Source of the DNA: a bacterium
Lineage (GTDB): Bacteria > Pseudomonadota > Gammaproteobacteria > Burkholderiales > Thiobacillaceae
DNA length: 64,000 bases
Reading direction: 5' to 3'
NCBI GenBank assembly: GCA_009772925.1
Contig: WOUQ01000007.1
Span: 1-64,000, forward strand
Every line of letters starts with the position of its first letter. The stretch's first letter is position 1. Below are positions 1 to 64,000 of this stretch, piece after piece. The position numbers and the translations under genes are program-made. Under the pieces are notes generated by a model. The model was not told the DNA's origin, did no database searches, and was given only the letters and a program-made list of their open reading frames with translations.

Positions 1-187
1 CCACATCACCACGGTGACCGCCACGCTGAATGGCAAGCCGGTGCTGGACGCCCAGTGGGGCGGCGGCCTGAGCAAGAACCCCTACCTGCACTTCCGGGTA
101 GCGGGCGCCAAGGCTGGCGACACGGTATCGGTGACCTGGGTGGACAACACCGGTGACAAGCGCACCGACGAGGCGAAGGTCGGCTGA
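1..187 (+). CDS. soxZ: SoxZ, C-terminal part (partial at window edge)
   Basis: The frame starting at base 2 is open from the window edge to TGA at 185-187 and encodes about 61 residues. Its small immunoglobulin-like pattern (HITTVTATLNGKPVL, then NPYLHFRVAGAKAGD and VTWVDNTGD) is typical of the C-terminal half of SoxZ. SoxZ pairs with SoxY, whose C-terminal cysteine carries sulfur intermediates during periplasmic thiosulfate oxidation, and it docks the other Sox enzymes. The 5' part and presumably soxY lie outside the window. A desulfoferrodoxin-like fold is less likely because the metal-binding residues are absent. Confidence 0.85.
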   Translation, partial: HITTVTATLNGKPVLDAQWGGGLSKNPYLHFRVAGAKAGDTVSVTWVDNTGDKRTDEAKVG

Positions 188-242
188 TCGATGTGCTCGG
201 GAGCCGATCGCCCGGCTCCCCTTTTTCGAGACAGGACGCATC

Positions 243-983
243 ATGAATACACGACTGGCAATTCTTGGTTTGGCAACCGCCGGCACGATGCTGGCCGCGG
301 GTAGTGCCATCGCCCAGCAGGCGGCGGCGCCCACAAATCCTTATCTGGTGCAAATCCCCGGGCTTTCGGTACCCGCCGTATCCCTACCCAATATTCCCAA
401 TGTGCTCGGCCTGGTCGGATCGATGGCTTCCTTCAAGCCTTCCGTCGCAGCCAAGCCTTATTCCATGGCCCCCAGCCTGCCGCACGAGCAGAAGATGCTG
501 ATGATGCAGGCGATGATGGCGCTGATGCCGCAAATGGGCATTCGTGACGCCATGAGCTTCATGACCACCAAGTACAAGGCCAAGGATGGCCTGACCTTCG
601 ACGACGTCAAGCAGTCCATGGAACTGCGCGCCAACCAGGTCAATTTCAAGAAAGTGGGCGAGAGCCCGATGTGGAAGGACATCCAGGCCGTGCTCGGCGA
701 CATGAATGCGCCGCGCATGGAGGTCTATCACTACTGCGAAATCGCGGCCGGCCGCGCGGTGCTGATGGCGGCGCCGGAGTCCATCGTCTACATGCCCTGC
801 CGCATCGCCATCATGGAAGACGCCAACAAGCAGATCTGGGTCCTCACCCTGGACTGGGACCTGGCCTGGCTCGACTCCGTGCAGGGCAAGATGGGCGTCG
901 ATGCCGAGGTCGCGAAACACGCCAAGGACATCCGCGCCAAGATGGACGAGATCATGCGCGCGGCCGCCAACGGCGAACTGTAG
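243..983 (+). CDS. Periplasmic DUF302-family protein
   Basis: This 246-residue protein starts at ATG 243, 55 bases after the soxZ stop. An Ala-rich signal peptide ends near residue 24 (GSAIAQQ). The middle is Met-rich (residues about 70-105: QKMLMMQAMMALMPQMG). The C-terminal half (about 105-235) has the DUF302 pattern, including a VYHYCEI segment and VYMPCRIAIMED. The function of DUF302 proteins is unsettled. The position right behind soxZ, in the same direction, suggests co-transcription and a periplasmic accessory role in sulfur oxidation; that is inference. The family call rests on motif resemblance only. Confidence 0.7.
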   Translation: MNTRLAILGLATAGTMLAAGSAIAQQAAAPTNPYLVQIPGLSVPAVSLPNIPNVLGLVGSMASFKPSVAAKPYSMAPSLPHEQKMLMMQAMMALMPQMGIRDAMSFMTTKYKAKDGLTFDDVKQSMELRANQVNFKKVGESPMWKDIQAVLGDMNAPRMEVYHYCEIAAGRAVLMAAPESIVYMPCRIAIMEDANKQIWVLTLDWDLAWLDSVQGKMGVDAEVAKHAKDIRAKMDEIMRAAANGEL

Positions 984-1124
984 GCACCGGCAAGCCGATC
1001 CGGCTGCTCACGAAGCCACCGATCCCTGGATGCCAATCGATGGGTAAAACGCTTGCACATGGCCATGGCCGGAGCCGCCGGCCTTGGCCGAGCCGAAAGG
1101 AGATGGCGATCCGGGTTCGAAGAA

Positions 1125-1367
1125 ATGAACACCATCCCGCCCAAGGGCCATCGCATCGCCAAGTACGCCTTCAAGCTGCCCTCCGATGCCAAGAGGATCA
1201 AGGTTGAGGCCAGGCTCAACTACATGAGCCATGACCAGGCGGTGGCCGACAAACTGCTGGGCAAGGGTGCGGTGAAGGTACCCATGGTGGAAACGAAAGC
1301 TTTGGCGCGCGCCTACGGCGCCGACCTCAAGGCAATCGAAGCGCCCCAGAAGCTTTCCAGGCGCTGA
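1125..1367 (+). pseudogene. Fragment resembling the C-terminal end of a multihaem cytochrome c
   Basis: An open frame (MNTIPPKGH to LSRR, about 80 residues) resembles the haem-free C-terminal tail of large periplasmic cytochromes of sulfur and nitrogen metabolism: IPPKGHRIAKYAFKLP, then VEARLNY and ADKLLGKGAVKVPMVE. There is no CxxCH motif and no signal peptide. The in-frame sequence upstream (from 1053) is not recognisable. I read it as the remnant of a cytochrome gene truncated by deletion. It could instead be a small expressed gene, because a purine-rich AAAGGAGA lies at 1096-1103, 21 bases before this ATG. The family resemblance is from memory and moderate. Confidence 0.4.
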
Positions 1368-1418
1368 ATTACCGAGCGGTCCCCAGAGACCGCCGGCTGT
1401 AGTCCTCCTGTCTCGATC

Positions 1419-1446
1419 CCCGGCCCTTGTGGCCGGGTTTTTTTTT
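1419..1446 (+). terminator. Rho-independent terminator upstream of napA
   Basis: A perfect 7-bp stem (CCCGGCC 1419-1425 with GGCCGGG 1431-1437), a 5-base loop and a run of nine T (1438-1446). It ends transcription from the soxZ/DUF302 side and insulates the nap promoter. Confidence 0.85.
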
Positions 1447-1487
1447 CAGAAATTACCCACGGAAACAGTGGGGAATCGACAGAAACC

Positions 1488-1529
1488 ATGATCTGGATCA
1501 AAAACTTGGAAAAACACCGGTGCTATGTT
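1488..1529 (+). promoter_or_regulatory. FNR/ANR-type class II promoter of napAB
   Basis: ATGAT-CTGG-ATCAA at 1488-1501 differs from the FNR consensus TTGAT-N4-ATCAA at one base. An extended -10 (TG-C-TATGTT, hexamer 1524-1529) follows. With a start site near 1536 the box is centred at about -41.5, the standard class II activating position. This predicts induction of napA under low oxygen by an FNR/DNR-type regulator. The napA ATG lies about 100 bases downstream. Confidence 0.7.
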
Positions 1530-1636
1530 GCGCGGACGATCTCGCGGTGGCGCGGACGCCACGGGATTCGCGCATGCAGCAGCACCGCGCATCCGTGAGG
1601 ATGCACCCGGTCCAACGTACATACAGGAGACAACAC

Positions 1637-4378
1637 ATGACACTTTCGCGACGCGACTTCATGAAAACCAGCATCGCCGCCGGCACCGCCGCCACGGTGG
1701 GCATGCCTCTGTCCAAGGAGGCCCTGGCAGCGGTCAAGGCCGGCGAGAAGGACTGGCAGTGGGACAAATCGGTCTGCCGCTTCTGCGGCACCGGCTGCGG
1801 CATCATGGTGGCCACCAAGGACGGCCGCGTGGTGGCCACCAAGGGCGACCCCAAGGCGCCGGTGAACCGCGGCCTGAACTGCGTCAAGGGCTATTTCAAC
1901 GGCAAGATCATGTACGGCAAGGACCGCCTGACGCAGCCGCTCATGCGCATGACCGACGGCAAGTTCGACAAGAAGGGCAAGTTCGTGCCGGTGTCCTGGG
2001 AACAGGCGTTCGACGAGATGGAGCGGCAGTTCCGCAAGACCTACGCGGAGAAGGGGCCGACCGGCGTCGCCATGCTCGCCTCGGCGCAGAAGACCATCCA
2101 GGAAGGCTATGCCTTCAACAAGCTGTTCAAGGCCGGCTGGCGCAGCAACAACATCGACCCCAACGCGCGTAACTGCATGGCCAGCGCGGTGGCGGCGTTC
2201 TACAGCGTGTTCGGCACCGACGAGCCGGCCGGCAACTACGACGACATCGAGTACACCGACACGGCCATCCTGTGGGGTGCGAACATGGCGGAGATGCACC
2301 CCATCCTGTGGTCGCGCATCACCGACCGCCGCCTGGGCCACAAGAACGCGCGCATCATCAATCTGACCACCTATCGCAACATGTCCTCGGACATCGCCGA
2401 TCTGGAAATCATCTTCAAGCCGCAGACCGACCTGGCCATCCAGAACTACATCGCCCGCGAGATCATTGCCCGCAACGCGGTGAACTGGGACTTCGTCAAC
2501 AAGCACTGCGTGTTTACCACCGGTCCCTACGACATCGGCTATGGCATGCGGCCCACCGACAAGTTCGCCTTCCCGGCGGAGAAGGATATCCAGGCCAAGG
2601 AACTGCGCGTCAAGCTGGATCGCGACGAGGCCATCGCCCAGCGCCGCACCGAAGGCGAGGTGGTGGAGCAGAAGAGCACCGGCAACCCCGCCGCGCACTG
2701 GCTGATCAGCTTCGAGGATTTCAAGAAGGCCGTGGAGCCTTACACCCTCGACTTTGTCGCCGCCATGTCGAAGGGCGATCCCGACGAGCCGCTCGACCAG
2801 TACAAGGCCAAGCTCAAGCAGCTTGCCGACTACTACATCGATCCCGCCCGCAAGGTGGTGTCGTTCTGGACCATGGGCTTCAACCAGAGCGTGCGCGGCA
2901 CCTGGGTCAACGAGCAGTGCTACATGAACCACTTGCTGCTGGGCAAGCAGAGCCAACCCGGCAACGGCGCCTTCTCGCTGACCGGCCAGCCCTCGGCCTG
3001 CGGCACTGCGCGCGAGGTGGGCATGTTCTGCCACCGCCTGCCCTCCGACCGGCTGATCCCCAACCCGGCGCACCGCGAGTACACCGAGAAGCAGTGGAAC
3101 CTGCCGGCCAAGACGATCAATCCGCACATCGGCTCGACCTACGGCAAGATCCTGCGCGACCTCGAGGACGGTGGCGTGAAGTGGCTGTGGGTGGCGGTGA
3201 ACAACCCGTTCCAGAGCCATCCGAACATCAACCACTGGTTGAAGGCGGCGCGCGAGATGGACAACTTCGTCGTCGTCTCCGAGGCCTATCCCGGCATTTC
3301 CGCCAAGGTCGCCGACCTGATCCTGCCTTCCGCCATGATCTTCGAAAAGTGGGGCAGCTATGGCAATGCCGAGCGCCGCACCCAGCACTGGCGACAGTCT
3401 GTGCAGCCGCCCGGACAGGCGCGTGGCGACATGTGGCAAGCCATCGAGTTCTCCAAGCGCTTCAAGGTCAAGGAGTTCTGGGGCGAGCAGAAGGTACCCG
3501 GCCTGAAAGTGGCCGGCTACGAGGACGGCAAGCTGCCCAGTGTGCTCGACGAGGCGGTGAAGCTGGGCTATTCGCCGGAGGACAGCCTGTACAAGGTGCT
3601 GTTCGCCACGCCCAACAACCTCAAGGTCAAGTGGCCCGACGCCGTGGCCAAGGGGCGCGACAACCACATCGCCAGGCTGTTGGGTGACGGCTGGTTCCCG
3701 GAGAAGGCGATCTGGCAGGAATACACCGTGTTCGGCCGCGGCGTGGGCAAGGATCTGGCGGACTTCGATGTCTATCACGACGACGACGTGCGCGGCATGA
3801 AGTGGCCGGTGGTGAACGGCAAGGAAACCCACTGGCGCTTCAACGAGCAGCATGACCCCTACGTCAAGAAGGGCGCCGGCTTCCAGTTCTACGGCAAGCT
3901 GTTCAAGGCCATCCCCAGCGGCGACCTCGACAAGGTGACCGATCCCAAGCCGGTCAGCGTCGCCGACAAGGCGAAGATCTTCTTCCGGCCCTATGCCGCG
4001 CCGGTGGAGATGCCGGACGCCAACTACGACCTGATGTTCTGCACCGGCCGCGTGCTGGAGCACTGGCATACCGGCACGATGACCCGGCGCGTTCCGGAGT
4101 TGCACCGCGCCGTGCCGGCCGCCGTGATGTGGATGCATCCGGACGATGCCGCCAAGCGGGGACTCAAGCGCAACGATCTTGCCTGGGTGGAATCGCGCCG
4201 GGGCAAGGTGCAGATCCGCATCGAGACCGGTGGCCGCAACACCATGCCCAGGGGCACCTGCTATGCCGCCTTCTTCGACGAGGGCGTGCTCATCAACAAG
4301 ATCTGCATCGACGCGACTTGCCCGATCTCGAGAGAGAGCGATTACAAGAAGAGCGCGGTCAAGGTCTACAAGGTCTGA
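1637..4378 (+). CDS. napA: Periplasmic nitrate reductase, molybdenum catalytic subunit NapA
   Basis: NapA reduces nitrate to nitrite in the periplasm using a bis-MGD molybdenum centre and one [4Fe-4S] cluster. A twin-arginine signal (SRRDFMK, residues 4-10) is followed by Cys47, Cys50, Cys54 and Cys82 for the cluster and the conserved Lys84. Cys180 in [10 protein letters not shown] is the molybdenum ligand, and [15 protein letters not shown] is a NapA signature. At 913 residues it is clearly longer than the about 830 of enterobacterial NapA and close to the long campylobacterial form, with extra sequence after about residue 300. The ATG at 1637 has AGGAGA 7 bases upstream; longer in-frame starts lack the signal peptide at the N terminus. 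napB follows after 16 bases. No napD, napC or napGH is nearby. Confidence 0.96.
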
Positions 4379-4394
4379 TGCGAGGAGAACTCAG

Positions 4395-4844
4395 ATGAAA
4401 CAGAAACTGCTCATGCTTGCCGCGCTGTCGACCTTCGCGCTCGGTAGTTACGCCGTCGGCGATATGGCCGTACTGGACGACAGTCTCGGCCTGTCGCCGG
4501 TCAGCGTGTTCGCCGATCCCGCGCCCGCCGCCTTCGAGTACCGCGACCTCGACCCCAAGGTTGCCGGCATCCTGCCGCGCTCCTGGGAGGATGCGCCGCC
4601 GCAGATCCCGCACCGCGCGGAGAAGTACATGCCGGTCAACGCCAAGATGAACAAGTGCCTGGAATGCCATGAGGAGCCGGGCAAGATCGGCAAGAAGGAG
4701 AAGGGCAAGCCCACGCCCATGTCAGAGGCGCACTACGTCAAGTCCGACAAGGGCGAACTCAGTATTTCCAACAAGCACTACGTCTGCACGCTGTGCCATG
4801 CGCCGCAGGTGGATGTGGCGCCCATCATGGCGAATACCTTCTGA
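4395..4844 (+). CDS. napB: Di-haem cytochrome subunit NapB
   Basis: NapB passes electrons to NapA in the periplasm. The 149-residue product has a hydrophobic signal peptide (residues about 4-21) and two haem c motifs, CLECH (88-92) and CTLCH (131-135). His73 in PQIPHRAEKYMP and His113 in SEAHYVKS are the likely distal ligands. A GGAG Shine-Dalgarno lies 8 bases before ATG 4395. Co-transcription with napA is nearly certain from the spacing. The quinol-oxidising partner (NapC or NapGH) must be encoded elsewhere or replaced. Confidence 0.95.
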   Translation: MKQKLLMLAALSTFALGSYAVGDMAVLDDSLGLSPVSVFADPAPAAFEYRDLDPKVAGILPRSWEDAPPQIPHRAEKYMPVNAKMNKCLECHEEPGKIGKKEKGKPTPMSEAHYVKSDKGELSISNKHYVCTLCHAPQVDVAPIMANTF

Positions 4845-4885
4845 TCCAGGGAGCCGGCCGCTCTGGCCGGCGGATGCGCGAAATC

Positions 4886-4917
4886 ACGGCCGCCCGTAAC
4901 AGGGCGGCCGTTTTTTT
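4886..4917 (+). terminator. Rho-independent terminator of napAB
   Basis: A perfect 10-bp stem (ACGGCCGCCC 4886-4895 with GGGCGGCCGT 4902-4911), a 6-base loop and T7. A second 7-bp hairpin (GCCGGCC 4853-4859 with GGCCGGC 4865-4871) lies between it and the napB stop. The convergent small gene ends at the same point, but the minus-strand T-run is weak. Confidence 0.9.
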
Positions 4918-5087
4918 CAGGCCTCGCGCAGCGGGGAGCCCACGCGTTGCCAGGCAAGATGCTCTGGGGAGGGAACGGTGGTCGATGCAATACCCGCACT
5001 CGGCGTCGGAACCGGGGTGGCCGCCAGGGCTGGGGCGATGCCGCAGGCCAGCAGCAATCCGAGGAGGAGTTTGAACGTGGTGGTCAT
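4917..5087 (-). CDS. Small secreted peptide, unknown function
   Basis: A 56-residue product starts at ATG 5087 (MTTTFKLLLGLLLACGIAPALA), a clear signal peptide with an ALA cleavage site near residue 22. The mature part is only about 34 residues, rich in Pro, Ser and Thr, with no cysteine and no recognised motif. A GGGAG Shine-Dalgarno precedes the start. It begins 17 bases after the stop of the HTH regulator gene and is probably in the same transcript. The longer in-frame open stretch upstream is a shadow inside the HTH gene. Confidence 0.65.
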   Translation of the reverse strand: MTTTFKLLLGLLLACGIAPALAATPVPTPSAGIASTTVPSPEHLAWQRVGSPLREA

Positions 5088-5104
5088 GGTCGTCTCCCAC
5101 CCGC

Positions 5105-5950
5105 TCAGTTGACCGAGGCGGCATCGGCGGCCAGCGCGTAGGCGGCGCGCGCCGCCTGGTAGGCGGGATCGCTCATCACCCGGCGCCGCACCGAGGCATC
5201 GCCGAGTGCCGCGGCCAGTTCCCCCAGCAGCGCGTATTGCGTGGCGGTGTCCAGCGGCGCGCGGCAGGCCACCTCGAGCGCGTTCCAGAGATAGGCTGGC
5301 TGGTGGTCGCGCTGATACAGGCGCTGGCAGGCGGAGGCCAGGTTGCGGCCCATCTCGCGCCGCTCCGGACTCTCGGGCAGGGCAAGCAGATCCTCGAACT
5401 GGCTGCCGAGGATTTCGTTCTCGATGGCGGCGGACAGCGGCGACAGATGCCGGCCCAGGGCCGCCAGGGCGGCGCGCTGGTACTCCCGCGCCTTGGCCGA
5501 GGCGGGATCGGCGATGCTGTGGGCGAGGCCGGCCCAGTGCAGCAGGCGGGCACGCTCGGGATCGTGGGCGTCCATCTGCGCCACCAGGTAGTCGGCCAGG
5601 CCCTGCGCGCTGGCGTCGCGGTTGCCGGCCAGCAGGTCGTGCAGGGCGCGGATGAAGGGCGGGCAGGGTTCGAGCAGGGTGACGTGCGACTTGATCCACA
5701 GCTCGCGCTCGATGTCGCGCAGGCGGTCCTGGTTGTGCGGGGCGATGTTCTTGTGGCTGCCCGGGTTTTCCCAGTTCTGCACCGTGGTGACGGAGACGCT
5801 GGCCATCACCGCCAGGGATTCCTGCGAAAGGCCGTAGCGACGGCGCAGGCGGCCGACCCAGTCGGCCTCGAACTCGCGCTGGCTGCTATAGCGCCGCGCC
5901 GGGCTCGGCTGGCGGCTGTGGGATTGCCATTGTTCCTGCAGGAAAGACAT
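5105..5950 (-). CDS. Helix-turn-helix regulator, unknown target
   Basis: The 281-residue protein starts at ATG 5950 behind a strong GGAGAAGG. An XRE-like helix-turn-helix spans about residues 32-82 (RRRYGLSQESLAVMASVSVTTVQNWE). The rest is alpha-helical with Leu/Ala-rich repeats and no ligand-binding domain I can name. An earlier in-frame start at 6097 adds a low-complexity Arg-rich stretch and is less likely. Its neighbours are the small secreted peptide downstream and a small ORF in the other direction. Overlapping palindromes at 6094-6121 are candidate binding sites. A link to napAB is possible only by proximity. Confidence 0.75.
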   Translation of the reverse strand: MSFLQEQWQSHSRQPSPARRYSSQREFEADWVGRLRRRYGLSQESLAVMASVSVTTVQNWENPGSHKNIAPHNQDRLRDIERELWIKSHVTLLEPCPPFIRALHDLLAGNRDASAQGLADYLVAQMDAHDPERARLLHWAGLAHSIADPASAKAREYQRAALAALGRHLSPLSAAIENEILGSQFEDLLALPESPERREMGRNLASACQRLYQRDHQPAYLWNALEVACRAPLDTATQYALLGELAAALGDASVRRRVMSDPAYQAARAAYALAADAASVN

Positions 5951-6093
5951 GGACCTTCTCCTTCGCTTCTGGGTGCCGGCGGCCGCGCCGCGACGACTCG
6001 TGTTGGGGACGGATGCCTCCTTATCGGCAGAATCTCCGCCGCGCATGAGGGTGACCTGGTCGTGAGCATAGACGGCGGCCACTCGGTCCGACA

Positions 6094-6121
6094 CCAACCG
6101 GGTTGGCCCGCCGGGTGGGCC
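6094..6121. promoter_or_regulatory. Overlapping palindromes between divergent genes (candidate operator)
   Basis: CCAACC-G-GGTTGG (6094-6106) overlaps GGCCC (6105-6109) paired with GGGCC (6117-6121). They sit in the 264-base divergent region between the HTH regulator and the small ORF at 6215, a usual place for an autoregulatory operator. No clear sigma-70 promoter was found on either strand. Confidence 0.35.
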
Positions 6122-6214
6122 GTCCGGGTCGCAACCGGCTTGCTAACGGGCGGGGATGGCGACGCCTAGCCTGCGGAGTGTCCGGCATACGCCGGGAAAC
6201 CGAAGGAGGCAAGC

Positions 6215-6457
6215 ATGTACTCGGAACATCTCGCGATTCTGCTGCTGGTGGCCGCCAATGGCCTCAGCCATCCCGGCTATATCCATCCCCAGGGCACGCA
6301 GGCCGAGCGGCAGGCAGGCACAGCACTGGGCGCCGGCATCGCCGCGGGCGCTAGTAGCCAGGCCACGCGGCTGCCGCGCAGCCTGCGGGTACCCAGCCGG
6401 AAGGCGCCTGCCGGCACCCTGCTGGCCCACGGCGACAACAACCCGGTCAGCCCTTGA
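6215..6457 (+). CDS. Small hypothetical protein
   Basis: An 80-residue product. The main support is an excellent Shine-Dalgarno (AAGGAGG, 6203-6209) 5 bases before ATG 6215. The N terminus is hydrophobic (MYSEHLAILLLVAANGLSHPG) and could be a weak export signal; the rest is basic and Gly/Ala/Pro-rich with no cysteine or known motif. It converges with the radical SAM gene ending at 6511. I do not recognise a family. Confidence 0.5.
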   Translation: MYSEHLAILLLVAANGLSHPGYIHPQGTQAERQAGTALGAGIAAGASSQATRLPRSLRVPSRKAPAGTLLAHGDNNPVSP

Positions 6458-6510
6458 TATCGATAAAGGCACCCGCTGCTGCGAGATATCCGGCACGCCA
6501 TGCCTGCGCC

Positions 6511-7599
6511 TCAAGCGACAACGTCCATGCTGACTGGTATGCGCCGGGCGCCGAAGGCACCGACGTAATGCTCGAAGCGTCCGGCGATGGCGGTGCCGCA
6601 ATGCGGGCAATGGCCCGTGTCGGTCAGGTGGTAGGCGGGGATTTCGTACCAGTCGCGCACCACCAGGGCCGCATGGCATGTCGGGCAGAAGGTGGTGCCG
6701 CCTTCGCTGTCGTGCACGTTGCCGGTGTAGACGTAATGCAGGCCGGCTTCCAGGGCGATGGCCCGCGCCCGGCTCAGTGTGGCGGGCGGAGTGGCAGGGA
6801 TGTCCCGCATCTTCCAGTCGGGGTGGAAGGCGGTGAAATGCAGGGGCACGTCCGCTCCCAGTTCCTTGCCCACCCAGTCGACCAGGCCGCGGATTTCCGC
6901 TTCAGAGTCGTTGAGGGTGGGGATCAGCAGGGTGGTGAGCTCGAACCAGGTGCGGGTATGGCGCTTGAGATGGATCAGGCTGTCCAGGATGGGCTGCAAC
7001 TGGCCGGCACAATATTTGACATAAAAATCGTTCGTAAAACCTTTCAGGTCGACGTTGGCCGCGTCCATCCCGCCGTAGAACTCGAGCATGGGTTCGTGGT
7101 GGATGAAGCCGGCGGTGACGGCGACGGTCTGGATGCCGAGGGCATGGCAGGCGTCGGCGGTGTCGAGGGCGTATTCGGCGAAGATGACCGGGTCGTTGTA
7201 GGTGAAGGCGACGCTCTTGCAATCGAGTTGTTTGGCGACCCTTGCGATCTTCTCGGGGCTGGCGGATTCCATCAGCCGGTCCATGTCCTTGGATTTGGAA
7301 ATGTCCCAGTTCTGGCAGAACTTGCAGGCCAGGTTGCAGCCGGCGGTGCCGAAGGAGAGCACGGAACTGCCGGGGTAGAAGTGGTTGAGGGGCTTCTTCT
7401 CGATCGGATCGACGCAGAATCCGGAACTACGGCCATAGGTGGTGAGCACCATGCGGCCGTGTTCCATCCTGCGCACGAAGCAGGCGCCGCGCTGGCCTTC
7501 GTGCAGCTTGCAGTCGCGCGGGCAGAGGTCGCACTGGATGCGACCATCGTCCAGGGCATGCCACCAGCGCGCGGGGTGGCTGGATTCGGGCAGGTTCAT
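6511..7599 (-). CDS. amrS: AmmeMemoRadiSam system radical SAM enzyme
   Basis: The 362-residue protein has the radical SAM motif CNLACKFC (residues about 77-84), an N-terminal Cys pair set (CDLCPRDC) and a C-terminal zinc-ribbon-like part (CPTC, then CPHC). Together with its AmrA and AmrB neighbours this defines the AmmeMemoRadiSam system, named for human AMMECR1 and MEMO1 homologues. The substrate is unknown. It relates to pyruvate formate-lyase activating enzymes but has the AmrS architecture. The start ATG 7599 overlaps the amrA stop by 4 bases (ATGA), so translation is coupled. Confidence 0.93.
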   Translation of the reverse strand: MNLPESSHPARWWHALDDGRIQCDLCPRDCKLHEGQRGACFVRRMEHGRMVLTTYGRSSGFCVDPIEKKPLNHFYPGSSVLSFGTAGCNLACKFCQNWDISKSKDMDRLMESASPEKIARVAKQLDCKSVAFTYNDPVIFAEYALDTADACHALGIQTVAVTAGFIHHEPMLEFYGGMDAANVDLKGFTNDFYVKYCAGQLQPILDSLIHLKRHTRTWFELTTLLIPTLNDSEAEIRGLVDWVGKELGADVPLHFTAFHPDWKMRDIPATPPATLSRARAIALEAGLHYVYTGNVHDSEGGTTFCPTCHAALVVRDWYEIPAYHLTDTGHCPHCGTAIAGRFEHYVGAFGARRIPVSMDVVA

Positions 7600-8165
7600 A
7601 CTTCGCCCTCCTTGAATTTCTCCACCGTGTAGCGGGAAAGCTTCATGCCCTTCGCCCAGAAGTCGGGCGCGAGGCCGGCCTTGCGCTTGAGGTGGGCCAG
7701 GAAATCGCGTGGTTCCGGCAACTGATCCCAGACCTGGGGCAGGAAGGTGGCGCGATACCAGCCGTACTCCAGGATCACGCCGTCGATGCCCGGACGCAAC
7801 TGGGCGAGGGCTTCGGCCTCGTCGGCGCAGGGCAGGGGTTCGGCCGCCGACAACAGCGAGACCTCGACGCGGACGTCCGGCCACTCGTCGCGCCCCAGCG
7901 GGGGAAAGCGCGGATCGTCAAAGGCGGCGGCGTGCGCGTTGGCCTCCAGGTCGCGGCCCAGGGGGCGGCGCGCGCTCAGGGAGCCGATGCAGCCACGCAG
8001 TTCGCCATGCCGCGTGAGGGTGACGAACACCGCGCCGGGTTCGTCCAGCCAGGGCGGATGCGGCATCTCGCCCACCGCCTCGCCGAGCTGGCGGGCGATG
8101 GCTACCCGGGCCAGGGCGATCAGCAAGGCGCCGCGCGGGTCGCGGGGGGCGGACTCAGTGTGCAT
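7596..8165 (-). CDS. amrA: AmmeMemoRadiSam system protein A (AMMECR1 domain)
   Basis: The 189 residues form one AMMECR1 domain. The signature LRGCIGSL (about residues 56-63) carries its conserved cysteine, followed by FDDPRFPPL and VEVSLLS. The molecular function is unknown in any organism. It is the middle gene of a tightly overlapping trio: its 5' end overlaps amrB by 11 bases and its 3' end overlaps amrS by 4. Confidence 0.93.
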   Translation of the reverse strand: MHTESAPRDPRGALLIALARVAIARQLGEAVGEMPHPPWLDEPGAVFVTLTRHGELRGCIGSLSARRPLGRDLEANAHAAAFDDPRFPPLGRDEWPDVRVEVSLLSAAEPLPCADEAEALAQLRPGIDGVILEYGWYRATFLPQVWDQLPEPRDFLAHLKRKAGLAPDFWAKGMKLSRYTVEKFKEGEV

Positions 8166-8967
8166 GGCGAATTTCCGTTTCCGGTTGCGTCAGGGCGAAG
8201 GCGCCGTAGCCGACGACGCGTGAGCGGTCGCCGCTGGTGTCGCCGGAATTGCGCAGATCCAGCAGGTGGATGGCTAGACCGTGGCGCCGCGCCGCCAGCA
8301 ACAGGCCGTTGAGGGGATGGGCGCCGCAGGCCTGCTCGCCGACGAGGTGGGGATCCAGCCGCAACACCGCCTGCACCGTGGCCTGGTCGACGCGTGCCGC
8401 CTCGGCGTAGGGCAGGAAGTGGGAGAGGTCGGAACTCACCACGATCAGGGTTTCTTCGCCGCCCCACAGGCGCTCCAGCACCTCGGCCACCGCTTCGGCG
8501 CTGGCGCCGCCGACGGCCAGGGGCACCAGGCGGAAATCGCCGAGCACGCTCTGCAGGAAGGGCAGGTGCACTTCCAGGGAATGTTCCATCGCGTGCGCGG
8601 CGGGCGAGACCTCCACCTGCGACAGGTCGGCGATCGTGGCGATGGCCTCTGCGTCCAGGGGCACCTCGCCCAGCGGCGTGGCGAAGGACTCGACGCCGGG
8701 CAGGGCCAGCCCGTCCACCCAGACGCGATGCACCGGCCCCAGCAGCACCACCCGCCGCACGACATCGCGCAAGGGGGCAAGCAGGGCGTAGGCGGAGGCG
8801 GCGACCGGCCCGGAATAGATGTAGCCGGCATGCGGCGCAATCAGCGCCTTGGGACGCCAGGCCTCGCCCGCCCTGGCTTGCACGAACGCCTCGCGCAGGG
8901 CGTGACGCAGGGCCTCGGGCTGGGCCGGGTAGAACAAACCCGCGACGGCTGGTGAACGTACTCGCAT
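8155..8967 (-). CDS. amrB: AmmeMemoRadiSam system protein B (Memo-like)
   Basis: The 270-residue Memo-family protein begins MRVRSPAVAGLFYPAQP, the usual start. Metal-site-like residues are present: APHAGYIYSGPVA (His about 46), GPVHRVWV, EHSLEVHLPF and SSDLSHF. Memo proteins resemble class III extradiol dioxygenases and can bind copper or iron. First gene of the amrB-amrA-amrS operon. Downstream (leftward) only a small unknown ORF follows convergently, so no partner substrate gene is evident. Confidence 0.93.
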   Translation of the reverse strand: MRVRSPAVAGLFYPAQPEALRHALREAFVQARAGEAWRPKALIAPHAGYIYSGPVAASAYALLAPLRDVVRRVVLLGPVHRVWVDGLALPGVESFATPLGEVPLDAEAIATIADLSQVEVSPAAHAMEHSLEVHLPFLQSVLGDFRLVPLAVGGASAEAVAEVLERLWGGEETLIVVSSDLSHFLPYAEAARVDQATVQAVLRLDPHLVGEQACGAHPLNGLLLAARRHGLAIHLLDLRNSGDTSGDRSRVVGYGAFALTQPETEIRHAH

Positions 8968-9037
8968 CGTGTACCTCGCCTCATCATGTCGGTGGCTCTC
9001 AATTAGAATCTAGGGCAGTTCCCGCCCCTTACAAGTG

Positions 9038-9724
9038 ATGATGAAACGATTCGCCTTGCTGCCCGCCGCCGGCGTCGGTGCCCGCATGGGCGCGGGACAT
9101 CCCAAGCAGTACCTGGACATCCTCGGCCGTCCCATGATCTGGCATGCCCTCGACGCCTTCCAGCGGCATGCCGGCATCGCCGGCATGCATGTGGTGCTCT
9201 CCGCCGAGGATGGCTGGTGGAACGCTTATGACTGGTCGGGCTTCGACAAGCTCAAGGTCTGGCGCGTCGGCGGCGCCAGCCGCGCGCAAAGCGTGCTCAA
9301 CGGCCTGGCGGCCATGGCGGATGAGCTGTCAGCGGACGATTGGGTGCTGGTGCATGACGCGGCCCGCCCCTGCCTCAGCCAGGACCTGCTCGACAAGCTG
9401 ATTGGCGAAGTGGATGACGACGCGGTGGGCGGCATCCTCGCCATGCCGGTGGCGGATACCCTGAAGCGCGCGGCAGACGCCGCGCGCATCGCCGAAACCG
9501 TGCCGCGCGCCGGGTTGTGGGCCGCGCAGACGCCACAGATGTTCCGCCACGGCCTACTGCGCGCGGCCCTGGAAAGGGCGGGTCCGGAAGTCACCGACGA
9601 AGCTTCCGCGCTGGAGCTGGCGGGCTACGCGCCGCGCCTGGTGGAAAGCGATACCGCCAACCTGAAGGTCACCTATCCGCGCGATCTGGAACTGGCGCGG
9701 CTGCTGCTGGCGGCGTCCGCGTAA
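9038..9724 (+). CDS. ispD: 2-C-methyl-D-erythritol 4-phosphate cytidylyltransferase
   Basis: IspD makes CDP-methylerythritol in the MEP isoprenoid pathway. The N-terminal nucleotide-binding motif LLPAAGVGARMG, the catalytic Lys in HPKQYL, VLVHDAARPC and the C-terminal VTDEASALE are all present; 228 residues is normal. GTG 9035, ATG 9038 and ATG 9041 are all in frame and none has a clear Shine-Dalgarno; 9038 is a compromise. A TAGAAT -10-like hexamer lies at 9004-9009. The usual ispF partner is not adjacent; dxr of the same pathway is at 55014. Confidence 0.95.
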   Translation: MMKRFALLPAAGVGARMGAGHPKQYLDILGRPMIWHALDAFQRHAGIAGMHVVLSAEDGWWNAYDWSGFDKLKVWRVGGASRAQSVLNGLAAMADELSADDWVLVHDAARPCLSQDLLDKLIGEVDDDAVGGILAMPVADTLKRAADAARIAETVPRAGLWAAQTPQMFRHGLLRAALERAGPEVTDEASALELAGYAPRLVESDTANLKVTYPRDLELARLLLAASA

Positions 9725-9738
9725 AGACGCGCGCCGCG

Positions 9739-10197
9739 CTACTTGCGCGGTTTCGGCAGGGCGCGCACCTCGAAGCGATAGGTGTCGTGGCAGCCGGAGC
9801 AATAGGTGATGATTTCTCCGGTCTGCTCCAGCGCGGCATTGACCTGGAGATCCGGCCCGTTCATGCGCGCCAGGGCCAGGAAGGCTTCCTGCAAGGCGAT
9901 GGCCAGTTGCGTGAAATCCTCCGGAAAACGATCGCGCAGGCTGGCGGGCAGGCGTTCCAGGCGCGGCGCCATGTCCTTGGCGACGAGGTCCAGGGTTTTC
10001 GTGTCCTTGTTGGCGAGGGCGTACTGGATGGCGTGCAGCCCGTGCAGGTATTCGCGCATTTCCGTAAGCAGCAGACTGCGCTCCGCCTTGCTCACCGGGA
10101 TGACGATGCGATGGTCCTGCACCAGGCCAACGGCGCCATGCACGGGGGCGACGAAGGAGATGGGTAGCAGGGCAAGCAGGAACAGGTAACGCCGCAT
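9739..10197 (-). CDS. Periplasmic c-type cytochrome, c'-like
   Basis: The 152-residue protein has a signal peptide (residues 1-21, ending VHGA) and a single CSGCH haem motif near the C terminus (133-137). The preceding part is helical, as in four-helix-bundle cytochromes c' and c-556. Cytochromes of this class can bind NO or transfer electrons; which applies here cannot be told. It converges with ispD, 14 bases apart, and is read alone. The family call rests on motif position. Confidence 0.8.
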   Translation of the reverse strand: MRRYLFLLALLPISFVAPVHGAVGLVQDHRIVIPVSKAERSLLLTEMREYLHGLHAIQYALANKDTKTLDLVAKDMAPRLERLPASLRDRFPEDFTQLAIALQEAFLALARMNGPDLQVNAALEQTGEIITYCSGCHDTYRFEVRALPKPRK

Positions 10198-10294
10198 GAC
10201 TCCTCCGGTCTGTCTCTCTGTGGGGAAGAGCCCGTTTCAGCGGGCTCAGAGCGAAGCATACCCCCAGCGGGGGCCCGGAATACAGAGGCAGAGG

Positions 10295-12463
10295 CTATTT
10301 TCTGCGCGCCTCGTGCATGCCGCGGACGTGGCCCGCCCGAGTCAGGAAACGGGTGAGCTGGGTCAGGTCGCGTACTTCCAGGGTGAATTCCATGCGCGCC
10401 GATTCCTGCTGCGAGAGCGTGTTGAGGCGGATCACGTTGATCTTTTCCTGGGACAGGATTTCCGAGACGTCCTTCAACAGGCCCGGCCGGTCCTGAGCCA
10501 GCAGTTCCACATCCACCGCGAACACCTGATCGTCGCGTCCGCCCCATTCCGCGCGCAGCAGCCGCGCCCGCTTGTCCTCCGGCAGGTGGGCCACCATCGG
10601 GCAGTCGGCGCGGTGGATGGTGAGGCCGTGGCCCTGCGTGGTGTAGCCGACGATGGCGTCGGGCGGCGCCGGCTTGCAGCAGCCGGCCATGTGCGTGAGC
10701 AGGCCCGGCTCGCCCTCCACCAGCACACCGCCGGCGTCGTCGCGGCGCCGCGAGGCGGCCACCAGCGGTTTTTCCGGGGGCGGCGCGAATTCGTCCTGCA
10801 GCGCGCGATCGAGCTGGCCGATACCGAGGTCGCCGCGTCCCAGCGCGGCGCAGAGTTCGTCCGGGCCGGGAAACTTGAGGCGCGCGGCGATCTTTTCGAG
10901 ATTGGCGTTGAGCAGGTTCAGGCGGTGCAGCTCGCGGTCCAGCAGTTCGCGGCCTTCCTGCACATGGGTATCGTGGTCCTGCTGCTTGAACCATTGCCGC
11001 ACCTTGGCGCGCGCGCGGTGAGTCTTCAGCACGCCCAGATGCGGATTGAGCCAGTCGCGGCTGGGACCGCCCTGCTTGACCGTGAGGATTTCCACGCGCT
11101 GGCCGGTGGCCAGTGCGGTATCCAGGGGCACCAGGACGCCGTCCACCTTGGCGCCGCGGCAGCGATGCCCCAGCTCCGTGTGCACGGCATAGGCGAAATC
11201 CAGCGGCGTGGCGCCGGTCGCCAAGGCGATCACCTTGCCCTGCGGGGTCAGCACGAACACCTCGTCCTGGAACAGTTCGTTGCGGAAATGCTGGGCCAGC
11301 TCGTGGCTGTCGGCGATTTCCTGTTTCCAGGCCAGCAACTGGCGCAGCCAGGCGATCTTGTCCTGCGTCCCGTCGCCGCCGCCCTTGCCGCCGCCTTCCT
11401 TGTAGCGCCAGTGCGCGGCGACACCCAGCTCGGCCTCCTGGTGCATGTCGAAGGTGCGGATCTGCACCTCCAGGGCCTTGTTCTCGGGACCCACCACAGC
11501 GGTGTGCAAGCTCTTGTAGCCGTTGCCCTTGGGGCGCGAGATGTAGTCGTCGAACTGGCCGGGAATGGGCTGCCAGAGGCTGTGCACCAGGCCCAGTACG
11601 TGGAAGCAGTCCTTGACGTCGCGCACCAGCACGCGCAGGGCACGCACGTCGTAGACCTCGTCGAAGGACAGGCGCTTCTTGCGCATCTTCGCCAGGATGC
11701 TGGCGATGTGCTTGGGGCGGCCGCTGACGGAGTGGCCGCTGAGGCCTTCACCGTCGAGGACCGCGCCCAGCTGCCGCACGACCTGGTCGATGTACCACTC
11801 CCGGTCCAGGCGGCGTTCGTCCAGTAACCTGGCGATCTGCCGGTAGGTTTCCGGTTCGAGGTAGCGGCAGGAAAGGTCCTCCAGTTCCCACTTCAGCTGC
11901 CAGACGCCCAGACGGTTGGCCAGGGGGGCATAGAGTTCGCGAACGTCGGTGGAGACCTTGCGACGCAGGCTTTCGTCGCCGTCGGCCAGCTCGCGCAGGG
12001 CCTGGGCGCGTTCCGCAAGCTTGATGAACACCACGCGGATGTCGTCGGTCATGGCCAGCAGCATCTGGCGCAGGGCCTCGCTCTGGCCGCCCTCGACGTT
12101 GAGCTGCGTGATCAGGTGGTCCAGCCGCGAGAGTTTGGCCGCGCCCTCCACCAGGCTGGTGAGATGCGGGCCGAAATGGGCGAGCAGGGTGTCGCGCCGT
12201 ATGTTCTTTTCCGGCAGGCCGCAGAGCAGAGCGGCCGCCACGGTTTCCGCGTCGAAACGCATGCCGGCGAGCAGCGCGGCGGTACCCAGGCTGTGTTCGA
12301 GCAGCGAGCAGCCCGTATCCACGGCCTCCTCCCCACCGTGCGTGGCCAGCCAGTCGGCGGCCTGCTTCAGCAGCTTGCGCTGTTCCTCGGGATAGCGGTC
12401 GGCAAGACTGGCGAGCCAGGATTCCGCGTCACCGTGGGCGAGGGCGAGGGCGTGGGCAACCAT
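10295..12463 (-). CDS. relA: (p)ppGpp synthetase RelA
   Basis: RelA makes (p)ppGpp on stalled ribosomes. The 722-residue order is: pseudo-hydrolase HD domain (about 30-190), synthetase (about 235-360, with SGRPKHIASILAKM and RPKGNGYKSLHT), TGS (about 395-460), helical/zinc-finger-like region (CCKPAPPD) and C-terminal ACT (about 645-722). The hydrolase motif HDxxED is replaced by CGLPEK (residues 81-86), so it should be synthesis-only. bamD lies upstream on the same strand, 107 bases away. The 5' region carries a heptad repeat (12479-12506) and no Shine-Dalgarno before ATG 12463. Confidence 0.95.
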   Translation of the reverse strand: MVAHALALAHGDAESWLASLADRYPEEQRKLLKQAADWLATHGGEEAVDTGCSLLEHSLGTAALLAGMRFDAETVAAALLCGLPEKNIRRDTLLAHFGPHLTSLVEGAAKLSRLDHLITQLNVEGGQSEALRQMLLAMTDDIRVVFIKLAERAQALRELADGDESLRRKVSTDVRELYAPLANRLGVWQLKWELEDLSCRYLEPETYRQIARLLDERRLDREWYIDQVVRQLGAVLDGEGLSGHSVSGRPKHIASILAKMRKKRLSFDEVYDVRALRVLVRDVKDCFHVLGLVHSLWQPIPGQFDDYISRPKGNGYKSLHTAVVGPENKALEVQIRTFDMHQEAELGVAAHWRYKEGGGKGGGDGTQDKIAWLRQLLAWKQEIADSHELAQHFRNELFQDEVFVLTPQGKVIALATGATPLDFAYAVHTELGHRCRGAKVDGVLVPLDTALATGQRVEILTVKQGGPSRDWLNPHLGVLKTHRARAKVRQWFKQQDHDTHVQEGRELLDRELHRLNLLNANLEKIAARLKFPGPDELCAALGRGDLGIGQLDRALQDEFAPPPEKPLVAASRRRDDAGGVLVEGEPGLLTHMAGCCKPAPPDAIVGYTTQGHGLTIHRADCPMVAHLPEDKRARLLRAEWGGRDDQVFAVDVELLAQDRPGLLKDVSEILSQEKINVIRLNTLSQQESARMEFTLEVRDLTQLTRFLTRAGHVRGMHEARRK

Positions 12464-12478
12464 TCAGCAGGTCAGGCG

Positions 12479-12506
12479 CAAGATGCAAGACTCAAGCTTC
12501 AAGTAA
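12479..12506. repeat. Degenerate 7-bp tandem repeat upstream of relA
   Basis: Four CAAG cores begin at 12479, 12486, 12493 and 12500, an exact 7-base period: GCGCAAG, ATGCAAG, ACTCAAG, CTTCAAG. The tract lies 16 bases upstream of the relA start codon, on the side where a Shine-Dalgarno would be expected. Confidence 0.75.
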
Positions 12507-12570
12507 ACGCGTGGGACATGCGGTCAAAGGGGGCTCTGCCCCTTGTATCTGGAATCTTGGCGCTGATTTT

Positions 12571-13395
12571 CTACCAGAACTTCCACCAGGATTTTTCGCG
12601 AGACTTCAGCTCGCCACCCAGGAAAGGACTGCTGGGGAAATTCAGCTTGAGTACACGCAGGGTGTCGTCGCGCAGGTCGTTCAGGCCGAGCTGCTCATAG
12701 CTCTTGGCCATCACCGCCAGGGCTTCCTCCACCGCCGGCGATTGCCGGTAATGCTCGAGCACGTACTTGCCGCGGTTGACGGCGGCGACGTAGGCGCCAC
12801 GCTTGAAGTAATAGTTGGCCACGTGCACCTCGCTGTAGGCGAGGGCGTTGACCAGGTAGGCCATGCGCGCCACCGCATCGGGGGTGTACTTGCTCTCCGG
12901 AAAGCGCGTCGCCAGTTGCTGGAAGGCGTCGAAGGCCTCGCGCGCGGACTTGGGGTCGCGGTCGCTCATGTCCTGGTCGCCGAGGCGCGAGAGCAGGCTG
13001 CGGTCCTCGACGAAATTGGCGAGGCCGCGCAGGTAGTAGGCGTAATCCACGTGCGGGTGGTTGGGATGCAGCTTGATGAAGCGTTCGGCGGCGGCGACGG
13101 CCGAGGCGGGCTCGTTGTCCTTGTAGTAGGCGTAGGCCACTTCCAGCTTGGCCTGTTGGGCGAAGGCGCCGTAGGGATAGCGGGCCTCCAGGGTCTCGAA
13201 CAGCTTGATGGACTTTTCGTAGTCACCGTCCGAGAGCGCCTCCTTGCCTGCAAAGTAGAGCTTGGATGCGGACCAGTTCTTGGTTTCGTCGATCTGTTCG
13301 GGCAACAGCCCGCACCCCGCGGACAGGCCTAGGGCCAGTGCGAGCAGGAGAGGAAGACGGAGTTTCGACCAGGTCAAGGCTAGAATTCGCGGCAT
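12571..13395 (-). CDS. bamD: Outer-membrane assembly lipoprotein BamD
   Basis: BamD is the essential lipoprotein of the BAM complex that folds outer-membrane proteins with BamA (encoded here at 57559). The 274-residue product has a lipoprotein signal peptide with lipobox LSAGC (Cys28), then five TPR-like helical repeats (SASKLYFAGKEAL, YEKSIKLFETLEARYPYG and others). The C-terminal tail KSWWKFW is typical of betaproteobacteria. It is divergent from rluD with 54 bases between starts, a conserved arrangement. ATG 13395 gives the signal peptide directly at the N terminus. Confidence 0.95.
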   Translation of the reverse strand: MPRILALTWSKLRLPLLLALALGLSAGCGLLPEQIDETKNWSASKLYFAGKEALSDGDYEKSIKLFETLEARYPYGAFAQQAKLEVAYAYYKDNEPASAVAAAERFIKLHPNHPHVDYAYYLRGLANFVEDRSLLSRLGDQDMSDRDPKSAREAFDAFQQLATRFPESKYTPDAVARMAYLVNALAYSEVHVANYYFKRGAYVAAVNRGKYVLEHYRQSPAVEEALAVMAKSYEQLGLNDLRDDTLRVLKLNFPSSPFLGGELKSREKSWWKFW

Positions 13396-13449
13396 TGCAG
13401 TCCCCAAGAACAGCGGCGAATTATACCCAGCCCGCCACGCCCACTCGTC

Positions 13450-14385
13450 ATGAATTCCCCCAGACAGCTCACCATCCCCCCCGAGCATGCCGGCAGACGC
13501 CTGGACCAGAGTCTGGCGGAACTGTTGCCGGAGTATTCGCGCAGCCGCCTGCAGGACTGGATCGACGCCGGCCTGGTGACCCTGGAGGGCGCGCCGGTGG
13601 CACGCCGGCAGAAAGTCTGGGGGGGCGAGAGCGTTCGGCTGACCCCACAGGCGTCGCCCGAGGAAACCGCTTTTCGGGCGGAGGCCATCGGTCTCGACAT
13701 CGTCTACGAGGACGCGGCCATCCTGGTCATCGACAAGCCGGCCGGACTGGTCACCCATCCCGGCGCCGGCAACTGGCAGGGCACCCTGCTCAACGCCCTG
13801 CTGCATCACGTGCCCGGCGCCGCCTCCCTGCCGCGGGCGGGCATCGTGCATCGCCTGGACAAGGACACCAGCGGCCTCATGGTGGTGGCCAAGACCCTGG
13901 AGGCGCAGATCCGCCTGGTGCGCGACCTGCAGGCGCGCGAGGTGAAGCGGATTTACTGGGCCGTGGCCCTGGGCGTGTTCGCCCGCGCCGAGGGCGAGGT
14001 GGAAGCCGCCATCGGCCGCCATCCCACCCAGCGCACGAAAATGGCCGTGCTGGATGAGGGCGCCGCGGGCGCCAAGCCTGCCCTGACCTACTGGAAGGTG
14101 TTGCGCCAGTATGCCCGCGCCGCCTGGGTGGAGTGCCGCCTGGCGACCGGCCGCACCCACCAGATCCGGGTGCATCTCGCGCATCTCGGCCATCCCCTGC
14201 TGGGCGATCCGGTGTATCGCGGCCGCCGCCCGCAGGCGACCGCCGGTTTCCAGCGCCAGGCCCTGCATGCCGTGCGGCTCGGGCTGCGGCATCCGGTTAC
14301 CGGTGAAAGCATGGAGTGGGAAGCCCCCCCACCCGAGGACTTCCGCCGTCTCCTGAACGAACTGGAGCAAGCCGATGCACCCTGA
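13450..14385 (+). CDS. rluD: 23S rRNA pseudouridine synthase RluD
   Basis: RluD makes pseudouridines 1911, 1915 and 1917 in helix 69 of 23S rRNA. The 311-residue protein has an N-terminal S4 domain (about residues 12-70, RRLDQSLAELLPEYSRSRLQ) and the RluA-family catalytic motif HRLDKDTSG with the active Asp137. RTHQIRVHLAHLGHPLLGDP completes the signature. It overlaps pgeF by 11 bases; the bamD/rluD/pgeF neighbourhood is conserved in proteobacteria. Confidence 0.95.
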   Translation: MNSPRQLTIPPEHAGRRLDQSLAELLPEYSRSRLQDWIDAGLVTLEGAPVARRQKVWGGESVRLTPQASPEETAFRAEAIGLDIVYEDAAILVIDKPAGLVTHPGAGNWQGTLLNALLHHVPGAASLPRAGIVHRLDKDTSGLMVVAKTLEAQIRLVRDLQAREVKRIYWAVALGVFARAEGEVEAAIGRHPTQRTKMAVLDEGAAGAKPALTYWKVLRQYARAAWVECRLATGRTHQIRVHLAHLGHPLLGDPVYRGRRPQATAGFQRQALHAVRLGLRHPVTGESMEWEAPPPEDFRRLLNELEQADAP

Positions 14386-15208
14386 CTGGATCGTCCCCGA
14401 CTGGCCGGCCCCCACCCGCGTGCGCGCCCTGGTGACCACCCGCGCCGGCGGCGTCAGCGTCTCGCCTTACGACAGCATGAACCCCGCCGCCCACGTCGGC
14501 GACGCGCCCGCCGCCGTGGCGGAGAACCGGCGCATCCTGCGCCAGGCCCTGCCTTCCGAACCCCTGTGGCTGAACCAGGTGCACGGTACGCGGGTGGTCG
14601 AGGTCTCGCTTCCTCCCTCGCAAAGTCCCCGTTCGGAGATGAAGGGGGCGGTGGGGGATGGATCTGAATCCCCCCTGGCCCCCCTTTTCCAAGGGGGGGA
14701 AGTGACTCCGGAGGCGGATGCGAGCGTGACGCGACAGCCCGGCCTGGTCTGCGCGGTGCTGACCGCCGATTGCCTGCCGGTGTTGTTCTGCGACGATAGC
14801 GGCGCGGTGGTGGCCGCCGCCCACGCCGGCTGGCGCGGCCTGGCCGCCGGCGTCCTGGAAGAAACAGTGCGGGCCATGGGCGTGGCGCCGGAACGCATGC
14901 TGGCCTGGCTGGGGCCGGCCATCGGTCCCAGCAGTTTCGAGGTGGGCGAGGAAGTGCGGGAAGCCTTCGTCGCCGGCAACCCGATGGCTGGCATCGCCTT
15001 CCGCCCGGCCTTGCCCGGTACCCTGGACGAATCGCCGCGCAAGTGGCTGGCCGACCTGTCCATGCTGGCCCGCATCCGCCTCGCCGGCATCGGCGTCGAA
15101 CGGGTGTACGCGGATGCTTCCTGCACCTTCAAGGATGCGCGGCGCTTCTTCTCCTACCGGCGCGATGGCCAAACCGGCCGCATGGCCAGCCTGATCTGGT
15201 TCGAGTGA
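14375..15208 (+). CDS. pgeF: Peptidoglycan editing factor PgeF (YfiH family) with in-frame repeat insertion
   Basis: The YfiH/PgeF family are multicopper-oxidase-fold proteins; PgeF corrects L-Ser misincorporation into peptidoglycan and some members act on purine nucleosides. The metal-site residues are visible: NQVHGTRVVEV, TADCLPVLFCDD (Asp-Cys pair) and HAGWRGLAAGV. At 277 residues it is about 30 longer than usual. The surplus is a Pro/Gly/Ser-rich segment (about residues 80-110, PSQSPRSEM to LFQGGEV) encoded by an inserted repeat. The frame is kept, so the gene is probably functional with an extra surface loop. Confidence 0.93.
   Translation: MHPDWIVPDWPAPTRVRALVTTRAGGVSVSPYDSMNPAAHVGDAPAAVAENRRILRQALPSEPLWLNQVHGTRVVEVSLPPSQSPRSEMKGAVGDGSESPLAPLFQGGEVTPEADASVTRQPGLVCAVLTADCLPVLFCDDSGAVVAAAHAGWRGLAAGVLEETVRAMGVAPERMLAWLGPAIGPSSFEVGEEVREAFVAGNPMAGIAFRPALPGTLDESPRKWLADLSMLARIRLAGIGVERVYADASCTFKDARRFFSYRRDGQTGRMASLIWFE
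14612..14705. repeat. Palindromic interspersed repeat inserted within pgeF
   Basis: A stretch of C and G homopolymers unlike its surroundings contains the perfect 8-bp inverted repeat CCCCCCTT (14679-14686) and AAGGGGGG (14691-14698). It reads through in frame as a SPLAPLFQGGE-type peptide, characteristic of interspersed repeats seen in many proteobacterial genomes. Boundaries are estimated from where PgeF similarity stops and resumes. Confidence 0.65.
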
Positions 15209-15253
15209 GCGCGCCGAAGCGGATAGAATCCCTCCTTTTTCCGGCCATCTGCC

Positions 15254-16054
15254 ATGTCCCTGCTCGCCGCCATTCTCCTCGCCAGCGCCGCCGGCGGCCT
15301 GCTCTCCGTGTTGCTGGCGGCGGTGGCGCTGAAACTGAAGGCGGAGTGGGTGCCGGTGATGGTCAGCTACGCCATCGGCGCCCTGCTGGGCGCGGCCTTC
15401 CTGGAAATCCTGCCGCATGCCCTCGAACACGCGGGCAGTTTCCAGGCTGTGAGCGGCACCGTCCTGGCCGGCATCTTCGGCTTCTTCATCCTGGAAAAGC
15501 TGGTCCTCTGGCGACATTGCCATACCGAGCATTGCGAGGCCCACGGCGCCGATGCTCCCGCGCACGACCATGGCCGCTCCGGCCTGATGATTACCGTGGG
15601 CGACACCGTGCACAACTTTGTCGATGGCATGATGATCGCCGCCGCCTTCCTGGTGGACGTGAAACTGGGCGTGGTGACCACCATTGCCATCGCCGCCCAC
15701 GAGGTGCCCCAGGAACTGGGCGATTTCCTCATCCTGCTGCATTCCGGCTACAGCAAGGGCAAGGCCCTGCTGCTCAACCTGCTGTCCAGCGCCGCCATGA
15801 TGCTGGGCGCGCTGCTGGGCTACTTCCTGCTCGCCCCCATGCAGGAATTCCTGCCCTACATGCTGGCCCTGGCCGCCGCCGGCATGATCTACGTGGCGGT
15901 GGCTGACCTCATTCCCGGCCTGCACCGGCGGGCGGAACTCGGTCACACCGCGCAGCAGGCCCTGTTGATCGTGCTCGGCGTGCTGACCGTCTGGCTGGCC
16001 GCGGGCCTTGCCCATGAGTGGATGGGTGGGCACGGGCACGGCCACGTCCACTGA
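15254..16054 (+). CDS. ZIP-family divalent metal transporter
   Basis: A 266-residue inner-membrane protein with about eight predicted transmembrane segments. The ZIP signature in helices IV-V is intact: HNFVDGMMI and HEVPQELGDF supply the metal-binding His, Asn, Asp and Glu. A His-rich loop (HCHTEHCEAH to HDHG, about residues 93-112) and a His-rich C-terminal tail (GGHGHGHVH) may sense or deliver metal. The likely substrate is zinc, iron or manganese; sequence does not decide. It stands 45 bases after pgeF and 25 bases before the methyltransferase gene. Confidence 0.93.
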   Translation: MSLLAAILLASAAGGLLSVLLAAVALKLKAEWVPVMVSYAIGALLGAAFLEILPHALEHAGSFQAVSGTVLAGIFGFFILEKLVLWRHCHTEHCEAHGADAPAHDHGRSGLMITVGDTVHNFVDGMMIAAAFLVDVKLGVVTTIAIAAHEVPQELGDFLILLHSGYSKGKALLLNLLSSAAMMLGALLGYFLLAPMQEFLPYMLALAAAGMIYVAVADLIPGLHRRAELGHTAQQALLIVLGVLTVWLAAGLAHEWMGGHGHGHVH

Positions 16055-16079
16055 GGCCGGTGGCCGAGTTCTCCGGACC

Positions 16080-16904
16080 ATGAGCACCGCGGCGCGCTAC
16101 ATCCACTCCTTCTCTTCGGCCGAGCAGGCCCGCCTGGTCCGCCAGGGCGAGTTCCTGGCGCCGTGGGTGCAGCCCGGCGTCGATTTCTCGGCCTGCGCAC
16201 GGGTGGTGGAGCTGGGTTGCGGCGTGGGCGCGCAGTTGCGGGTATTGCTGGAACGCTTTCCCCGCAGTCATTTCACCGGCATCGACCTGTCGCCCGGCCA
16301 GCTGGCCCAGGCGCGGCGTCTCCTGGCCGAGCCCCTGGCGGCCGGCCAAGTGGAACTGTTGGAGGCTTCCGCCTTCCGGCTGCCTTTTGCCGACGCCAGC
16401 TTCGACGGCGCCTGCACCTTCTTTGTGCTGGAGCACCTCGGCGATCACCCGGCGCTGTTGCGGGAAGCCCTGCGGGTGCTGAAGCCGGGCGGCGTGCTGT
16501 ACTGCACCGAGGTGTTCAACAGCGGTCTCTACACCGCGCCGGCCATGCCCGGCCTGCAACGCTGGTGGCGCGCCTTCAACGACTTGCAGCGGGAGCTCGG
16601 CGGCGATCCCGACGTGGGGGTGCGTCTGGCCGCCCTGATGGAGCAGGCCGGCTTCACCGACGTCGTTTTGCGTGAAACCTCGCCGCAACTGGACGGACGC
16701 ACCCGCGCGCCGGCCGCCCGCCGCGAATTCCTGGACTTCTGGCAGACCCTGCTATTGAGCGGCGCCGAGCAACTGCGCGCGCACGGCCGGGCGGACGAGG
16801 CGGACATCGCCGCGTTGCGGGCCGATTTCGCCAGGCTGGCGGAGGACCCGGACGCCATCTTCCGCTACGCCGCCTTCCAGGCCGGCGGCCGCAAACCCGC
16901 CTGA
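16080..16904 (+). CDS. Class I SAM-dependent methyltransferase
   Basis: A 274-residue Rossmann-fold methyltransferase. Motif I is VVELGCGVGAQLRVLL (about residues 42-57), then FTGIDLSPGQLAQAR and the post-motif FADASFDGACTFFVLEHL, followed by LKPGGVLYCTEV. It resembles the UbiE/COQ5-like Methyltransf_11/25 families, but the substrate is unknown. It sits between the ZIP transporter and rimO, all in one direction. ATG 16080 is chosen because longer in-frame sequence overlaps the ZIP gene. Confidence 0.85.
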   Translation: MSTAARYIHSFSSAEQARLVRQGEFLAPWVQPGVDFSACARVVELGCGVGAQLRVLLERFPRSHFTGIDLSPGQLAQARRLLAEPLAAGQVELLEASAFRLPFADASFDGACTFFVLEHLGDHPALLREALRVLKPGGVLYCTEVFNSGLYTAPAMPGLQRWWRAFNDLQRELGGDPDVGVRLAALMEQAGFTDVVLRETSPQLDGRTRAPAARREFLDFWQTLLLSGAEQLRAHGRADEADIAALRADFARLAEDPDAIFRYAAFQAGGRKPA

Positions 16905-16922
16905 GCAGGAGCCCCCCCGCCC

Positions 16923-18236
16923 ATGACCAGCCTCCCGAAAATCGGTTTCGTCTCCCTCGGCTGCCCGAAGAACACCTTCGACTCCGAACGCATCCTCACC
17001 CAGTTGCGGGCCGAGGGTTATCTCATCGTGCCCAGTTACCAGGACGCCGATCTGGTGGTGGTCAACACCTGCGGTTTCATCGACGCGGCGGTGGAGGAGA
17101 GCCTGGACGCCGTCGGCGAGGCCCTGCGCGAGAACGGCAAGGTCATCGTCACCGGCTGCCTGGGCGCACGCGAATCGGTGATCACCGAAGCCCACCCGCA
17201 GGTGCTGGCGGTGACCGGACCGCACGCCACCGAGGCGGTGATGACGGCGGTGCACGCCCACCTGCCCAAGCCGCACGATCCCTTCGCCGACCTCATCCCT
17301 CCCGGCGGCCTCAAACTGACCCCGCGCCACTATGCCTACCTGAAGATTTCCGAGGGCTGCAACCACCGCTGCACCTTCTGCATCATCCCCAGCCTGCGCG
17401 GCGACCTGGTGTCGCGGCCGATTGGCGACGTGCTGGCCGAGGCCGAGGCCCTGGTCAAGGCCGGCGTCAAGGAACTGCTGGTTATTTCTCAGGATACAAG
17501 CGCTTATGGCGTGGACTTGAAGTATCGCATGGGGTTTTACGGCGGCCGCCCCGTGAAGACCCGCACGCTCGAACTGGTCCAGGAGTTGGCCCGGCTGGGG
17601 GTCTGGGTGCGGCTGCACTACGTCTATCCCTATCCCAGCGTCGACGAGATCATCCCGCTCATGGCCGAAGGGAAGGTGCTGCCCTACCTGGACGTGCCCT
17701 TCCAGCATGCCAGCCACCGCATCCTCAAGGCCATGAAGCGCCCCGCCCACGCCGAGAACGTCCTGCGCCGCATCGAGAAGTGGCGGCAGGTCTGCCCGGA
17801 TCTCGCCATCCGCAGCACCTTCATCGTTGGCTTTCCCGGCGAGACCGAGGCGGATTTCGACGAACTCCTGGATTTCCTCGAAGCCGCCCAACTCGACCGG
17901 GTCGGCGCCTTCGCCTATTCGCCGGTGGACGGCGCCGCCGCCAACGCCCTGCCGGATCCGGTGGACGAGGACATCCAGCAGGATCGCTTGGCCCGCTTCA
18001 TGGACGTGCAGGCCGACATCAGCGCTGCCCGGCTGAAGGCGAAGATCGGCCGCGAGATGACCGTGCTGGTGGACGAGGCCGGCGGCGGCCGCGCCGTCGC
18101 CCGCAGCCATGCCGACGCCCCGGAAATCGACGGCGTGGTGCACATCGCCCAGGGCCGGGGGCTGCAGCCGGGAGATTTCGTGAAGGTCAGGATCACCCGC
18201 GCCGACGACTACGACCTCTGGGGCAAGCCCATTTAA
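16923..18236 (+). CDS. rimO: Ribosomal protein S12 methylthiotransferase RimO
   Basis: RimO adds a methylthio group to Asp89 of ribosomal protein S12. The 437-residue protein has the MTTase domain with cluster cysteines Cys14, Cys50 and Cys79, the radical SAM motif CNHRCTFC (Cys146, 150, 153) and a C-terminal TRAM domain (about 370-437). SLGCPKN and NTCGFIDAA are family signatures separating it from MiaB. All cluster ligands are present. Confidence 0.96.
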
Positions 18237-18251
18237 CCCGTTAGGATCATC

Positions 18252-18524
18252 ATGGATTACAAAATTCTCTTGACCGTGTTCGCCACCGTCTTCATCGCGG
18301 AGTTGGGCGACAAGACCCAGTTGGCCACCATGCTGTTCGCCGCCGACAAGGAAGTCAGCAAGTGGGTCGTGTTCATGGGCGCCTCCCTGGCCCTGGTGGC
18401 CACCTCGGCCCTGGGCGTGCTGGCCGGCGGCGTGCTCAGCGAATACATCAGCGAAAAGCAGTTGCACTACATCGCCGGCGCCGGCTTCATCGTCATCGGC
18501 ATCTGGACCCTGATGAAGGCCTGA
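18252..18524 (+). CDS. Half-size TMEM165/GDT1 family membrane protein
   Basis: A 90-residue membrane protein with three predicted transmembrane segments and the family motif AELGDKTQLAT (residues about 16-26). GDT1/TMEM165 proteins transport Ca2+ or Mn2+ in exchange for protons; most have two copies of this unit. This is a single-repeat form, so it would have to work as a dimer. It starts 15 bases after rimO, so probable co-transcription. Confidence 0.85.
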   Translation: MDYKILLTVFATVFIAELGDKTQLATMLFAADKEVSKWVVFMGASLALVATSALGVLAGGVLSEYISEKQLHYIAGAGFIVIGIWTLMKA

Positions 18525-18573
18525 AATGAAACAACCCCCTTACTCGCTGCGCTCGTTTCTCCCCGAGGGGGAG

Positions 18574-18607
18574 GTCAGTTCCTTCGGAACGGCCGTGCGG
18601 AACTGAC
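18574..18607. repeat. Inverted-repeat element abutting the Nudix start codon
   Basis: GTCAGTTCC (18574-18582) and GGAACTGAC (18599-18607) are perfect 9-bp arms. The right arm ends at the base before ATG 18608. A smaller palindrome GTTCC-TTC-GGAAC is nested in it. The C-rich and G-rich DNA from about 18530 may be part of the same element. No good Shine-Dalgarno is left for the Nudix gene. Confidence 0.6.
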
Positions 18608-19072
18608 ATGAGCGAGAACTGGAAACCGCACGTGGTGGTGGCCGCCATCGTCGAGCAGAACGGCAAGTTCCTGCTGGTGGAGGAAAGGACCGACGACGGC
18701 ATCCTCTTCAACCAGCCCGCCGGCCACCTGGACGAGGGCGAATCGCTGCTGGACGCGGTGCGGCGCGAATGCTTCGAGGAAACCGCCCACCACTTCGAGC
18801 CGCAAGCCCTGGTGGGCGTCTACCGCTGGCGCCACCCCAAGCGGCGCAACCGCACCTACCTGCGCTTCGCCTTTTCCGGCGTGATTGCCGGTTTCGATCC
18901 CACCGCGCCGCTGGACCAGGGCATCCTGCGCGCCGTGTGGATGCGCCCCGAGGAAATCCGCGCCACCAGTCACCGCCACCGCAGCCCGCTGCTGATCCGC
19001 TGCATGGAGGATCATCTCGCCGGGCGCGCCTATCCGCTGGATTTACTGACGGATTTCGCGGACGAGGCATGA
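18608..19072 (+). CDS. Nudix hydrolase, NudJ-like
   Basis: The 154-residue protein carries a complete Nudix box, GHLDEGESLLDAVRRECFEE (G-x5-E-x7-RE-x2-EE), at about residues 40-60. It starts MSENWKPHVVVAAIVEQNGKF as in NudJ (YmfB) phosphatases, which hydrolyse nucleoside and prenyl/thiamine diphosphates. It lies directly upstream of mnmA, the usual neighbour of nudJ in gammaproteobacteria. Exact substrate is inferred from this. Confidence 0.88.
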   Translation: MSENWKPHVVVAAIVEQNGKFLLVEERTDDGILFNQPAGHLDEGESLLDAVRRECFEETAHHFEPQALVGVYRWRHPKRRNRTYLRFAFSGVIAGFDPTAPLDQGILRAVWMRPEEIRATSHRHRSPLLIRCMEDHLAGRAYPLDLLTDFADEA

Positions 19073-19084
19073 TCCCCCCTTCCT

Positions 19085-19156
19085 CGTCATTCCGGCGCAG
19101 GCCGGAATTCAGCCCGTGCGCCAGCATTGCGGACCCCGGCCCGCACAGGGGTGACG
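19085..19156. repeat. Imperfect-palindrome intergenic repeat before mnmA
   Basis: A 72-base element begins CGTCATTCCGG and ends GGGGTGACG, so its ends are imperfect inverted repeats, with an internal CCGG-CGCAGG-CCGG palindrome. This is the widespread proteobacterial 'CGTCATTCC...GGGTGACG' type of repeat. It fills almost the whole gap between the Nudix gene and mnmA and supplies the GGGGTGA that precedes the mnmA GTG. Confidence 0.75.
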
Positions 19157-19160
19157 GACG

Positions 19161-20240
19161 GTGAGCCGCATCGTCGTCGGCCTCTCCGGCGGCGTCGATT
19201 CCGCCGTCACCGCGTACCTGCTCAAACAGCAGGGCCACGAGGTGGTGGGCGTGTTCATGAAGAACTGGGAGGCGGACGACCTGGAGGAGGATTGCCCGAT
19301 CCGCCAGGATTTCCAGGACGTGCTGGCCATCGCCGACGTCCTGGGCATCGAGGTGGAGCTGGTCAATTTCAGCCAGGCATACCAGGACCGGGTGTTCGCC
19401 TATTTCCTGGCCGAATACCAGGCCGGCCGCACCCCCAACCCGGACGTGCTGTGCAACGCTGAGATCAAGTTCAAGGCTTTCCTGGACCATGCCCTTAGCC
19501 TGGGCGCCGACCACATCGCCACCGGCCACTACGCCCGCCTGGAAGGGGAATACCCCGCCCGCCGCCTGCTCAAGGGTCTGGACCCCAACAAGGACCAGAG
19601 CTACTTCCTCTACCGCCTCAATCAGCGCCAGATCGAAAAAGCCCTGTTCCCCATTGGCCACCTGCCCAAGCCGCGGGTGCGCGAACTGGCCCGGCAGGCG
19701 GGCCTGCCGGTGGCGGAAAAGAAGGACAGCACCGGTATCTGCTTCATCGGCGAGCGGCCGTTCCGGGAATTCCTGCAACGCTACCTGCCCACCCAACCCG
19801 GCGATGTGCTCACCCCCGAAGGCCGCGTGGTGGGGCGCCACCAGGGCCTCATGTACTACACCCTGGGCCAGCGCCAGGGCCTGGGCATCGGCGGCGTGAA
19901 AGGGGCGGAGGAGGGCGCGCCCTGGTTCGTCGCGGGCAAGGACCTGGCCAACAACAGGCTCCTTGTCGTCCAGGGCCACGATCATCCCTTGCTGCTGTCC
20001 CCCACCCTGGAAGCGGCTGATTTGAGTTGGGTGGGGGAACCTCCCCAGCCCGGCGGCCGCTACGCCGCCAAGACCCGCTACCGGCAGCAGGACGCGGCCT
20101 GCACGGTGGCAGTCATCGCCGACAACCGCCTGGCGCTGCGCTTCGACGAGGACCAGTGGGCGGTGACGCCGGGCCAGTCGGTGGTGATGTACGACGGGGA
20201 GAACTGCCTGGGGGGCGGGGTGATCCAGGGCACGGAGTGA
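19161..20240 (+). CDS. mnmA: tRNA-specific 2-thiouridylase MnmA
   Basis: MnmA puts sulfur on U34 of Lys, Glu and Gln tRNAs. The 359-residue protein has the PP-loop GLSGGVDS (residues 7-14), the catalytic Cys98 in NPDVLCN and the persulfide Cys194 in GICFIG. The start is GTG 19161 ([10 protein letters not shown] follows); the only Shine-Dalgarno-like bases belong to the upstream repeat. It converges with the rhodanese-MBL gene, 14 bases apart. Confidence 0.96.
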
Positions 20241-20254
20241 CAGCCGGGACGCCG

Positions 20255-21643
20255 CTACTCGAACTCCATCGCCCGGAACACCCGGCCGGCGTTGAGGCGG
20301 GCGAGTTCGTCGGCGGTATGCAGGTGCTGGTAGTCGGTCTGGTCGACACGGATGGCTTCTTCAAGGCCGCCGCCGCGCTGTAGCACTTCGGCGATGCGGG
20401 CGCGCAGGTCGACCAGGTAGCCCCGTGTCCAGCGCCGCACGGTGGCCATGTCGGTGGGGCCGCCGTGGCCGGGAATGACGACCTCGGCGCCAAGGGCCTC
20501 GAACTTGTCCCAGATGTCGAGCCAGCGCGCGGTATTGGTGTCCTCGAACACCGGCAGCATGCGCACATGGAAGGCGGTGTCGCCGGCGATGACCAGCTTT
20601 TTTTCCGGCAGCCAGACCATGGTGTCGCCGTAGTGGTGGGCGTTGCCCAGGTGCAGCACCTCGATCTTCACCCCGCCCATGGACAGGTCCAGGCGTTCCT
20701 CGTAGACGATGTCCGGCTTCGCCAGCTCGGTGCGGAAGGCCTTGTCGCGGGCGCGGCGGCGCATGCTCTCCAGGATCTCGTGGCCGTTTTTCTCGATGTG
20801 GGCGGCGGTATCGCGGTGAGCGACGATCTTCGCACCCTGCGCCTGCCAGTAGTTCATGCCCAGCATGGCGTGGCCCTGGCCGTTTTCCAGGACGACGTAC
20901 TTCACCGGCTTGTCGGTGACCTTGCGGATCTCGTCGTGCAGGCTGGCGGCCAGCAGCCAGTTGTCGCCGGCGTTGACCACCAGCACGCCTGCGTCGGTGA
21001 CGATGAACGAAAGGTTGTTGTTGTGACCGCCGTTTTCATAGGTGCCGGGGGCGGTGGCGCCGATGGCCGACCAGACGCCGGGCACCACCTCCTGCGGCAG
21101 TGCGAAGAGCGGCGACTGCGGCGCCCGGTCCGGGTAGCGCACGGCGTGGCCGCGCTCGCGCCAGGTGAAATAGCCATCGGCGAGGTTGTATACCTCCCGG
21201 TATCCCATGCGCATGAGGGTGTCCGCCGCCAGCGGGCTGCGCTGGTTGACGCCGCAGTAGACGACGATGGGCGTGGCCTTGTCCGGCACCAGGGTTTCGA
21301 TCTGGAATTCCAGCCAGCCGCGCGTGAGGTTGATAAAGCGCGCCGCCTCGATGTGGCCGCCGAGCTGGTTGAGCTCCGCCGGGGTGCGCACGTCGATCAC
21401 CACCGTCTCCGGTCGTTTGGCCAGAATGGCCTGGAGTTGCGCGGAATCCAGGTTGACGATGCGGCGGTTGACCTCGTCCAGCAGGCCCTGGGCGTGGGCG
21501 CTCAGGGGTGGCGCCGCGGGCACCATGAAGGCCCCGCCCTGGGGCGCCTGCCAGACGGTCTGGGCCGCCGCCGGCAGGCAGGTGCCGAGGGCCAGGCCCA
21601 GGGCGAGGCTGGCAAGGCGGCGATGAAGGGGCTGCTGGGGCAT
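20255..21643 (-). CDS. Secreted rhodanese / metallo-beta-lactamase-fold fusion with degraded metal site
   Basis: The 462-residue protein has a signal peptide (ending PAAAQT, about residue 29), a rhodanese domain (about 60-160) with active-loop Cys in VVYCGVNQRS, and a metallo-beta-lactamase-fold domain (about 170-400). The usual HxHxDH zinc motif is replaced by ENGQGH in VVLENGQGHAMLG. The later ligands look intact (GNAHHYGD, AGDTAFH, IPGHGG). Fusions like this occur near sulfur-oxidation genes, suggesting periplasmic sulfane-sulfur handling, but the altered site argues against ordinary persulfide dioxygenase or SoxH chemistry. ATG 21643 has GGAG 9 bases upstream. Confidence 0.85.
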   Translation of the reverse strand: MPQQPLHRRLASLALGLALGTCLPAAAQTVWQAPQGGAFMVPAAPPLSAHAQGLLDEVNRRIVNLDSAQLQAILAKRPETVVIDVRTPAELNQLGGHIEAARFINLTRGWLEFQIETLVPDKATPIVVYCGVNQRSPLAADTLMRMGYREVYNLADGYFTWRERGHAVRYPDRAPQSPLFALPQEVVPGVWSAIGATAPGTYENGGHNNNLSFIVTDAGVLVVNAGDNWLLAASLHDEIRKVTDKPVKYVVLENGQGHAMLGMNYWQAQGAKIVAHRDTAAHIEKNGHEILESMRRRARDKAFRTELAKPDIVYEERLDLSMGGVKIEVLHLGNAHHYGDTMVWLPEKKLVIAGDTAFHVRMLPVFEDTNTARWLDIWDKFEALGAEVVIPGHGGPTDMATVRRWTRGYLVDLRARIAEVLQRGGGLEEAIRVDQTDYQHLHTADELARLNAGRVFRAMEFE

Positions 21644-21832
21644 GGCGGGTACTCCGGTCTCGAACCGGAGCGCAGTGTAGCCACGCGGTGGACGGTCTCC
21701 CATAGTCCAAAAACACCCGCGGGGCAGGGTATATGTGCGGGCGGCTCTCCGGTGCCTGTTAGTCCGGCGACAAGAGGAGTCAGTTGGTCACGTGCATAGC
21801 CCTTTGGAAGCCAAGTTCATCATCACAGCCCA

Positions 21833-22138
21833 CTACGCAACCTCGGGATGAAAAACCCGAATCCTGGGCTCGATCGTTTCCTTCAATTCACGCATCGCCA
21901 TGCGCATGTCGTATTCACTTTGCAGGTTGAGCCAGAAACGCGGTTCCATGTTGAAGAACAGGCCCAGGCGCAGCGCCGTATCGGCGGTAATGGGGCGGCG
22001 GCCGTTGACCAACTCGCTGATGCGGCTGGGTGAGACATCGATATCGCTCGCCAGCCTGCGGGCGGTGATATGCAGGGGTTTCAGGAAGTCCTCCAGGAGA
22101 ATTTCGCCTGGATGAATCTCTTCTAGTTGTTCAGCCAT
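21833..22138 (-). CDS. higA: HigA-family antitoxin
   Basis: The 101-residue protein begins with the family signature HPGEILLEDFLKPLHIT and an XRE helix-turn-helix (about residues 25-60, RRLASDIDVSPSRISELVNGRR), then FWLNLQSEYDMR as in HigA/VapI antitoxins. It neutralises HigB and represses the operon. It follows higB by 9 bases, the toxin-first order typical of higBA. Confidence 0.92.
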   Translation of the reverse strand: MAEQLEEIHPGEILLEDFLKPLHITARRLASDIDVSPSRISELVNGRRPITADTALRLGLFFNMEPRFWLNLQSEYDMRMAMRELKETIEPRIRVFHPEVA

Positions 22139-22147
22139 GTCGGGCTC

Positions 22148-22426
22148 CTAGTGATAGTCAACGATCTCTACATCATGGGCGCCGTCCGCCCGCCAGTGGA
22201 AGCAGATGCGCCATTGGTCGTTCACACGAATGCTGTGTTGCCCCTGTCGATCCCCCTTCAGGGCTTCCAGCCGGTTTCCTGGCGGCACTCGCAAGCTGGC
22301 CAGTTCTGTGGCGGCATGCAGTTGCAACAGCTTTCGTCGAGCGATCCGCTCGATGTTCCGGAACCTTGGCACGGCCACGCTGTGGAATAGGCGTTCGGTG
22401 TCGGGACAGGTGAACGAGCGGATCAT
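22148..22426 (-). CDS. higB: HigB-family mRNA interferase toxin
   Basis: The 92-residue RelE/HigB-fold protein has LFHSVAVPRFRNIERIARRKLLQLHAA, PPGNRLEALKGDRQGQHSIRVN and DQWRICFHW, the standard HigB landmarks including the basic catalytic residues. HigB cuts mRNA on translating ribosomes. Its ATG 22426 lies only 5 bases after a good -10 hexamer, so the transcript may be nearly leaderless. Confidence 0.92.
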   Translation of the reverse strand: MIRSFTCPDTERLFHSVAVPRFRNIERIARRKLLQLHAATELASLRVPPGNRLEALKGDRQGQHSIRVNDQWRICFHWRADGAHDVEIVDYH

Positions 22427-22431
22427 GGTCC

Positions 22432-22460
22432 AATATGTTCCGTAGTGCGGAATCCGTCAA
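22432..22460 (-). promoter_or_regulatory. higBA promoter with operator in the spacer
   Basis: On the minus strand, TTGACG (22460-22455), a 17-base spacer and CATATT (22437-22432). The inverted repeat TTCCG-N5-CGGAA (22438-22452) fills most of the spacer, and a wider pair ATGTTCC/GGAACAT (22435-22441 and 22463-22469) brackets it. Binding of HigA here would block RNA polymerase directly. Confidence 0.65.
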
Positions 22461-22576
22461 TAGGAACATGGTGTGCCTGATCGCTTGGTCTCATTTCCCC
22501 GCATGCCTGCACGATGCGGCCCAGTGGCAAACGATTCGACGTGGCGTGTTCATACGCAGAGGTCAAAATATCAAAC

Positions 22577-23638
22577 ATGTCCTCTCCCATTCATGGCCGC
22601 GGCGCCGTCTCCAACCCCGCCCACCGCTTCGAGTCCCTGGAGCGCCAGGCGGAGGACGACGGCTGGGCCAGGGATGAGGAGGAAGCGGCCGCGCCGGCCA
22701 CCGAAGTCATCGAGCAGTTGGCCCGCACCGCTCTGACCCGTAACGATTCCCCGGACATCCCCTTCGATCGCTCGGTGAACCCCTACCAGGGCTGCGAGCA
22801 CGGCTGCGTGTATTGCTACGCGCGGCCCAGCCATGCCTACCATGGCCTGTCTCCGGGGCTGGATTTCGAGACCAAGATCATCGCCCGGCCCAACATTGCC
22901 GAGCGGCTACGGGAGGAACTGGCGCGGTCGGGCTATCGACCGGCGCCCGTGGCGCTGGGCGCCAATACCGATCCCTGGCAGCCGGTGGAACGGGGGCTGG
23001 GCATCACCCGCCAGGTGCTGGAGGTGCTGGCCGAGACCCGCCACCCGCTAACCCTGGTGACCAAGTCCAGCCTGGTGGAGCGCGATCTGGATCTGCTGGC
23101 GGAGATGGCCCGGGACGGTCTGGTGCATGCCGCCGTCTCCGTCTGCACGCTGGATGCCGATCTGGCCCGGCACCTGGAACCTCGCGCCGCCAGCCCCGCC
23201 CGCCGCCTGAAGACCCTGGAGCGCCTGGCCGGGGCCGGCATTCCCTGCGCGGTGCTCACCGCGCCGGTCATCCCGGGGCTGACCGACCGTGACCTGGAAC
23301 GGGTGCTGGAAGCGGCGCGGGACGCGGGAGCGGGGAGCGCCGGCTATGTGTTGCTGCGCCTGCCCCACGAATTGAAGCAGGTGTTCCGGGACTGGCTGGA
23401 GGTCCACCATCCGCTGGCCGCCGGCCACGTGATGAGCCTGTTGCGGCAGATGCGGGAAGGGCGCGAGAACAATGCGGAATTCGGCCTGCGCCAACGCGGC
23501 ACGGGCGTGTTTGCCGACCTGCTGGCTCGGCGATTCGCGGTGGCCCGCCACCGCTTTGGCCTGGACGGAAGCTTGCCGCTCCTCGATTGCGGCGGCTTCC
23601 GGCCGCCGGGCCTGGGCGGCCAGCTTGACCTGTTCTGA
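22577..23638 (+). CDS. PA0069-family radical SAM protein
   Basis: A 353-residue radical SAM enzyme with CEHGCVYCYARPSHAY (CxxxCxxC) around residue 75 and the family-typical start SSPIHGRGAVSNPAHRFE. The family is related to spore photoproduct lyase-like 'SPL' proteins and may act on nucleic acid, but no function is proven. ATG 22577 begins exactly at the conserved N terminus; longer in-frame starts add unrelated residues. It converges with the small membrane protein gene and ends one base before it. Confidence 0.88.
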   Translation: MSSPIHGRGAVSNPAHRFESLERQAEDDGWARDEEEAAAPATEVIEQLARTALTRNDSPDIPFDRSVNPYQGCEHGCVYCYARPSHAYHGLSPGLDFETKIIARPNIAERLREELARSGYRPAPVALGANTDPWQPVERGLGITRQVLEVLAETRHPLTLVTKSSLVERDLDLLAEMARDGLVHAAVSVCTLDADLARHLEPRAASPARRLKTLERLAGAGIPCAVLTAPVIPGLTDRDLERVLEAARDAGAGSAGYVLLRLPHELKQVFRDWLEVHHPLAAGHVMSLLRQMREGRENNAEFGLRQRGTGVFADLLARRFAVARHRFGLDGSLPLLDCGGFRPPGLGGQLDLF

Positions 23639-24016
23639 CTATGGCAGGCAATCCGTCCCCGGCCAGGCCGGCCACAGCACGCCGCATTTCGACACGGGCA
23701 GGGCCAGTCCCACCGCCGCCAGGGCCAGGGCGATGAGGCTGAAGGCGGTCAGCAGAGCGCAGGCAAGGGGTAGCCGGTGGCTGCGGGTCCAGGCCAGCAC
23801 GACCAACAGCAGAGTAACCGCCAGAGCAATGCCGAAGGGGATGTGGTGCCGGGCGGCGTCCAGCACCCACTGGGCGGGCGCGGGCAGGACACCGCCCATG
23901 TCGGCATAGAGGGACGCCCACAGCCGGGCCAGGGTGACCAGGGCGAAGGCGCCGATCCAATGGGCGGCCGTGGTCAGCAGGGCCAGGCCCCAAGGTTGCC
24001 ACGGCAAGGGCTTCAT
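23639..24016 (-). CDS. Small three-helix membrane protein, unknown
   Basis: A 125-residue protein with three hydrophobic segments (about residues 8-33, 58-80 and 82-108). The C-terminal tail holds its only two cysteines (SKCGVLWPAWPGTDCLP), possibly a disulfide. No family is recognised. It is the last gene of the operon with the PDZ protein, overlapping its stop by 4 bases (ATGA). It may anchor the two exported partners at the inner membrane. Confidence 0.7.
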   Translation of the reverse strand: MKPLPWQPWGLALLTTAAHWIGAFALVTLARLWASLYADMGGVLPAPAQWVLDAARHHIPFGIALAVTLLLVVLAWTRSHRLPLACALLTAFSLIALALAAVGLALPVSKCGVLWPAWPGTDCLP

Positions 24017-25089
24017 GGCTTGGCCGCGGTGCGCACGACGACGAACATCTTGACGCCGTCCCGCAGGATGCGCAGGCGCAGCAGGGTGTCGGGGGTGAAC
24101 TGGCGGACTCGGTCGGCCAACTGGTGAGGAGGCATGCTACGGCCGTCCACGTCGAGGATGACGTCGCCGTTCTGCAGCCCCGCCCGTTCCGCCGGGCTGC
24201 CCGGGACCACGTCGGCCACCAGGATGCCGGCCATATCGGCGGGTAGGCCCAGGCTCCGGGCCAGGTCCGGCGTCAGTCCCTGCATCTGCAGGCCCACCCA
24301 GCTTTGGGCGATGACGGGGGCCGGAACGGGACCGGGGGCCGGTGGAATGGGGGGCACCGCGCTTGGCGCCGGCTGGGTCTGGCGCAGATACTCTTCGAAG
24401 CTCATGGGAGGCGGGTTGGGGAACAGGCCTCCGGCCTCGGCTGGAGCGGGCGCGGCCATCGTCGTGGCGTAGGCCTGGGGCAGGACCACCTGGCCCACGC
24501 GGGCCTGGCCGGCGGCCCCCTCGGCCTCCAGTTGGGCCCGCTGGCCGGTGATCCGCTTCACCCGCCAGGTGCCGGCGATGTTGACCCGGCCCACCCGGGG
24601 CGCCTCGTAGGCCAGGGTATAGCGGTCTCCCGCCTGCACGGCGATGCCGGCTGGGAATTCCACTTCCGCGGCATTGCCACTCACGTGCACCACCCGGCCC
24701 TCGCCCGGTGCTTGGATCGCTGGGGCGGAGGAAGGAGAAGGCGAAGGGACAGACGAGGAGGCCGGCGGCGGAGCGAACTGGATGGGAATGGCCCGGTTTA
24801 CCCGCACTCGCATGCCCTGGCTGGGCAGGTTGCTGGTGGAGATGGTGGACAGGACGAGCCGGTTGCCCTGACGGTCCCGTATCGCGTAGCTGCCCATCAG
24901 CATGTCCATGAAGCCGGCCTGGTAGGTGAGCTCCACGGTGTCGCCCACGGCGAAGGCGGGCTCGGCGTCGAACTCCAGCACCACCCGGTCGCCTGACATG
25001 TCCGTCACCTTCGCATCGATGGCGGCCAAGGCCGGCAGGGCCAGCAGGCCGACCAGGCCAAGCAGGAACAGGCGCCACGGCTTCGTCAT
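24013..25089 (-). CDS. Secreted protein with two small beta domains and a C-terminal PDZ domain
   Basis: The 358-residue product has a signal peptide (residues 1-22, ending LPALAA). Two similar beta-rich modules follow (about 24-105 and 130-205), each with a '(K/R)V...(V/G)D...A(V/Q)GD(T/R)' pattern, separated by Pro/Ser linkers. A PDZ domain ends the protein (about 265-358: SWVGLQMQGLTPDLARSLGL, VVPGSPAERAGLQNGDVILD). It lacks any HtrA protease domain, so it is probably an adaptor. A GAGGAG Shine-Dalgarno precedes ATG 25089, 11 bases after the giant gene. Function unknown. Confidence 0.8.
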   Translation of the reverse strand: MTKPWRLFLLGLVGLLALPALAAIDAKVTDMSGDRVVLEFDAEPAFAVGDTVELTYQAGFMDMLMGSYAIRDRQGNRLVLSTISTSNLPSQGMRVRVNRAIPIQFAPPPASSSVPSPSPSSAPAIQAPGEGRVVHVSGNAAEVEFPAGIAVQAGDRYTLAYEAPRVGRVNIAGTWRVKRITGQRAQLEAEGAAGQARVGQVVLPQAYATTMAAPAPAEAGGLFPNPPPMSFEEYLRQTQPAPSAVPPIPPAPGPVPAPVIAQSWVGLQMQGLTPDLARSLGLPADMAGILVADVVPGSPAERAGLQNGDVILDVDGRSMPPHQLADRVRQFTPDTLLRLRILRDGVKMFVVVRTAAKP

Positions 25090-25100
25090 CGCATCACTCC

Positions 25101-28100
25101 TCATTTCGGGCAGTGCACCACGAACTGCCACTGGGTGGATTCGCCCATGCAGGCGGGCTGCACCTTTACGGTCACCTGGGTGCCGCCGCCGTAGTTCAGG
25201 GTCACCGAGCCCTTGCCCCGGCCCGCGCCCTGTTTGTTGCCCACGCAGCCGGTATCGTAAGTGCCGCCTGGATAGTGGACGATCATGCGATCCGGCACCG
25301 AGTACATGTCGAAGTCGAAGCGGAAGGAACCGAAGGGACGGCCCAGGTCGACGACGAGGGTCTCGGGGGTGTTGCCGCCCTGCTTGGCGGTGTCGTTGCA
25401 GGCCACCTGGCGGGGCGGCGCGGAGGGCTGGGGGGTACCACCGGGAACCGGCTGGGGCGTGAAGGGCCCGAAGATGTTGGGGAAGGGCGGCAGCACGGGT
25501 TGTTGCCGCATGGCGTCCTGCTGCTGGCGCATGTCCTCGGCATCCTGCATGGACTGGAGGGTGCGCGGATCGATGTTGCAGCCCATCTGCCGGGCCTGGC
25601 CCAGCAGTCCTCGGGCGGCGTTCAGGTCGCCGGCCACCAGGGCGCCCAGGATGTCGTTCTCGATGCGCATGCAGTCCAGGTCCTGCTGCTGGGCGTTCTG
25701 CAGGGCGGCGGCGGCGCGGCCTGTCCACGGGCAGCCGGCGGCCTCGGCCAGGATGGCCTGGGCCAGCTGCACCTGCCGGCTGTTGAAGGCGGCGGCGAAG
25801 CGGTTTTCCAGTTCGGCGCAATCCAGGCATGCCGCCTGCTGGTTGCTGGGGATGGTGCCGGAGGGGCAGCCGCAGCCGGGCTGGTTGGTCTGGGTGTCCC
25901 ACATGGGCACGCCGCCAACCAGCCAGGAACAATCGGTGGCGGCCAGCAGGGTGTTGCGGTCCGGCGGCCCCCACACCCGCAGGCTGACCACGCTGCCCTT
26001 GGCCACTTCCTGGCTCGGCCCGGGAGCCTGGGACTGCACCGTGCCTTCCCGGCCCACCGCCGGGGCCGGGTCACCTGCCGGGCCGCCGCCGGCCCGCAGG
26101 CCGGCCTGGGCGATGCGGGCCTGGGCGTCGGCCAGGGGCAGGCCCGCCACGTCCGGCACCCGGGTCACTAGGGGCTGGCGCGCCAGGTCCTCGGCGATGG
26201 CCTGGCAGGTGGCGGCGTCCTGGCACATCACCCGGGCCGATTCGGCCAGCAGGGCGGCGGTGTCGGCGGAGGCCCGGGCCGACTTGCAGGAGGCTTCAGC
26301 GGCCTTCAGGTCCCGGCTCTCCGTCACGGCCCGTTCCATCCTGCCGGCCTGGTCCTCGGCCTTTTGCGCCCGTTCGGCGGCGGCCCGGGCGGCGGCCTCG
26401 GCCCGGGTCAGGGCATCGGTGACTGCATCGGGGCAGCCCTCGACGCCACGGCGCACCTGGTCCATGCGGCGCAGGATGTCGTCCATCTGGGCCAGCAGCT
26501 TGCGGCTGTCCTTGCTTTCCTTCACGGGCTCAAGACGCTTGCGGCCTTCGTCGGCCAATCGTCCCGCCTTGTCCCGGGACTGGCCGGCCCGGACGATCCC
26601 GTCCCTGGCCTGGTTCTGGGCGTTGTGCACGCCGCCGAGGCGGATGTTCAGCTTGTCTTGGGCCGCGTCCACTTTCTTGCGCGGCGTGTCGTCGCCGGCG
26701 GCGGGCAGGGGCGGGGGCGGTAGGCTCTGGTGGGCCTGGTCGCAATCCGCAGCTGCCTGCTTGGCGGCCTGCTCGGCCTTGCGCACGGCATCCAGTTCGC
26801 CATTGCAGCGCTGCACGGCGGCCACGATGCCTTGCAGGGCCTGGCGGCGCTCCTCTTCGGTGGTCGCCGCCTGCACCTGGGGGACGCCGTCGCAGGCGGC
26901 TGCGGCGGCGAAGTCGGCCTGCTTGCGTGCCTGGCCCACGGCCTCGCTCGCCGCATAGGCCTGGCGGGACAGGCGCTCCGCCGTCCCGGCGGCGGCCTTG
27001 GTCTGGTCTAGCCAGGCCTGGAGTTTGCTCGTGCCCTGGCCCAACTCGTTGATGGTGTTGGTGAGGGCCTGGAGATCGGCGTCCGTCTGCTTGACCTGCC
27101 GGCCGGCGTCTTCACAGCGCTGCCGGGCCTCCCGGGCCGCGGCGGTGGCATCCGTTTCGGACTGGCGCATGCCGTCCAGGATGTCCGTGAGGTCTGGGGT
27201 GGTCGCCGGTGTGGTGGTCTGTTGCGGCTGCTCGGCCTTGACGGGCTTGACGCGCACGTCGAAGAAGACCAGCTCGCCCTTGTCCTCGGCCAGGACCCGG
27301 CCGGCGCCGCCCTGGTCCTTCAGCCGCGCCACCACTCTGGCGCGCAGGGTGTAGACCGCGTTGCCCTTCACCTGCAGGAGCTTGGCCAGCGCGGGGGTGA
27401 CCACCAGGCCGGGTGGTGTCTCTTCTTTCACGTCCGGCAGCAGGGTGACGCTGTAGTCGATCTTCCAATCGTTGGCCGGGGCGGCATCGTCGCCGGGGGC
27501 GTATTCGCCCCGTACGCCGGCGCTCAGCATGTATTCCTCGCCCAGGCGCACCGGGGTGGCGGGCAGGCGCAGCTTGAGGGTGGGGCGGATCTCCGGCGGC
27601 GGCTTGGTGTAGAGGTCGGCGGCGGCCCGGGCCGTGGCCTGGACGAAGTCCTTGCCCAGGTCGTTCTCGCCCGCGCCAATGGCCCGCAGCAGGCGTTCGG
27701 CGGCGGCCACCCGGGCGGCCAGGCCGGCAAACTGCCGGGCCAGTTCCCGGTTCTGCTCCTCGCGCCTCTCGTGGTTGTAATGGCTCAGCACGTATTCCCG
27801 GGTCATGGCGTCGGTGAGCCGGTCCATCAGCTTGCTGCGGGTTGGCGTGGCGTCGGCGAGGCCCAGGAAGCTGCCCAGGCGGCGCAGGTCATTCATGATG
27901 CGGTTGCCTTCCGTGGTCCGTTCCACGGTGGTGGAAAACTCGTCCTGGTAGCCCGTGGGCTGGCGTCCCAGCCAGTCATGCACCTGCTTGGTCATGAAGG
28001 GTCGCAGCACGGCGCTGGCCGCCTCCACCCCCTTGGGCAGGCATAGGGCGATGGGGGAGGGTTTCTCCGCCTCTTCCCGCTGCCAGTCTTCCAGGGCCGC

Positions 28101-30830
28101 CTTGCCCCGGGCCTCGGCGGCCTTGCGGGCGTCGTCCCGGGCCTTGTTCTCCCGCCCCACGCAGCTGTCCATGACCGGGAAGCTCATGTCGTCCATGTCC
28201 TTGCCCCGACGGCCGGCGTCATCGATGTAGCGTTGCAGATCGCCCTTCAGGTGGGGGTAGAGCCGGGCCATGCGCTGGTGGTAGGGCAGCTCGCAGGCGA
28301 ACCGGCGCAGTTCCGCTTCCCGGGCCGTATCCCAGGCGGCGTTGCCGGGCTTCAGGCCCCGGGCCAGGAGGGCCTGGTCGGCGGCGGGGCCGAACTGGGC
28401 CCGGGCCACCCCCATGCGCGTGGCGGCGTCCCACTTGTCCGCGTCGGTGGCAATGCCGCCGGGGCCCGCGAAGAGCGGAAACTCGGGCGTGTCCGCCCGG
28501 AAGGTGCTGGCGTCGCCACACCGCTGGGCGCGCTTGCCGCTTTCCGGCAGTGACTTGAGGGCCTGCTCCACCAGGTCGTTGTCGAGGGTTTCCACCACAT
28601 AGCTGTAGGTGACTTCGTACACTCCGGAGGCCAGGCCGTAGACCGTGTAGATGGGCAGCACGCCGGCGCCCACGCCCAACCTGGGCGCCAGGGCCACGGT
28701 GAAGGAAAGGAAGCCGCCGGCATCGCCCTGGCTGACGGCCATGACGCCGCCCACCATGCCGGCATAGTTCTCGATGAGGGGCAGGTTCCACAGCAGGTTG
28801 CTGGCGGTGTCGATGGCCAGGCGCTGGCCGCAGGCCGCGGGGGCGAGACGGCCGTCCAGGCAGTTGCGCTCGTAGCTGCGCAGCAGGTTCACGGCATTGT
28901 CGGCGACGAAGAAAAAGTCCAGGCCGTCCACGAAATCGTCCCAGTATTCGCCGGCGTACTGGGTGGCCCCGGCCTTGGACGCCTTCAGGGCGTCCACGAA
29001 CTGGGCGCGGCGGCTCGCCGGGGCGGGACCGTCGGCGGCGGCGGCCATGGCCCGGGTGCGGGTGAGGGAGATTTCCCTCGGCTGCCTGGCGGCGGCAGCA
29101 TCCAGGGGACCGACGATGCGTTCCACCTTGTCGCCGACCCGCTTGTAGAAGGTCGTCGGATCGACAATGCGGCCCTTGCGGGAGGATTCGGCCAGCCAGT
29201 CGTCCACTGCCTCGCGCCCGGCCTGGGCGAGTTCGGAGAACTGTATGAACATCCGGCGCAGCCCGGGTACGTTGCCCGAGGCGTCCACCAGCCTGCCGCG
29301 CAGGTCGCGGCGCAGGCTATCGTCGTCAATGCGTTCCACCACCTCGAACAGCAGGGCGATTTCCACCTGGCGCTCGGCCTGGCGCTTCACCACTTCCTCG
29401 TATTCCGCCGCGCTGCCCACGAAGCGGCGGCGGTTGACGAGGCCACTGTCCTGGTCGAAATCCATCATGACCGCATGGCTGAGGACCTGGCTGGCACCCT
29501 CGGCATAGGCCTGGAGCTGTTTCTGGATAAAGATGCGCTCCGCTTCCTCCACGCTGCGCTTGCGCAACTCCTCACCGGAGAGATCGGGCTTGCGCGCCCG
29601 CAGGCTGGCTTCGGCCTCGGGCAGGAAATCCTTGTAATAGCGGGCGGCGTCGTAAGGGGCGCTGCCGTCGACCTTGTCGGCCTCGATCCGGGCGGAAAGA
29701 TCGAACAGCCTGACCAGTTCATCGACTCGCGCCGGCGAGGTCTGGTCGCCGTACATCTGCAGGATGAAGTGGCGCTTCCCGGCCGGGGCCAGTTCCCGGT
29801 ATTTCTTGAGCAGTTCCGCGCCCTGGTCGGGGCCGTCCGGCTTGATCCCGTAGGTCACCCCCAGCAGCGGCGCGAAGGCCGCGTCGAGGATGCGGTTGGC
29901 GTATTTCTGCCGGCTGATGGGGTCGGTGAGGTGCGTGAGGAAGTTGTTCAGGTTCTGCGCCAGGTTGCCCAGGGCCATGCGCCAGGGCGCGTCGGGATGC
30001 ACGCCCCGGTAGCGGGCGGCGATGACGCTGGTGGGCAGATAGGTAATGTGGGTCTTGCCGGCGATGAAGGCGTCGATGTCGAAGGGCTTGCCGTTCAGCA
30101 CCGGCATGTCGAGCAAGTGGTCCCAGGCGATGTGCAGGGTCTTGCCTTCGGCCAGTGCGCGGCGGTGCACCTGCTCCTTGTTGGCGCCGGGTACGTAGTA
30201 GGCTTCCTTGTCGGCGCGCAACTCCAGCACGATGCCGGCCATGCGGGTGACGAACTCGTCGCTGCCCAGGCGGGCGTTCTTGGGGTCCGGCAGGAACTGG
30301 TCGCCGTTGAACAGGCTCATGTCCGGCTGCGCGGGCTTCACCCCCTTGCCCTCGTGGTAGGCCTCCCACTGGCGCTGGACCTCGGCGAAGTTCTTCGGCT
30401 TGTTGGCGGCGGGGCCGGCGATGATCCAGCCTGTCTGGTCGTGGTCGCTGCGATGGCCGTTGGCCTTTCCCTGGTTGGTCAGCTCGATCATCCAGCCCCG
30501 GGTTTTGGCCTGGTCGAACCAGAAGCGCAGGTCGTAGGCCTGACGCAGACGGGCCATGCGTTGGTTCTTGTCGGCCAGATCGGGGGCGCCCAGGATCAGC
30601 TTGAGGTACTTCTGGGGTTCGGGGGCGGCCTTGTATATGCTATCGATGATCCAGGCCTCGTTCATGGCCTCGATGGGCGTCTCGCGGATGGCCTTTTCCA
30701 GGGCCACATAGGTGGCGTCCGGCGTGCTTAGGGGCTGGCTATCGGGCCAGGCGGGGGCGGCCAGCAGGCCGGCGAAGGCCAGCGACAGCCCACGCGCCGC
30801 GATCTTCTTGAGCTTGCCGCCCAGATCCAT
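25101..30830 (-). CDS. Giant secreted protein with coiled-coil, PASTA-like and C-terminal beta-sandwich regions
   Basis: A 1909-residue protein of unknown function. A signal peptide (residues 1-30, LSLAFAGLLAAPAWPDS) leads into about 1050 helical residues without a recognised domain, including a long hydrophobic stretch (about 667-743). Next come an immunoglobulin-like part (about 1077-1197), an Ala/Gln/Glu-rich coiled coil (about 1210-1543), a PASTA-like repeat (about 1552-1618: VPDVAGLPLADAQARIAQAG), a Cys-rich segment (CGCPSGT, CLDC) and a C-terminal beta sandwich (about 1810-1909: YSVPDRMIVHYPGGTYDTGC). ATG 30830 has GGGGGAAA upstream; another in-frame ATG at 30857 is possible. Arg codon CGG is used far more than in neighbouring genes, a hint of transfer. 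First gene of a three-gene operon. Confidence 0.85.
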   Translation of the reverse strand: MDLGGKLKKIAARGLSLAFAGLLAAPAWPDSQPLSTPDATYVALEKAIRETPIEAMNEAWIIDSIYKAAPEPQKYLKLILGAPDLADKNQRMARLRQAYDLRFWFDQAKTRGWMIELTNQGKANGHRSDHDQTGWIIAGPAANKPKNFAEVQRQWEAYHEGKGVKPAQPDMSLFNGDQFLPDPKNARLGSDEFVTRMAGIVLELRADKEAYYVPGANKEQVHRRALAEGKTLHIAWDHLLDMPVLNGKPFDIDAFIAGKTHITYLPTSVIAARYRGVHPDAPWRMALGNLAQNLNNFLTHLTDPISRQKYANRILDAAFAPLLGVTYGIKPDGPDQGAELLKKYRELAPAGKRHFILQMYGDQTSPARVDELVRLFDLSARIEADKVDGSAPYDAARYYKDFLPEAEASLRARKPDLSGEELRKRSVEEAERIFIQKQLQAYAEGASQVLSHAVMMDFDQDSGLVNRRRFVGSAAEYEEVVKRQAERQVEIALLFEVVERIDDDSLRRDLRGRLVDASGNVPGLRRMFIQFSELAQAGREAVDDWLAESSRKGRIVDPTTFYKRVGDKVERIVGPLDAAAARQPREISLTRTRAMAAAADGPAPASRRAQFVDALKASKAGATQYAGEYWDDFVDGLDFFFVADNAVNLLRSYERNCLDGRLAPAACGQRLAIDTASNLLWNLPLIENYAGMVGGVMAVSQGDAGGFLSFTVALAPRLGVGAGVLPIYTVYGLASGVYEVTYSYVVETLDNDLVEQALKSLPESGKRAQRCGDASTFRADTPEFPLFAGPGGIATDADKWDAATRMGVARAQFGPAADQALLARGLKPGNAAWDTAREAELRRFACELPYHQRMARLYPHLKGDLQRYIDDAGRRGKDMDDMSFPVMDSCVGRENKARDDARKAAEARGKAALEDWQREEAEKPSPIALCLPKGVEAASAVLRPFMTKQVHDWLGRQPTGYQDEFSTTVERTTEGNRIMNDLRRLGSFLGLADATPTRSKLMDRLTDAMTREYVLSHYNHERREEQNRELARQFAGLAARVAAAERLLRAIGAGENDLGKDFVQATARAAADLYTKPPPEIRPTLKLRLPATPVRLGEEYMLSAGVRGEYAPGDDAAPANDWKIDYSVTLLPDVKEETPPGLVVTPALAKLLQVKGNAVYTLRARVVARLKDQGGAGRVLAEDKGELVFFDVRVKPVKAEQPQQTTTPATTPDLTDILDGMRQSETDATAAAREARQRCEDAGRQVKQTDADLQALTNTINELGQGTSKLQAWLDQTKAAAGTAERLSRQAYAASEAVGQARKQADFAAAAACDGVPQVQAATTEEERRQALQGIVAAVQRCNGELDAVRKAEQAAKQAAADCDQAHQSLPPPPLPAAGDDTPRKKVDAAQDKLNIRLGGVHNAQNQARDGIVRAGQSRDKAGRLADEGRKRLEPVKESKDSRKLLAQMDDILRRMDQVRRGVEGCPDAVTDALTRAEAAARAAAERAQKAEDQAGRMERAVTESRDLKAAEASCKSARASADTAALLAESARVMCQDAATCQAIAEDLARQPLVTRVPDVAGLPLADAQARIAQAGLRAGGGPAGDPAPAVGREGTVQSQAPGPSQEVAKGSVVSLRVWGPPDRNTLLAATDCSWLVGGVPMWDTQTNQPGCGCPSGTIPSNQQAACLDCAELENRFAAAFNSRQVQLAQAILAEAAGCPWTGRAAAALQNAQQQDLDCMRIENDILGALVAGDLNAARGLLGQARQMGCNIDPRTLQSMQDAEDMRQQQDAMRQQPVLPPFPNIFGPFTPQPVPGGTPQPSAPPRQVACNDTAKQGGNTPETLVVDLGRPFGSFRFDFDMYSVPDRMIVHYPGGTYDTGCVGNKQGAGRGKGSVTLNYGGGTQVTVKVQPACMGESTQWQFVVHCPK

Positions 30831-30861
30831 CGTTTCCCCCTTTGCGGGATACTCCACCCCT

Positions 30862-30887
30862 CTCCGGATGGAGATATCCGGAGTATA
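30862..30887 (-). promoter_or_regulatory. Candidate promoter and operator of the giant-protein operon
   Basis: On the minus strand TATACT (30887-30882) is a good -10 hexamer; no convincing -35 stands 16-18 bases upstream. The perfect 8-bp inverted repeat CTCCGGAT (30862-30869) / ATCCGGAG (30876-30883) spans the expected start site, about 32-53 bases before ATG 30830, a typical repressor position. Confidence 0.45.
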
Positions 30888-31094
30888 GGCAATGATCCTT
30901 GGAGCTCTCGGTCCGCGTACTCACCCGAGACGGTCGGCATGCGTTCCAGTGCTCGACGCCGTGCCGATCGTCACAGACAAGGAAAATCGTGCCGTGATGT
31001 GATGTAGGCATTGGTTTTCGGCCTGCCGCGTTGAGATTTTCCGGACGCTGTGGGCATCATGGGCGGCAAAAGAATTTCCGATTGCATATCGGGT

Positions 31095-31143
31095 CGGCCA
31101 AGTGTTTGGCCGTGCCCCCCATGCGGGCGGATGGAGCCGCCCG
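31095..31143. promoter_or_regulatory. Two hairpins in the 354-base gap before the M48 protease gene
   Basis: The gap 30831-31184 has no gene. Besides the operator at 30862 it holds CGGCCAA-GTGT-TTGGCCG (31095-31112) and CGGGCGG-ATGGAG-CCGCCCG (31124-31143), both perfect 7-bp stems, followed by an AT-rich leader (CTTTTTAATGCACTTTAAAA). They could be a leader structure or protein sites; the second lacks an immediate T-run, so termination is unlikely. Confidence 0.35.
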
Positions 31144-31184
31144 AGAATTCTTTTTAATGCACTTTAAAAAACATAGGTAACATT

Positions 31185-32486
31185 ATGAACAGACGTGATT
31201 TTATCTGGACATTGCCCGGCCTCGGCGCCTCCATCTGGCTGACCGGCTGCGCCACCGATCCGGTCACCGGCAAGAAGACCATGGTGATGATGGGCAAGGA
31301 GCAGGAGATCGCCCTCGACAAGCAACATTCGCCGCACCAGTTCTCCGAGGACTACGGCGTCAGCCAGGACGCCGCGCTCAACCAGTACGTGGCGGGGGTG
31401 GGCAACCGCATGTCCGGCCGCTCCCATCGACCGGACATGCCGTACCGCTTCCAGGCCGTCAACGCCAACTACGTCAACGCCTACGCCTTCCCCGGCGGCA
31501 CCATCGCCGCAACCCGCGGCATCCTGCTGGAAGTGGAAAGCGAGGATGAGCTGGCCGCCCTCATGGGCCACGAGATCGGCCACGTCAACGCGCGCCATTT
31601 CGCCGAGCGCCAGGCCCAGGGCACGCTGCTGGAGATCGTCGCCGCCACCGCGACCGTCGCCGCGGCGTCAAAAAAGCCCCAGTACGGCGAACTGGCCCAG
31701 CTCATCGGCAGCGTCGGCGGCGGCGCCCTGCTGGCCCACTACAGCCGGGAGAACGAGCGCGAAGCCGACGCCCTGGGGCTGGAGTACATGAACAAGGCCG
31801 GCTACAACCCGGAAGGCATGGTCGACCTGATGGACATGCTGAACAGCCAGTCCAAGTCCAAGCCCAACGCCCTGGAACTCATGTTCGCCACACATCCCAT
31901 GAGTTCGGAGCGGTTGGCCAATACAAAACAGGTTTTGCAAACCGCCTACCGGGACAGCACTGGCAAGCCGCGCCAGAAGGAGCGCTACATGGACCACACC
32001 GCGCGCGTGCGGGCTTTGCGGCCGGCCATCGCCGAACAGCAAAAGGGCGAGGCCATGCTCAACCAGAAAAAGCTCGAGGCCGCCGAAGGGCATTTTCGCC
32101 AGGCCCTGACCCTGGCCCCGGACGACTACCCCGGCCTGGTGCTGATGGCGAAGACGCAGATGGCCATGAAGAAACCCCAGGAAGCCCAGCCCTACCTGGC
32201 CCGCGCCAAGGCGATCTATCCCACCGAGGCCCAGGCCAGCCAGCTCACCGGTGTCAGCTACCTGCAACTCAGGCAGCCCGACAAGGCCCTGTCCGCCTTC
32301 CAGGAATACGACCGCCTGCTGCCGGGCAACCCCAACACCACCTTCCTCAAGGGCTTCTCCCTGGAGCAGATGCAGAACCGCCGCGGCGCCGCGGACGAGT
32401 ATTACCGCTACCTGCAGATGACCCGCCAGGGCAACCAGGCCAAGCATGCCCACAGCCGGCTGCAGGCATGGGGAATGGTGAAGTAG
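31185..32486 (+). CDS. M48-family metalloprotease lipoprotein with TPR repeats
   Basis: The 433-residue protein combines a twin-arginine-like start (NRRDF) with a lipobox LTGC (Cys22). The Zn protease motif HEIGH is at 129-133, with the third ligand Glu in ENEREADALG. TPR repeats fill the C-terminal third (about 285-425). The layout resembles BepA and other envelope quality-control proteases that repair or degrade stalled outer-membrane proteins such as LptD. It converges with recJ. An ortholog of BepA is probable but not certain. Confidence 0.9.
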   Translation: MNRRDFIWTLPGLGASIWLTGCATDPVTGKKTMVMMGKEQEIALDKQHSPHQFSEDYGVSQDAALNQYVAGVGNRMSGRSHRPDMPYRFQAVNANYVNAYAFPGGTIAATRGILLEVESEDELAALMGHEIGHVNARHFAERQAQGTLLEIVAATATVAAASKKPQYGELAQLIGSVGGGALLAHYSRENEREADALGLEYMNKAGYNPEGMVDLMDMLNSQSKSKPNALELMFATHPMSSERLANTKQVLQTAYRDSTGKPRQKERYMDHTARVRALRPAIAEQQKGEAMLNQKKLEAAEGHFRQALTLAPDDYPGLVLMAKTQMAMKKPQEAQPYLARAKAIYPTEAQASQLTGVSYLQLRQPDKALSAFQEYDRLLPGNPNTTFLKGFSLEQMQNRRGAADEYYRYLQMTRQGNQAKHAHSRLQAWGMVK

Positions 32487-32526
32487 TCTCGCTCGGAGGT
32501 CCTTGCCACGGCGATGTAAAGCGAAG

Positions 32527-34221
32527 CTACGCCGCGGCCCAATGGACCAGATTGAGTTGCAGGGAACGGTTGCCGTTCCACTCGTTCACCTCCAGCCGAT
32601 ACACCGCCTGAATCCGCTCCGGCAGGGGGGTGTCCTGGAAGAAGCACATCGCCTCGGCGCTGAAACCGGGGCCGGCCAGACGCAGTTTCAGGTGCTTATC
32701 GCCCACCAGCCGCTGACTTTGCACCGAGAACTCGCCGTTGAAGGAGGGGGTGGGAAAGCCCTGGCCCCAGACCGCGTTGCGCAGGGCCTCGGCGTTTTCC
32801 AGGGTGAACTCCTCGGCGGCGAGTTCGCCGTCGGTTTCGATGGTCCGGGTCAGGTCGGCCTCGCTCAGGCTTTCCCGGGCGACGGCCTCGAAGGTGTTGG
32901 TGAAGGCGTCCAGGTGTTGCCGCCGCAAGGTGAGGCCGGCGGCCGCAGCGTGGCCGCCGTACTTGAGGATGACACCGGGCAGGTGGCGATCCACCAGGTC
33001 GAGGGCATCACGCAGGTGTAGCCCCGGAATCGCCCGGCCGGAGCCGCGCAGCAGGCCGTCGCCGGCGTCGGCGAAGATGAGGGTGGGGCGGTGGTGGCGT
33101 TCCTTCAGGCGGGAGGCGAGCAGGCCCACCACGCCCTGGTGCCAGGCCGGGTCGTAGAGCACCAGGCTGGCGCCGTCGGCGACTTCGATACCATCCAGCA
33201 GGGCGACGGCCTGATCCTGCATCTCGGCTTCGATGCCGCGCCGTTCGCGGTTGAGCTGGTCCAGCTCTCCGGCCAGGGCGAAGGCATGGGCGCGGTCGGC
33301 AGCGACCAGGCATTCGATACCCCGGCCCATGTCGGAAAGCCGGCCGGCGGCGTTGAGGCGCGGTCCGATGTTGTAGCCCAGGTCCTCGGCGCTGGCGCGC
33401 TGGACGGGTTTGCCCGCCACCGCGAACAGGGCCTGGATACCAGGCCGGGCCTTGCCCTGGCGGATACGGGTCAGGCCCTGCGAAACCAGCAGGCGGTTGT
33501 TGGCATCCAGCCGCACCACGTCGGCGACGGTGCCCAGGGCCACCAGATCGAGCAACTCGGCCAGGTTGGGTTCGGGCCGGGCGGCGAAGGCGCCGCGCCG
33601 GCGCAGCTCGGCGCGCAGGGCCATGAGCACGTAGAACATGACGCCGACGCCGGCCAGATGCTTGCTGGGAAAGGAACAGCCGGGCTGGTTGGGATTGACG
33701 ATGAGGGCGTCCGGCAGGCTTTCGCCCGGCAGGTGGTGGTCGGTGACCAGGACTTCCATGCCCAGCCGCCGCGCCTCCTCCACGCCCGCATTCGCGGCGA
33801 TGCCGTTGTCGACGGTGATGAGCAGGTCGGGGGTGCCCTCGGCGGCCAGACGGGCGATTTCCGGCGACAAGCCGTAGCCGTACTCGAAGCGGTTGGGTAC
33901 CAGGTAGTCCACCCTGGCCCCCAGGGCGGAGAGACCGGCCAGGGCGACGGCACAGGCGGTGGCGCCATCAGCGTCGTAGTCGGCCACCACCCGCAGCTTT
34001 TCGCCGCCGGCGATGGCGTCCGCCAGACGGCAGGCCGCGGCCTCGGCATTCTTCAGCGCGGAGTAGGGCAGGAGTTCGCCAAGCCGGTATTTCAGCGCAT
34101 CCGCCGCGTCGATGCCGCGCGCCGCATAGAGCCGCGCCAGCAAAGGCGACAAGCCGGCCAGGCGGAGGGTCTCGCAGGCGGCTTGCGGGTAGGGACGGAC
34201 GGCCAGATTCAGCATCTTCAA
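32527..34221 (-). CDS. recJ: Single-stranded-DNA-specific exonuclease RecJ
   Basis: RecJ degrades single-stranded DNA 5' to 3' in recombination and mismatch repair. The 564-residue product has the DHH-family motifs in order: VVADYDADGATA, ITVDNGI, VTDHHLPGE (DHH), LVALGTVADVV and GGHAAAAGLTL of DHHA1, then the OB-fold C terminus. Length is normal. ATG 34221 or the second Met two codons later is the start. It is divergent from the HTH-reductase gene with about 50 bases between. Confidence 0.95.
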   Translation of the reverse strand: MKMLNLAVRPYPQAACETLRLAGLSPLLARLYAARGIDAADALKYRLGELLPYSALKNAEAAACRLADAIAGGEKLRVVADYDADGATACAVALAGLSALGARVDYLVPNRFEYGYGLSPEIARLAAEGTPDLLITVDNGIAANAGVEEARRLGMEVLVTDHHLPGESLPDALIVNPNQPGCSFPSKHLAGVGVMFYVLMALRAELRRRGAFAARPEPNLAELLDLVALGTVADVVRLDANNRLLVSQGLTRIRQGKARPGIQALFAVAGKPVQRASAEDLGYNIGPRLNAAGRLSDMGRGIECLVAADRAHAFALAGELDQLNRERRGIEAEMQDQAVALLDGIEVADGASLVLYDPAWHQGVVGLLASRLKERHHRPTLIFADAGDGLLRGSGRAIPGLHLRDALDLVDRHLPGVILKYGGHAAAAGLTLRRQHLDAFTNTFEAVARESLSEADLTRTIETDGELAAEEFTLENAEALRNAVWGQGFPTPSFNGEFSVQSQRLVGDKHLKLRLAGPGFSAEAMCFFQDTPLPERIQAVYRLEVNEWNGNRSLQLNLVHWAAA

Positions 34222-34274
34222 ATATTCGCGGTCGCTGTTTTGTGCGAGATATGTCGCTGGCTATTATGCCGGCC

Positions 34275-35729
34275 ATGGCCCATTACCTCCCCGTTTCCCG
34301 TGTCGCCCGCCTGGTCGGGCAGTCCCGCTCGGCGATCCAGCGCATGATCCACGACGGCGAACTGTCCACCTTCGACGGCATGGTCGACATGAATGAACTG
34401 CTGCGCGTCTTTCCCGGCGTGCAATGGGAGGATGACGGCGAATACAAGCGGGTGGAGGAGATCAAGGCCAAGGCCTTCGGCAAGCGGGTGTTCGAACGCA
34501 CCCTGCCGGACAAGGCGGTGCTGGCGGAACGGCTGTACGAGCTGGGCAAGGAATTCGCCGCCGCGAAAAGCCTGCTGCTGCATTACGACGAGGTGTTCCG
34601 CTTCCTCGGCGACAAGCTCGACGACGTGACGGAAACAGGGGGCGCGGCGACCGTGGATGCCGTGGCCGGACTCAAACATTGGCTCAAGCGCGAGCTCGAA
34701 GCGGCCCCCAGCGAGGCCGAACGGGCCGAGGCGCTGCTCGCCCAGGAAAGCGTGATGCGCATCATGTCCGTGCAAGTGACCGTGCAGCCCTCCGGCCACG
34801 AATTCTTCGTCGAGGGCAACGACACCCTGCTGGAAGCCGCCCTGCGCGCCGGCATTCCCCTCGATTACGGCTGCAGCAACGGCAATTGCGGGGAGTGCAA
34901 GGCCAGGCTGCTATCCGGCCAGGTCAAGAAAGTGCATCCCCACGACTTCGTCCTCAAGGATGTCGAAAAGGAGAACGGTGCCATTCTGCTGTGCTCCTAC
35001 ACGCCCATCACCGACGTCGTGCTGGAGGCCCATGTGGCCGGTGCCGATGACATCCCGGAACAGGAAATCCCCACCAAGGTGAAGGTGGTGGAGTTGCTCA
35101 ACGACCAGCTCGCCGCCCTGCATCTCACGGCGCCGCGCAGCAAGCGCCTGCGCTTCCTGGCTGGGCAGCACGTCACCCTGTCGGCGGACGGCGCCGAGGG
35201 GGAGTACTACGTCGCCAGTTGTCCCTGCGAGGACCGCCACATCGAAGTACACGTGCGTCGCGACAACCGAGGTTTCTCCCGCAAGGTGTTCGACGGCCTG
35301 CGCAAGGAAGACGGCGTCAGCCTGCTGGGGCCGCGCGGCCAGTTCGTCATGAAGCTTGATTCACGCCGGTCGCTGATCTTCGTCGCCTGGGAAGAGAGCT
35401 TCGCCCCCATCAAGAGCCTCGTGCAGCACGCCATGTCTCTGGAAACCGCTGATTCCATGCATCTCTACTGGGTGGCTGGCGAAGCCGGGCATTACCAGGA
35501 CAACCTGTGCCGGGCCTGGGCCGACGCACTCGACAACTTCACCTATCAGGCCCTCTCCATCGAGCCAGGCGCGGCGACGGTGGCGGAAGGCATCCTCGCC
35601 CATCATCCGGATCTCTCCCACATCGACATCTATGCCGCCGGTCCGGCCGCCTTCCTCAAGGCACTGGAGGCCGGCGCCCTGGCCAGGGGGCTGTCGCCCC
35701 TGGGCTGGCACGGGGAAATCGTCTTGTAG
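34275..35729 (+). CDS. HTH-like domain fused to 2Fe-2S ferredoxin / FAD-NAD reductase
   Basis: The 484-residue protein starts with a helix-turn-helix-like segment (residues 3-40: YLPVSRVARLVGQSRSAIQRMIHDGEL) resembling MerR/excisionase DNA-binding domains. A linker leads to a plant-type 2Fe-2S ferredoxin domain with Cys200, Cys205, Cys208 and Cys240 (CSNGNCGEC, LLCSY), then an FAD-binding and NAD-binding reductase module (about 270-484). The catalytic half resembles CDP-6-deoxyglucoseen or oxygenase reductases. A DNA-binding part on a redox module suggests redox-sensing regulation, but substrate and target are unknown. ATG 34275 is chosen at the start of the HTH; 34242 is an alternative. Confidence 0.85.
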   Translation: MAHYLPVSRVARLVGQSRSAIQRMIHDGELSTFDGMVDMNELLRVFPGVQWEDDGEYKRVEEIKAKAFGKRVFERTLPDKAVLAERLYELGKEFAAAKSLLLHYDEVFRFLGDKLDDVTETGGAATVDAVAGLKHWLKRELEAAPSEAERAEALLAQESVMRIMSVQVTVQPSGHEFFVEGNDTLLEAALRAGIPLDYGCSNGNCGECKARLLSGQVKKVHPHDFVLKDVEKENGAILLCSYTPITDVVLEAHVAGADDIPEQEIPTKVKVVELLNDQLAALHLTAPRSKRLRFLAGQHVTLSADGAEGEYYVASCPCEDRHIEVHVRRDNRGFSRKVFDGLRKEDGVSLLGPRGQFVMKLDSRRSLIFVAWEESFAPIKSLVQHAMSLETADSMHLYWVAGEAGHYQDNLCRAWADALDNFTYQALSIEPGAATVAEGILAHHPDLSHIDIYAAGPAAFLKALEAGALARGLSPLGWHGEIVL

Positions 35730-35877
35730 ATCGATGCGCGATTCCTCGGATAAGGATGAGGAACTTTGTGCATCTTCCTGTTCTATCTGCTCTTAACCCT
35801 GGTTTTCAGTAGTTTGAGCGCGGTCATGGACAGGCCTCATTTTTTCTATACCCCGATAAACAGGGGTTATTTTGCGG

Positions 35878-35906
35878 TTGATTGTGCGTCGCAATAGGCG
35901 TTAAAT
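35878..35906 (+). promoter_or_regulatory. Sigma-70-type promoter of the sdh operon
   Basis: TTGATT (35878-35883), a 17-base spacer and TTAAAT (35901-35906), 56 bases upstream of the sdhC start. It lies in the 233-base gap after the reductase gene, which otherwise shows a weak CCCC/GGGG hairpin at 35850-35867 followed by TATTTT, possibly a terminator of the upstream gene. Confidence 0.5.
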
Positions 35907-35962
35907 GTTGCGCCATTGTGAAGCCCCGGAGCGATCCGGTGCGTCGCACGCGAGGATCAGAC

Positions 35963-36364
35963 ATGAACCGGCAGATGAACCGCAAACGACCGTTTTTCCT
36001 CAATCTGCTCGCCATCCGCTTGCCCATCGGCGGCGTGGTGTCGATCCTGCACCGCGTCAGCGGCGCCGCCCTTTCCCTGCTGATTCCCATCCTGCTTTAC
36101 CTGCTCTGGCGCTCCCTGCGCTCGCCGGCCGACTACACCGCGGTGGCGGGCTTTTTCTCCGGCGGCCTCGGCTGGCTCATCGGCCTCGGTCTGCTGTGGG
36201 CGCTGCTGCACCATTTCCTTGCCGGTCTACGCCATCTGGGCCTGGACTTCGGTCTGGGGGAGGGGAGGGATCGCGCCCGTCAGACCGCCTGGTTCAGCCT
36301 GGCCTTGGCCATCGCCCTGACCGGCCTGATCGGCCTGTCGACACTGTCCGGAGGTGGCGCATGA
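35963..36364 (+). CDS. sdhC: Succinate dehydrogenase cytochrome b556 subunit SdhC
   Basis: A 133-residue inner-membrane anchor of complex II. The signature [29 protein letters not shown] and the haem-binding [15 protein letters not shown] are present, with three transmembrane helices. GAGGA stands 7 bases before ATG 35963; the open frame extends further up but the conserved N terminus begins here. It overlaps sdhD by 4 bases. Confidence 0.94.
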
Positions 36365-36705
36365 GACACGTCGGCGGTGCCCATCGCGGCCTCGACATGT
36401 GGCTGCTGCAGCGCGCCAGCGCGCTGTACATGGCGGGTTTTCTGGTTGCCTTCCTCGTGCTGCTGCTCGCCGCTGGCCCCATGGGCTACGAGACCTGGCG
36501 CGGACTGTTCGCGCCCATGTACATGAAGGTGGGCGGGCTACTTTTCGTCACCGCCCTGCTGGTGCATGCCTGGATCGGCCTGCGCGAGATTTTCATCGAC
36601 TATGTGCATTGCCTGGTGTTGCGCCTGGGCCTGTACCTGGCTTTCGGCATCCTGTACCTGGGTTGCCTGGCCTGGAGCGTGGACATCCTGTGGAGCGTGA
36701 AGTGA
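36361..36705 (+). CDS. sdhD: Succinate dehydrogenase membrane anchor SdhD
   Basis: A 114-residue three-helix anchor. [14 protein letters not shown] (about residues 71-84) holds the second haem b ligand His and the quinone-site Asp-Tyr. Starts ATGA-coupled to sdhC and overlaps sdhA's GTG start by 4 bases (GTGA). Confidence 0.93.
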
Positions 36706-38474
36706 CTCAAACCCGGATTCCGAAACGTACGTTTGATGCCGTGATTGTCGGCGGCGGGGGAGCCGGCCTGCGCGCCGCCCTGCAACTGTCCCAGGCCAAC
36801 CTGAAGGTGGCCCTGCTGTCCAAGGTCTTTCCCACCCGCTCGCATACCGTGTCCGCCCAGGGCGGCATTACCGCGGCCCTGGCCAACGTCTCCGAAGACA
36901 ACTGGCACTGGCACATGTACGACACGGTGAAGGGTTCCGACTACCTGGGCGACCAGGATGCCATCGAGTTCATGTGCCGCAACGCCCTGCCGGCGGTGTA
37001 CGAACTGGAGCACATGGGCCTGCCGTTCTCCCGCCTGGACAACGGCAAGATCTACCAGCGCCCCTTCGGCGGTCAGTCCAAGAACTACGGCGGCGAACAG
37101 GCCATCCGCACCTGCGCCGCCGCCGACCGCACCGGCCACGCCCTGCTGCACACCCTGTACCAGCGCAACATCGCCGCCCGCACCCAGTTCTTCGAGGAGT
37201 TCTTCGCCCTTGACCTGATCCGCGACGACGAAGGCTATGTGCTCGGCGTGGTGGCCATGGAGATTGAAACCGGTGAAGCCAGCTTCTTCGAAGCCCGTGC
37301 GACACTGCTGGCCACGGGGGGTGCCTGCCGCATTTTCCGCCATTCCACCAACGCCCACATCAACACCGGCGACGGCCTCGGCATGGTGCTGCGCGCCGGC
37401 CTGCCCCTGGAGGACATGGAGTTCTGGCAGTTCCATCCCACCGGCATTCCCGAGGTGGGCAGCCTGATTACCGAAGGCGTGCGTGGCGAAGGCGGCATCC
37501 TCTACAACAAGGACGGCGAGGCGTTCATGCCCCACTATGCGCCCAACGCCAAGGACCTGGCCTCGCGCGACGTGGTGGCGCGAGCCATCGCCCAGGAAAT
37601 TCGCGCCGGGCGCGGCTGCGGCGAGCATGGCGACTACGTGCACCTGGACATCCGCAAGCTCGGCGCGGAAAAGATCAAGGCCCGGCTGCCGGGCATCCGC
37701 GAACTGTCCATGCAGTTCGCCGGCGTCGATCCCATCGATGCGCCCATTCCGGTCACGCCCACGGCGCACTACATGATGGGCGGCATTCCCACCAACCTGC
37801 ACGGTCAGGTGGTTTCGCCGGTGCGCACCGGTCCCGAGGAGGCGGTACCCGGCCTCTACGCCGTGGGCGAGTGCGCCTGTGTCTCGGTGCATGGCGCCAA
37901 CCGCCTGGGCGGCAATTCCCTGCTCGACCTGGTGGTGTTCGGCCGCGCCGCCGGCCAGCATGTCATCGAGTACCTGCGCGAGAATCCTTTCCCGCGCAGC
38001 GTGTCAGAGGAAAGGCTGAACCTCGCCCTGCACCGCCTGGCCCGCTGGGAGAAGCCCAAGGGCACGGAAACCGTGGCCGGCCTGCGCGGGGAAATGCAGA
38101 AGATCATGCAGGACCACTGCGGCGTCTACCGTACCGAGGCGCTGCTCAAGGAAGGCCTGGAACTCCTCGACAAGGTACAGGCCCGCCTGCCGGACGCGGC
38201 GCTGGCGGACCGTAGCCGGATGTTCAACACCGCTCGTCTGGAAGCTCTGGAACTGGAAAACCTCCTGCTCATTGCCCGCGCCACCCTTGTGTCCGCCCTG
38301 GCGCGCACGGAAAGCCGCGGCGCCCACACGCGGGAAGACCATCCCCAGCGGGACGACGACCACTGGCTGCGCCACACGCTCTATTTCAGGCAGAACGACC
38401 AGCTCGACTACAAGCCGGTGCGGCTCAAGCCCCTGACCGTCGAGACCTTCCAGCCGAAGGAAAGGACGTATTGA
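36702..38474 (+). CDS. sdhA: Succinate dehydrogenase flavoprotein subunit SdhA
   Basis: The 590-residue catalytic subunit oxidises succinate to fumarate with covalent [20 protein letters not shown] binds FAD; the flavinylation His is in [16 protein letters not shown]; catalytic HPTGI, the Arg of RGEGG and [19 protein letters not shown] are all present. The start is GTG 36702, overlapping sdhD. Succinate dehydrogenase rather than fumarate reductase is indicated by the sdhCDAB order. Confidence 0.97.
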
Positions 38475-38499
38475 TGGCCATGGCAATAGAGGAAGCCTG

Positions 38500-39198
38500 A
38501 TGAAATTCCGCATCTACCGCTACGACCCCGAACTCGGCTCGGCGCCGCGCATGCAGGATTACGAGCTCGACTTCGATGCCAAGGGCAAGAAGGTGCTGGA
38601 CGCCCTCATCGCCATCAAGGACACCCTGGACGAGAGCCTGTCCTTCCGACGTTCCTGCCGGGAGGGCGTGTGCGGCTCCGACGGCGTCAACGTCAACGGC
38701 AGCAACGTGCTGGCCTGCATCACCGACCTCGAAGGACTCAAGGAGCCCATCACCATCCGGCCGCTGCCGCGGCTCGGCGTGATTCGCGACCTGATCGTCG
38801 ACATGGCCCAGTTCTACCAGCATTACAAGGCGGTGAAGCCCTATCTCATCAACCTCGACCCGGAGCCGGAGAACGAGCGCCTGCAAAGCCCGGAGGACCG
38901 GGCCGAACTGGACGGCCTGTGGGAATGCATCCTGTGCGGCTGCTGCACCACTTCCTGCCCGTCGTTCTGGTGGAACCCGGACAAGTTCCTCGGCCCGGCC
39001 GCGCTGTTGCAGGGCTACCGCTTCATCGCCGACAGCCGCGACCAGGCCACCGACGAGCGCCTCGACTTCCTGGAAGATCCTTATCGCCTGTTCCGCTGCC
39101 ACGGCATCATGAACTGCGTGGAAGTCTGCCCCAAGGGCTTGAACCCCACCGAGGCCATCGGCAAAATCAAGTCGCTCCTCGTGAAACGGGCGCTGTAG
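38500..39198 (+). CDS. sdhB: Succinate dehydrogenase iron-sulfur subunit SdhB
   Basis: The 232-residue subunit carries the 2Fe-2S cysteines in SCREGVCGSDGVNVNG and LACITDL, the 4Fe-4S set CILCGCCTTSCPSFWW and the 3Fe-4S set CHGIMNCVEVCPKGLNP. It links SdhA to the membrane anchors. It starts 25 bases after sdhA. Confidence 0.97.
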   Translation: MKFRIYRYDPELGSAPRMQDYELDFDAKGKKVLDALIAIKDTLDESLSFRRSCREGVCGSDGVNVNGSNVLACITDLEGLKEPITIRPLPRLGVIRDLIVDMAQFYQHYKAVKPYLINLDPEPENERLQSPEDRAELDGLWECILCGCCTTSCPSFWWNPDKFLGPAALLQGYRFIADSRDQATDERLDFLEDPYRLFRCHGIMNCVEVCPKGLNPTEAIGKIKSLLVKRAL

Positions 39199-39211
39199 CC
39201 CCGCCGGCTCC

Positions 39212-39472
39212 GTGCCGCATCCAGAGCTTCCCAGTCCTGGCCGCCTGCGCTGGCTTTGCCGGCGCGGCATGCTCGAACTGGATGCGTGGCTGACCCTGTT
39301 CCTCGACACCCGCCATGGCGAACTTTCCGTGCAGCAGCAGGCGGCCTTCGCGCGACTCCTCGAACAGGACGACATGGTCCTGTTCGACTGGTTCACCGGG
39401 GAGCAGGCGCCGCCCGACGAGTTTCTCGACGTGGTGGCATTGATCCGATCAACCCGATATCCGAGACCATGA
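39212..39472 (+). CDS. sdhE: FAD assembly factor SdhE
   Basis: The 86-residue protein contains the SdhE/SdhAF2 motif [17 protein letters not shown] (residues 11-27), with the RGM(L)ELD core needed for flavinylation of SdhA, and [13 protein letters not shown]. The start is GTG 39212, 13 bases after sdhB. Its stop overlaps the gltA start (ATGA). Placement inside the sdh-gltA operon fits its role. Confidence 0.93.
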
Positions 39473-40761
39473 ACAAGCCCAATGCCACCCTGAAAATCGG
39501 CGAGCACACCATCGACCTGCCCAGCATGGGCGGCACCCTCGGGCCGGATGTGATCGATACCCGCGCCCTGGGCAACCAGGGTTACTTCACCTACGACCCC
39601 GGGTTCCTCTCCACGGCGAGCTGTTCCTCCAGCATCACCTTCATCGACGGCGAGCAGGGCCTGCTCTATTACCGGGGCTATCCCATCGAACAACTGGCCG
39701 AGCGCTCGGATTTCCTGGAGACCGCCTACCTGCTCTGGCACGGCGAACTGCCCAACGCCGAGCAGAAGAAGGAATTCGATTTCCTGGTCAGCCGCCACAC
39801 CATGCTGCACGATCAGATGTTGTCCCTCTACAAGGGCTTCCGCCGCGATGCCCATCCCATGGCGGTGATGGTCTCCATCATCGGCGCCATGGCGGCTTTC
39901 TACCCGGAAAGCAGCGACGTGGCCGACGCCAAGCAGCGGGAGATTTCCATGTTCCGCCTGCTCGCCAAGGTGCCCACGGTGGCGGCCTGGTCCTACAAGT
40001 ACAACAAGGGTGAGCCTTTCGTATACCCGCAGAATGACCTGGGCTACACCGAGAACTTCCTGTACATGCTGCATGCCACGCCCTGTGAGCGCTATGAACC
40101 CAGCCCCGTGCTCTCGCGGGCCCTGGATCGCATCTTCATTCTGCACGCGGACCACGAGCAGAACGCCTCCACCTCCACCGTGCGCATCGCCGGCTCCAGC
40201 TATGCGAACCCCTTCGCCTGCATCGCCGCGGGCACCGCCTGCCTGTGGGGCCCCCTGCACGGCGGCGCCAACGAGGCGGTGCTGAAGATGCTGGCGGACA
40301 TCGGCGACGTCTCCCACATCGGCGAATACATCAACAAGGCCAAGGACAAGGCCTCCGGCTTCAAGCTCATGGGCTTCGGCCACCGCGTCTACAAGCACAT
40401 GGACCCGCGCGCCGCGATCATGCGCCAGACCTGCCACGAGGTGCTGGACGAACTCGGCCTGCACGACGACCCGATGTTCAGGATCGCCCTCAAGCTGGAG
40501 CAAATCGCCCTGGAGGACGAGTACTTCGTCCAGAAGAAGTTGTACCCCAACGTCGACTTCTATTCGGGCATCGTGCTGCGCGCCCTGGGCATTCCCACCT
40601 CGATGTTCACCGCCATCTTCGCCCTGGCCCGCACCGCCGGCTGGATCGCCCAGTGGAACGAGATGGTGGCCTCGCCCGGCCACAAGATCGCCCGGCCCAG
40701 GCAGCTTTACACCGGACCACAGCGGCGGGAGTTCGTGCCCATCGCGCTCAGGGGGGCATGA
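39469..40761 (+). CDS. gltA: Citrate synthase (type II)
   Basis: The 430-residue hexameric-type citrate synthase condenses acetyl-CoA and oxaloacetate. Catalytic His and Asp motifs are visible: [31 protein letters not shown] and the Asp in NVDFYSGI. The zinc-free proteobacterial N-terminal domain is present. ATG 39469 overlaps the sdhE stop. Grouping with sdh suggests joint regulation. Confidence 0.97.
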
Positions 40762-40775
40762 CCGGCGTCAATTTC

Positions 40776-40838
40776 CGAGTGAATCACTCGTAAGTTGATC
40801 TTGCAGCGCAGCAATACACGCGCTAGCTTGAACTAGCG
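40776..40838. promoter_or_regulatory. Two inverted repeats in the sucA leader
   Basis: CGAGTG-AAT-CACTCG (40776-40790) and CGCTAG-CTTGAA-CTAGCG (40821-40838; an 8-bp stem with one G-U in RNA) occupy the 96 bases between gltA and sucA. A GAGGGG Shine-Dalgarno follows at 40848. They may be regulator sites or leader structure. Confidence 0.4.
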
Positions 40839-40857
40839 TGATTTACGAGGGGCAGAC

Positions 40858-43566
40858 ATGAAGCGCGATTCACTACCCGCCACCGCCTTGTTTTCCGGCA
40901 GCGCCGACTACCTCGCGGCCCTGGAGGCGGAAAAACCCGAGTTGCTGCCGGCTCCGGCACCGGTGCGCTTCGAGAAGAAGGAAGCGGTCACGGTCTCCGA
41001 CCTGCCCTTGCTGAAATGCGAGGCCACGCAAGTCGGCGTGCTGCAACTCATCAACGCCTACCGCTTCCACGGTTTCCGCGCCGCAAACCTGGATCCCCTG
41101 AACCGGCTGCCGCCGCCCCATATTCCGGAGCTCGATCCCGGCAACCACGGCCTGACCCCCGCCGACCTGGACGCCGAGTATGAAACCGGTTCCCTGGCCG
41201 GTCCGGCCCGTGACACCCTGCGCAACATCATCGCCCGGGTGACCAAAGCCTACTGCGGCACGCTGTCCGCCGAGTACATGCATCTGACGGACACCCAGCA
41301 GAAGCGCTGGCTGCAAAAACGCCTGGAGAGCGAGGATCTCGCGCCCAGGTTCGACGACGAACTGCGCCGCTGGCTGCTGACCCAGCTCACCGCTGCCGAG
41401 ACCCTGGAGAAGACCCTGCACACCCGCTTCGTCGGGCAGAAGCGGTTCTCTCTGGAAGGCGGCGAATCCCTGATTCCCCTGCTCAACGACCTCATCGACC
41501 AGGCGGCCCGCGCCGGCATCCAGGAAATCGGCCTGGGCATGGCCCACCGGGGCCGCCTCAACGTGCTGCACAACGTGCTGGGTCGTTCGGTCATCGAGTT
41601 GTTCGAGCATGCCCACCACGACGAGGTAGAGGCGCACAAGACCGGCGACGTGAAGTACCACCAGGGTTTCGCCGCCGACCTGACCCCGCCCGGTGGTCCC
41701 ATCCGCGTCGCCCTGGCCTTCAACCCTTCCCATCTGGAGATCGTCAACCCGGTGGTGGAAGGTTGGGTGCGCGCCCAGCAGCAGCGCCGCGGCGACCGAG
41801 ACGGCAGCCAGGTCATGCCCATCCTCATCCACGGCGACGCGGCCTTCGCCGGCCAGGGCGTGGTCATGGAAACCCTGAACATGGCGGCGACGCGCGGTTT
41901 CAAAACCGGCGGCACCATCCACGTCGTCATCAACAACCAGATCGGCTTCACCACCTCCGATCCGCGCGATTCGCGCTCCAGCCTCTACTGCACCGATGTC
42001 ATGAAGATGGTGGAAGGCCCGGTCCTGCATGTGAACGGGGACGATCCCGAGGCGGTGATCCGCGCCACCCGCATCGCCATCGAGTACCGCATGTTCTGGA
42101 AGCGGGACATCGCCATCGACCTCATCTGCTACCGCCGCCTGGGCCACAACGAGCAGGACGAACCCATGGCCACCCAGCCTCTGATGTACCGGCGCATCCA
42201 TGCCCTGCCCGGCACCCGCTCGCTGTACGCGGAAAAGCTGGTGGGGCAGGGCGTGGTGGAGGAGGGCGGCCCCGATGCCCTGATCCGGGACTACAAAAAA
42301 TGCCTGGATACGCCGGCGTGCCGTCAGGCTGGGGGCGGCAAGAGCGAATTCGCCGCGGACTGGAACCTCTACAAGTACACCCATTGGCGCGTCGCCACAC
42401 GCACTGCCATCCCCATGAACCGGCTGCAGGCCCTGGCCAAGCGACTGGTGGACGTACCGGCGAGCTTCACCCTGCATCCCCGGGTGAAGAAGATCATCGA
42501 CGACCGCAGGCAGATGGGGGAGGGCGCCCTGCCCCTGGACTGGGGCATGGCAGAAAGCCTGGCCTATGCCAGCCTGCTTACCGACGGCACACCGGTGCGG
42601 CTGTCCGGCCAGGACTCCGGCCGCGGCACCTTCTTCCACCGCCATGCCGTGCTGCACGACCAGAACCGGGAGAAGTGGGATTCCGGCGCCTACATTCCGC
42701 TGCAACATCTGATTCCCGGCCAGGCCAACTTCCTGGTGATCGACTCCCTGCTGTCGGAGGAGGCGGTACTGGCGTTCGAATATGGCTACGCCGGCTCGGC
42801 GCCCGACCAACTGGTGATCTGGGAAGCCCAGTTCGGCGATTTCGTCAACGGCGCCCAGGTGGTCATCGACCAGTTCATCGCCTCCGGCGAGACCAAGTGG
42901 GACCGCCTGAACGGCCTGACCCTATTCCTGCCGCATGGCTACGAAGGGCAGGGGCCCGAGCACTCTTCCGGGCGCATCGAGCGCTTCCTGCAGCTCACCG
43001 CCCACGACAATATCCAGATCGCCCAGCCCAGCACGCCGGCACAGATCTTCCATCTGCTGCGGCGTCAGGTGGTGCGGCCTTACCGGCGGCCTTTGATCGT
43101 GTTCACGCCGAAGAGCCTGCTGCGGCATGCCGATGCGACTTCGGCCTTGCAGGAACTCGCCCAGGGCGCTTTCCAGCCGATCCTGGATGATCCGGACGCA
43201 CCGGATCCAGCCCACGTTAGCCGCCTCGTATTCTGCAGTGGCCGGGTTTATTACGATTTGGCGAAGGCGCGCAGGGAAAAGCAGTTGTCGCATATCGCAC
43301 TGATTCGGGTGGAACAGCTTTACCCGGTGGCAGACCTGGAATTGCAGGCATTACTTGCGCGTTATGCAAAAGCCGGAGAGATCGTCTGGGCTCAGGATGA
43401 ACCCAGAAATCAGGGCCCCTGGCGTTTCATGGCGCATCATCTGGCGCGCTTTTGCAAGACTCCCCTGATTTATGCCGGTCGACCGGAATCTTCAGCGCCC
43501 GCAACGGGTATCGCCAGCCTGCACAAGAAACAGTTGGAAGAGATCCTGGCAATCGCATTGGACTGA
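40858..43566 (+). CDS. sucA: 2-oxoglutarate dehydrogenase E1 component
   Basis: The thiamine-diphosphate E1 subunit (902 residues) decarboxylates 2-oxoglutarate. GMAHRGRLNVLHNVLG, HGDAAFAGQG, NNQIGFTTS and YRRLGHNEQDEP are E1o motifs. A foreign-looking peptide, CLDTPACRQAGGG (about residues 481-493), occurs where relatives have a longer polar stretch. The last about 130 codons (from about 43170) switch to lower-GC codon use. The usual sucB and lpd genes do not follow; a terminator and a convergent hns-like gene do. Confidence 0.95.
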   Translation: MKRDSLPATALFSGSADYLAALEAEKPELLPAPAPVRFEKKEAVTVSDLPLLKCEATQVGVLQLINAYRFHGFRAANLDPLNRLPPPHIPELDPGNHGLTPADLDAEYETGSLAGPARDTLRNIIARVTKAYCGTLSAEYMHLTDTQQKRWLQKRLESEDLAPRFDDELRRWLLTQLTAAETLEKTLHTRFVGQKRFSLEGGESLIPLLNDLIDQAARAGIQEIGLGMAHRGRLNVLHNVLGRSVIELFEHAHHDEVEAHKTGDVKYHQGFAADLTPPGGPIRVALAFNPSHLEIVNPVVEGWVRAQQQRRGDRDGSQVMPILIHGDAAFAGQGVVMETLNMAATRGFKTGGTIHVVINNQIGFTTSDPRDSRSSLYCTDVMKMVEGPVLHVNGDDPEAVIRATRIAIEYRMFWKRDIAIDLICYRRLGHNEQDEPMATQPLMYRRIHALPGTRSLYAEKLVGQGVVEEGGPDALIRDYKKCLDTPACRQAGGGKSEFAADWNLYKYTHWRVATRTAIPMNRLQALAKRLVDVPASFTLHPRVKKIIDDRRQMGEGALPLDWGMAESLAYASLLTDGTPVRLSGQDSGRGTFFHRHAVLHDQNREKWDSGAYIPLQHLIPGQANFLVIDSLLSEEAVLAFEYGYAGSAPDQLVIWEAQFGDFVNGAQVVIDQFIASGETKWDRLNGLTLFLPHGYEGQGPEHSSGRIERFLQLTAHDNIQIAQPSTPAQIFHLLRRQVVRPYRRPLIVFTPKSLLRHADATSALQELAQGAFQPILDDPDAPDPAHVSRLVFCSGRVYYDLAKARREKQLSHIALIRVEQLYPVADLELQALLARYAKAGEIVWAQDEPRNQGPWRFMAHHLARFCKTPLIYAGRPESSAPATGIASLHKKQLEEILAIALD

Positions 43567-43577
43567 TCCGGCATCGA

Positions 43578-43608
43578 ATAAAAAAAGCCCCGTCACGCGG
43601 GGCTTTTG
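43578..43608. terminator. Bidirectional Rho-independent terminator
   Basis: GCCCCG (43587-43592), loop TCACG, CGGGGC (43598-43603), then TTTT; preceded by an A-run (43580-43586) that becomes a T-run on the minus strand. It serves sucA on the plus strand and the hns-like gene, which ends at 43626, on the minus strand. Confidence 0.88.
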
Positions 43609-43625
43609 TATTGCACGAGCGGAAT

Positions 43626-43919
43626 TCAGATTCTGCAGGAATCCAGGCTGCCGCCCTGTTTCTCCAAATCCACGACCCAACCCGGGCGACGGCCGCGGCC
43701 GGACCAGGTCTTGCCACTGGCGGGATCACGATACTTGGCATTGCCGCCACGGGCACGGCCCTTGCCGCTCTTACCACCCAGGTCCTCCAGGGTAATGCCG
43801 TATTCCACCATCATGCGCTTGATTTCGGTGATGGTGGCGGCCATTTCCTGCTTGCGGGCTTCCTTCGCTTTCAGTTTCAAGTCTTCGATTTGCGAAAGGA
43901 TTTCCTGATATGAAGCCAT
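43626..43919 (-). CDS. H-NS family nucleoid protein
   Basis: The 97-residue protein has an N-terminal helical oligomerisation part (SYQEILSQIEDLKLKAKEARKQE) and the H-NS DNA-binding end KYRDPASGKTWSGRGRRPGWV with the GRGRRP minor-groove core. H-NS proteins silence AT-rich or foreign DNA. ATG 43919 has GGAG 8 bases upstream and a good promoter at 43961-43990. Confidence 0.92.
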   Translation of the reverse strand: MASYQEILSQIEDLKLKAKEARKQEMAATITEIKRMMVEYGITLEDLGGKSGKGRARGGNAKYRDPASGKTWSGRGRRPGWVVDLEKQGGSLDSCRI

Positions 43920-43960
43920 ACGTGTTCTCCAAAGAATGTCAGTGCCCAAACGGACGGCGA

Positions 43961-43990
43961 ATCATAATGACGAGCAGTGACATTATGCAA
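43961..43990 (-). promoter_or_regulatory. Promoter of the hns-like gene
   Basis: Minus strand: TTGCAT (43990-43985), an 18-base spacer and TATGAT (43966-43961), 42 bases before ATG 43919. Confidence 0.55.
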
Positions 43991-44129
43991 GACCGCATTG
44001 CAGAGCAACCCTGTTAAGCGTTCCTCGTCAGCAGATCAGGCTGATGCACCATTCCCGCCGCATTGGCCATTTCATCACGCTCAATGCGGCGACCATGGCA
44101 ATGGATTGGCCACGCGAAAACCAATGCCT

Positions 44130-44696
44130 TCAAGATCGGGATTTCAATAACACCATCACCGCGCCACCGCCTCCATCCATGGGCCGGGCCTGGACGAAGG
44201 CCAGAACTTCCTCGCGCAGGGTCAGCCAGTGCCGCACGTGATGTTTCAATACCGGTTCCCGGTTTTTCGAGCGCAATCCCTTGCCATGAATGATGCGCAC
44301 GCAGCGGACGCCACGCCGCTTGCATTCGTGCAGGAACTCGGCCAATTCCAGCTTGGCCTCGGCCTTCGTCAGGCCATGCAGGTCCAGTTCGGCCTGCGAG
44401 ATCCAGTCTCCGCGTCGCAGGCGCCGCAAGGTTTGCCGGGTAATCCCCGGCCGGACATAAGCCAGTTCTTCGCCGGTTTCCTTGTCCTCATGCCATTGCA
44501 CGGGATCGTGCAGGGATTCGTGGATGACTTCCCGTTCATCCCGCAAACGGCTCAGCGGGATGGGCGGCAGGCGGGTAGGGGGATGCAGGAAGCGGCCGTG
44601 AGGCGTGATGGGTGCAACGTCCGGCAGGGCGGATCTGAACAACTCCAGATCCGCATCCGGCATTTCGGGCGGATCGCCATTCCCGCCTTGAATCAT
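44130..44696 (-). CDS. Smr-domain protein (YdaL/SmrA-type)
   Basis: The 188-residue protein has a C-terminal Smr domain (about 100-188): ELDLHGLTKAEAKLEL, VRCVRIIHGKGLRSKN and the closing VLLKS. Single Smr-domain proteins are nickase or RNA endonuclease-like and act outside MutS2. The N-terminal half is polar and Pro-rich. The 180 bases before the hns-like gene contain only that gene's promoter. 17 bases separate it from trxB, so the two are probably co-transcribed. Confidence 0.9.
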   Translation of the reverse strand: MIQGGNGDPPEMPDADLELFRSALPDVAPITPHGRFLHPPTRLPPIPLSRLRDEREVIHESLHDPVQWHEDKETGEELAYVRPGITRQTLRRLRRGDWISQAELDLHGLTKAEAKLELAEFLHECKRRGVRCVRIIHGKGLRSKNREPVLKHHVRHWLTLREEVLAFVQARPMDGGGGAVMVLLKSRS

Positions 44697-44713
44697 GTGG
44701 ATAGTCGTTATTG

Positions 44714-45718
<1,005 letters not shown>

Positions 45719-45722
45719 TCAC

Positions 45723-45771
45723 CCAGATCACATATTTTACATAATATACATTCAGAATCTTTTAGATCTGG
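45723..45771. promoter_or_regulatory. AT-rich divergent trxB/ftsK promoter region bracketed by an inverted repeat
   Basis: CCAGATC (45723-45729) and GATCTGG (45765-45771) flank a 35-base tract that is over 80% A+T, the most AT-rich stretch in the window. TTTACA, TATATT and TAAAAT hexamers occur on both strands, but none is spaced well enough to name a promoter. A repressor or bending protein could bridge the two half-sites. Confidence 0.45.
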
Positions 45772-45854
45772 CGGGATGACGCCGGAACGGCTCACGAATA
45801 TGACCAGGCCTCCGCGCATGGAGGGATTTCCGGGCATCCTTTATAGTGCGCGGC

Positions 45855-48152
45855 ATGTTGAGCAAGTCCTCCTCCCGCCGCTGCGCGGTCAGCAAACCGA
45901 CGCGGCGCAAGCCGCTGGCGCCGCGGGTCGTCGCTCTGCTGCGGGAAGCGTGGTGGTTGTCGGCAGTCGCCCTGGCGCTGTATCTGGGCATGATCCTGCT
46001 GACCTACGACCCCGGCGATCCAGGCTGGTCACGAACCGGACAGGGTCAGTCCCTGCACAATGCCGGGGGTGCCTTCGGGGCCTGGCTGGCGGATCTGCTG
46101 CTCTATCTCTTCGGCGTCTCGGCCTGGATCTGGGTCGTCCTCTCCCTCTTCCTGGTCTGGTGGGGATACCGGCGCATCGGCGAGGACGATAAGGAACACC
46201 GGCACGGACTGTCGGTGACCCTGGTCGGATTCCTCATCGTCCTGTTGACCAGCAGCACCCTCGAGTCGCTGCGTTTCCATTCGCTGGTCACCTCGCTGCC
46301 GCTTACCGCCGGCGGCGCTTTCGGCGATTCCCTGGCGCGGCTGGTGCAGAGCGTGTTCGGTTTCGATGGGGGCACGGTGATCCTGCTGCTTGCCTGGGGC
46401 GCCGGCATCAGCCTGTTCACCGGTCTGTCCTGGATCGCTCTGGCGGAAAAGACCGGCGCCAGCCTGGAGGCGCTCATCGCCCTGTCCTGGCAACGATGGC
46501 AGGCCCACCGCGACCGCAAGGTCGGCGAGGAGGCGGTCAGCGAACGCGAGGCCGTGGTCCGTCAGGAACGCAAGCGCATGCGCGCGGAAGCTCCGGTGCA
46601 CATCGAACTGGCGGCTGCCCCGCTGGAGAAATCCGAGCGTGTGGACGTGGAACGCCAGGAATTGCTGTTCCGCGACAGCCCGGATGTGCAGCGCCCACCG
46701 CTGCGCCTGCTGGACGAGCCGCCGGAAGCTACCAGCCAGGTGGACCAGGCCGCGCTGGAAGCCACCTCGCGGCTGATCGAACGCAAATTGCGCGAGTTCG
46801 GCGTCGAGGTGAAGGTGCTGGGGGCCTATCCCGGCCCGGTCATCACCCGCTACGAAGTGGAGCCCGCCTCCGGCGTCAAGGGCAGCCAGATCACCAACCT
46901 TTCCAAGGACCTGGCGCGCGCCCTGTCCCTGGTCAGCATCCGCGTGGTGGAAACCATACCGGGCAAGAGTTGCATGGCCCTGGAACTCCCCAACAATCTG
47001 CGCCAGGTGGTGCGCCTCTCCGAGATCCTCTCCACCAAACTCTACAACGACGTCCCCTCCCCCCTCGCCCTGGCCATGGGCAAGGACATCAGCGGCAACC
47101 CGGTGGTCGTCGATCTGGCCAGGATGCCGCATCTGCTGGTGGCCGGCGCCACCGGCTCCGGCAAGTCCGTGGCCATCAACGCCATGATTCTTTCGCTGCT
47201 CTACAAGTCCACCCCGGACGAGGTGCGGCTGATCATGGTGGACCCGAAGATGCTGGAACTGTCGGCCTACGAGGGCATCCCGCACCTGCTGGCGCCGGTG
47301 GTCACCGACATGAGGCTGGCCGCCTCGGCGCTCAACTGGTGTGTCGGCGAGATGGACAAACGCTACCGCCTGATGTCCGCCCTGGGCGTGCGTAACATCG
47401 CCAGCTTCAACGAAAAACTGCGCGAAGCCGAAAAGGCCGGGCAGCCTTTGAGCAATCCTTTCTCCATTACCCCGGAAAGTCCGGAAAGGCTGGCCACCCT
47501 GCCCTTCATCGTCGTGCTCATCGACGAACTGGCCGATCTCATGATGGTGGCCGGCAAGAAGGTGGAGGAACTCATCGCCCGCCTGGCGCAGAAAGCCCGT
47601 GCCGCCGGCATCCATCTGGTCCTGGCCACGCAGCGCCCCTCGGTCGACGTGATCACCGGGCTGATCAAGGCGAACATTCCGACGCGGGTCGCCTTTCAGG
47701 TTGCCAGCCGCATCGATTCCCGCACCATCCTCGACCAGCAGGGCGCGGAATCCCTGCTCGGCCAAGGCGACATGCTCTACCTGCCCCCCGGCCATGGCGT
47801 GCCCACCCGCGTGCATGGCGCCTTCGTCTCCGATCAGGAAGTGCATCGGGTCTGCGCCTGGCTCAAGGAACTCGGGCCGCCGCAATATGACGAAAGCGTA
47901 TTGGAAAACCTGGATGACGAGGATGGCAATGGCGATGCCGCCGACGACGCGGAAGCCGACGCGCTCTATGACGACGCGGTGGCCTACGTGCTGAAGACCC
48001 GCCGCGCCTCGATTTCCTCGGTGCAGCGACAATTGCGCATCGGCTACAACCGAGCCGCCCGACTCATCGAGGCCATGGAAAAGGCCGGCCTCGTCTCTCC
48101 CATGCAAAGCAACGGCAACCGTGAAGTGATCGCCCCCCGCCATGATGCGTAA
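45855..48152 (+). CDS. ftsK: DNA translocase FtsK
   Basis: FtsK pumps chromosome-dimer DNA at the septum and activates XerCD. The 765-residue protein has four N-terminal transmembrane segments (about 30-200), a short linker, a RecA-like motor with Walker A GATGSGKS (about 432-439) and Walker [13 protein letters not shown], then the C-terminal gamma winged-helix (about 700-765: [21 protein letters not shown]) that reads KOPS. ATG 45855 or GTG 45846 may start it. It overlaps lolA by 11 bases. Confidence 0.96.
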
Positions 48153-48762
48153 CCTGCTCCTCTCCCTCCTTCTTTTCGCCCTGCCCGCGCCGCAGGCCAT
48201 GGCCGACGCCCAGGCCCGCCTGGAGTCCTTCATCCAGGGCACGAAAAGCCTCAAGGCGCGCTTCACCCAGACGGTGAGCGACAAGACCGGCCGCAAGACC
48301 CAGGAGGCGACCGGCAACCTGTTCTTCTCGCGGCCCGGCAAGTTCCGCTGGGTCTACCAGAAACCCTATGCCCAGCTCATCGTCGGCGATGGCAGCAAGC
48401 TGTGGATCTACGACGAGGATCTCGGCCAGGTCACGGTGCGCGCGCTGGACCAGGCCCTCGGCGACAGCCCCGCCGCCCTGTTGGCCGGCGACAATGACAT
48501 CGCCAAACTGTTCAATCTGAAGGAAACCGGCGTCAAGGATGGGCTCGACTGGCTCGAGGCCACGCCCAAGAGCAAGGAAAGCGGTTTCGAATCGGTGCGC
48601 CTGGGATTCAAGGGCAAGGATATCCAGGCCATGGAACTGAAGGACAACTTCGGCCAGACCACGCTGCTGCGCTTCAGCAATCTGGAACGCAACCCGGCCC
48701 TGGGCGGCAGTCTGTTCCGCTTCACCCCGCCCAAGGGGGTGGACATCCTTGGCGAGCGCTGA
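48142..48762 (+). CDS. lolA: Outer-membrane lipoprotein carrier LolA
   Basis: LolA carries lipoproteins across the periplasm to LolB. The 206-residue product has a signal peptide (residues 1-21, ending AMA) and the family pattern [39 protein letters not shown] and [12 protein letters not shown]. The ftsK-lolA-rarA order is conserved in proteobacteria. Its end overlaps the rarA TTG start by 14 bases. Confidence 0.95.
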
Positions 48763-50122
48763 CACCGGCGATCTGTTCGGCGCTCCCCCCTCGCCGAAAG
48801 CGAAAGCCAACAGGCAACCGGACAACGTACCCCTGGCCGAGCGCCTGCGTCCGGCTCGTATCGACGAGGTCATCGGCCAGGATCATCTGCTCGGCCCCGG
48901 CAAGCCGCTGCGCCTGGCTTTCGAGGCCGGCAAGCCCCACTCCATGATCCTGTGGGGGCCGCCCGGGGTCGGCAAGACCACCCTGGCCCGGCTCATGGCC
49001 CACCACTTCGACGCAGATTTCATCCAGATCTCGGCGGTGCTGGCCGGCGTCAAGGAAATCCGCGAGGCCGTGGAGCGCGCCCGGGTCAATCTTGGCATGG
49101 GCCGGCAGACCATCCTCTTCGTCGACGAGGTGCATCGCTTCAACAAAAGCCAGCAGGACGCGTTCCTGCCGCATGTGGAGTCGGGCCTCATCACCTTCAT
49201 CGGCGCCACCACCGAGAACCCTTCCTTCGAGGTGGTGGGCGCCCTCCTCTCCCGCGCCCAGGTCTATGTGCTGAAGTCCCTCGACGAGGCCGGCCTGGCA
49301 GCCTTGCTGGAGCGGGCGCTCAGCCTGGGCGGGCTGGGCATCGCCCTGGAGGAAGAGGGCGGCAAGTTGCTGCTGGCGCAGGCCGACGGCGATGGCCGCC
49401 GCCTGCTCAACCTGCTGGAACAGCTCGCCACCGCCATGCGGGCGGCGGGACGTGAAAGCGCCGACGCCGCCTTCGTCGGCGAGGCCCTGGCCCCTTCCCG
49501 GCGCCGCTTCGACAAGGGCGGCGACGCCTTCTACGACCAGATCTCCGCCCTGCACAAATCGGTGCGCGGCTCCAATCCCGACGCGTCCCTGTACTGGTTC
49601 TGCCGCATGCTGGACGGCGGCGCCGATCCCCTTTACCTGGGCCGCCGTATCCTGCGCATGGCCGTGGAGGACGTCGGCCTGGCCGATCCGCGCGCCCTCA
49701 ACACCGCCCTCGAAGCCGTGGCCACCTACGAGCGCCTGGGCAGCCCGGAAGGCGAGCTGGCCCTCGCCCAGGCGGTCATCTATCTCGCCTGCGCCCCCAA
49801 GAGCAACGCCGTCTACGCCGCATTCGGCGCAGCCAAACGTTTCGTCGCCGAGGACGGCTCCCGTCCGGTACCGGTGCACCTGCGCAACGCCCCCACCAAG
49901 CTCATGAAGGAACTGGGCTTCGGCCGGGAATACCGGTATGCCCACGACGAGCCGGAGGCCTATGCCGCCGGCGAACGCTACTTCCCCGACGAACTGCCTC
50001 GCGACCCGCGTTTCTACCAGCCCACGCCAAGGGGCGTGGAAGCACGCATCGGCGAGCGCCTGGCCCACTTCCGGCAACTCGACCGGGCCGCCGGAAAGCA
50101 GGATGCTCGAGAGGACGACTGA
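48749..50122 (+). CDS. rarA: Replication-associated recombination protein RarA
   Basis: The 457-residue AAA+ ATPase (also called MgsA) acts at stalled replication forks. [22 protein letters not shown], Walker [10 protein letters not shown], Walker [22 protein letters not shown] and the C-terminal [20 protein letters not shown] are family-specific. The start is TTG 48749. Confidence 0.95.
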
Positions 50123-50133
50123 TCCCTTGCGGC

Positions 50134-50162
50134 TTGCCTCGCTCCCCCGCCGCTGCTAGAAT
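50134..50162 (+). promoter_or_regulatory. rpsB promoter
   Basis: TTGCCT (50134-50139), a 17-base spacer and TAGAAT (50157-50162), placing the start site near 50169 and giving a leader of about 120 bases. Confidence 0.6.
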
Positions 50163-50168
50163 CCGCGC

Positions 50169-50289
50169 GCTTTGCGTCCGGCATTCCGCCGGACCGGCAA
50201 ATCCACACATCCGCGCCCGTTAAGGTGCTCCGTCCGGACTGGCGGAGTTCTTCGTGGATGGAGGCTCAACCTTAACCAAGGAGTTGTTC
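50169..50289 (+). ncRNA. rpsB leader RNA, probable S2 autoregulatory element
   Basis: The leader contains CCGGC/GCCGG pairings and a segment GGAGGCTCAACCTTAACC (50261-50278) just before the AAGGAG Shine-Dalgarno. I recall this box as conserved upstream of betaproteobacterial rpsB. In E. coli the rpsB leader mediates autogenous control by S2. That this leader does so is inference. Confidence 0.5.
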
Positions 50290-51039
50290 ATGTCCGTGAC
50301 CATGCGTCAAATGCTGGAGGCCGGTGTCCATTTCGGCCATCAAACCCGCTACTGGAATCCGAAGATGGCCCCGTTCATCTTCGGCCACCGCAACAAGATC
50401 CACATCATCAACCTGGAAAAAACGCTGCCGCTGTTCAACGACGCGGCCGCCTTCGTGCGCCGTCTGGCGTCCAACAAGGGCAGCATCCTGTTCGTCGGCA
50501 CCAAGCGCCAGGCCCGCGAGATCATGGGCGAGGAAGCCCTGCGCTGCGGCATGCCCTTCATTTCCCACCGCTGGCTGGGCGGCATGCTGACCAACTTCAA
50601 GACCGTGAAGCAGTCGGTCAAGCGCATGAAGGACATGGAGGCCCAACTGGCCGACACCGCCAGCCTGTCGAAGAAGGAAGCCCTGCACGTCCAGCGCGAG
50701 TACGACAAGCTGGTCAACAGCCTGGGCGGCATCAAGGACATGGAGCGCCTGCCCGACGCCCTCTTCGTGGTGGACGTGGGCTACCAGAAGATCGCCATCA
50801 CCGAGGCCAACAAGCTGGGCATCCCGGTCATCGGCGTGGTGGACTCCAACAACACCCCCGCCGGCGTGGACTATGTCATCCCCGGCAACGACGACTCCAG
50901 CCGCGCCATCCGCCTCTACGCCCGCGGCATCGCCGACGCGATCCTGGAAGGCAAGTCCCAGGTCATCGAGGAAATGGTCTCGGAAAGCCAGGACGAGTAC
51001 GTCGAAGTGGAAGATTCCGGCGAAGCCGGCGCGTCCTGA
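50290..51039 (+). CDS. rpsB: 30S ribosomal protein S2
   Basis: The 249-residue S2 starts [25 protein letters not shown] and contains [13 protein letters not shown] and [19 protein letters not shown] is 7 bases before ATG 50290; an upstream in-frame ATG (50254) lies in the leader and is not used. First gene of the rpsB-lpxB cluster. Confidence 0.98.
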
Positions 51040-51055
51040 GTGTTACGCAGTATCA

Positions 51056-51120
51056 CCGGCCGGAGCATTCCGGCCGGGCTTCTCACCGCTTCATGACGCC
51101 CCGCCCAACGGGGCGTTTTT
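51056..51120 (+). terminator. Hairpin plus Rho-independent attenuator between rpsB and tsf
   Basis: A perfect 9-bp hairpin (CCGGCCGGA 51056-51064 / TCCGGCCGG 51069-51077) is followed by CGCCCC (51097-51102) / GGGGCG (51110-51115) and TTTTT (51116-51120). It should reduce read-through so that S2 is made in excess of EF-Ts. Confidence 0.8.
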
Positions 51121-51144
51121 CAATACGGAAAACAGGAGTTTGAA

Positions 51145-52017
51145 ATGGCTGAAATCACCGCATCCATGGTCAAGGAACTGCGCGAGCGCACCGATGCGCC
51201 CATGATGGATTGCAAGAAGGCGCTGTCCGAGGCCGCCGGCGACATGCAGAAGGCCGAGGAAATCCTGCGCGTTCGCTTCGGCAACAAGGCCGCCAAGAGC
51301 GCCGGCCGCGTCGCCGCCGAGGGCGTGGTGGCCATCCAGATCGCGGCCGACGGCAAGTCCGCCGCCATGGTGGAAGTGAACTGCGAGACCGACTTCGTCG
51401 CCAAGAACGACGACTTCCTGGCCCTGACCCGCGCCCTGGCCGAGATGGTGCTGAAGCAGAATCCCGCCGACGTCGCCTCCCTCTCCGCCCTGCCCTACAA
51501 GGGCAAGACGGTCGAGGAAGTCCGCACCGAGCTGGTCGGCAAGATCGGCGAGAACATGTCCGTGCGCCGCTTCGTGCGTGTCGATGGCCAAGGCAAGTTC
51601 GCCAGCTACATCCACGGCAACAAGATCGGCGTGCTGGTCGACATCAGCGGCGACGAAGCCATCGCCAAGGACATCGCCATGCACATCGCCGCCTCCAAGC
51701 CCAAGTCGCTGGATGCCTCCGGCGTCTCCCAGGACCTGATCGACACCGAGCGCCGCGTCGCCATCGAGAAGGCCAAGGAAGCCGGCAAGCCGGAAGCCAT
51801 GCTGGAGAAGATCGCCGAGGGCAGCGTGCAGAAGTTCCTCAAGGAAGTCACCCTGCTGTCCCAGCCCTTCGTCAAGGACGACAAGCAGACCGTGGAGCAG
51901 GTGCTGAAGGCCAAGAACTCGAAGTGCCACGGCTTCAGGATGTTCATCGTCGGCGAGGGCATCGAGAAGAAGGTCACCGACTTCGCCGCCGAAGTGGCCG
52001 CGGCCGCCAAGGTCTGA
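51145..52017 (+). CDS. tsf: Elongation factor Ts
   Basis: EF-Ts recharges EF-Tu with GTP. The 290-residue protein has the N-terminal [20 protein letters not shown], the EF-Tu-contact motif [11 protein letters not shown] and the dimerisation region. AGGAG stands 7 bases before ATG 51145. Confidence 0.98.
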
Positions 52018-52026
52018 GATGCAGCC

Positions 52027-52100
52027 GCTAGCGAGTGGCCTGTAGCGCGTAGCTACAAGCCCCGCTACCCGCTCCGAGCCACCCGCTACCCGCTAGCCCT
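52027..52100. repeat. Degenerate heptad-repeat hairpin upstream of pyrH
   Basis: A T recurs every 7 bases at 52029, 52036, 52043 and 52050 (GTAGCG-type units), then the opposite orientation follows with T at 52066, 52073, 52087 and 52094 (GCTACCC-type units; the 52080 unit is mutated). The two halves pair at 19 of 27 positions. The tract fills the whole tsf-pyrH gap and ends directly before ATG 52101, leaving no Shine-Dalgarno. Confidence 0.8.
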
Positions 52101-52805
52101 ATGATCAACCGCATCCTGCTCAAGCTCTCCGGCGAGGCCCTGATGGGCACCGACGCCTTCGGCTACAACGCCGAGACCATGGCCGGCATCGTCGGTCAGA
52201 TCAAGGAGGTGGTCGATCTGGGCACCGAGGTGGGCATCGTCGTCGGCGGCGGCAACCTGTTCCGGGGTGCCACCGGCGCCTTGTCCGGCATGGACCGCGC
52301 CACCGCGGATGCCATGGGCATGCTGGCCACGGTCATGAACGCCCTGGCGCTGAAGGACGCCCTCCAGGGCGCTGGCGTGGAGGCGCGCGTGCAGACCGCC
52401 GTCACCATCGCCCACGTCGGTGAGCCCTTCGAGCGGGACAGCGCGGTGCGGCATCTGGAAAAGGGCCGCGTGGTGATCTTCGGCGGCGGCACCGGCAATC
52501 CCTTCTTCACCACCGACACCGCCTCGGCGCTGCGCGGCGCGGAGATCGGCGCCGACCTCATGCTCAAGGCCACCAAGGTGGACGGGGTCTACACCGCCGA
52601 CCCGAAGAAGGACCCGACGGCCACCCGCTACGACAGCCTGACTTTCGACGAGGCCATCGAGAAGAACCTGGGCGTGCTCGATACCGCCGCCTTCGCCCTC
52701 TGCCGGGAACAGAAGCTGCCCCTGACCGTATTCAGTATCTTCAAGCCCGGCGCGCTCAAGCGCGTGGTCCTGGGCGAGCCGGAAGGCACCCGCGTGGTGC
52801 TCTAA
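52101..52805 (+). CDS. pyrH: Uridylate kinase
   Basis: The 234-residue bacterial UMP kinase phosphorylates UMP to [43 protein letters not shown] and [16 protein letters not shown]-like motifs ([16 protein letters not shown]) are present. ATG 52101 directly follows the heptad repeat, with no Shine-Dalgarno. Essential gene in the conserved rpsB-tsf-pyrH-frr order. Confidence 0.97.
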
Positions 52806-52819
52806 TCGAGGAGAGAAAG

Positions 52820-53377
52820 ATGATCGCCGACATCAAGAAATCCGCCGAAGACAAGATGAAGAAATCCGTCGAGGCCCTGCGCGTCGAGTTCACCAAGGTG
52901 CGCACCGGCCGGGCCCACGCCGGCATCCTCGACCACGTCAAGGTGGATTACTACGGCAGCCCCATGCCCATCAGCCAGGTGGCCAACATCAGCGTCATCG
53001 ATCCCCACACCCTCGGCGTGCAGCCCTGGGAAAAGAAGATGGCCGCGGCCATCGAGAAAGCCATCCGCGATTCCGACCTGGGCCTCAACCCCGCCTCCAT
53101 GGGCGAGCTGGTGCGCGTGCCCATCCCCGCCATGACCGAGGAGCGCCGCAAGGAGTTGGTCAAGGTGGTGCGCGGCGAAGCCGAGGGCGGCAAGGTGGCG
53201 GTGCGCAACATCCGCCGCGACGCCATCGCCCATCTCAAGGAACTGCTGAAGAACCACGAGGTGGGCGAGGATGACGAGCGCCGCGCCCAGGACGAGATGC
53301 AGAAAATGACCGACAAGTACATCGCCGAGATCGACAAGCATCTGGCCGACAAGGAAAAGGATCTGATGTCGGTGTGA
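52820..53377 (+). CDS. frr: Ribosome recycling factor
   Basis: RRF splits post-termination ribosomes with EF-G. The 185-residue product has [27 protein letters not shown] and [12 protein letters not shown]-like [15 protein letters not shown] motifs. A strong GAGGAGAGAAAG Shine-Dalgarno precedes ATG 52820, in contrast to pyrH and uppS. Confidence 0.98.
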
Positions 53378-53380
53378 TAC

Positions 53381-53477
53381 AGCGGGTAGCTCGTAGCGGG
53401 TAGCTTGTAGCTATCATTCAGCGCGCCGAAGGCGCGGGAGCATTCAGCTACCGGCTACCCACTACCGGCTAACAGCT
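53381..53477. repeat. Heptad-repeat long hairpin between frr and uppS
   Basis: Left arm 53381-53412 and right arm 53446-53477 are each built of 7-base units (GCGGGTA, GCTCGTA, GCTTGTA; GCTACCG, GCTACCC, ACTACCG) and pair at 25 of 32 positions. Between them is a nested perfect hairpin CGCGCC-GAA-GGCGCG (53422-53436). There is no T-run. The tract ends 6 bases before the uppS ATG at 53484. Confidence 0.82.
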
Positions 53478-53483
53478 CGCCAA

Positions 53484-54236
53484 ATGATCAAGCGCTTCCT
53501 CAGCTCCACCGCCACCGTTCCGGAAACCACGCAGGTTCCGCGGCACATCGCCATCATCATGGATGGCAACGGACGCTGGGCGAAGAAACGTCTCATGCCG
53601 CGCGTCGCCGGGCATGCCCAGGGCGTGGAACGCGTCCGCGACGTGGTGGAAGCCTGCATCCGCCGGGGCGTCGGCTACCTCACCCTGTTCGCCTTCAGTT
53701 CCGAGAACTGGCGGCGTCCGCAGGACGAGGTCAGCCGCCTGATGGAGTTGTTCGTCATGGCCCTGGAGCGCGAGGTGGAGCGCATGGCGGACAACGGCGT
53801 GCGCCTGAAGGTGGTGGGCGATCTGTCCCGCTTCGAGCCGCGTCTGCGCGAGCTCATCACCCAGGGCGAAGCGCGTACCGCCGCCAACACCCGCCTCACC
53901 GTCACCGTTTGCGCGAACTATGGCGGTCGCTGGGACATCCTCAACGCCATGAATGCCTGGCGGCGGGAGCATCCGGACGCCACCGAGATCGGCGAGGCGG
54001 AGCTCGCTCCCTATCTTTCCATGGCCTACGCGCCGGAACCCGATCTGTTCATCCGCACCGGCGGCGAACAGCGCGTCAGCAACTTCCTGCTCTGGCAACT
54101 GGCCTACAGCGAGTTGTATTTCACCGATACCCTGTGGCCGGACTTCGACGCCAAGGCCCTGGATCAGGCCATCACCTCCTACCGCAAGCGCGAGCGCCGC
54201 TTCGGCCGCACCAGCGAGCAGCTCCTTGAGCGTTAG
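53484..54236 (+). CDS. uppS: Undecaprenyl diphosphate synthase
   Basis: UppS makes the C55 lipid carrier for peptidoglycan and O-antigen. The 250-residue protein has [18 protein letters not shown] with the catalytic Asp, [11 protein letters not shown], and [23 protein letters not shown] 53484 has no Shine-Dalgarno; the heptad hairpin ends 6 bases before it. It overlaps cdsA by 11 bases. Confidence 0.97.
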
Positions 54237-55017
54237 AACCCGCGTTTTCACCGCCGCGCCCCTGATCGGCGGCTTCCTCGCCGCGCTGTATCTGGCTTCT
54301 CCAGCCGCATGGATCGGCCTGACCGGCCTGGTGCTGCTGCTCGCGGCTTGGGAATGGGCGGCCATGGCGGGGCTGGGCCGGCTGCACCGCTTCCTCTATG
54401 CCACCCTACTGTGCGCCGCCAGCCTGAGCGTGGCGGTAGCCCGCCCGGACATGCTGGAGCCCTATTACCCGGCGCTGGCCTTTTGGCTGGTGGCGCCCTT
54501 CCTGATGGCCAAGGGTGTCGCCATCCGCCCGCGCGCGTTGCATCTCTTGCTCGGCGCCCTGGTCCTGATCCCCACCCACCTGGCCATGGTGGCGCTGCGC
54601 GCGGATAGCCCCGAGCTGTTGCTGTTCGTGGTCGGTATCGTGGTCATCGCCGACAGCGCCGCCTATTTCTCCGGCCGCCGCTTCGGCAAGCACAAGCTCG
54701 CCCCGCGCATCAGCCCCGGCAAAACCTGGGAGGGCGCCGTCGGCGCCGGCCTGGCGGTGACGGTATATGGCCTCGGCGTGCATTTTCTCGCCCCGGCGAA
54801 TTGCGGCATCGCCTGCCTGCCCCAGATCCTGCCGGTGTTGTGGGCCCTGTTCGTGCTGTCCATCGTCGGCGACCTGTTCGAAAGCCTGCTCAAGCGCCAG
54901 GCCGGCATCAAGGACAGCGGCAATCTGTTACCCGGGCATGGCGGCGTGCTCGATCGCATCGACAGCCTGACCGCGGTGCTGCCCGCTGCCGTCCTGTTCT
55001 GGATGTGGCTGAAATGA
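54226..55017 (+). CDS. cdsA: Phosphatidate cytidylyltransferase
   Basis: CdsA makes CDP-diacylglycerol in the inner membrane. The 263-residue multi-helix protein has the C-terminal signature [25 protein letters not shown] and the [11 protein letters not shown] motif. The start is TTG 54226 overlapping the uppS 3' end; no ATG lies at a sensible position. It overlaps dxr by 4 bases. Confidence 0.95.
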
Positions 55018-56204
55018 GCGTACGCAACCTCACCATACTCGGCGCGACCGGCACCATAGGCGTCAACACCCTGGACGTGGTGGCCCGCCACCCGGACAGG
55101 TTCCGCGTCATGGCGCTCACCGGCCAGAACCAGATCGACAAGCTGGCCGAGCAATGCCGGCGTTTCCGCCCGCGTTACGCCGTGGTCCTCGATGCCGACA
55201 AGGCCCGTACGCTGGAACAGGCCCTGGCCGGCAACGGCACCGAGGTGCTGCACGGCGTCGAAGCGCTGGAGTTCGTCTCCGCCCTGCCGGAAGTGGACAG
55301 CGTCATGGCCGCCATCGTCGGCGCCGCCGGCCTGCGACCCGCCCTGGCCGCCGCCAAGGCGGGCAAGCGGGTGCTGCTGGCGAACAAGGAAACCCTGGTC
55401 ATGGCCGGCCGTTTCTTCATGCAAGCGGTGCGCGAACACGGCGCCACCCTGCTGCCCATCGACAGCGAGCACAACGCCGTCTTCCAGTCCCTGCCGGCCG
55501 GCTATACGGGCGACCCGACCGCGCACGGCGTGCGCCGCATCCTGCTCACCGCCTCCGGCGGGCCGTTCCGCGGCCGCGCCATCGAGACCCTGAAGGACAT
55601 CACACCGGAAGAGGCCGTGGCTCACCCCAACTGGGTGATGGGCAGAAAGATCTCGGTGGACTCCGCCACCATGATGAACAAGGGTCTGGAGGTCATCGAG
55701 GCGCGCTGGCTGTTCGATGCCCGCCCCGAGCAGATCGAGGTGGTCATCCACCCCCAGAGCATCATTCACAGCATGGTCGAATACCTGGACGGCTCGGTGC
55801 TGGCGCAGCTCTCCAACCCGGACATGCGCACGCCCATCGCCCACTCCCTGGCCTATCCGGAGCGGCTCGAAGCCGGGGTGAACTGGCTGGATCTGGCGAA
55901 AATCGGCAGCCTGAGTTTCGAAGCCCCCGATCTGCGCCGCTTCCCCTGCCTGGGCCTGGCCTATCAGGCCCTGGCCGCCGGGGGCGCGGCAACCGCCATC
56001 CTCAACGCCGCCAACGAGGAGGCCGTCGCCGCCTTCCTGGAGCGGCGCATCCCTTACCTGGCGATCGCCACCACCCTGGATCAAATCCTGCAAAAACTGG
56101 CGGGCGAAAAGGCGGATTCCCTGGAAGACCTGCTGGCCGCCGACGCGGCCGCCCGCCAGGCCGCGCGGGAACTCATCGCTACCGCGGCCGTCGGGACGGC
56201 ATGA
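55014..56204 (+). CDS. dxr: 1-deoxy-D-xylulose 5-phosphate reductoisomerase
   Basis: The 396-residue MEP-pathway enzyme has the NADPH motif [40 protein letters not shown] with metal ligands Asp and Glu, and SGGPFRG. ATG 55014 overlaps cdsA (ATGA). With uppS next door it couples isoprenoid supply to carrier-lipid synthesis. Confidence 0.97.
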
Positions 56205-57550
56205 CCACACTTCTCGCCTTCCTGGCCACCCTGGCCATCCTCATCGTCTTCCACGAGTTCGGCCACTACCTGGTGGCGCGCCTGGCCGGCGTCAAGGTCC
56301 TGCGTTTTTCCGTGGGCTTCGGCAAGGTCATCGCCAGCCGGACCGACCGGCACGAAACCGAGTGGGCCCTCTCCGCCATCCCCCTGGGTGGCTACGTCAA
56401 GATGCTGGACGAGCGTGAGGCGCCGGTGGCCGCCGAGGTGCTCGATCAGGCCTTCAACCGCAAGTCCCTGGGCGCCCGCGCGGCCATCGTCGCGGCCGGT
56501 CCCCTGGCCAATTTCCTGCTCGCCATCCTGCTGTTCTGGGGTTTGTTCATGGCCGGCACCCCGATCCTTAAACCGATCCTGGGCGAGCCGCCGGCCGGAT
56601 CCGCCGCAGCCCAGGCCGGCATCCGCGCGGGCGACACGGTGCTTGCCGTGAATGGCGAGCCGGTGGAAAGCTTCCAGGACCTGCACTGGCTGGTCCTGCG
56701 CCATGCCGTCGGCGGCGCCCCGATGCGCCTGGACACGCGCGACGAGCACGGCCATCTCGCCTTCCGCACCCTGAGTCTGGCCGAGGCCGACGCCAACCTG
56801 GAACAGTCGCCTTTGCTGGTCCTCGGCCTGCAGCGTTTCCGCCCGCAACTGCCGGCCGTGCTCGGCGAACTCAGTGGCGACGGCGCGGCGGCGCGGGCTG
56901 GCCTGCAAGCGGGCGACCTGGTACTGGAAGTGGATGGCCAGGCCATCGAGCACTGGGAGGCCCTGGTCGATCGGGTGCGAGCCGCGCCAGGACGTCCCCT
57001 CGCCCTGCTGATCCAGCGGGACGGCGAAACCCAGACCTACACCGTGGTGCCGTCCGAGGTCGCCAGCGCCGGCGAGCGCATCGGCCGCATCGGCGTTGCC
57101 CCGCGCATGGATTCGGAACGGATGGCGCCCTACCTGGGCGAGGCGCGTTACGGCCCGTTCGATGCCCTGCAGCGCGCCGCCGCACGGACCTGGGAATTGT
57201 CCGTGTTCAGCCTGGAAATGCTGGGCCGCATGATCGTCGGCCAGGTCTCCCTGAAGAATCTATCCGGGCCCATCACCATCGCCGACTACGCCGGCCAGTC
57301 GGCGCAGACCGGCATGGCCTCGTTCGTCGCCTTCCTGGCCCTGGTCAGCGTCAGCCTCGGCGTGCTCAACCTGCTGCCGGTGCCGTTACTGGATGGAGGG
57401 CACTTGCTGTATTATCTCGCGGAGTTTTTGACGGGCAGGCCCGTACCCGAGCGGGTGCAGGAAATCGGCCAGAGGATCGGCATCGGTATTCTCGCACTGC
57501 TCATGTTCTTCGCGATTTTCAACGACCTCCAGCGACTCTTCCTCGGATAA
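56201..57550 (+). CDS. rseP: Site-2 metalloprotease RseP
   Basis: RseP cuts anti-sigma factor RseA and signal-peptide remnants in the membrane. The 449-residue protein has HEFGH (residues 18-22), two PDZ domains (about 120-210 and 215-300) and the C-terminal [10 protein letters not shown] that completes the zinc site. ATG 56201 overlaps the dxr stop by 4 bases. It sits upstream of bamA as in most proteobacteria. Confidence 0.96.
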
Positions 57551-57558
57551 GCCTTCCC

Positions 57559-59922
57559 ATGGTTTCCTTTCGCCCCAGCCTGCTGGCCGTCGCCTTGCTT
57601 GCCGCAACCCAGGCGCAGGCCTTCCAGCCATTCCAGATCAAGGACATCCGTGTCGAAGGCATCCAGCGTACCGAAGCCGGCACGGTGTTCAGCTACCTGC
57701 CGGTCAAGGTGGGGGAAACGCTGACACCCGACAAGGCTTCCGAGGCCATCAAGGCCCTGTATGCCACCGGTTTCTTCAAGGATGTACGCCTGGAAACCGG
57801 CAACGACGTACTCATCGTGATGGTCGAGGAACGCCCCGGCATCGCCAGCGTCGACTTTACCGGCATGAAGGAATTCCCCAAGGACGACATCAAGAAGGGC
57901 CTCAAGGATCTCGGCCTGGGCGAAGGCCGCATCCTCGACAAGGCGCTGCTGGACAAGGCCGAACAGGAACTCAAGCGCCAGTATTTCAACCGCGGCATGT
58001 ACGCCGTGCAGGTCAAGGCCACCACTACGCCGCTGGAACGCAACCGGGTGGCGGTGAACTTCGACGTCACCGAGGGCGGTGTGGCCAAGATCCGCTCCAT
58101 CAACATCGTCGGCAACCAGGCGTTCAAGGAAAAGGACCTGCTCAAGCTGTTCAACCTCACCACCCCCACCTGGATGTCGTGGTGGAGCAAGAACGACCAG
58201 TATTCCAAGCAAAAGCTCGCGGGCGACCTGGAGACACTGCGCTCGCACTACCTCAACCAGGGTTACCTGGAGTTCGCCATCAAGTCCACGCAGGTCTCCA
58301 TCACCCCGGACAAGCAGGACATCTACATCACCATCAACGTCAGCGAAGGCGAGAAGTTCACGGTGTCCGATTTCCGTCTGGCGGGGGAGATGCCCATCCC
58401 CGAGGAGGAACTGAAAGCGCTGGTCACCCTGAAACCGGGCGACGTGTTCTCGCGGGAAAAGCTCAACGAGTCGGCCAAGAAGATGAGCGAGCGCCTGGGC
58501 AACGACGGTTATGCCTTCGCCAACGTCAACGCGGTGCCGGAGATTGACAAGGAGAAACGCTCCGCCAGCTTCACCTTCCTCGTCGATCCGGGCCGCAAGG
58601 TCTACGTGCGCCGCATCAACGTCACCGGCAACACCAAGACCAAGGACGAGGTGGTGCGCCGCGAGATGCGCCAGATGGAAGGTGGCTGGTATGCCGCCGA
58701 CAAGCTCACGCGTTCACGCGAACGCGTCGAGCGTCTGGGCTTCTTCAAGGAAACCACGATGGAGACGCCGCCGGTGCCGGGCACCACCGACCAGGTCGAC
58801 GTCAACGTCAACGTCGAGGAAATGCCAACCGGCAATATCCTGCTGGGTGCGGGTTTTTCCAGTTCCGACGGCGTCGTCCTGTCCGGCTCCATTTCGCAGA
58901 ACAACCTGTTCGGCACCGGCAACCGGTTGGCCCTGCAGATCAACAGCGGCAGCGTCAACACGGTGTACTCGCTGTCGTTCACCAACCCCTATTTCACCAA
59001 GGACGGTGTCAGCATGGGCTACGACGTCTTCCGCAGGAAGACCGACACCTCGGATCTGGACGACGTCGCCGACTACGATACCGACACCGGCGGCCTGGGT
59101 ATCCGCTTCGGCATTCCCATCGCCGAAAAGGAGACCATCACCTTCGGCCCCACCTTCGAAAAGACCAAGCTCACCCTGCGCGAGGATGCTCCCGACGTCT
59201 ATTACAAGGATGCCGGCAGATATTCCTCCGAATGCGCGGCGCAGGTCGGCGTAACGCCGAAGACGGGCTGCAAGTCGAAGACCGACAACATGCGTTTTGA
59301 CGCGAGTTGGGCGCGTGACACCCGCGACAGCATCCTCTACCCCACCAAGGGCAGTTTGCAGAAACTGTCGTTCGAAGTCGGCACCCCGATCGGTGACCTC
59401 AACTACTACAAGATCAATTACCAATACACGTGGCTCACTCCCCTGTCGCGCACGGTCAGCCTTCTCCTCAACGGCGAACTCGGCATTGGCGGAGGCTATA
59501 GCGATAAGGAATTGCCCCTGTTCCGCAACTACTTCGCTGGCGGCATGAGCACGGTGCGCGGCTTCGAGTCCGGCGCCCTGGGACCGAAGGCCGTCGATTC
59601 GAACGGCGAGATCTTCTCCATCGGCGGTGACACGCGCGCGGTCGGCAACGCGGAACTGCTGTTCCCCATGCCCGGCATGGGCAACGACCGCTCCGTGCGA
59701 CTGTCCGTCTTCGCCGACCTGGGCGCCGTGGTGGGCCCGGACGACTATCGCGGACGCTACAAGGATCTCTCCGACACCGACGCCTGGCGCTATTCCGCCG
59801 GTCTGGCGGTGACCTGGCTGTCCCCCATGGGGCCGCTGAAGCTGTCCCTGGCAAAACCCATCAACCCCGAAGACGACGAAACCGAAGAAGTCTTCCAGTT
59901 CCAGTTCGGCAGCGTGTTCTGA
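57559..59922 (+). CDS. bamA: Outer-membrane protein assembly factor BamA
   Basis: BamA inserts beta-barrels into the outer membrane. The 787-residue product has a signal peptide (residues 1-21, QAQA), five POTRA domains (about 25-440) and a 16-strand barrel with MSTVRGFESGALGP (the RGF loop motif) and a C-terminal Phe (QFQFGSVF). Works with BamD (12571). No strong Shine-Dalgarno precedes ATG 57559. Confidence 0.97.
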   Translation: MVSFRPSLLAVALLAATQAQAFQPFQIKDIRVEGIQRTEAGTVFSYLPVKVGETLTPDKASEAIKALYATGFFKDVRLETGNDVLIVMVEERPGIASVDFTGMKEFPKDDIKKGLKDLGLGEGRILDKALLDKAEQELKRQYFNRGMYAVQVKATTTPLERNRVAVNFDVTEGGVAKIRSINIVGNQAFKEKDLLKLFNLTTPTWMSWWSKNDQYSKQKLAGDLETLRSHYLNQGYLEFAIKSTQVSITPDKQDIYITINVSEGEKFTVSDFRLAGEMPIPEEELKALVTLKPGDVFSREKLNESAKKMSERLGNDGYAFANVNAVPEIDKEKRSASFTFLVDPGRKVYVRRINVTGNTKTKDEVVRREMRQMEGGWYAADKLTRSRERVERLGFFKETTMETPPVPGTTDQVDVNVNVEEMPTGNILLGAGFSSSDGVVLSGSISQNNLFGTGNRLALQINSGSVNTVYSLSFTNPYFTKDGVSMGYDVFRRKTDTSDLDDVADYDTDTGGLGIRFGIPIAEKETITFGPTFEKTKLTLREDAPDVYYKDAGRYSSECAAQVGVTPKTGCKSKTDNMRFDASWARDTRDSILYPTKGSLQKLSFEVGTPIGDLNYYKINYQYTWLTPLSRTVSLLLNGELGIGGGYSDKELPLFRNYFAGGMSTVRGFESGALGPKAVDSNGEIFSIGGDTRAVGNAELLFPMPGMGNDRSVRLSVFADLGAVVGPDDYRGRYKDLSDTDAWRYSAGLAVTWLSPMGPLKLSLAKPINPEDDETEEVFQFQFGSVF

Positions 59923-59935
59923 CGAGGTGCCCACA

Positions 59936-60427
59936 ATGAAACGCCTGATCCTCATTCCCCTGCTCCTTCTTTTTTCCAGCCTGGCCTTCGCCAATACCAG
60001 CCTGAAGATCGGCTTCGTCAACACGGAGAAGGTGTTCCGCGAATCGGCCCTCGCCGTGCGGGCGCAGAAGAAGCTGGAGACGGAATTCAAGAACCGCGAG
60101 CAGGAAATCCAGAAGCAGGTGAAACTGGCGCGCGACCTGCAGGCCAGCCTGGAAAGGGAAAGCCTGACCCTGTCGGAGTCGGACCGGCGCAAGAAGCAGA
60201 ATGAGTTGACCAATCTGTCGCGCGAGCTGCAGCAGGCGCAGCGGGATTTCCGCGAGGATCTCAATACCCGCAAGAACGAGGAATTCGCCGCCGTGCAGGA
60301 TCGGGCGCGCAAGATCATCGCGGAGATCGCCGAGAAGGAGAAGTACGACCTCATCGTCGAGAACGTCATCTTCGCCAGCCCGAAAGTGGACATCACCGAT
60401 CGGGTGCTCAAGGCGCTTGATCGCTGA
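59936..60427 (+). CDS. skp: Periplasmic chaperone Skp/OmpH
   Basis: The 163-residue chaperone carries unfolded outer-membrane proteins. A signal peptide (1-19, AFA) is followed by KIGFVNTEKVFRESA and a long charged coiled coil (about 40-140). GAGGTG precedes ATG 59936; GTG 59927 is less likely. The bamA-skp-lpxD order is standard. Confidence 0.95.
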   Translation: MKRLILIPLLLLFSSLAFANTSLKIGFVNTEKVFRESALAVRAQKKLETEFKNREQEIQKQVKLARDLQASLERESLTLSESDRRKKQNELTNLSRELQQAQRDFREDLNTRKNEEFAAVQDRARKIIAEIAEKEKYDLIVENVIFASPKVDITDRVLKALDR

Positions 60428-60469
60428 TATCCCGCAAGCCAATTCAGTAGGGACAGGTTCCTCACATTC

Positions 60470-61522
60470 ATGCCCGCCCTGACGCTGGACGAACTGCGCG
60501 CCCACCTGGGCGGCACGTTGCGCGGCGACGGCGGCATTACTCTGTGCGGCGGCGCCTCCCTCGAAAGCGCGGGCGGGGACCAGCTATCCTTCCTGGTCAG
60601 TGCAAAACACCTGGCCCAGGCGCGCGCTTCCCGCGCCGGCGCGCTGATCGTTCCCGACTCCCTGACCGAGGACCTGCCGCAGCCCTGTCTGGCGGTTGCC
60701 AATCCGCATGCCGCCTTCGCGCGCGCTCTCGGCATGTTGCATGTCGAGCCCGGCCTGCCGCCCGGCCGCCACCCGAGCGCCGTCATCGCCGAGGACGCGA
60801 CGGTGCACCCGGAGGCGCGCATCGGCCCGCACGTGGTGATCGGCGCGGCGGCTTCGATCGGTGCACGCAGCGTGCTGCATGCCGGCTGCAGCGTCGGCGC
60901 GGGCGCGCGCATCGGCGACGATTGCCTGCTGCATCCGCGCGTCACTGTGCAGCATGGCTGCATCGTCGGCCATCGCGCGGTGCTGCACGCGGGTTGCGTC
61001 ATCGGTTCCGACGGCTTCGGCCTCGCCTGGCAGGCGGATGATTCCGGCGGGCACTGGCTCAAGGTGCCGCAGATCGGTCGCGTGCTGCTCGGCGACGACG
61101 TCGAGGTCGGCGCCAATACCTGCATCGACCGCGGCGCCCTGGACGACACGGTGATCGAGGACGGCGTCAAGCTCGACAACCTCATCCACATCGCCCACAA
61201 CTGCCGCGTCGGCCCCCACACCGCCATGGCCGCCTGCGTCGGCATTGCCGGCAGCACCAGTATCGGCGCCTACTGCCAGATCAGCGGCGCGGCCATGATC
61301 AGCGGCCATCTGCGCATCGGCGACCGGGTGATCGTGTCCGGTGGCACGCTGGTGGCGAAGAACGTGCGCCTACCTGGGGTCTACACCAGCGTCATGCCGC
61401 TCATGACGCACGAGGACTGGCTGCGCAATGCCGCCCACCTGCGCCACCTCGACAGCCTCGCGGGCCGCCTGAAGGCCCTGGAAACCCGTATCAACGCCTT
61501 GGACAAGGACGACGCATCATGA
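60470..61522 (+). CDS. lpxD: UDP-3-O-(3-hydroxyacyl)glucosamine N-acyltransferase
   Basis: LpxD adds the second acyl chain in lipid A synthesis. The 350-residue protein has an N-terminal uridine-binding part (about 1-100), then a left-handed beta-helix of hexapeptide repeats with the catalytic His in [13 protein letters not shown] and a C-terminal helix. It overlaps fabZ by 4 bases. Confidence 0.96.
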
Positions 61523-61959
61523 TGGACATCACCCAGATCATGAAATTTCTGCCGCACCGCTACCCGTTCCTGCTGGTGGACCGGGTGCTGGAGCTGGTAC
61601 CCAACGAGCGCGTGGTGGCGATCAAGAACGTGACCATGAACGAGCCCCACTTTCCCGGCCACTTCCCGCATCACCCGGTGATGCCCGGCGTGCTGATGAT
61701 CGAGGCCCTGGCACAGACCGCCGGCTTGCTCGCTTTCAAGAGCTCCGGCAAGGAAATCACCGAGAATTCCGTGATCTATTTCGTCGGCATCGACGGCGCC
61801 CGCTTCAAGCGCCCGGTGGTGCCGGGCGACCAACTGCGCATGGAGGCGAGCATCCTGCGCCACACCCGCGGCATCTGGAAATTCGCCACCAAGGCCACGG
61901 TGGACGGGCAGCTGGCCTGCGAGGCCGAGCTGATGTGCACCCTGAAAGAGCTCGACTGA
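61519..61959 (+). CDS. fabZ: 3-hydroxyacyl-ACP dehydratase FabZ
   Basis: The 146-residue hot-dog-fold enzyme dehydrates 3-hydroxyacyl-ACP. [13 protein letters not shown], catalytic His in [23 protein letters not shown] and Glu in the same motif are present. ATG 61519 overlaps lpxD; ATG 61522 is also possible. Confidence 0.97.
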
Positions 61960-61963
61960 AGCC

Positions 61964-62740
61964 ATGCCCGGCATTCATCCCACCGCCCTCGTCCATCCCG
62001 GCGCCAGGCTGGGAACGGGCGTGGAAATCGGCGCCTACAGCCTGGTCGGCGAGCACGTCGAGATCGGCGACGGCACCCGCATCGGCCCGCACGTGGTGCT
62101 GGCCGGGCATACCCGACTCGGCGCGGGCAACCGCATCTTCCAGTTCTGCTCCATCGGCGAGGAGCCGCAGGACAAGAAATACGCCGGCGAACCCACCCGC
62201 CTGGAGATCGGCGATGACAACGTCATTCGCGAGTTCTGCACGCTCAATACCGGCACCGCGCAGGATGCCGGCGTCACCCGCCTCGGCCACCACAACTGGA
62301 TCATGGCCTACGTGCACATCGCGCATGACTGCGTGGTCGGCGACCACACCATCTTCGCCAACAACGCCACCCTGGCCGGCCACGTGCAGGTTGGCGATTA
62401 CGCCATCCTCGGAGGCTTTACCGGCGTCCACCAGTTCTGCCGCGTGGGCGCCCACGTCATCACTGGCATCGCCTCGGTGGTGCGCCAGGATGTGCCTCCT
62501 TTCCTCACCGTCGCCGGCAATCCGCTGGCGCCGCACGGCGTCAACGCCGAGGGCCTGAAGCGGCGCGGTTTCTCCGCCGAAGCCCTGGCCGGCCTCAAAC
62601 GCGCCTACAAGACCCTGTACAAGTCGGGCTTGTCCCTGGCCGAGGCGCAGGCCGCGATCGCCGAGGAAGCGCAACGCCTGCCGGAACTCGAACCCCTGGC
62701 GAATTTCCTGGCCACCTCCGGACGGGGCATCGTGCGGTGA
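61964..62740 (+). CDS. lpxA: UDP-N-acetylglucosamine acyltransferase LpxA
   Basis: LpxA does the first committed step of lipid A synthesis. The 258-residue left-handed beta-helix has HPTALVHPGARLG, catalytic His in YVHIAHDCVVGD and the C-terminal helical domain. It starts 4 bases after fabZ and overlaps the lpxB GTG by 4 bases. Confidence 0.97.
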   Translation: MPGIHPTALVHPGARLGTGVEIGAYSLVGEHVEIGDGTRIGPHVVLAGHTRLGAGNRIFQFCSIGEEPQDKKYAGEPTRLEIGDDNVIREFCTLNTGTAQDAGVTRLGHHNWIMAYVHIAHDCVVGDHTIFANNATLAGHVQVGDYAILGGFTGVHQFCRVGAHVITGIASVVRQDVPPFLTVAGNPLAPHGVNAEGLKRRGFSAEALAGLKRAYKTLYKSGLSLAEAQAAIAEEAQRLPELEPLANFLATSGRGIVR

Positions 62741-63957
62741 GGCGCGAGGCGGAGCAGTCGCGGGCGGCTGCATGCCCCGTGTCGATCCCCTCATCCCTGA
62801 CACCTCAACCCTCAAGCCTCAACCCGAAAGTCGCCATCGTCGCCGGCGAGGCATCCGGCGACCTGCTCGGCAGCCTGCTCATGCGCGCGGTGCGCGACGC
62901 GGGCCTGCCGGCCGACTTTTTCGGCATCGCCGGACCCCGCATGCAGTCCGCCGGCGCGCGCATCCTGTTTCCCATGGAGGCGCTCTCGGTGCGCGGCTAT
63001 GTCGAGGCCCTGGGCAGCCTGCGCAAGATCCTCGGCATACGCCGCGCCCTGAAGAGTCGCCTGCGCGCCGATCCGCCCGCGCTGTTCATCGGCGTCGACG
63101 CGCCGGACTTCAACCTGTCCCTGGAAGCCGGGTTGAAGCGGGCCGGCATCCCCACCGTGCATTTCATCGGCCCGTCGATCTGGGCCTGGCGCCCGAAGCG
63201 CATACGCAAGGTGCGCGCCGCGGCTTCCCACGTCCTGCTCATCTTCCCCTTCGAGGAGGAGATCTACCGCGAGGCCGGCATTCCCGCCACCTACGTCGGC
63301 CACCCGGTCGCCCACGCCCTGCCCGAACCGGATCGCGCCAGGGCGCGCGAACGCCTGGCCCTGGCCGCCGACGGCGAGTATGTGGCCCTGCTGCCGGGCA
63401 GCAGGCCCGGCGAGCTCAAGGCCCTGGCGGCGCTGTTCATCGAGACCGTCAAACACCTGCACCAGGCGCGGCCGGACGCCCGCTTCCTGATACCCCTGGT
63501 CAACCGGGAAACCCGCCTGCTATTCGAACAGGCCCTGCATCGCGCGCAGGCCACGGAACTGCCCATCCGCATCCTCTTCGGGCATGCCCACGACGCCATG
63601 CAGGCGGCCGACGTCGCCCTCATCGCCTCGGGTACCGCCACACTGGAGGCCCTGCTGCTGGATTGCCCGCACGTCATCACCTACCGGGTGCCCTGGCTGA
63701 CCGCGCAGATCATGAAACGCCAGGCCCTGCTGCCCTGGATCGGCCTGCCCAACATCCTGGCGAAGCGCGACCTGGTGCCGGAAATCCTGCAGGAGCGGGC
63801 TACCCCGGAAAACCTGGCGAACGCCCTGCGCGGCCTGCTCGAGGATGAAGGCGCGCGCCAGGCGCAGATCGAGGAATTCCGCATCCAGCGCGCGCGTCTG
63901 CGGCGCGATACGCCGCGTCTCATCGCGCATGCCCTGCGCCCTTTTCTCCAGGGGTGA
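62737..63957 (+). CDS. lpxB: Lipid A disaccharide synthase LpxB, uncertain start
   Basis: LpxB joins UDP-diacylglucosamine and lipid X. The 406-residue open frame has the family core KVAIVAGEASGDLLGSLLMRA, FFGIAGPRM, VDAPDFNL, GPSIWAWRPKRI and LLPGSRPGELKAL. The core begins only at about residue 31. The first 30 residues, including PSSLTPQPSSLNP, come from a heptad repeat and are not conserved. GTG 62737 (coupled to lpxA) or GTG 62779 may start translation; there is no start codon right at the core. Confidence 0.94.
   Translation: MRREAEQSRAAACPVSIPSSLTPQPSSLNPKVAIVAGEASGDLLGSLLMRAVRDAGLPADFFGIAGPRMQSAGARILFPMEALSVRGYVEALGSLRKILGIRRALKSRLRADPPALFIGVDAPDFNLSLEAGLKRAGIPTVHFIGPSIWAWRPKRIRKVRAAASHVLLIFPFEEEIYREAGIPATYVGHPVAHALPEPDRARARERLALAADGEYVALLPGSRPGELKALAALFIETVKHLHQARPDARFLIPLVNRETRLLFEQALHRAQATELPIRILFGHAHDAMQAADVALIASGTATLEALLLDCPHVITYRVPWLTAQIMKRQALLPWIGLPNILAKRDLVPEILQERATPENLANALRGLLEDEGARQAQIEEFRIQRARLRRDTPRLIAHALRPFLQG
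62789..62823. repeat. Degenerate 7-bp tandem repeat at the lpxB 5' end
   Basis: Five exact-length units in a row: CCTCATC, CCTGACA, CCTCAAC, CCTCAAG, CCTCAAC. The last unit ends 5 bases before the codons for the conserved VAIVAGEASGD core of LpxB. Confidence 0.82.
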
Positions 63958-64000
63958 GGCATGCGGCACACACCAAGCTGATAGACGTCCATGCGCATCT

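Follow-up and report, generated by a model that had tools for sequence, protein, structure and literature searches.

What are the four tracts with a 7-base period that lie at the starts of relA, pyrH, uppS and lpxB in the window, the 64,000-nucleotide stretch of a Thiobacillaceae genome (G000) analysed here? The original prediction took them for repeats with a strict period, confined to the starts of essential or global genes, and the four gene identities agree with Pfam. The strict period was borne out at two of the four: Tandem Repeats Finder gave period 7 or 14 at the uppS and pyrH tracts, and the lag scan detected the uppS tract in both its arms and the pyrH tract in its right arm (52060-52098). 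The features in and around these two tracts are as follows.

52024..52098, + strand: tsf-pyrH element (second copy), degenerate GTAGCNN arms and a short centre; basis: sequence, homology search, lag scan and fold
52820..53377, + strand: frr, upstream neighbour (stop 53375-53377); the element begins 3 nt past the stop
53381..53412, + strand: left arm of the frr-uppS element, the G-rich arm of GTAGCNN heptads; basis: sequence, homologous copies and fold
53413..53445, + strand: centre of the frr-uppS element, containing the GC-rich mini-hairpin CGCGCCGAAGGCGCG
53446..53477, + strand: right arm of the frr-uppS element, NNGCTAC-type heptads
53484..54236, + strand: uppS, downstream neighbour, starting 6 nt beyond the element

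In the frr-uppS element, the pentamers of the right arm are those of the left arm in reverse complement, which does not strictly hold for the NN positions, and the NN pairs of the two arms are not required to match in the GTAGC copies. Folding identifies the uppS tract as a hairpin (RNA z -5.6, DNA z -3.3), with values of -4.2 (RNA) and -1.8 (DNA) for the pyrH tract. A 301-nt query found 15 matches in the same genome, and a composite-element query returned 32 rows, with 12 places at E 0.001 or better; the pyrH copy matched the composite element at E 0.08 only (52064-52095). Both tracts thus belong to a dispersed palindrome, made up of a GTAGCNN arm, a centre and an NNGCTAC arm, and are copies of it that lack an ORF. 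They were previously described as repeats, and a simple tandem repeat is rejected as their identity since the units build the inverted arms of one hairpin at each place. Neither copy encodes a PF05635/TIGR02436 protein, and both sit in intercistronic spacers (tsf-pyrH and frr-uppS), not inside 23S rRNA. An Rfam-listed element was also rejected, with zero Rfam matches in the window, as was a tRNA-related site.

The lpxB and relA tracts did not behave in the same way.

62786..62837, + strand: lpxB tract, a single period-7 arm with unit CCTCAAN, lying after the stop of lpxA and before the conserved start of LpxB
12479..12506, - strand: relA tract, a weak run of four NNNCAAG units in the spacer before relA, whose minus-strand start is at 12463

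Folding supported no hairpin at the lpxB tract (z 0.03) or the relA tract (z +1.3). The strict period claimed for relA did not stand: the run is weak and stays below the scan threshold, and it could be the remnant of an arm or a product of chance. In the longest ORF, Pfam places the beginning of the LpxB domain at residue 32, and the lpxB tract precedes the domain. At 62737-62830 of the window, the lpxB ORF may start within a heptad-derived stretch.

The claim that such tracts occur only at the starts of essential or global genes failed on a larger sample of the genome. In 464 kb (the window and a further 400 kb), with a tract defined as at least 19 of 28 lag-7 matches, 46 lag-7 tracts were found, 33 of them intergenic, and most lie in intergenic spacers. 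Lags 4, 5, 8, 10, 11 and 13 gave 0, 0, 4, 2, 1 and 3 tracts in the same 464 kb; none of these lags is a multiple of 3, and the lag-7 count is above chance. Lags 6, 9 and 12 gave 45-58 tracts each, just 1-4 of them intergenic, as codon periodicity predicts. When merged into 35, 23 tracts lie between co-directional genes, 3 between divergent genes, none between convergent genes and 9 inside called genes; the co-directional tracts have a median gap of 0 nt from the upstream stop and 2 nt to the next start, placements that are approximate because the genes were called with a simple purpose-written caller. The heptads are of the types GGGAAAC, GTAGCNN, CCTCACG, GGACTGA and GAGTGGC, and palindromes related to the GTAGCNN element are built from GGGAAAC, GGACTGA and GAGTGGC. 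The sister genome G020 gave similar counts, 45 lag-7 tracts with 33 intergenic, in stretches picked at known GTAGC matches. In some places the arms have grown into long near-perfect arrays, e.g. (GTAGCGA)n and (GTAGCTG)n (G020 L114:14414-14576 and L105:9462-9629; G024:C1:1129597-1129664).

Of the 41 relatives, 10 contain three successive GTAGCNN units, as do 22 of 398 phylum members; the reversed-pattern control turned up in 1 and 9 of these genomes, respectively, with no more than 3 hits each. GTAGC palindromes occur in at least 114 stretches from named genomes of many phyla, a figure that indicates spread rather than frequency; 80 of the 114 listed were inspected, and a few (e.g. Frankia) may be chance. 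This cross-phylum scatter is one that we take to resemble that of the 'four helix bundle' family PF05635, the 23S rRNA intervening-sequence protein (hereafter IVP). PF05635 profile matches were present in 11 of the 41 relatives, 10 of them above the cut-off. Within the genus, IVP accompanies the pattern in 7/7 pattern-positive genomes vs 1/16 others (p 3e-5), and in the phylum sample in 14/22 vs 48/376 (p 1.5e-7), both p values ignoring phylogeny. Two genomes have the pattern and no IVP (G023, G039), and three have IVP, in one case as a weak match, and no pattern (G005, G035 and, weakly, G040). Pooled intergenic lag-7 tracts number 83 in 1.27 Mb of IVP-positive sequence vs 4 in 0.74 Mb, a contrast carried by two sister genomes, one of them sampled at known hits; the per-genome test on enlarged samples was not significant, with p 0.06 (0.11 at a stricter threshold), and a 20-kb syntenic comparison, too small a sample, gave p 0.11. 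IVP-positive G010 and G019 had zero intergenic lag-7 tracts in 100 kb each.

The link becomes direct at the IVP genes themselves, which usually lie between inverted arms of 7-bp units whose heptad varies by locus. We read all 20 places of the relatives' search and 28 new ones from the longer phylum list, and the statistics cover the 80+80 nt flanks of 39 non-redundant loci, including L241, which adjoins a reverse transcriptase (RT) and probably encodes an Avd protein. Lag-7 matching in these flanks was 44.6%, compared with 25.6-29.4% at the other lags from 3 to 13 and 26.1% at control places, and lag 7 was the top lag at 33/39 loci vs 44/780 control places. The upstream arm scored 18.2 against its own reverse-complemented downstream arm and 8.1 against those of mismatched loci, the own arm being the best partner at 22/39. 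Lag 7 was not on top at six loci (L241, L245, L263, L277, L268 and L275). Two of these, L263 and L277, belong with L376 and L380 to a minority of IVP loci that have period-8 arms instead, and at L245, a locus of our own genome, lag 7 reached 0.39 vs 0.44 for lag 6. The G-rich arm is upstream in 37/38 loci, and the IVP gene is co-oriented with the upstream gene in 34/35 and with the downstream gene in 28/33 determinable loci. Among plasmid loci, for which 12 of 27 records were read (11 outside the phylum, ten of them cyanobacterial), periodicity is weaker, with lag 7 on top in 7/12 and period 8 in two or three; the inverted-arm score is again high (17.6 vs 8.6). Two IVP loci lie within 23S rRNA, L248 with lag 7 on top and L381 without a clear period 7. 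Co-evolution of IVP and arms is visible only weakly: likeness of IVPs and likeness of arms correlate overall (Mantel r 0.27, p 0.0005), with r 0.09 (p 0.15) among distant pairs.

Our own genome has two IVP genes, at L235 with GGACTGA arms and at L245 with GGGAAAC arms, the latter between dnaK and dnaJ (Pfam). They represent an IVP-bearing form that carries the PF05635/TIGR02436 gene, as 23S rRNA intervening sequences (IVSs) do. The L245 arm ATTCGGGAAACGGGAAAAGAGAAACGGGAAACGC recurs nearly intact, odd unit GAGAAAC included, in ORF-less copies such as those at L077:8658 and L083:1370. When the intergenic tracts of G000 (33) and G020 (34) were compared with the arms of 20 IVP loci, every one of them scored at least 16 with some arm, and the best-matching arm belongs to the same genome for 16/33 and 25/34, respectively; of the single tracts of G015, G012 and G016, two of three reach 16 and none has its best match in the same genome. 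The arm-scoring thresholds (18-21 of 28) were our own choice. Real G000 tracts average 23.6, compared with 9.6 for random pieces as a matched control (3/315 reach 16), 9.5 for tract-free intergenic sequence (1/210), 10.0 for lag-6/9/12 tracts (1/154) and 13.8 for the tracts themselves with permuted heptad columns (7/33). Terminal inverted repeats are thus common to ORF-less copies and ORF-bearing relatives, a feature of MITEs. For the GTAGC copies of the window, the best IVP-arm match is a G020 element between guaB and guaA (names assigned by eye), and their arm relatives in other genus members score best in sister G020 or G015. No IVP with GTAGC arms was found in our own genome, nor was the counterpart of the G020 guaB-guaA region found in our assembly.

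Comparison of orthologous sites shows that the elements come, go and change. Across the genus, 22 members could be read at the frr-uppS spacer (in G005, frr had no match). In nine of them the spacer is palindrome-free and 24-35 nt long, and in G003 it measures 66 nt with no evident palindrome; G000 and G020, which are about 95% identical, carry the same element, and the other ten have longer spacers with mostly decayed or different palindromes. The observation that would have told against the original prediction, normal leaders in relatives with repeats elsewhere, was therefore made in part, in those nine of 22 genomes. Between G000 and G020, some spacers share an element, several have palindromes of different units at exactly the same place, and in two cases elements of 118 and 103 nt face empty spacers of 12 and 14 nt, a presence/absence at orthologous sites that is likewise typical of MITEs; no target-site duplication was evident by eye in these two pairs. 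In eight orthologous GTAGC copies of the two sister species, N positions differ at 25/100 and pentamer positions at 20/334 (p 5e-7), although the labelling needs a recognisable pentamer and so favours the contrast. One copy (C63b) changed in length by exactly one 7-nt unit, another has several gaps including 7 and 14 nt, and a third differs by 4 nt; in two orthologous copies the centre is inverted in place, as judged by eye. The idea that the period is kept while the units drift is upheld by the N-position contrast and by the one-unit change. The sister species also have non-heptad palindromes in the same spacers. The frr-uppS and tsf-pyrH junctions look as if they were shared landing sites. 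Unrelated palindromes occupy them elsewhere, at frr-uppS in G012 (L290) and at tsf-pyrH in G016 and G011 (L304, L307), of the ATTCCCGC...GCGGGAAT and GGATGGGTTGAGCG types.

Considering the dispersal of the palindromes, their inverted heptad arms, the IVP linkage, the locus-specific heptads, the presence/absence and the arm matches within the genus, we think it somewhat probable that the uppS and pyrH tracts are the arms of ORF-less members of an IVS-like mobile family with IVP-bearing and MITE-like forms, in which IVP recognises or holds the heptad hairpin and enables its spread. The full form would combine a G-rich arm, about four 7-bp units long, with the IVP gene (PF05635/TIGR02436) and an inverted C-rich arm; ORF-less copies would retain the arms and a short centre, like MITEs, and be moved in trans. 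We know of no enzyme activity of IVP, and no transposase was identified for the element family. The IVP of our genome resembles the solved XCC0516 protein (2GSC) at E 7e-27. That protein is presumably the Xanthomonas S23p whose structure is given, in the sections of PMC4990558 considered here, as a homopentamer of four-helix bundles. IVP, whose solved homologue forms a pentameric ring, would recognise or hold the folded 7-bp-periodic hairpin, and IVP with host enzymes that move DNA or cDNA would spread it into spacers between co-transcribed genes. An RNase III-cleavable hairpin may be tolerated in such spacers, as in 23S rRNA, and would presumably be processed there. Recognition or stacking of the arms may depend on period 7 and so preserve it, and the heptad units would turn over through slippage, inversion and exchange.

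The order of events may instead be reversed, with palindromes spread first by slippage or another mobiliser and IVP genes settling later in a safe loop or intercistronic site. We regard this as unlikely, though clearly the strongest of the alternatives. It agrees with the lack of any IVP gene among the heptad tracts of the 464 kb sample, compared with two in the whole genome, with the GTAGCNN pattern of G023 and G039, and with the different palindromes, non-heptad ones included, in the same spacers of sister species. However, the heptad varies between IVP loci and yet agrees across both arms of each. When 2.85 Mb were searched for ORFs framed by a pair of heptad tracts, 10 pairs came up; several resemble two adjacent ORF-less copies with host genes between them, and no other kind of cargo was recurrent. 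This argues only weakly against palindromes first, since the scan also missed a known IVP element in L101.

It is improbable that a Y1 transposase or RT encoded elsewhere mobilises the palindromes. The dispersed intergenic palindromes with GTAG tags look REP-like, and one of our own IVP genes (C29:4588-4902) lies about 3 kb from a RAYT-type Y1_Tnp gene (C29:1116-1439), but Y1_Tnp was found in 7/10 pattern-positive vs 22/31 negative genomes (p 0.68) and not in pattern-positive G010, G015 and G020, so that RAYT/REP was rejected as the mobiliser. RT has a weak association (8/10 pattern-positive vs 13/31 other genomes, p 0.04), and Avd, a relative of IVP, works with RT in diversity-generating retroelements. 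Nevertheless, RT was not found in pattern-positive G010 and G020, the single IVP-like gene that adjoins an RT among the 41 relatives, the weak match of G040, lacks heptad flanks (lag 7 0.24), and the one RT hit of G000 is on another contig than its IVP genes, unlike the adjacent RT of Avd; on an association this weak, RT was rejected as well. Slightly less probable still is selection of the repeats as devices that control translation at gene starts. Many elements do have their end no more than about 12 nt from a start codon, and their RNA folding is strong; they abut the upstream stop too, because the element fills short intercistronic spacers, and nine of 22 genomes do without a palindrome at frr-uppS, so the start-codon device envisaged for essential or global genes is not supported. 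Against the IVP-driven family that we prefer, the evidence that counts includes the pattern without IVP in two genomes and IVP without the pattern in three, the few tracts of G010 and G019, the density p values of 0.06 and 0.11, the loci where lag 7 is not on top, the rRNA locus without a clear period 7, the lack of a GTAGC-armed IVP in our own genome, the Mantel result for distant pairs, the nearness of one of our IVP genes to Y1_Tnp and the two element/empty pairs with no evident target-site duplication.

Parts of this picture are already in print, namely heptad repeats (PMC4692102, PMC4679880, PMC2700814) and IVS elements (PMC4990558, PMC11270868), as far as the sections compared extend. 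The closest likeness is the 23S rRNA IVS, which combines a hairpin with an S23p/IVP ORF; the Coxiella IVS is excised by RNase III and has tandem heptads upstream of its ORF, according to the same sections of PMC4990558, and one of our two 23S rRNA loci has lag 7 on top. In contrast, the window elements are intercistronic and ORF-less, and the other rRNA locus shows no clear period 7. The GGGAATC and GGGGA(C/T)T heptads of Xanthomonas and Nostoc are alike in their mode of four units, degeneracy, intergenic position close behind the upstream ORF and inverted pairs (70 and 75 cases), but were studied as G-quadruplexes, generally without a link to mobile elements, and the sections of PMC4692102 compared do not mention IVP. 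The TAACTGA repeats of Beggiatoaceae near start codons (PMC4679880) and the heptanucleotide elements of Geobacter metallireducens between and within genes (PMC2700814) are also dispersed 7-bp units, but are read as regulatory in the parts compared; the terms S23, helix bundle and intervening have zero occurrences in the PMC4679880 text searched. REP/BIME with RAYT and MITEs share short dispersed palindromes with an ORF-bearing relative, whereas our elements have 7-bp-periodic arms, no association with Y1_Tnp, and no identified transposase or target duplication. In the open-access literature, to which our search was directed, we found no report joining PF05635 to heptad arms in general, and this general link may be new.

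A wider proposal, which we hold tentatively and at somewhat below even chances, is a phylum-spanning class of mobile element that encodes a single protein, a pentameric four-helix bundle, and terminates in inverted 7-bp (rarely 8-bp) arrays. It would include the 23S rRNA IVSs as well as the heptads of Xanthomonas, Nostoc, Beggiatoaceae and Geobacter. Instead of one set sequence, its protein would recognise periodicity and handedness (G-rich first), which would let the heptad drift in step in both arms. If the IVP-driven family is real, it would provide an origin for heptad repeats that several papers describe and leave unexplained, give a role to the widespread 'four helix bundle protein', and make the 23S rRNA IVSs the rRNA-resident tip of a broader family of elements. 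IVS movement would then be testable in ordinary environmental bacteria, with the prediction that IVP binds its own heptad hairpin.

Three further observations concern the sites of IVP genes. The same operon junctions are reused across species, often with different heptads: guaB-guaA, rmlB-rmlA, yebC-ruvC and gmd-fcl (L231-L233, L236, L243, L246, L266, L237, L242, L255, L258, L264), names that, unlike dnaK-dnaJ, were assigned by eye from flanking peptides. On cyanobacterial plasmids, IVP genes lie within CRISPR-Cas operons, flanked by cas genes (L371, L377, cas6-cas4; L379, cas10-cmr3). At L239 and L240, the IVP frame continues into the heptad arm, placing the repeat-encoded NPKSEIRNPK at or near the C-terminus.
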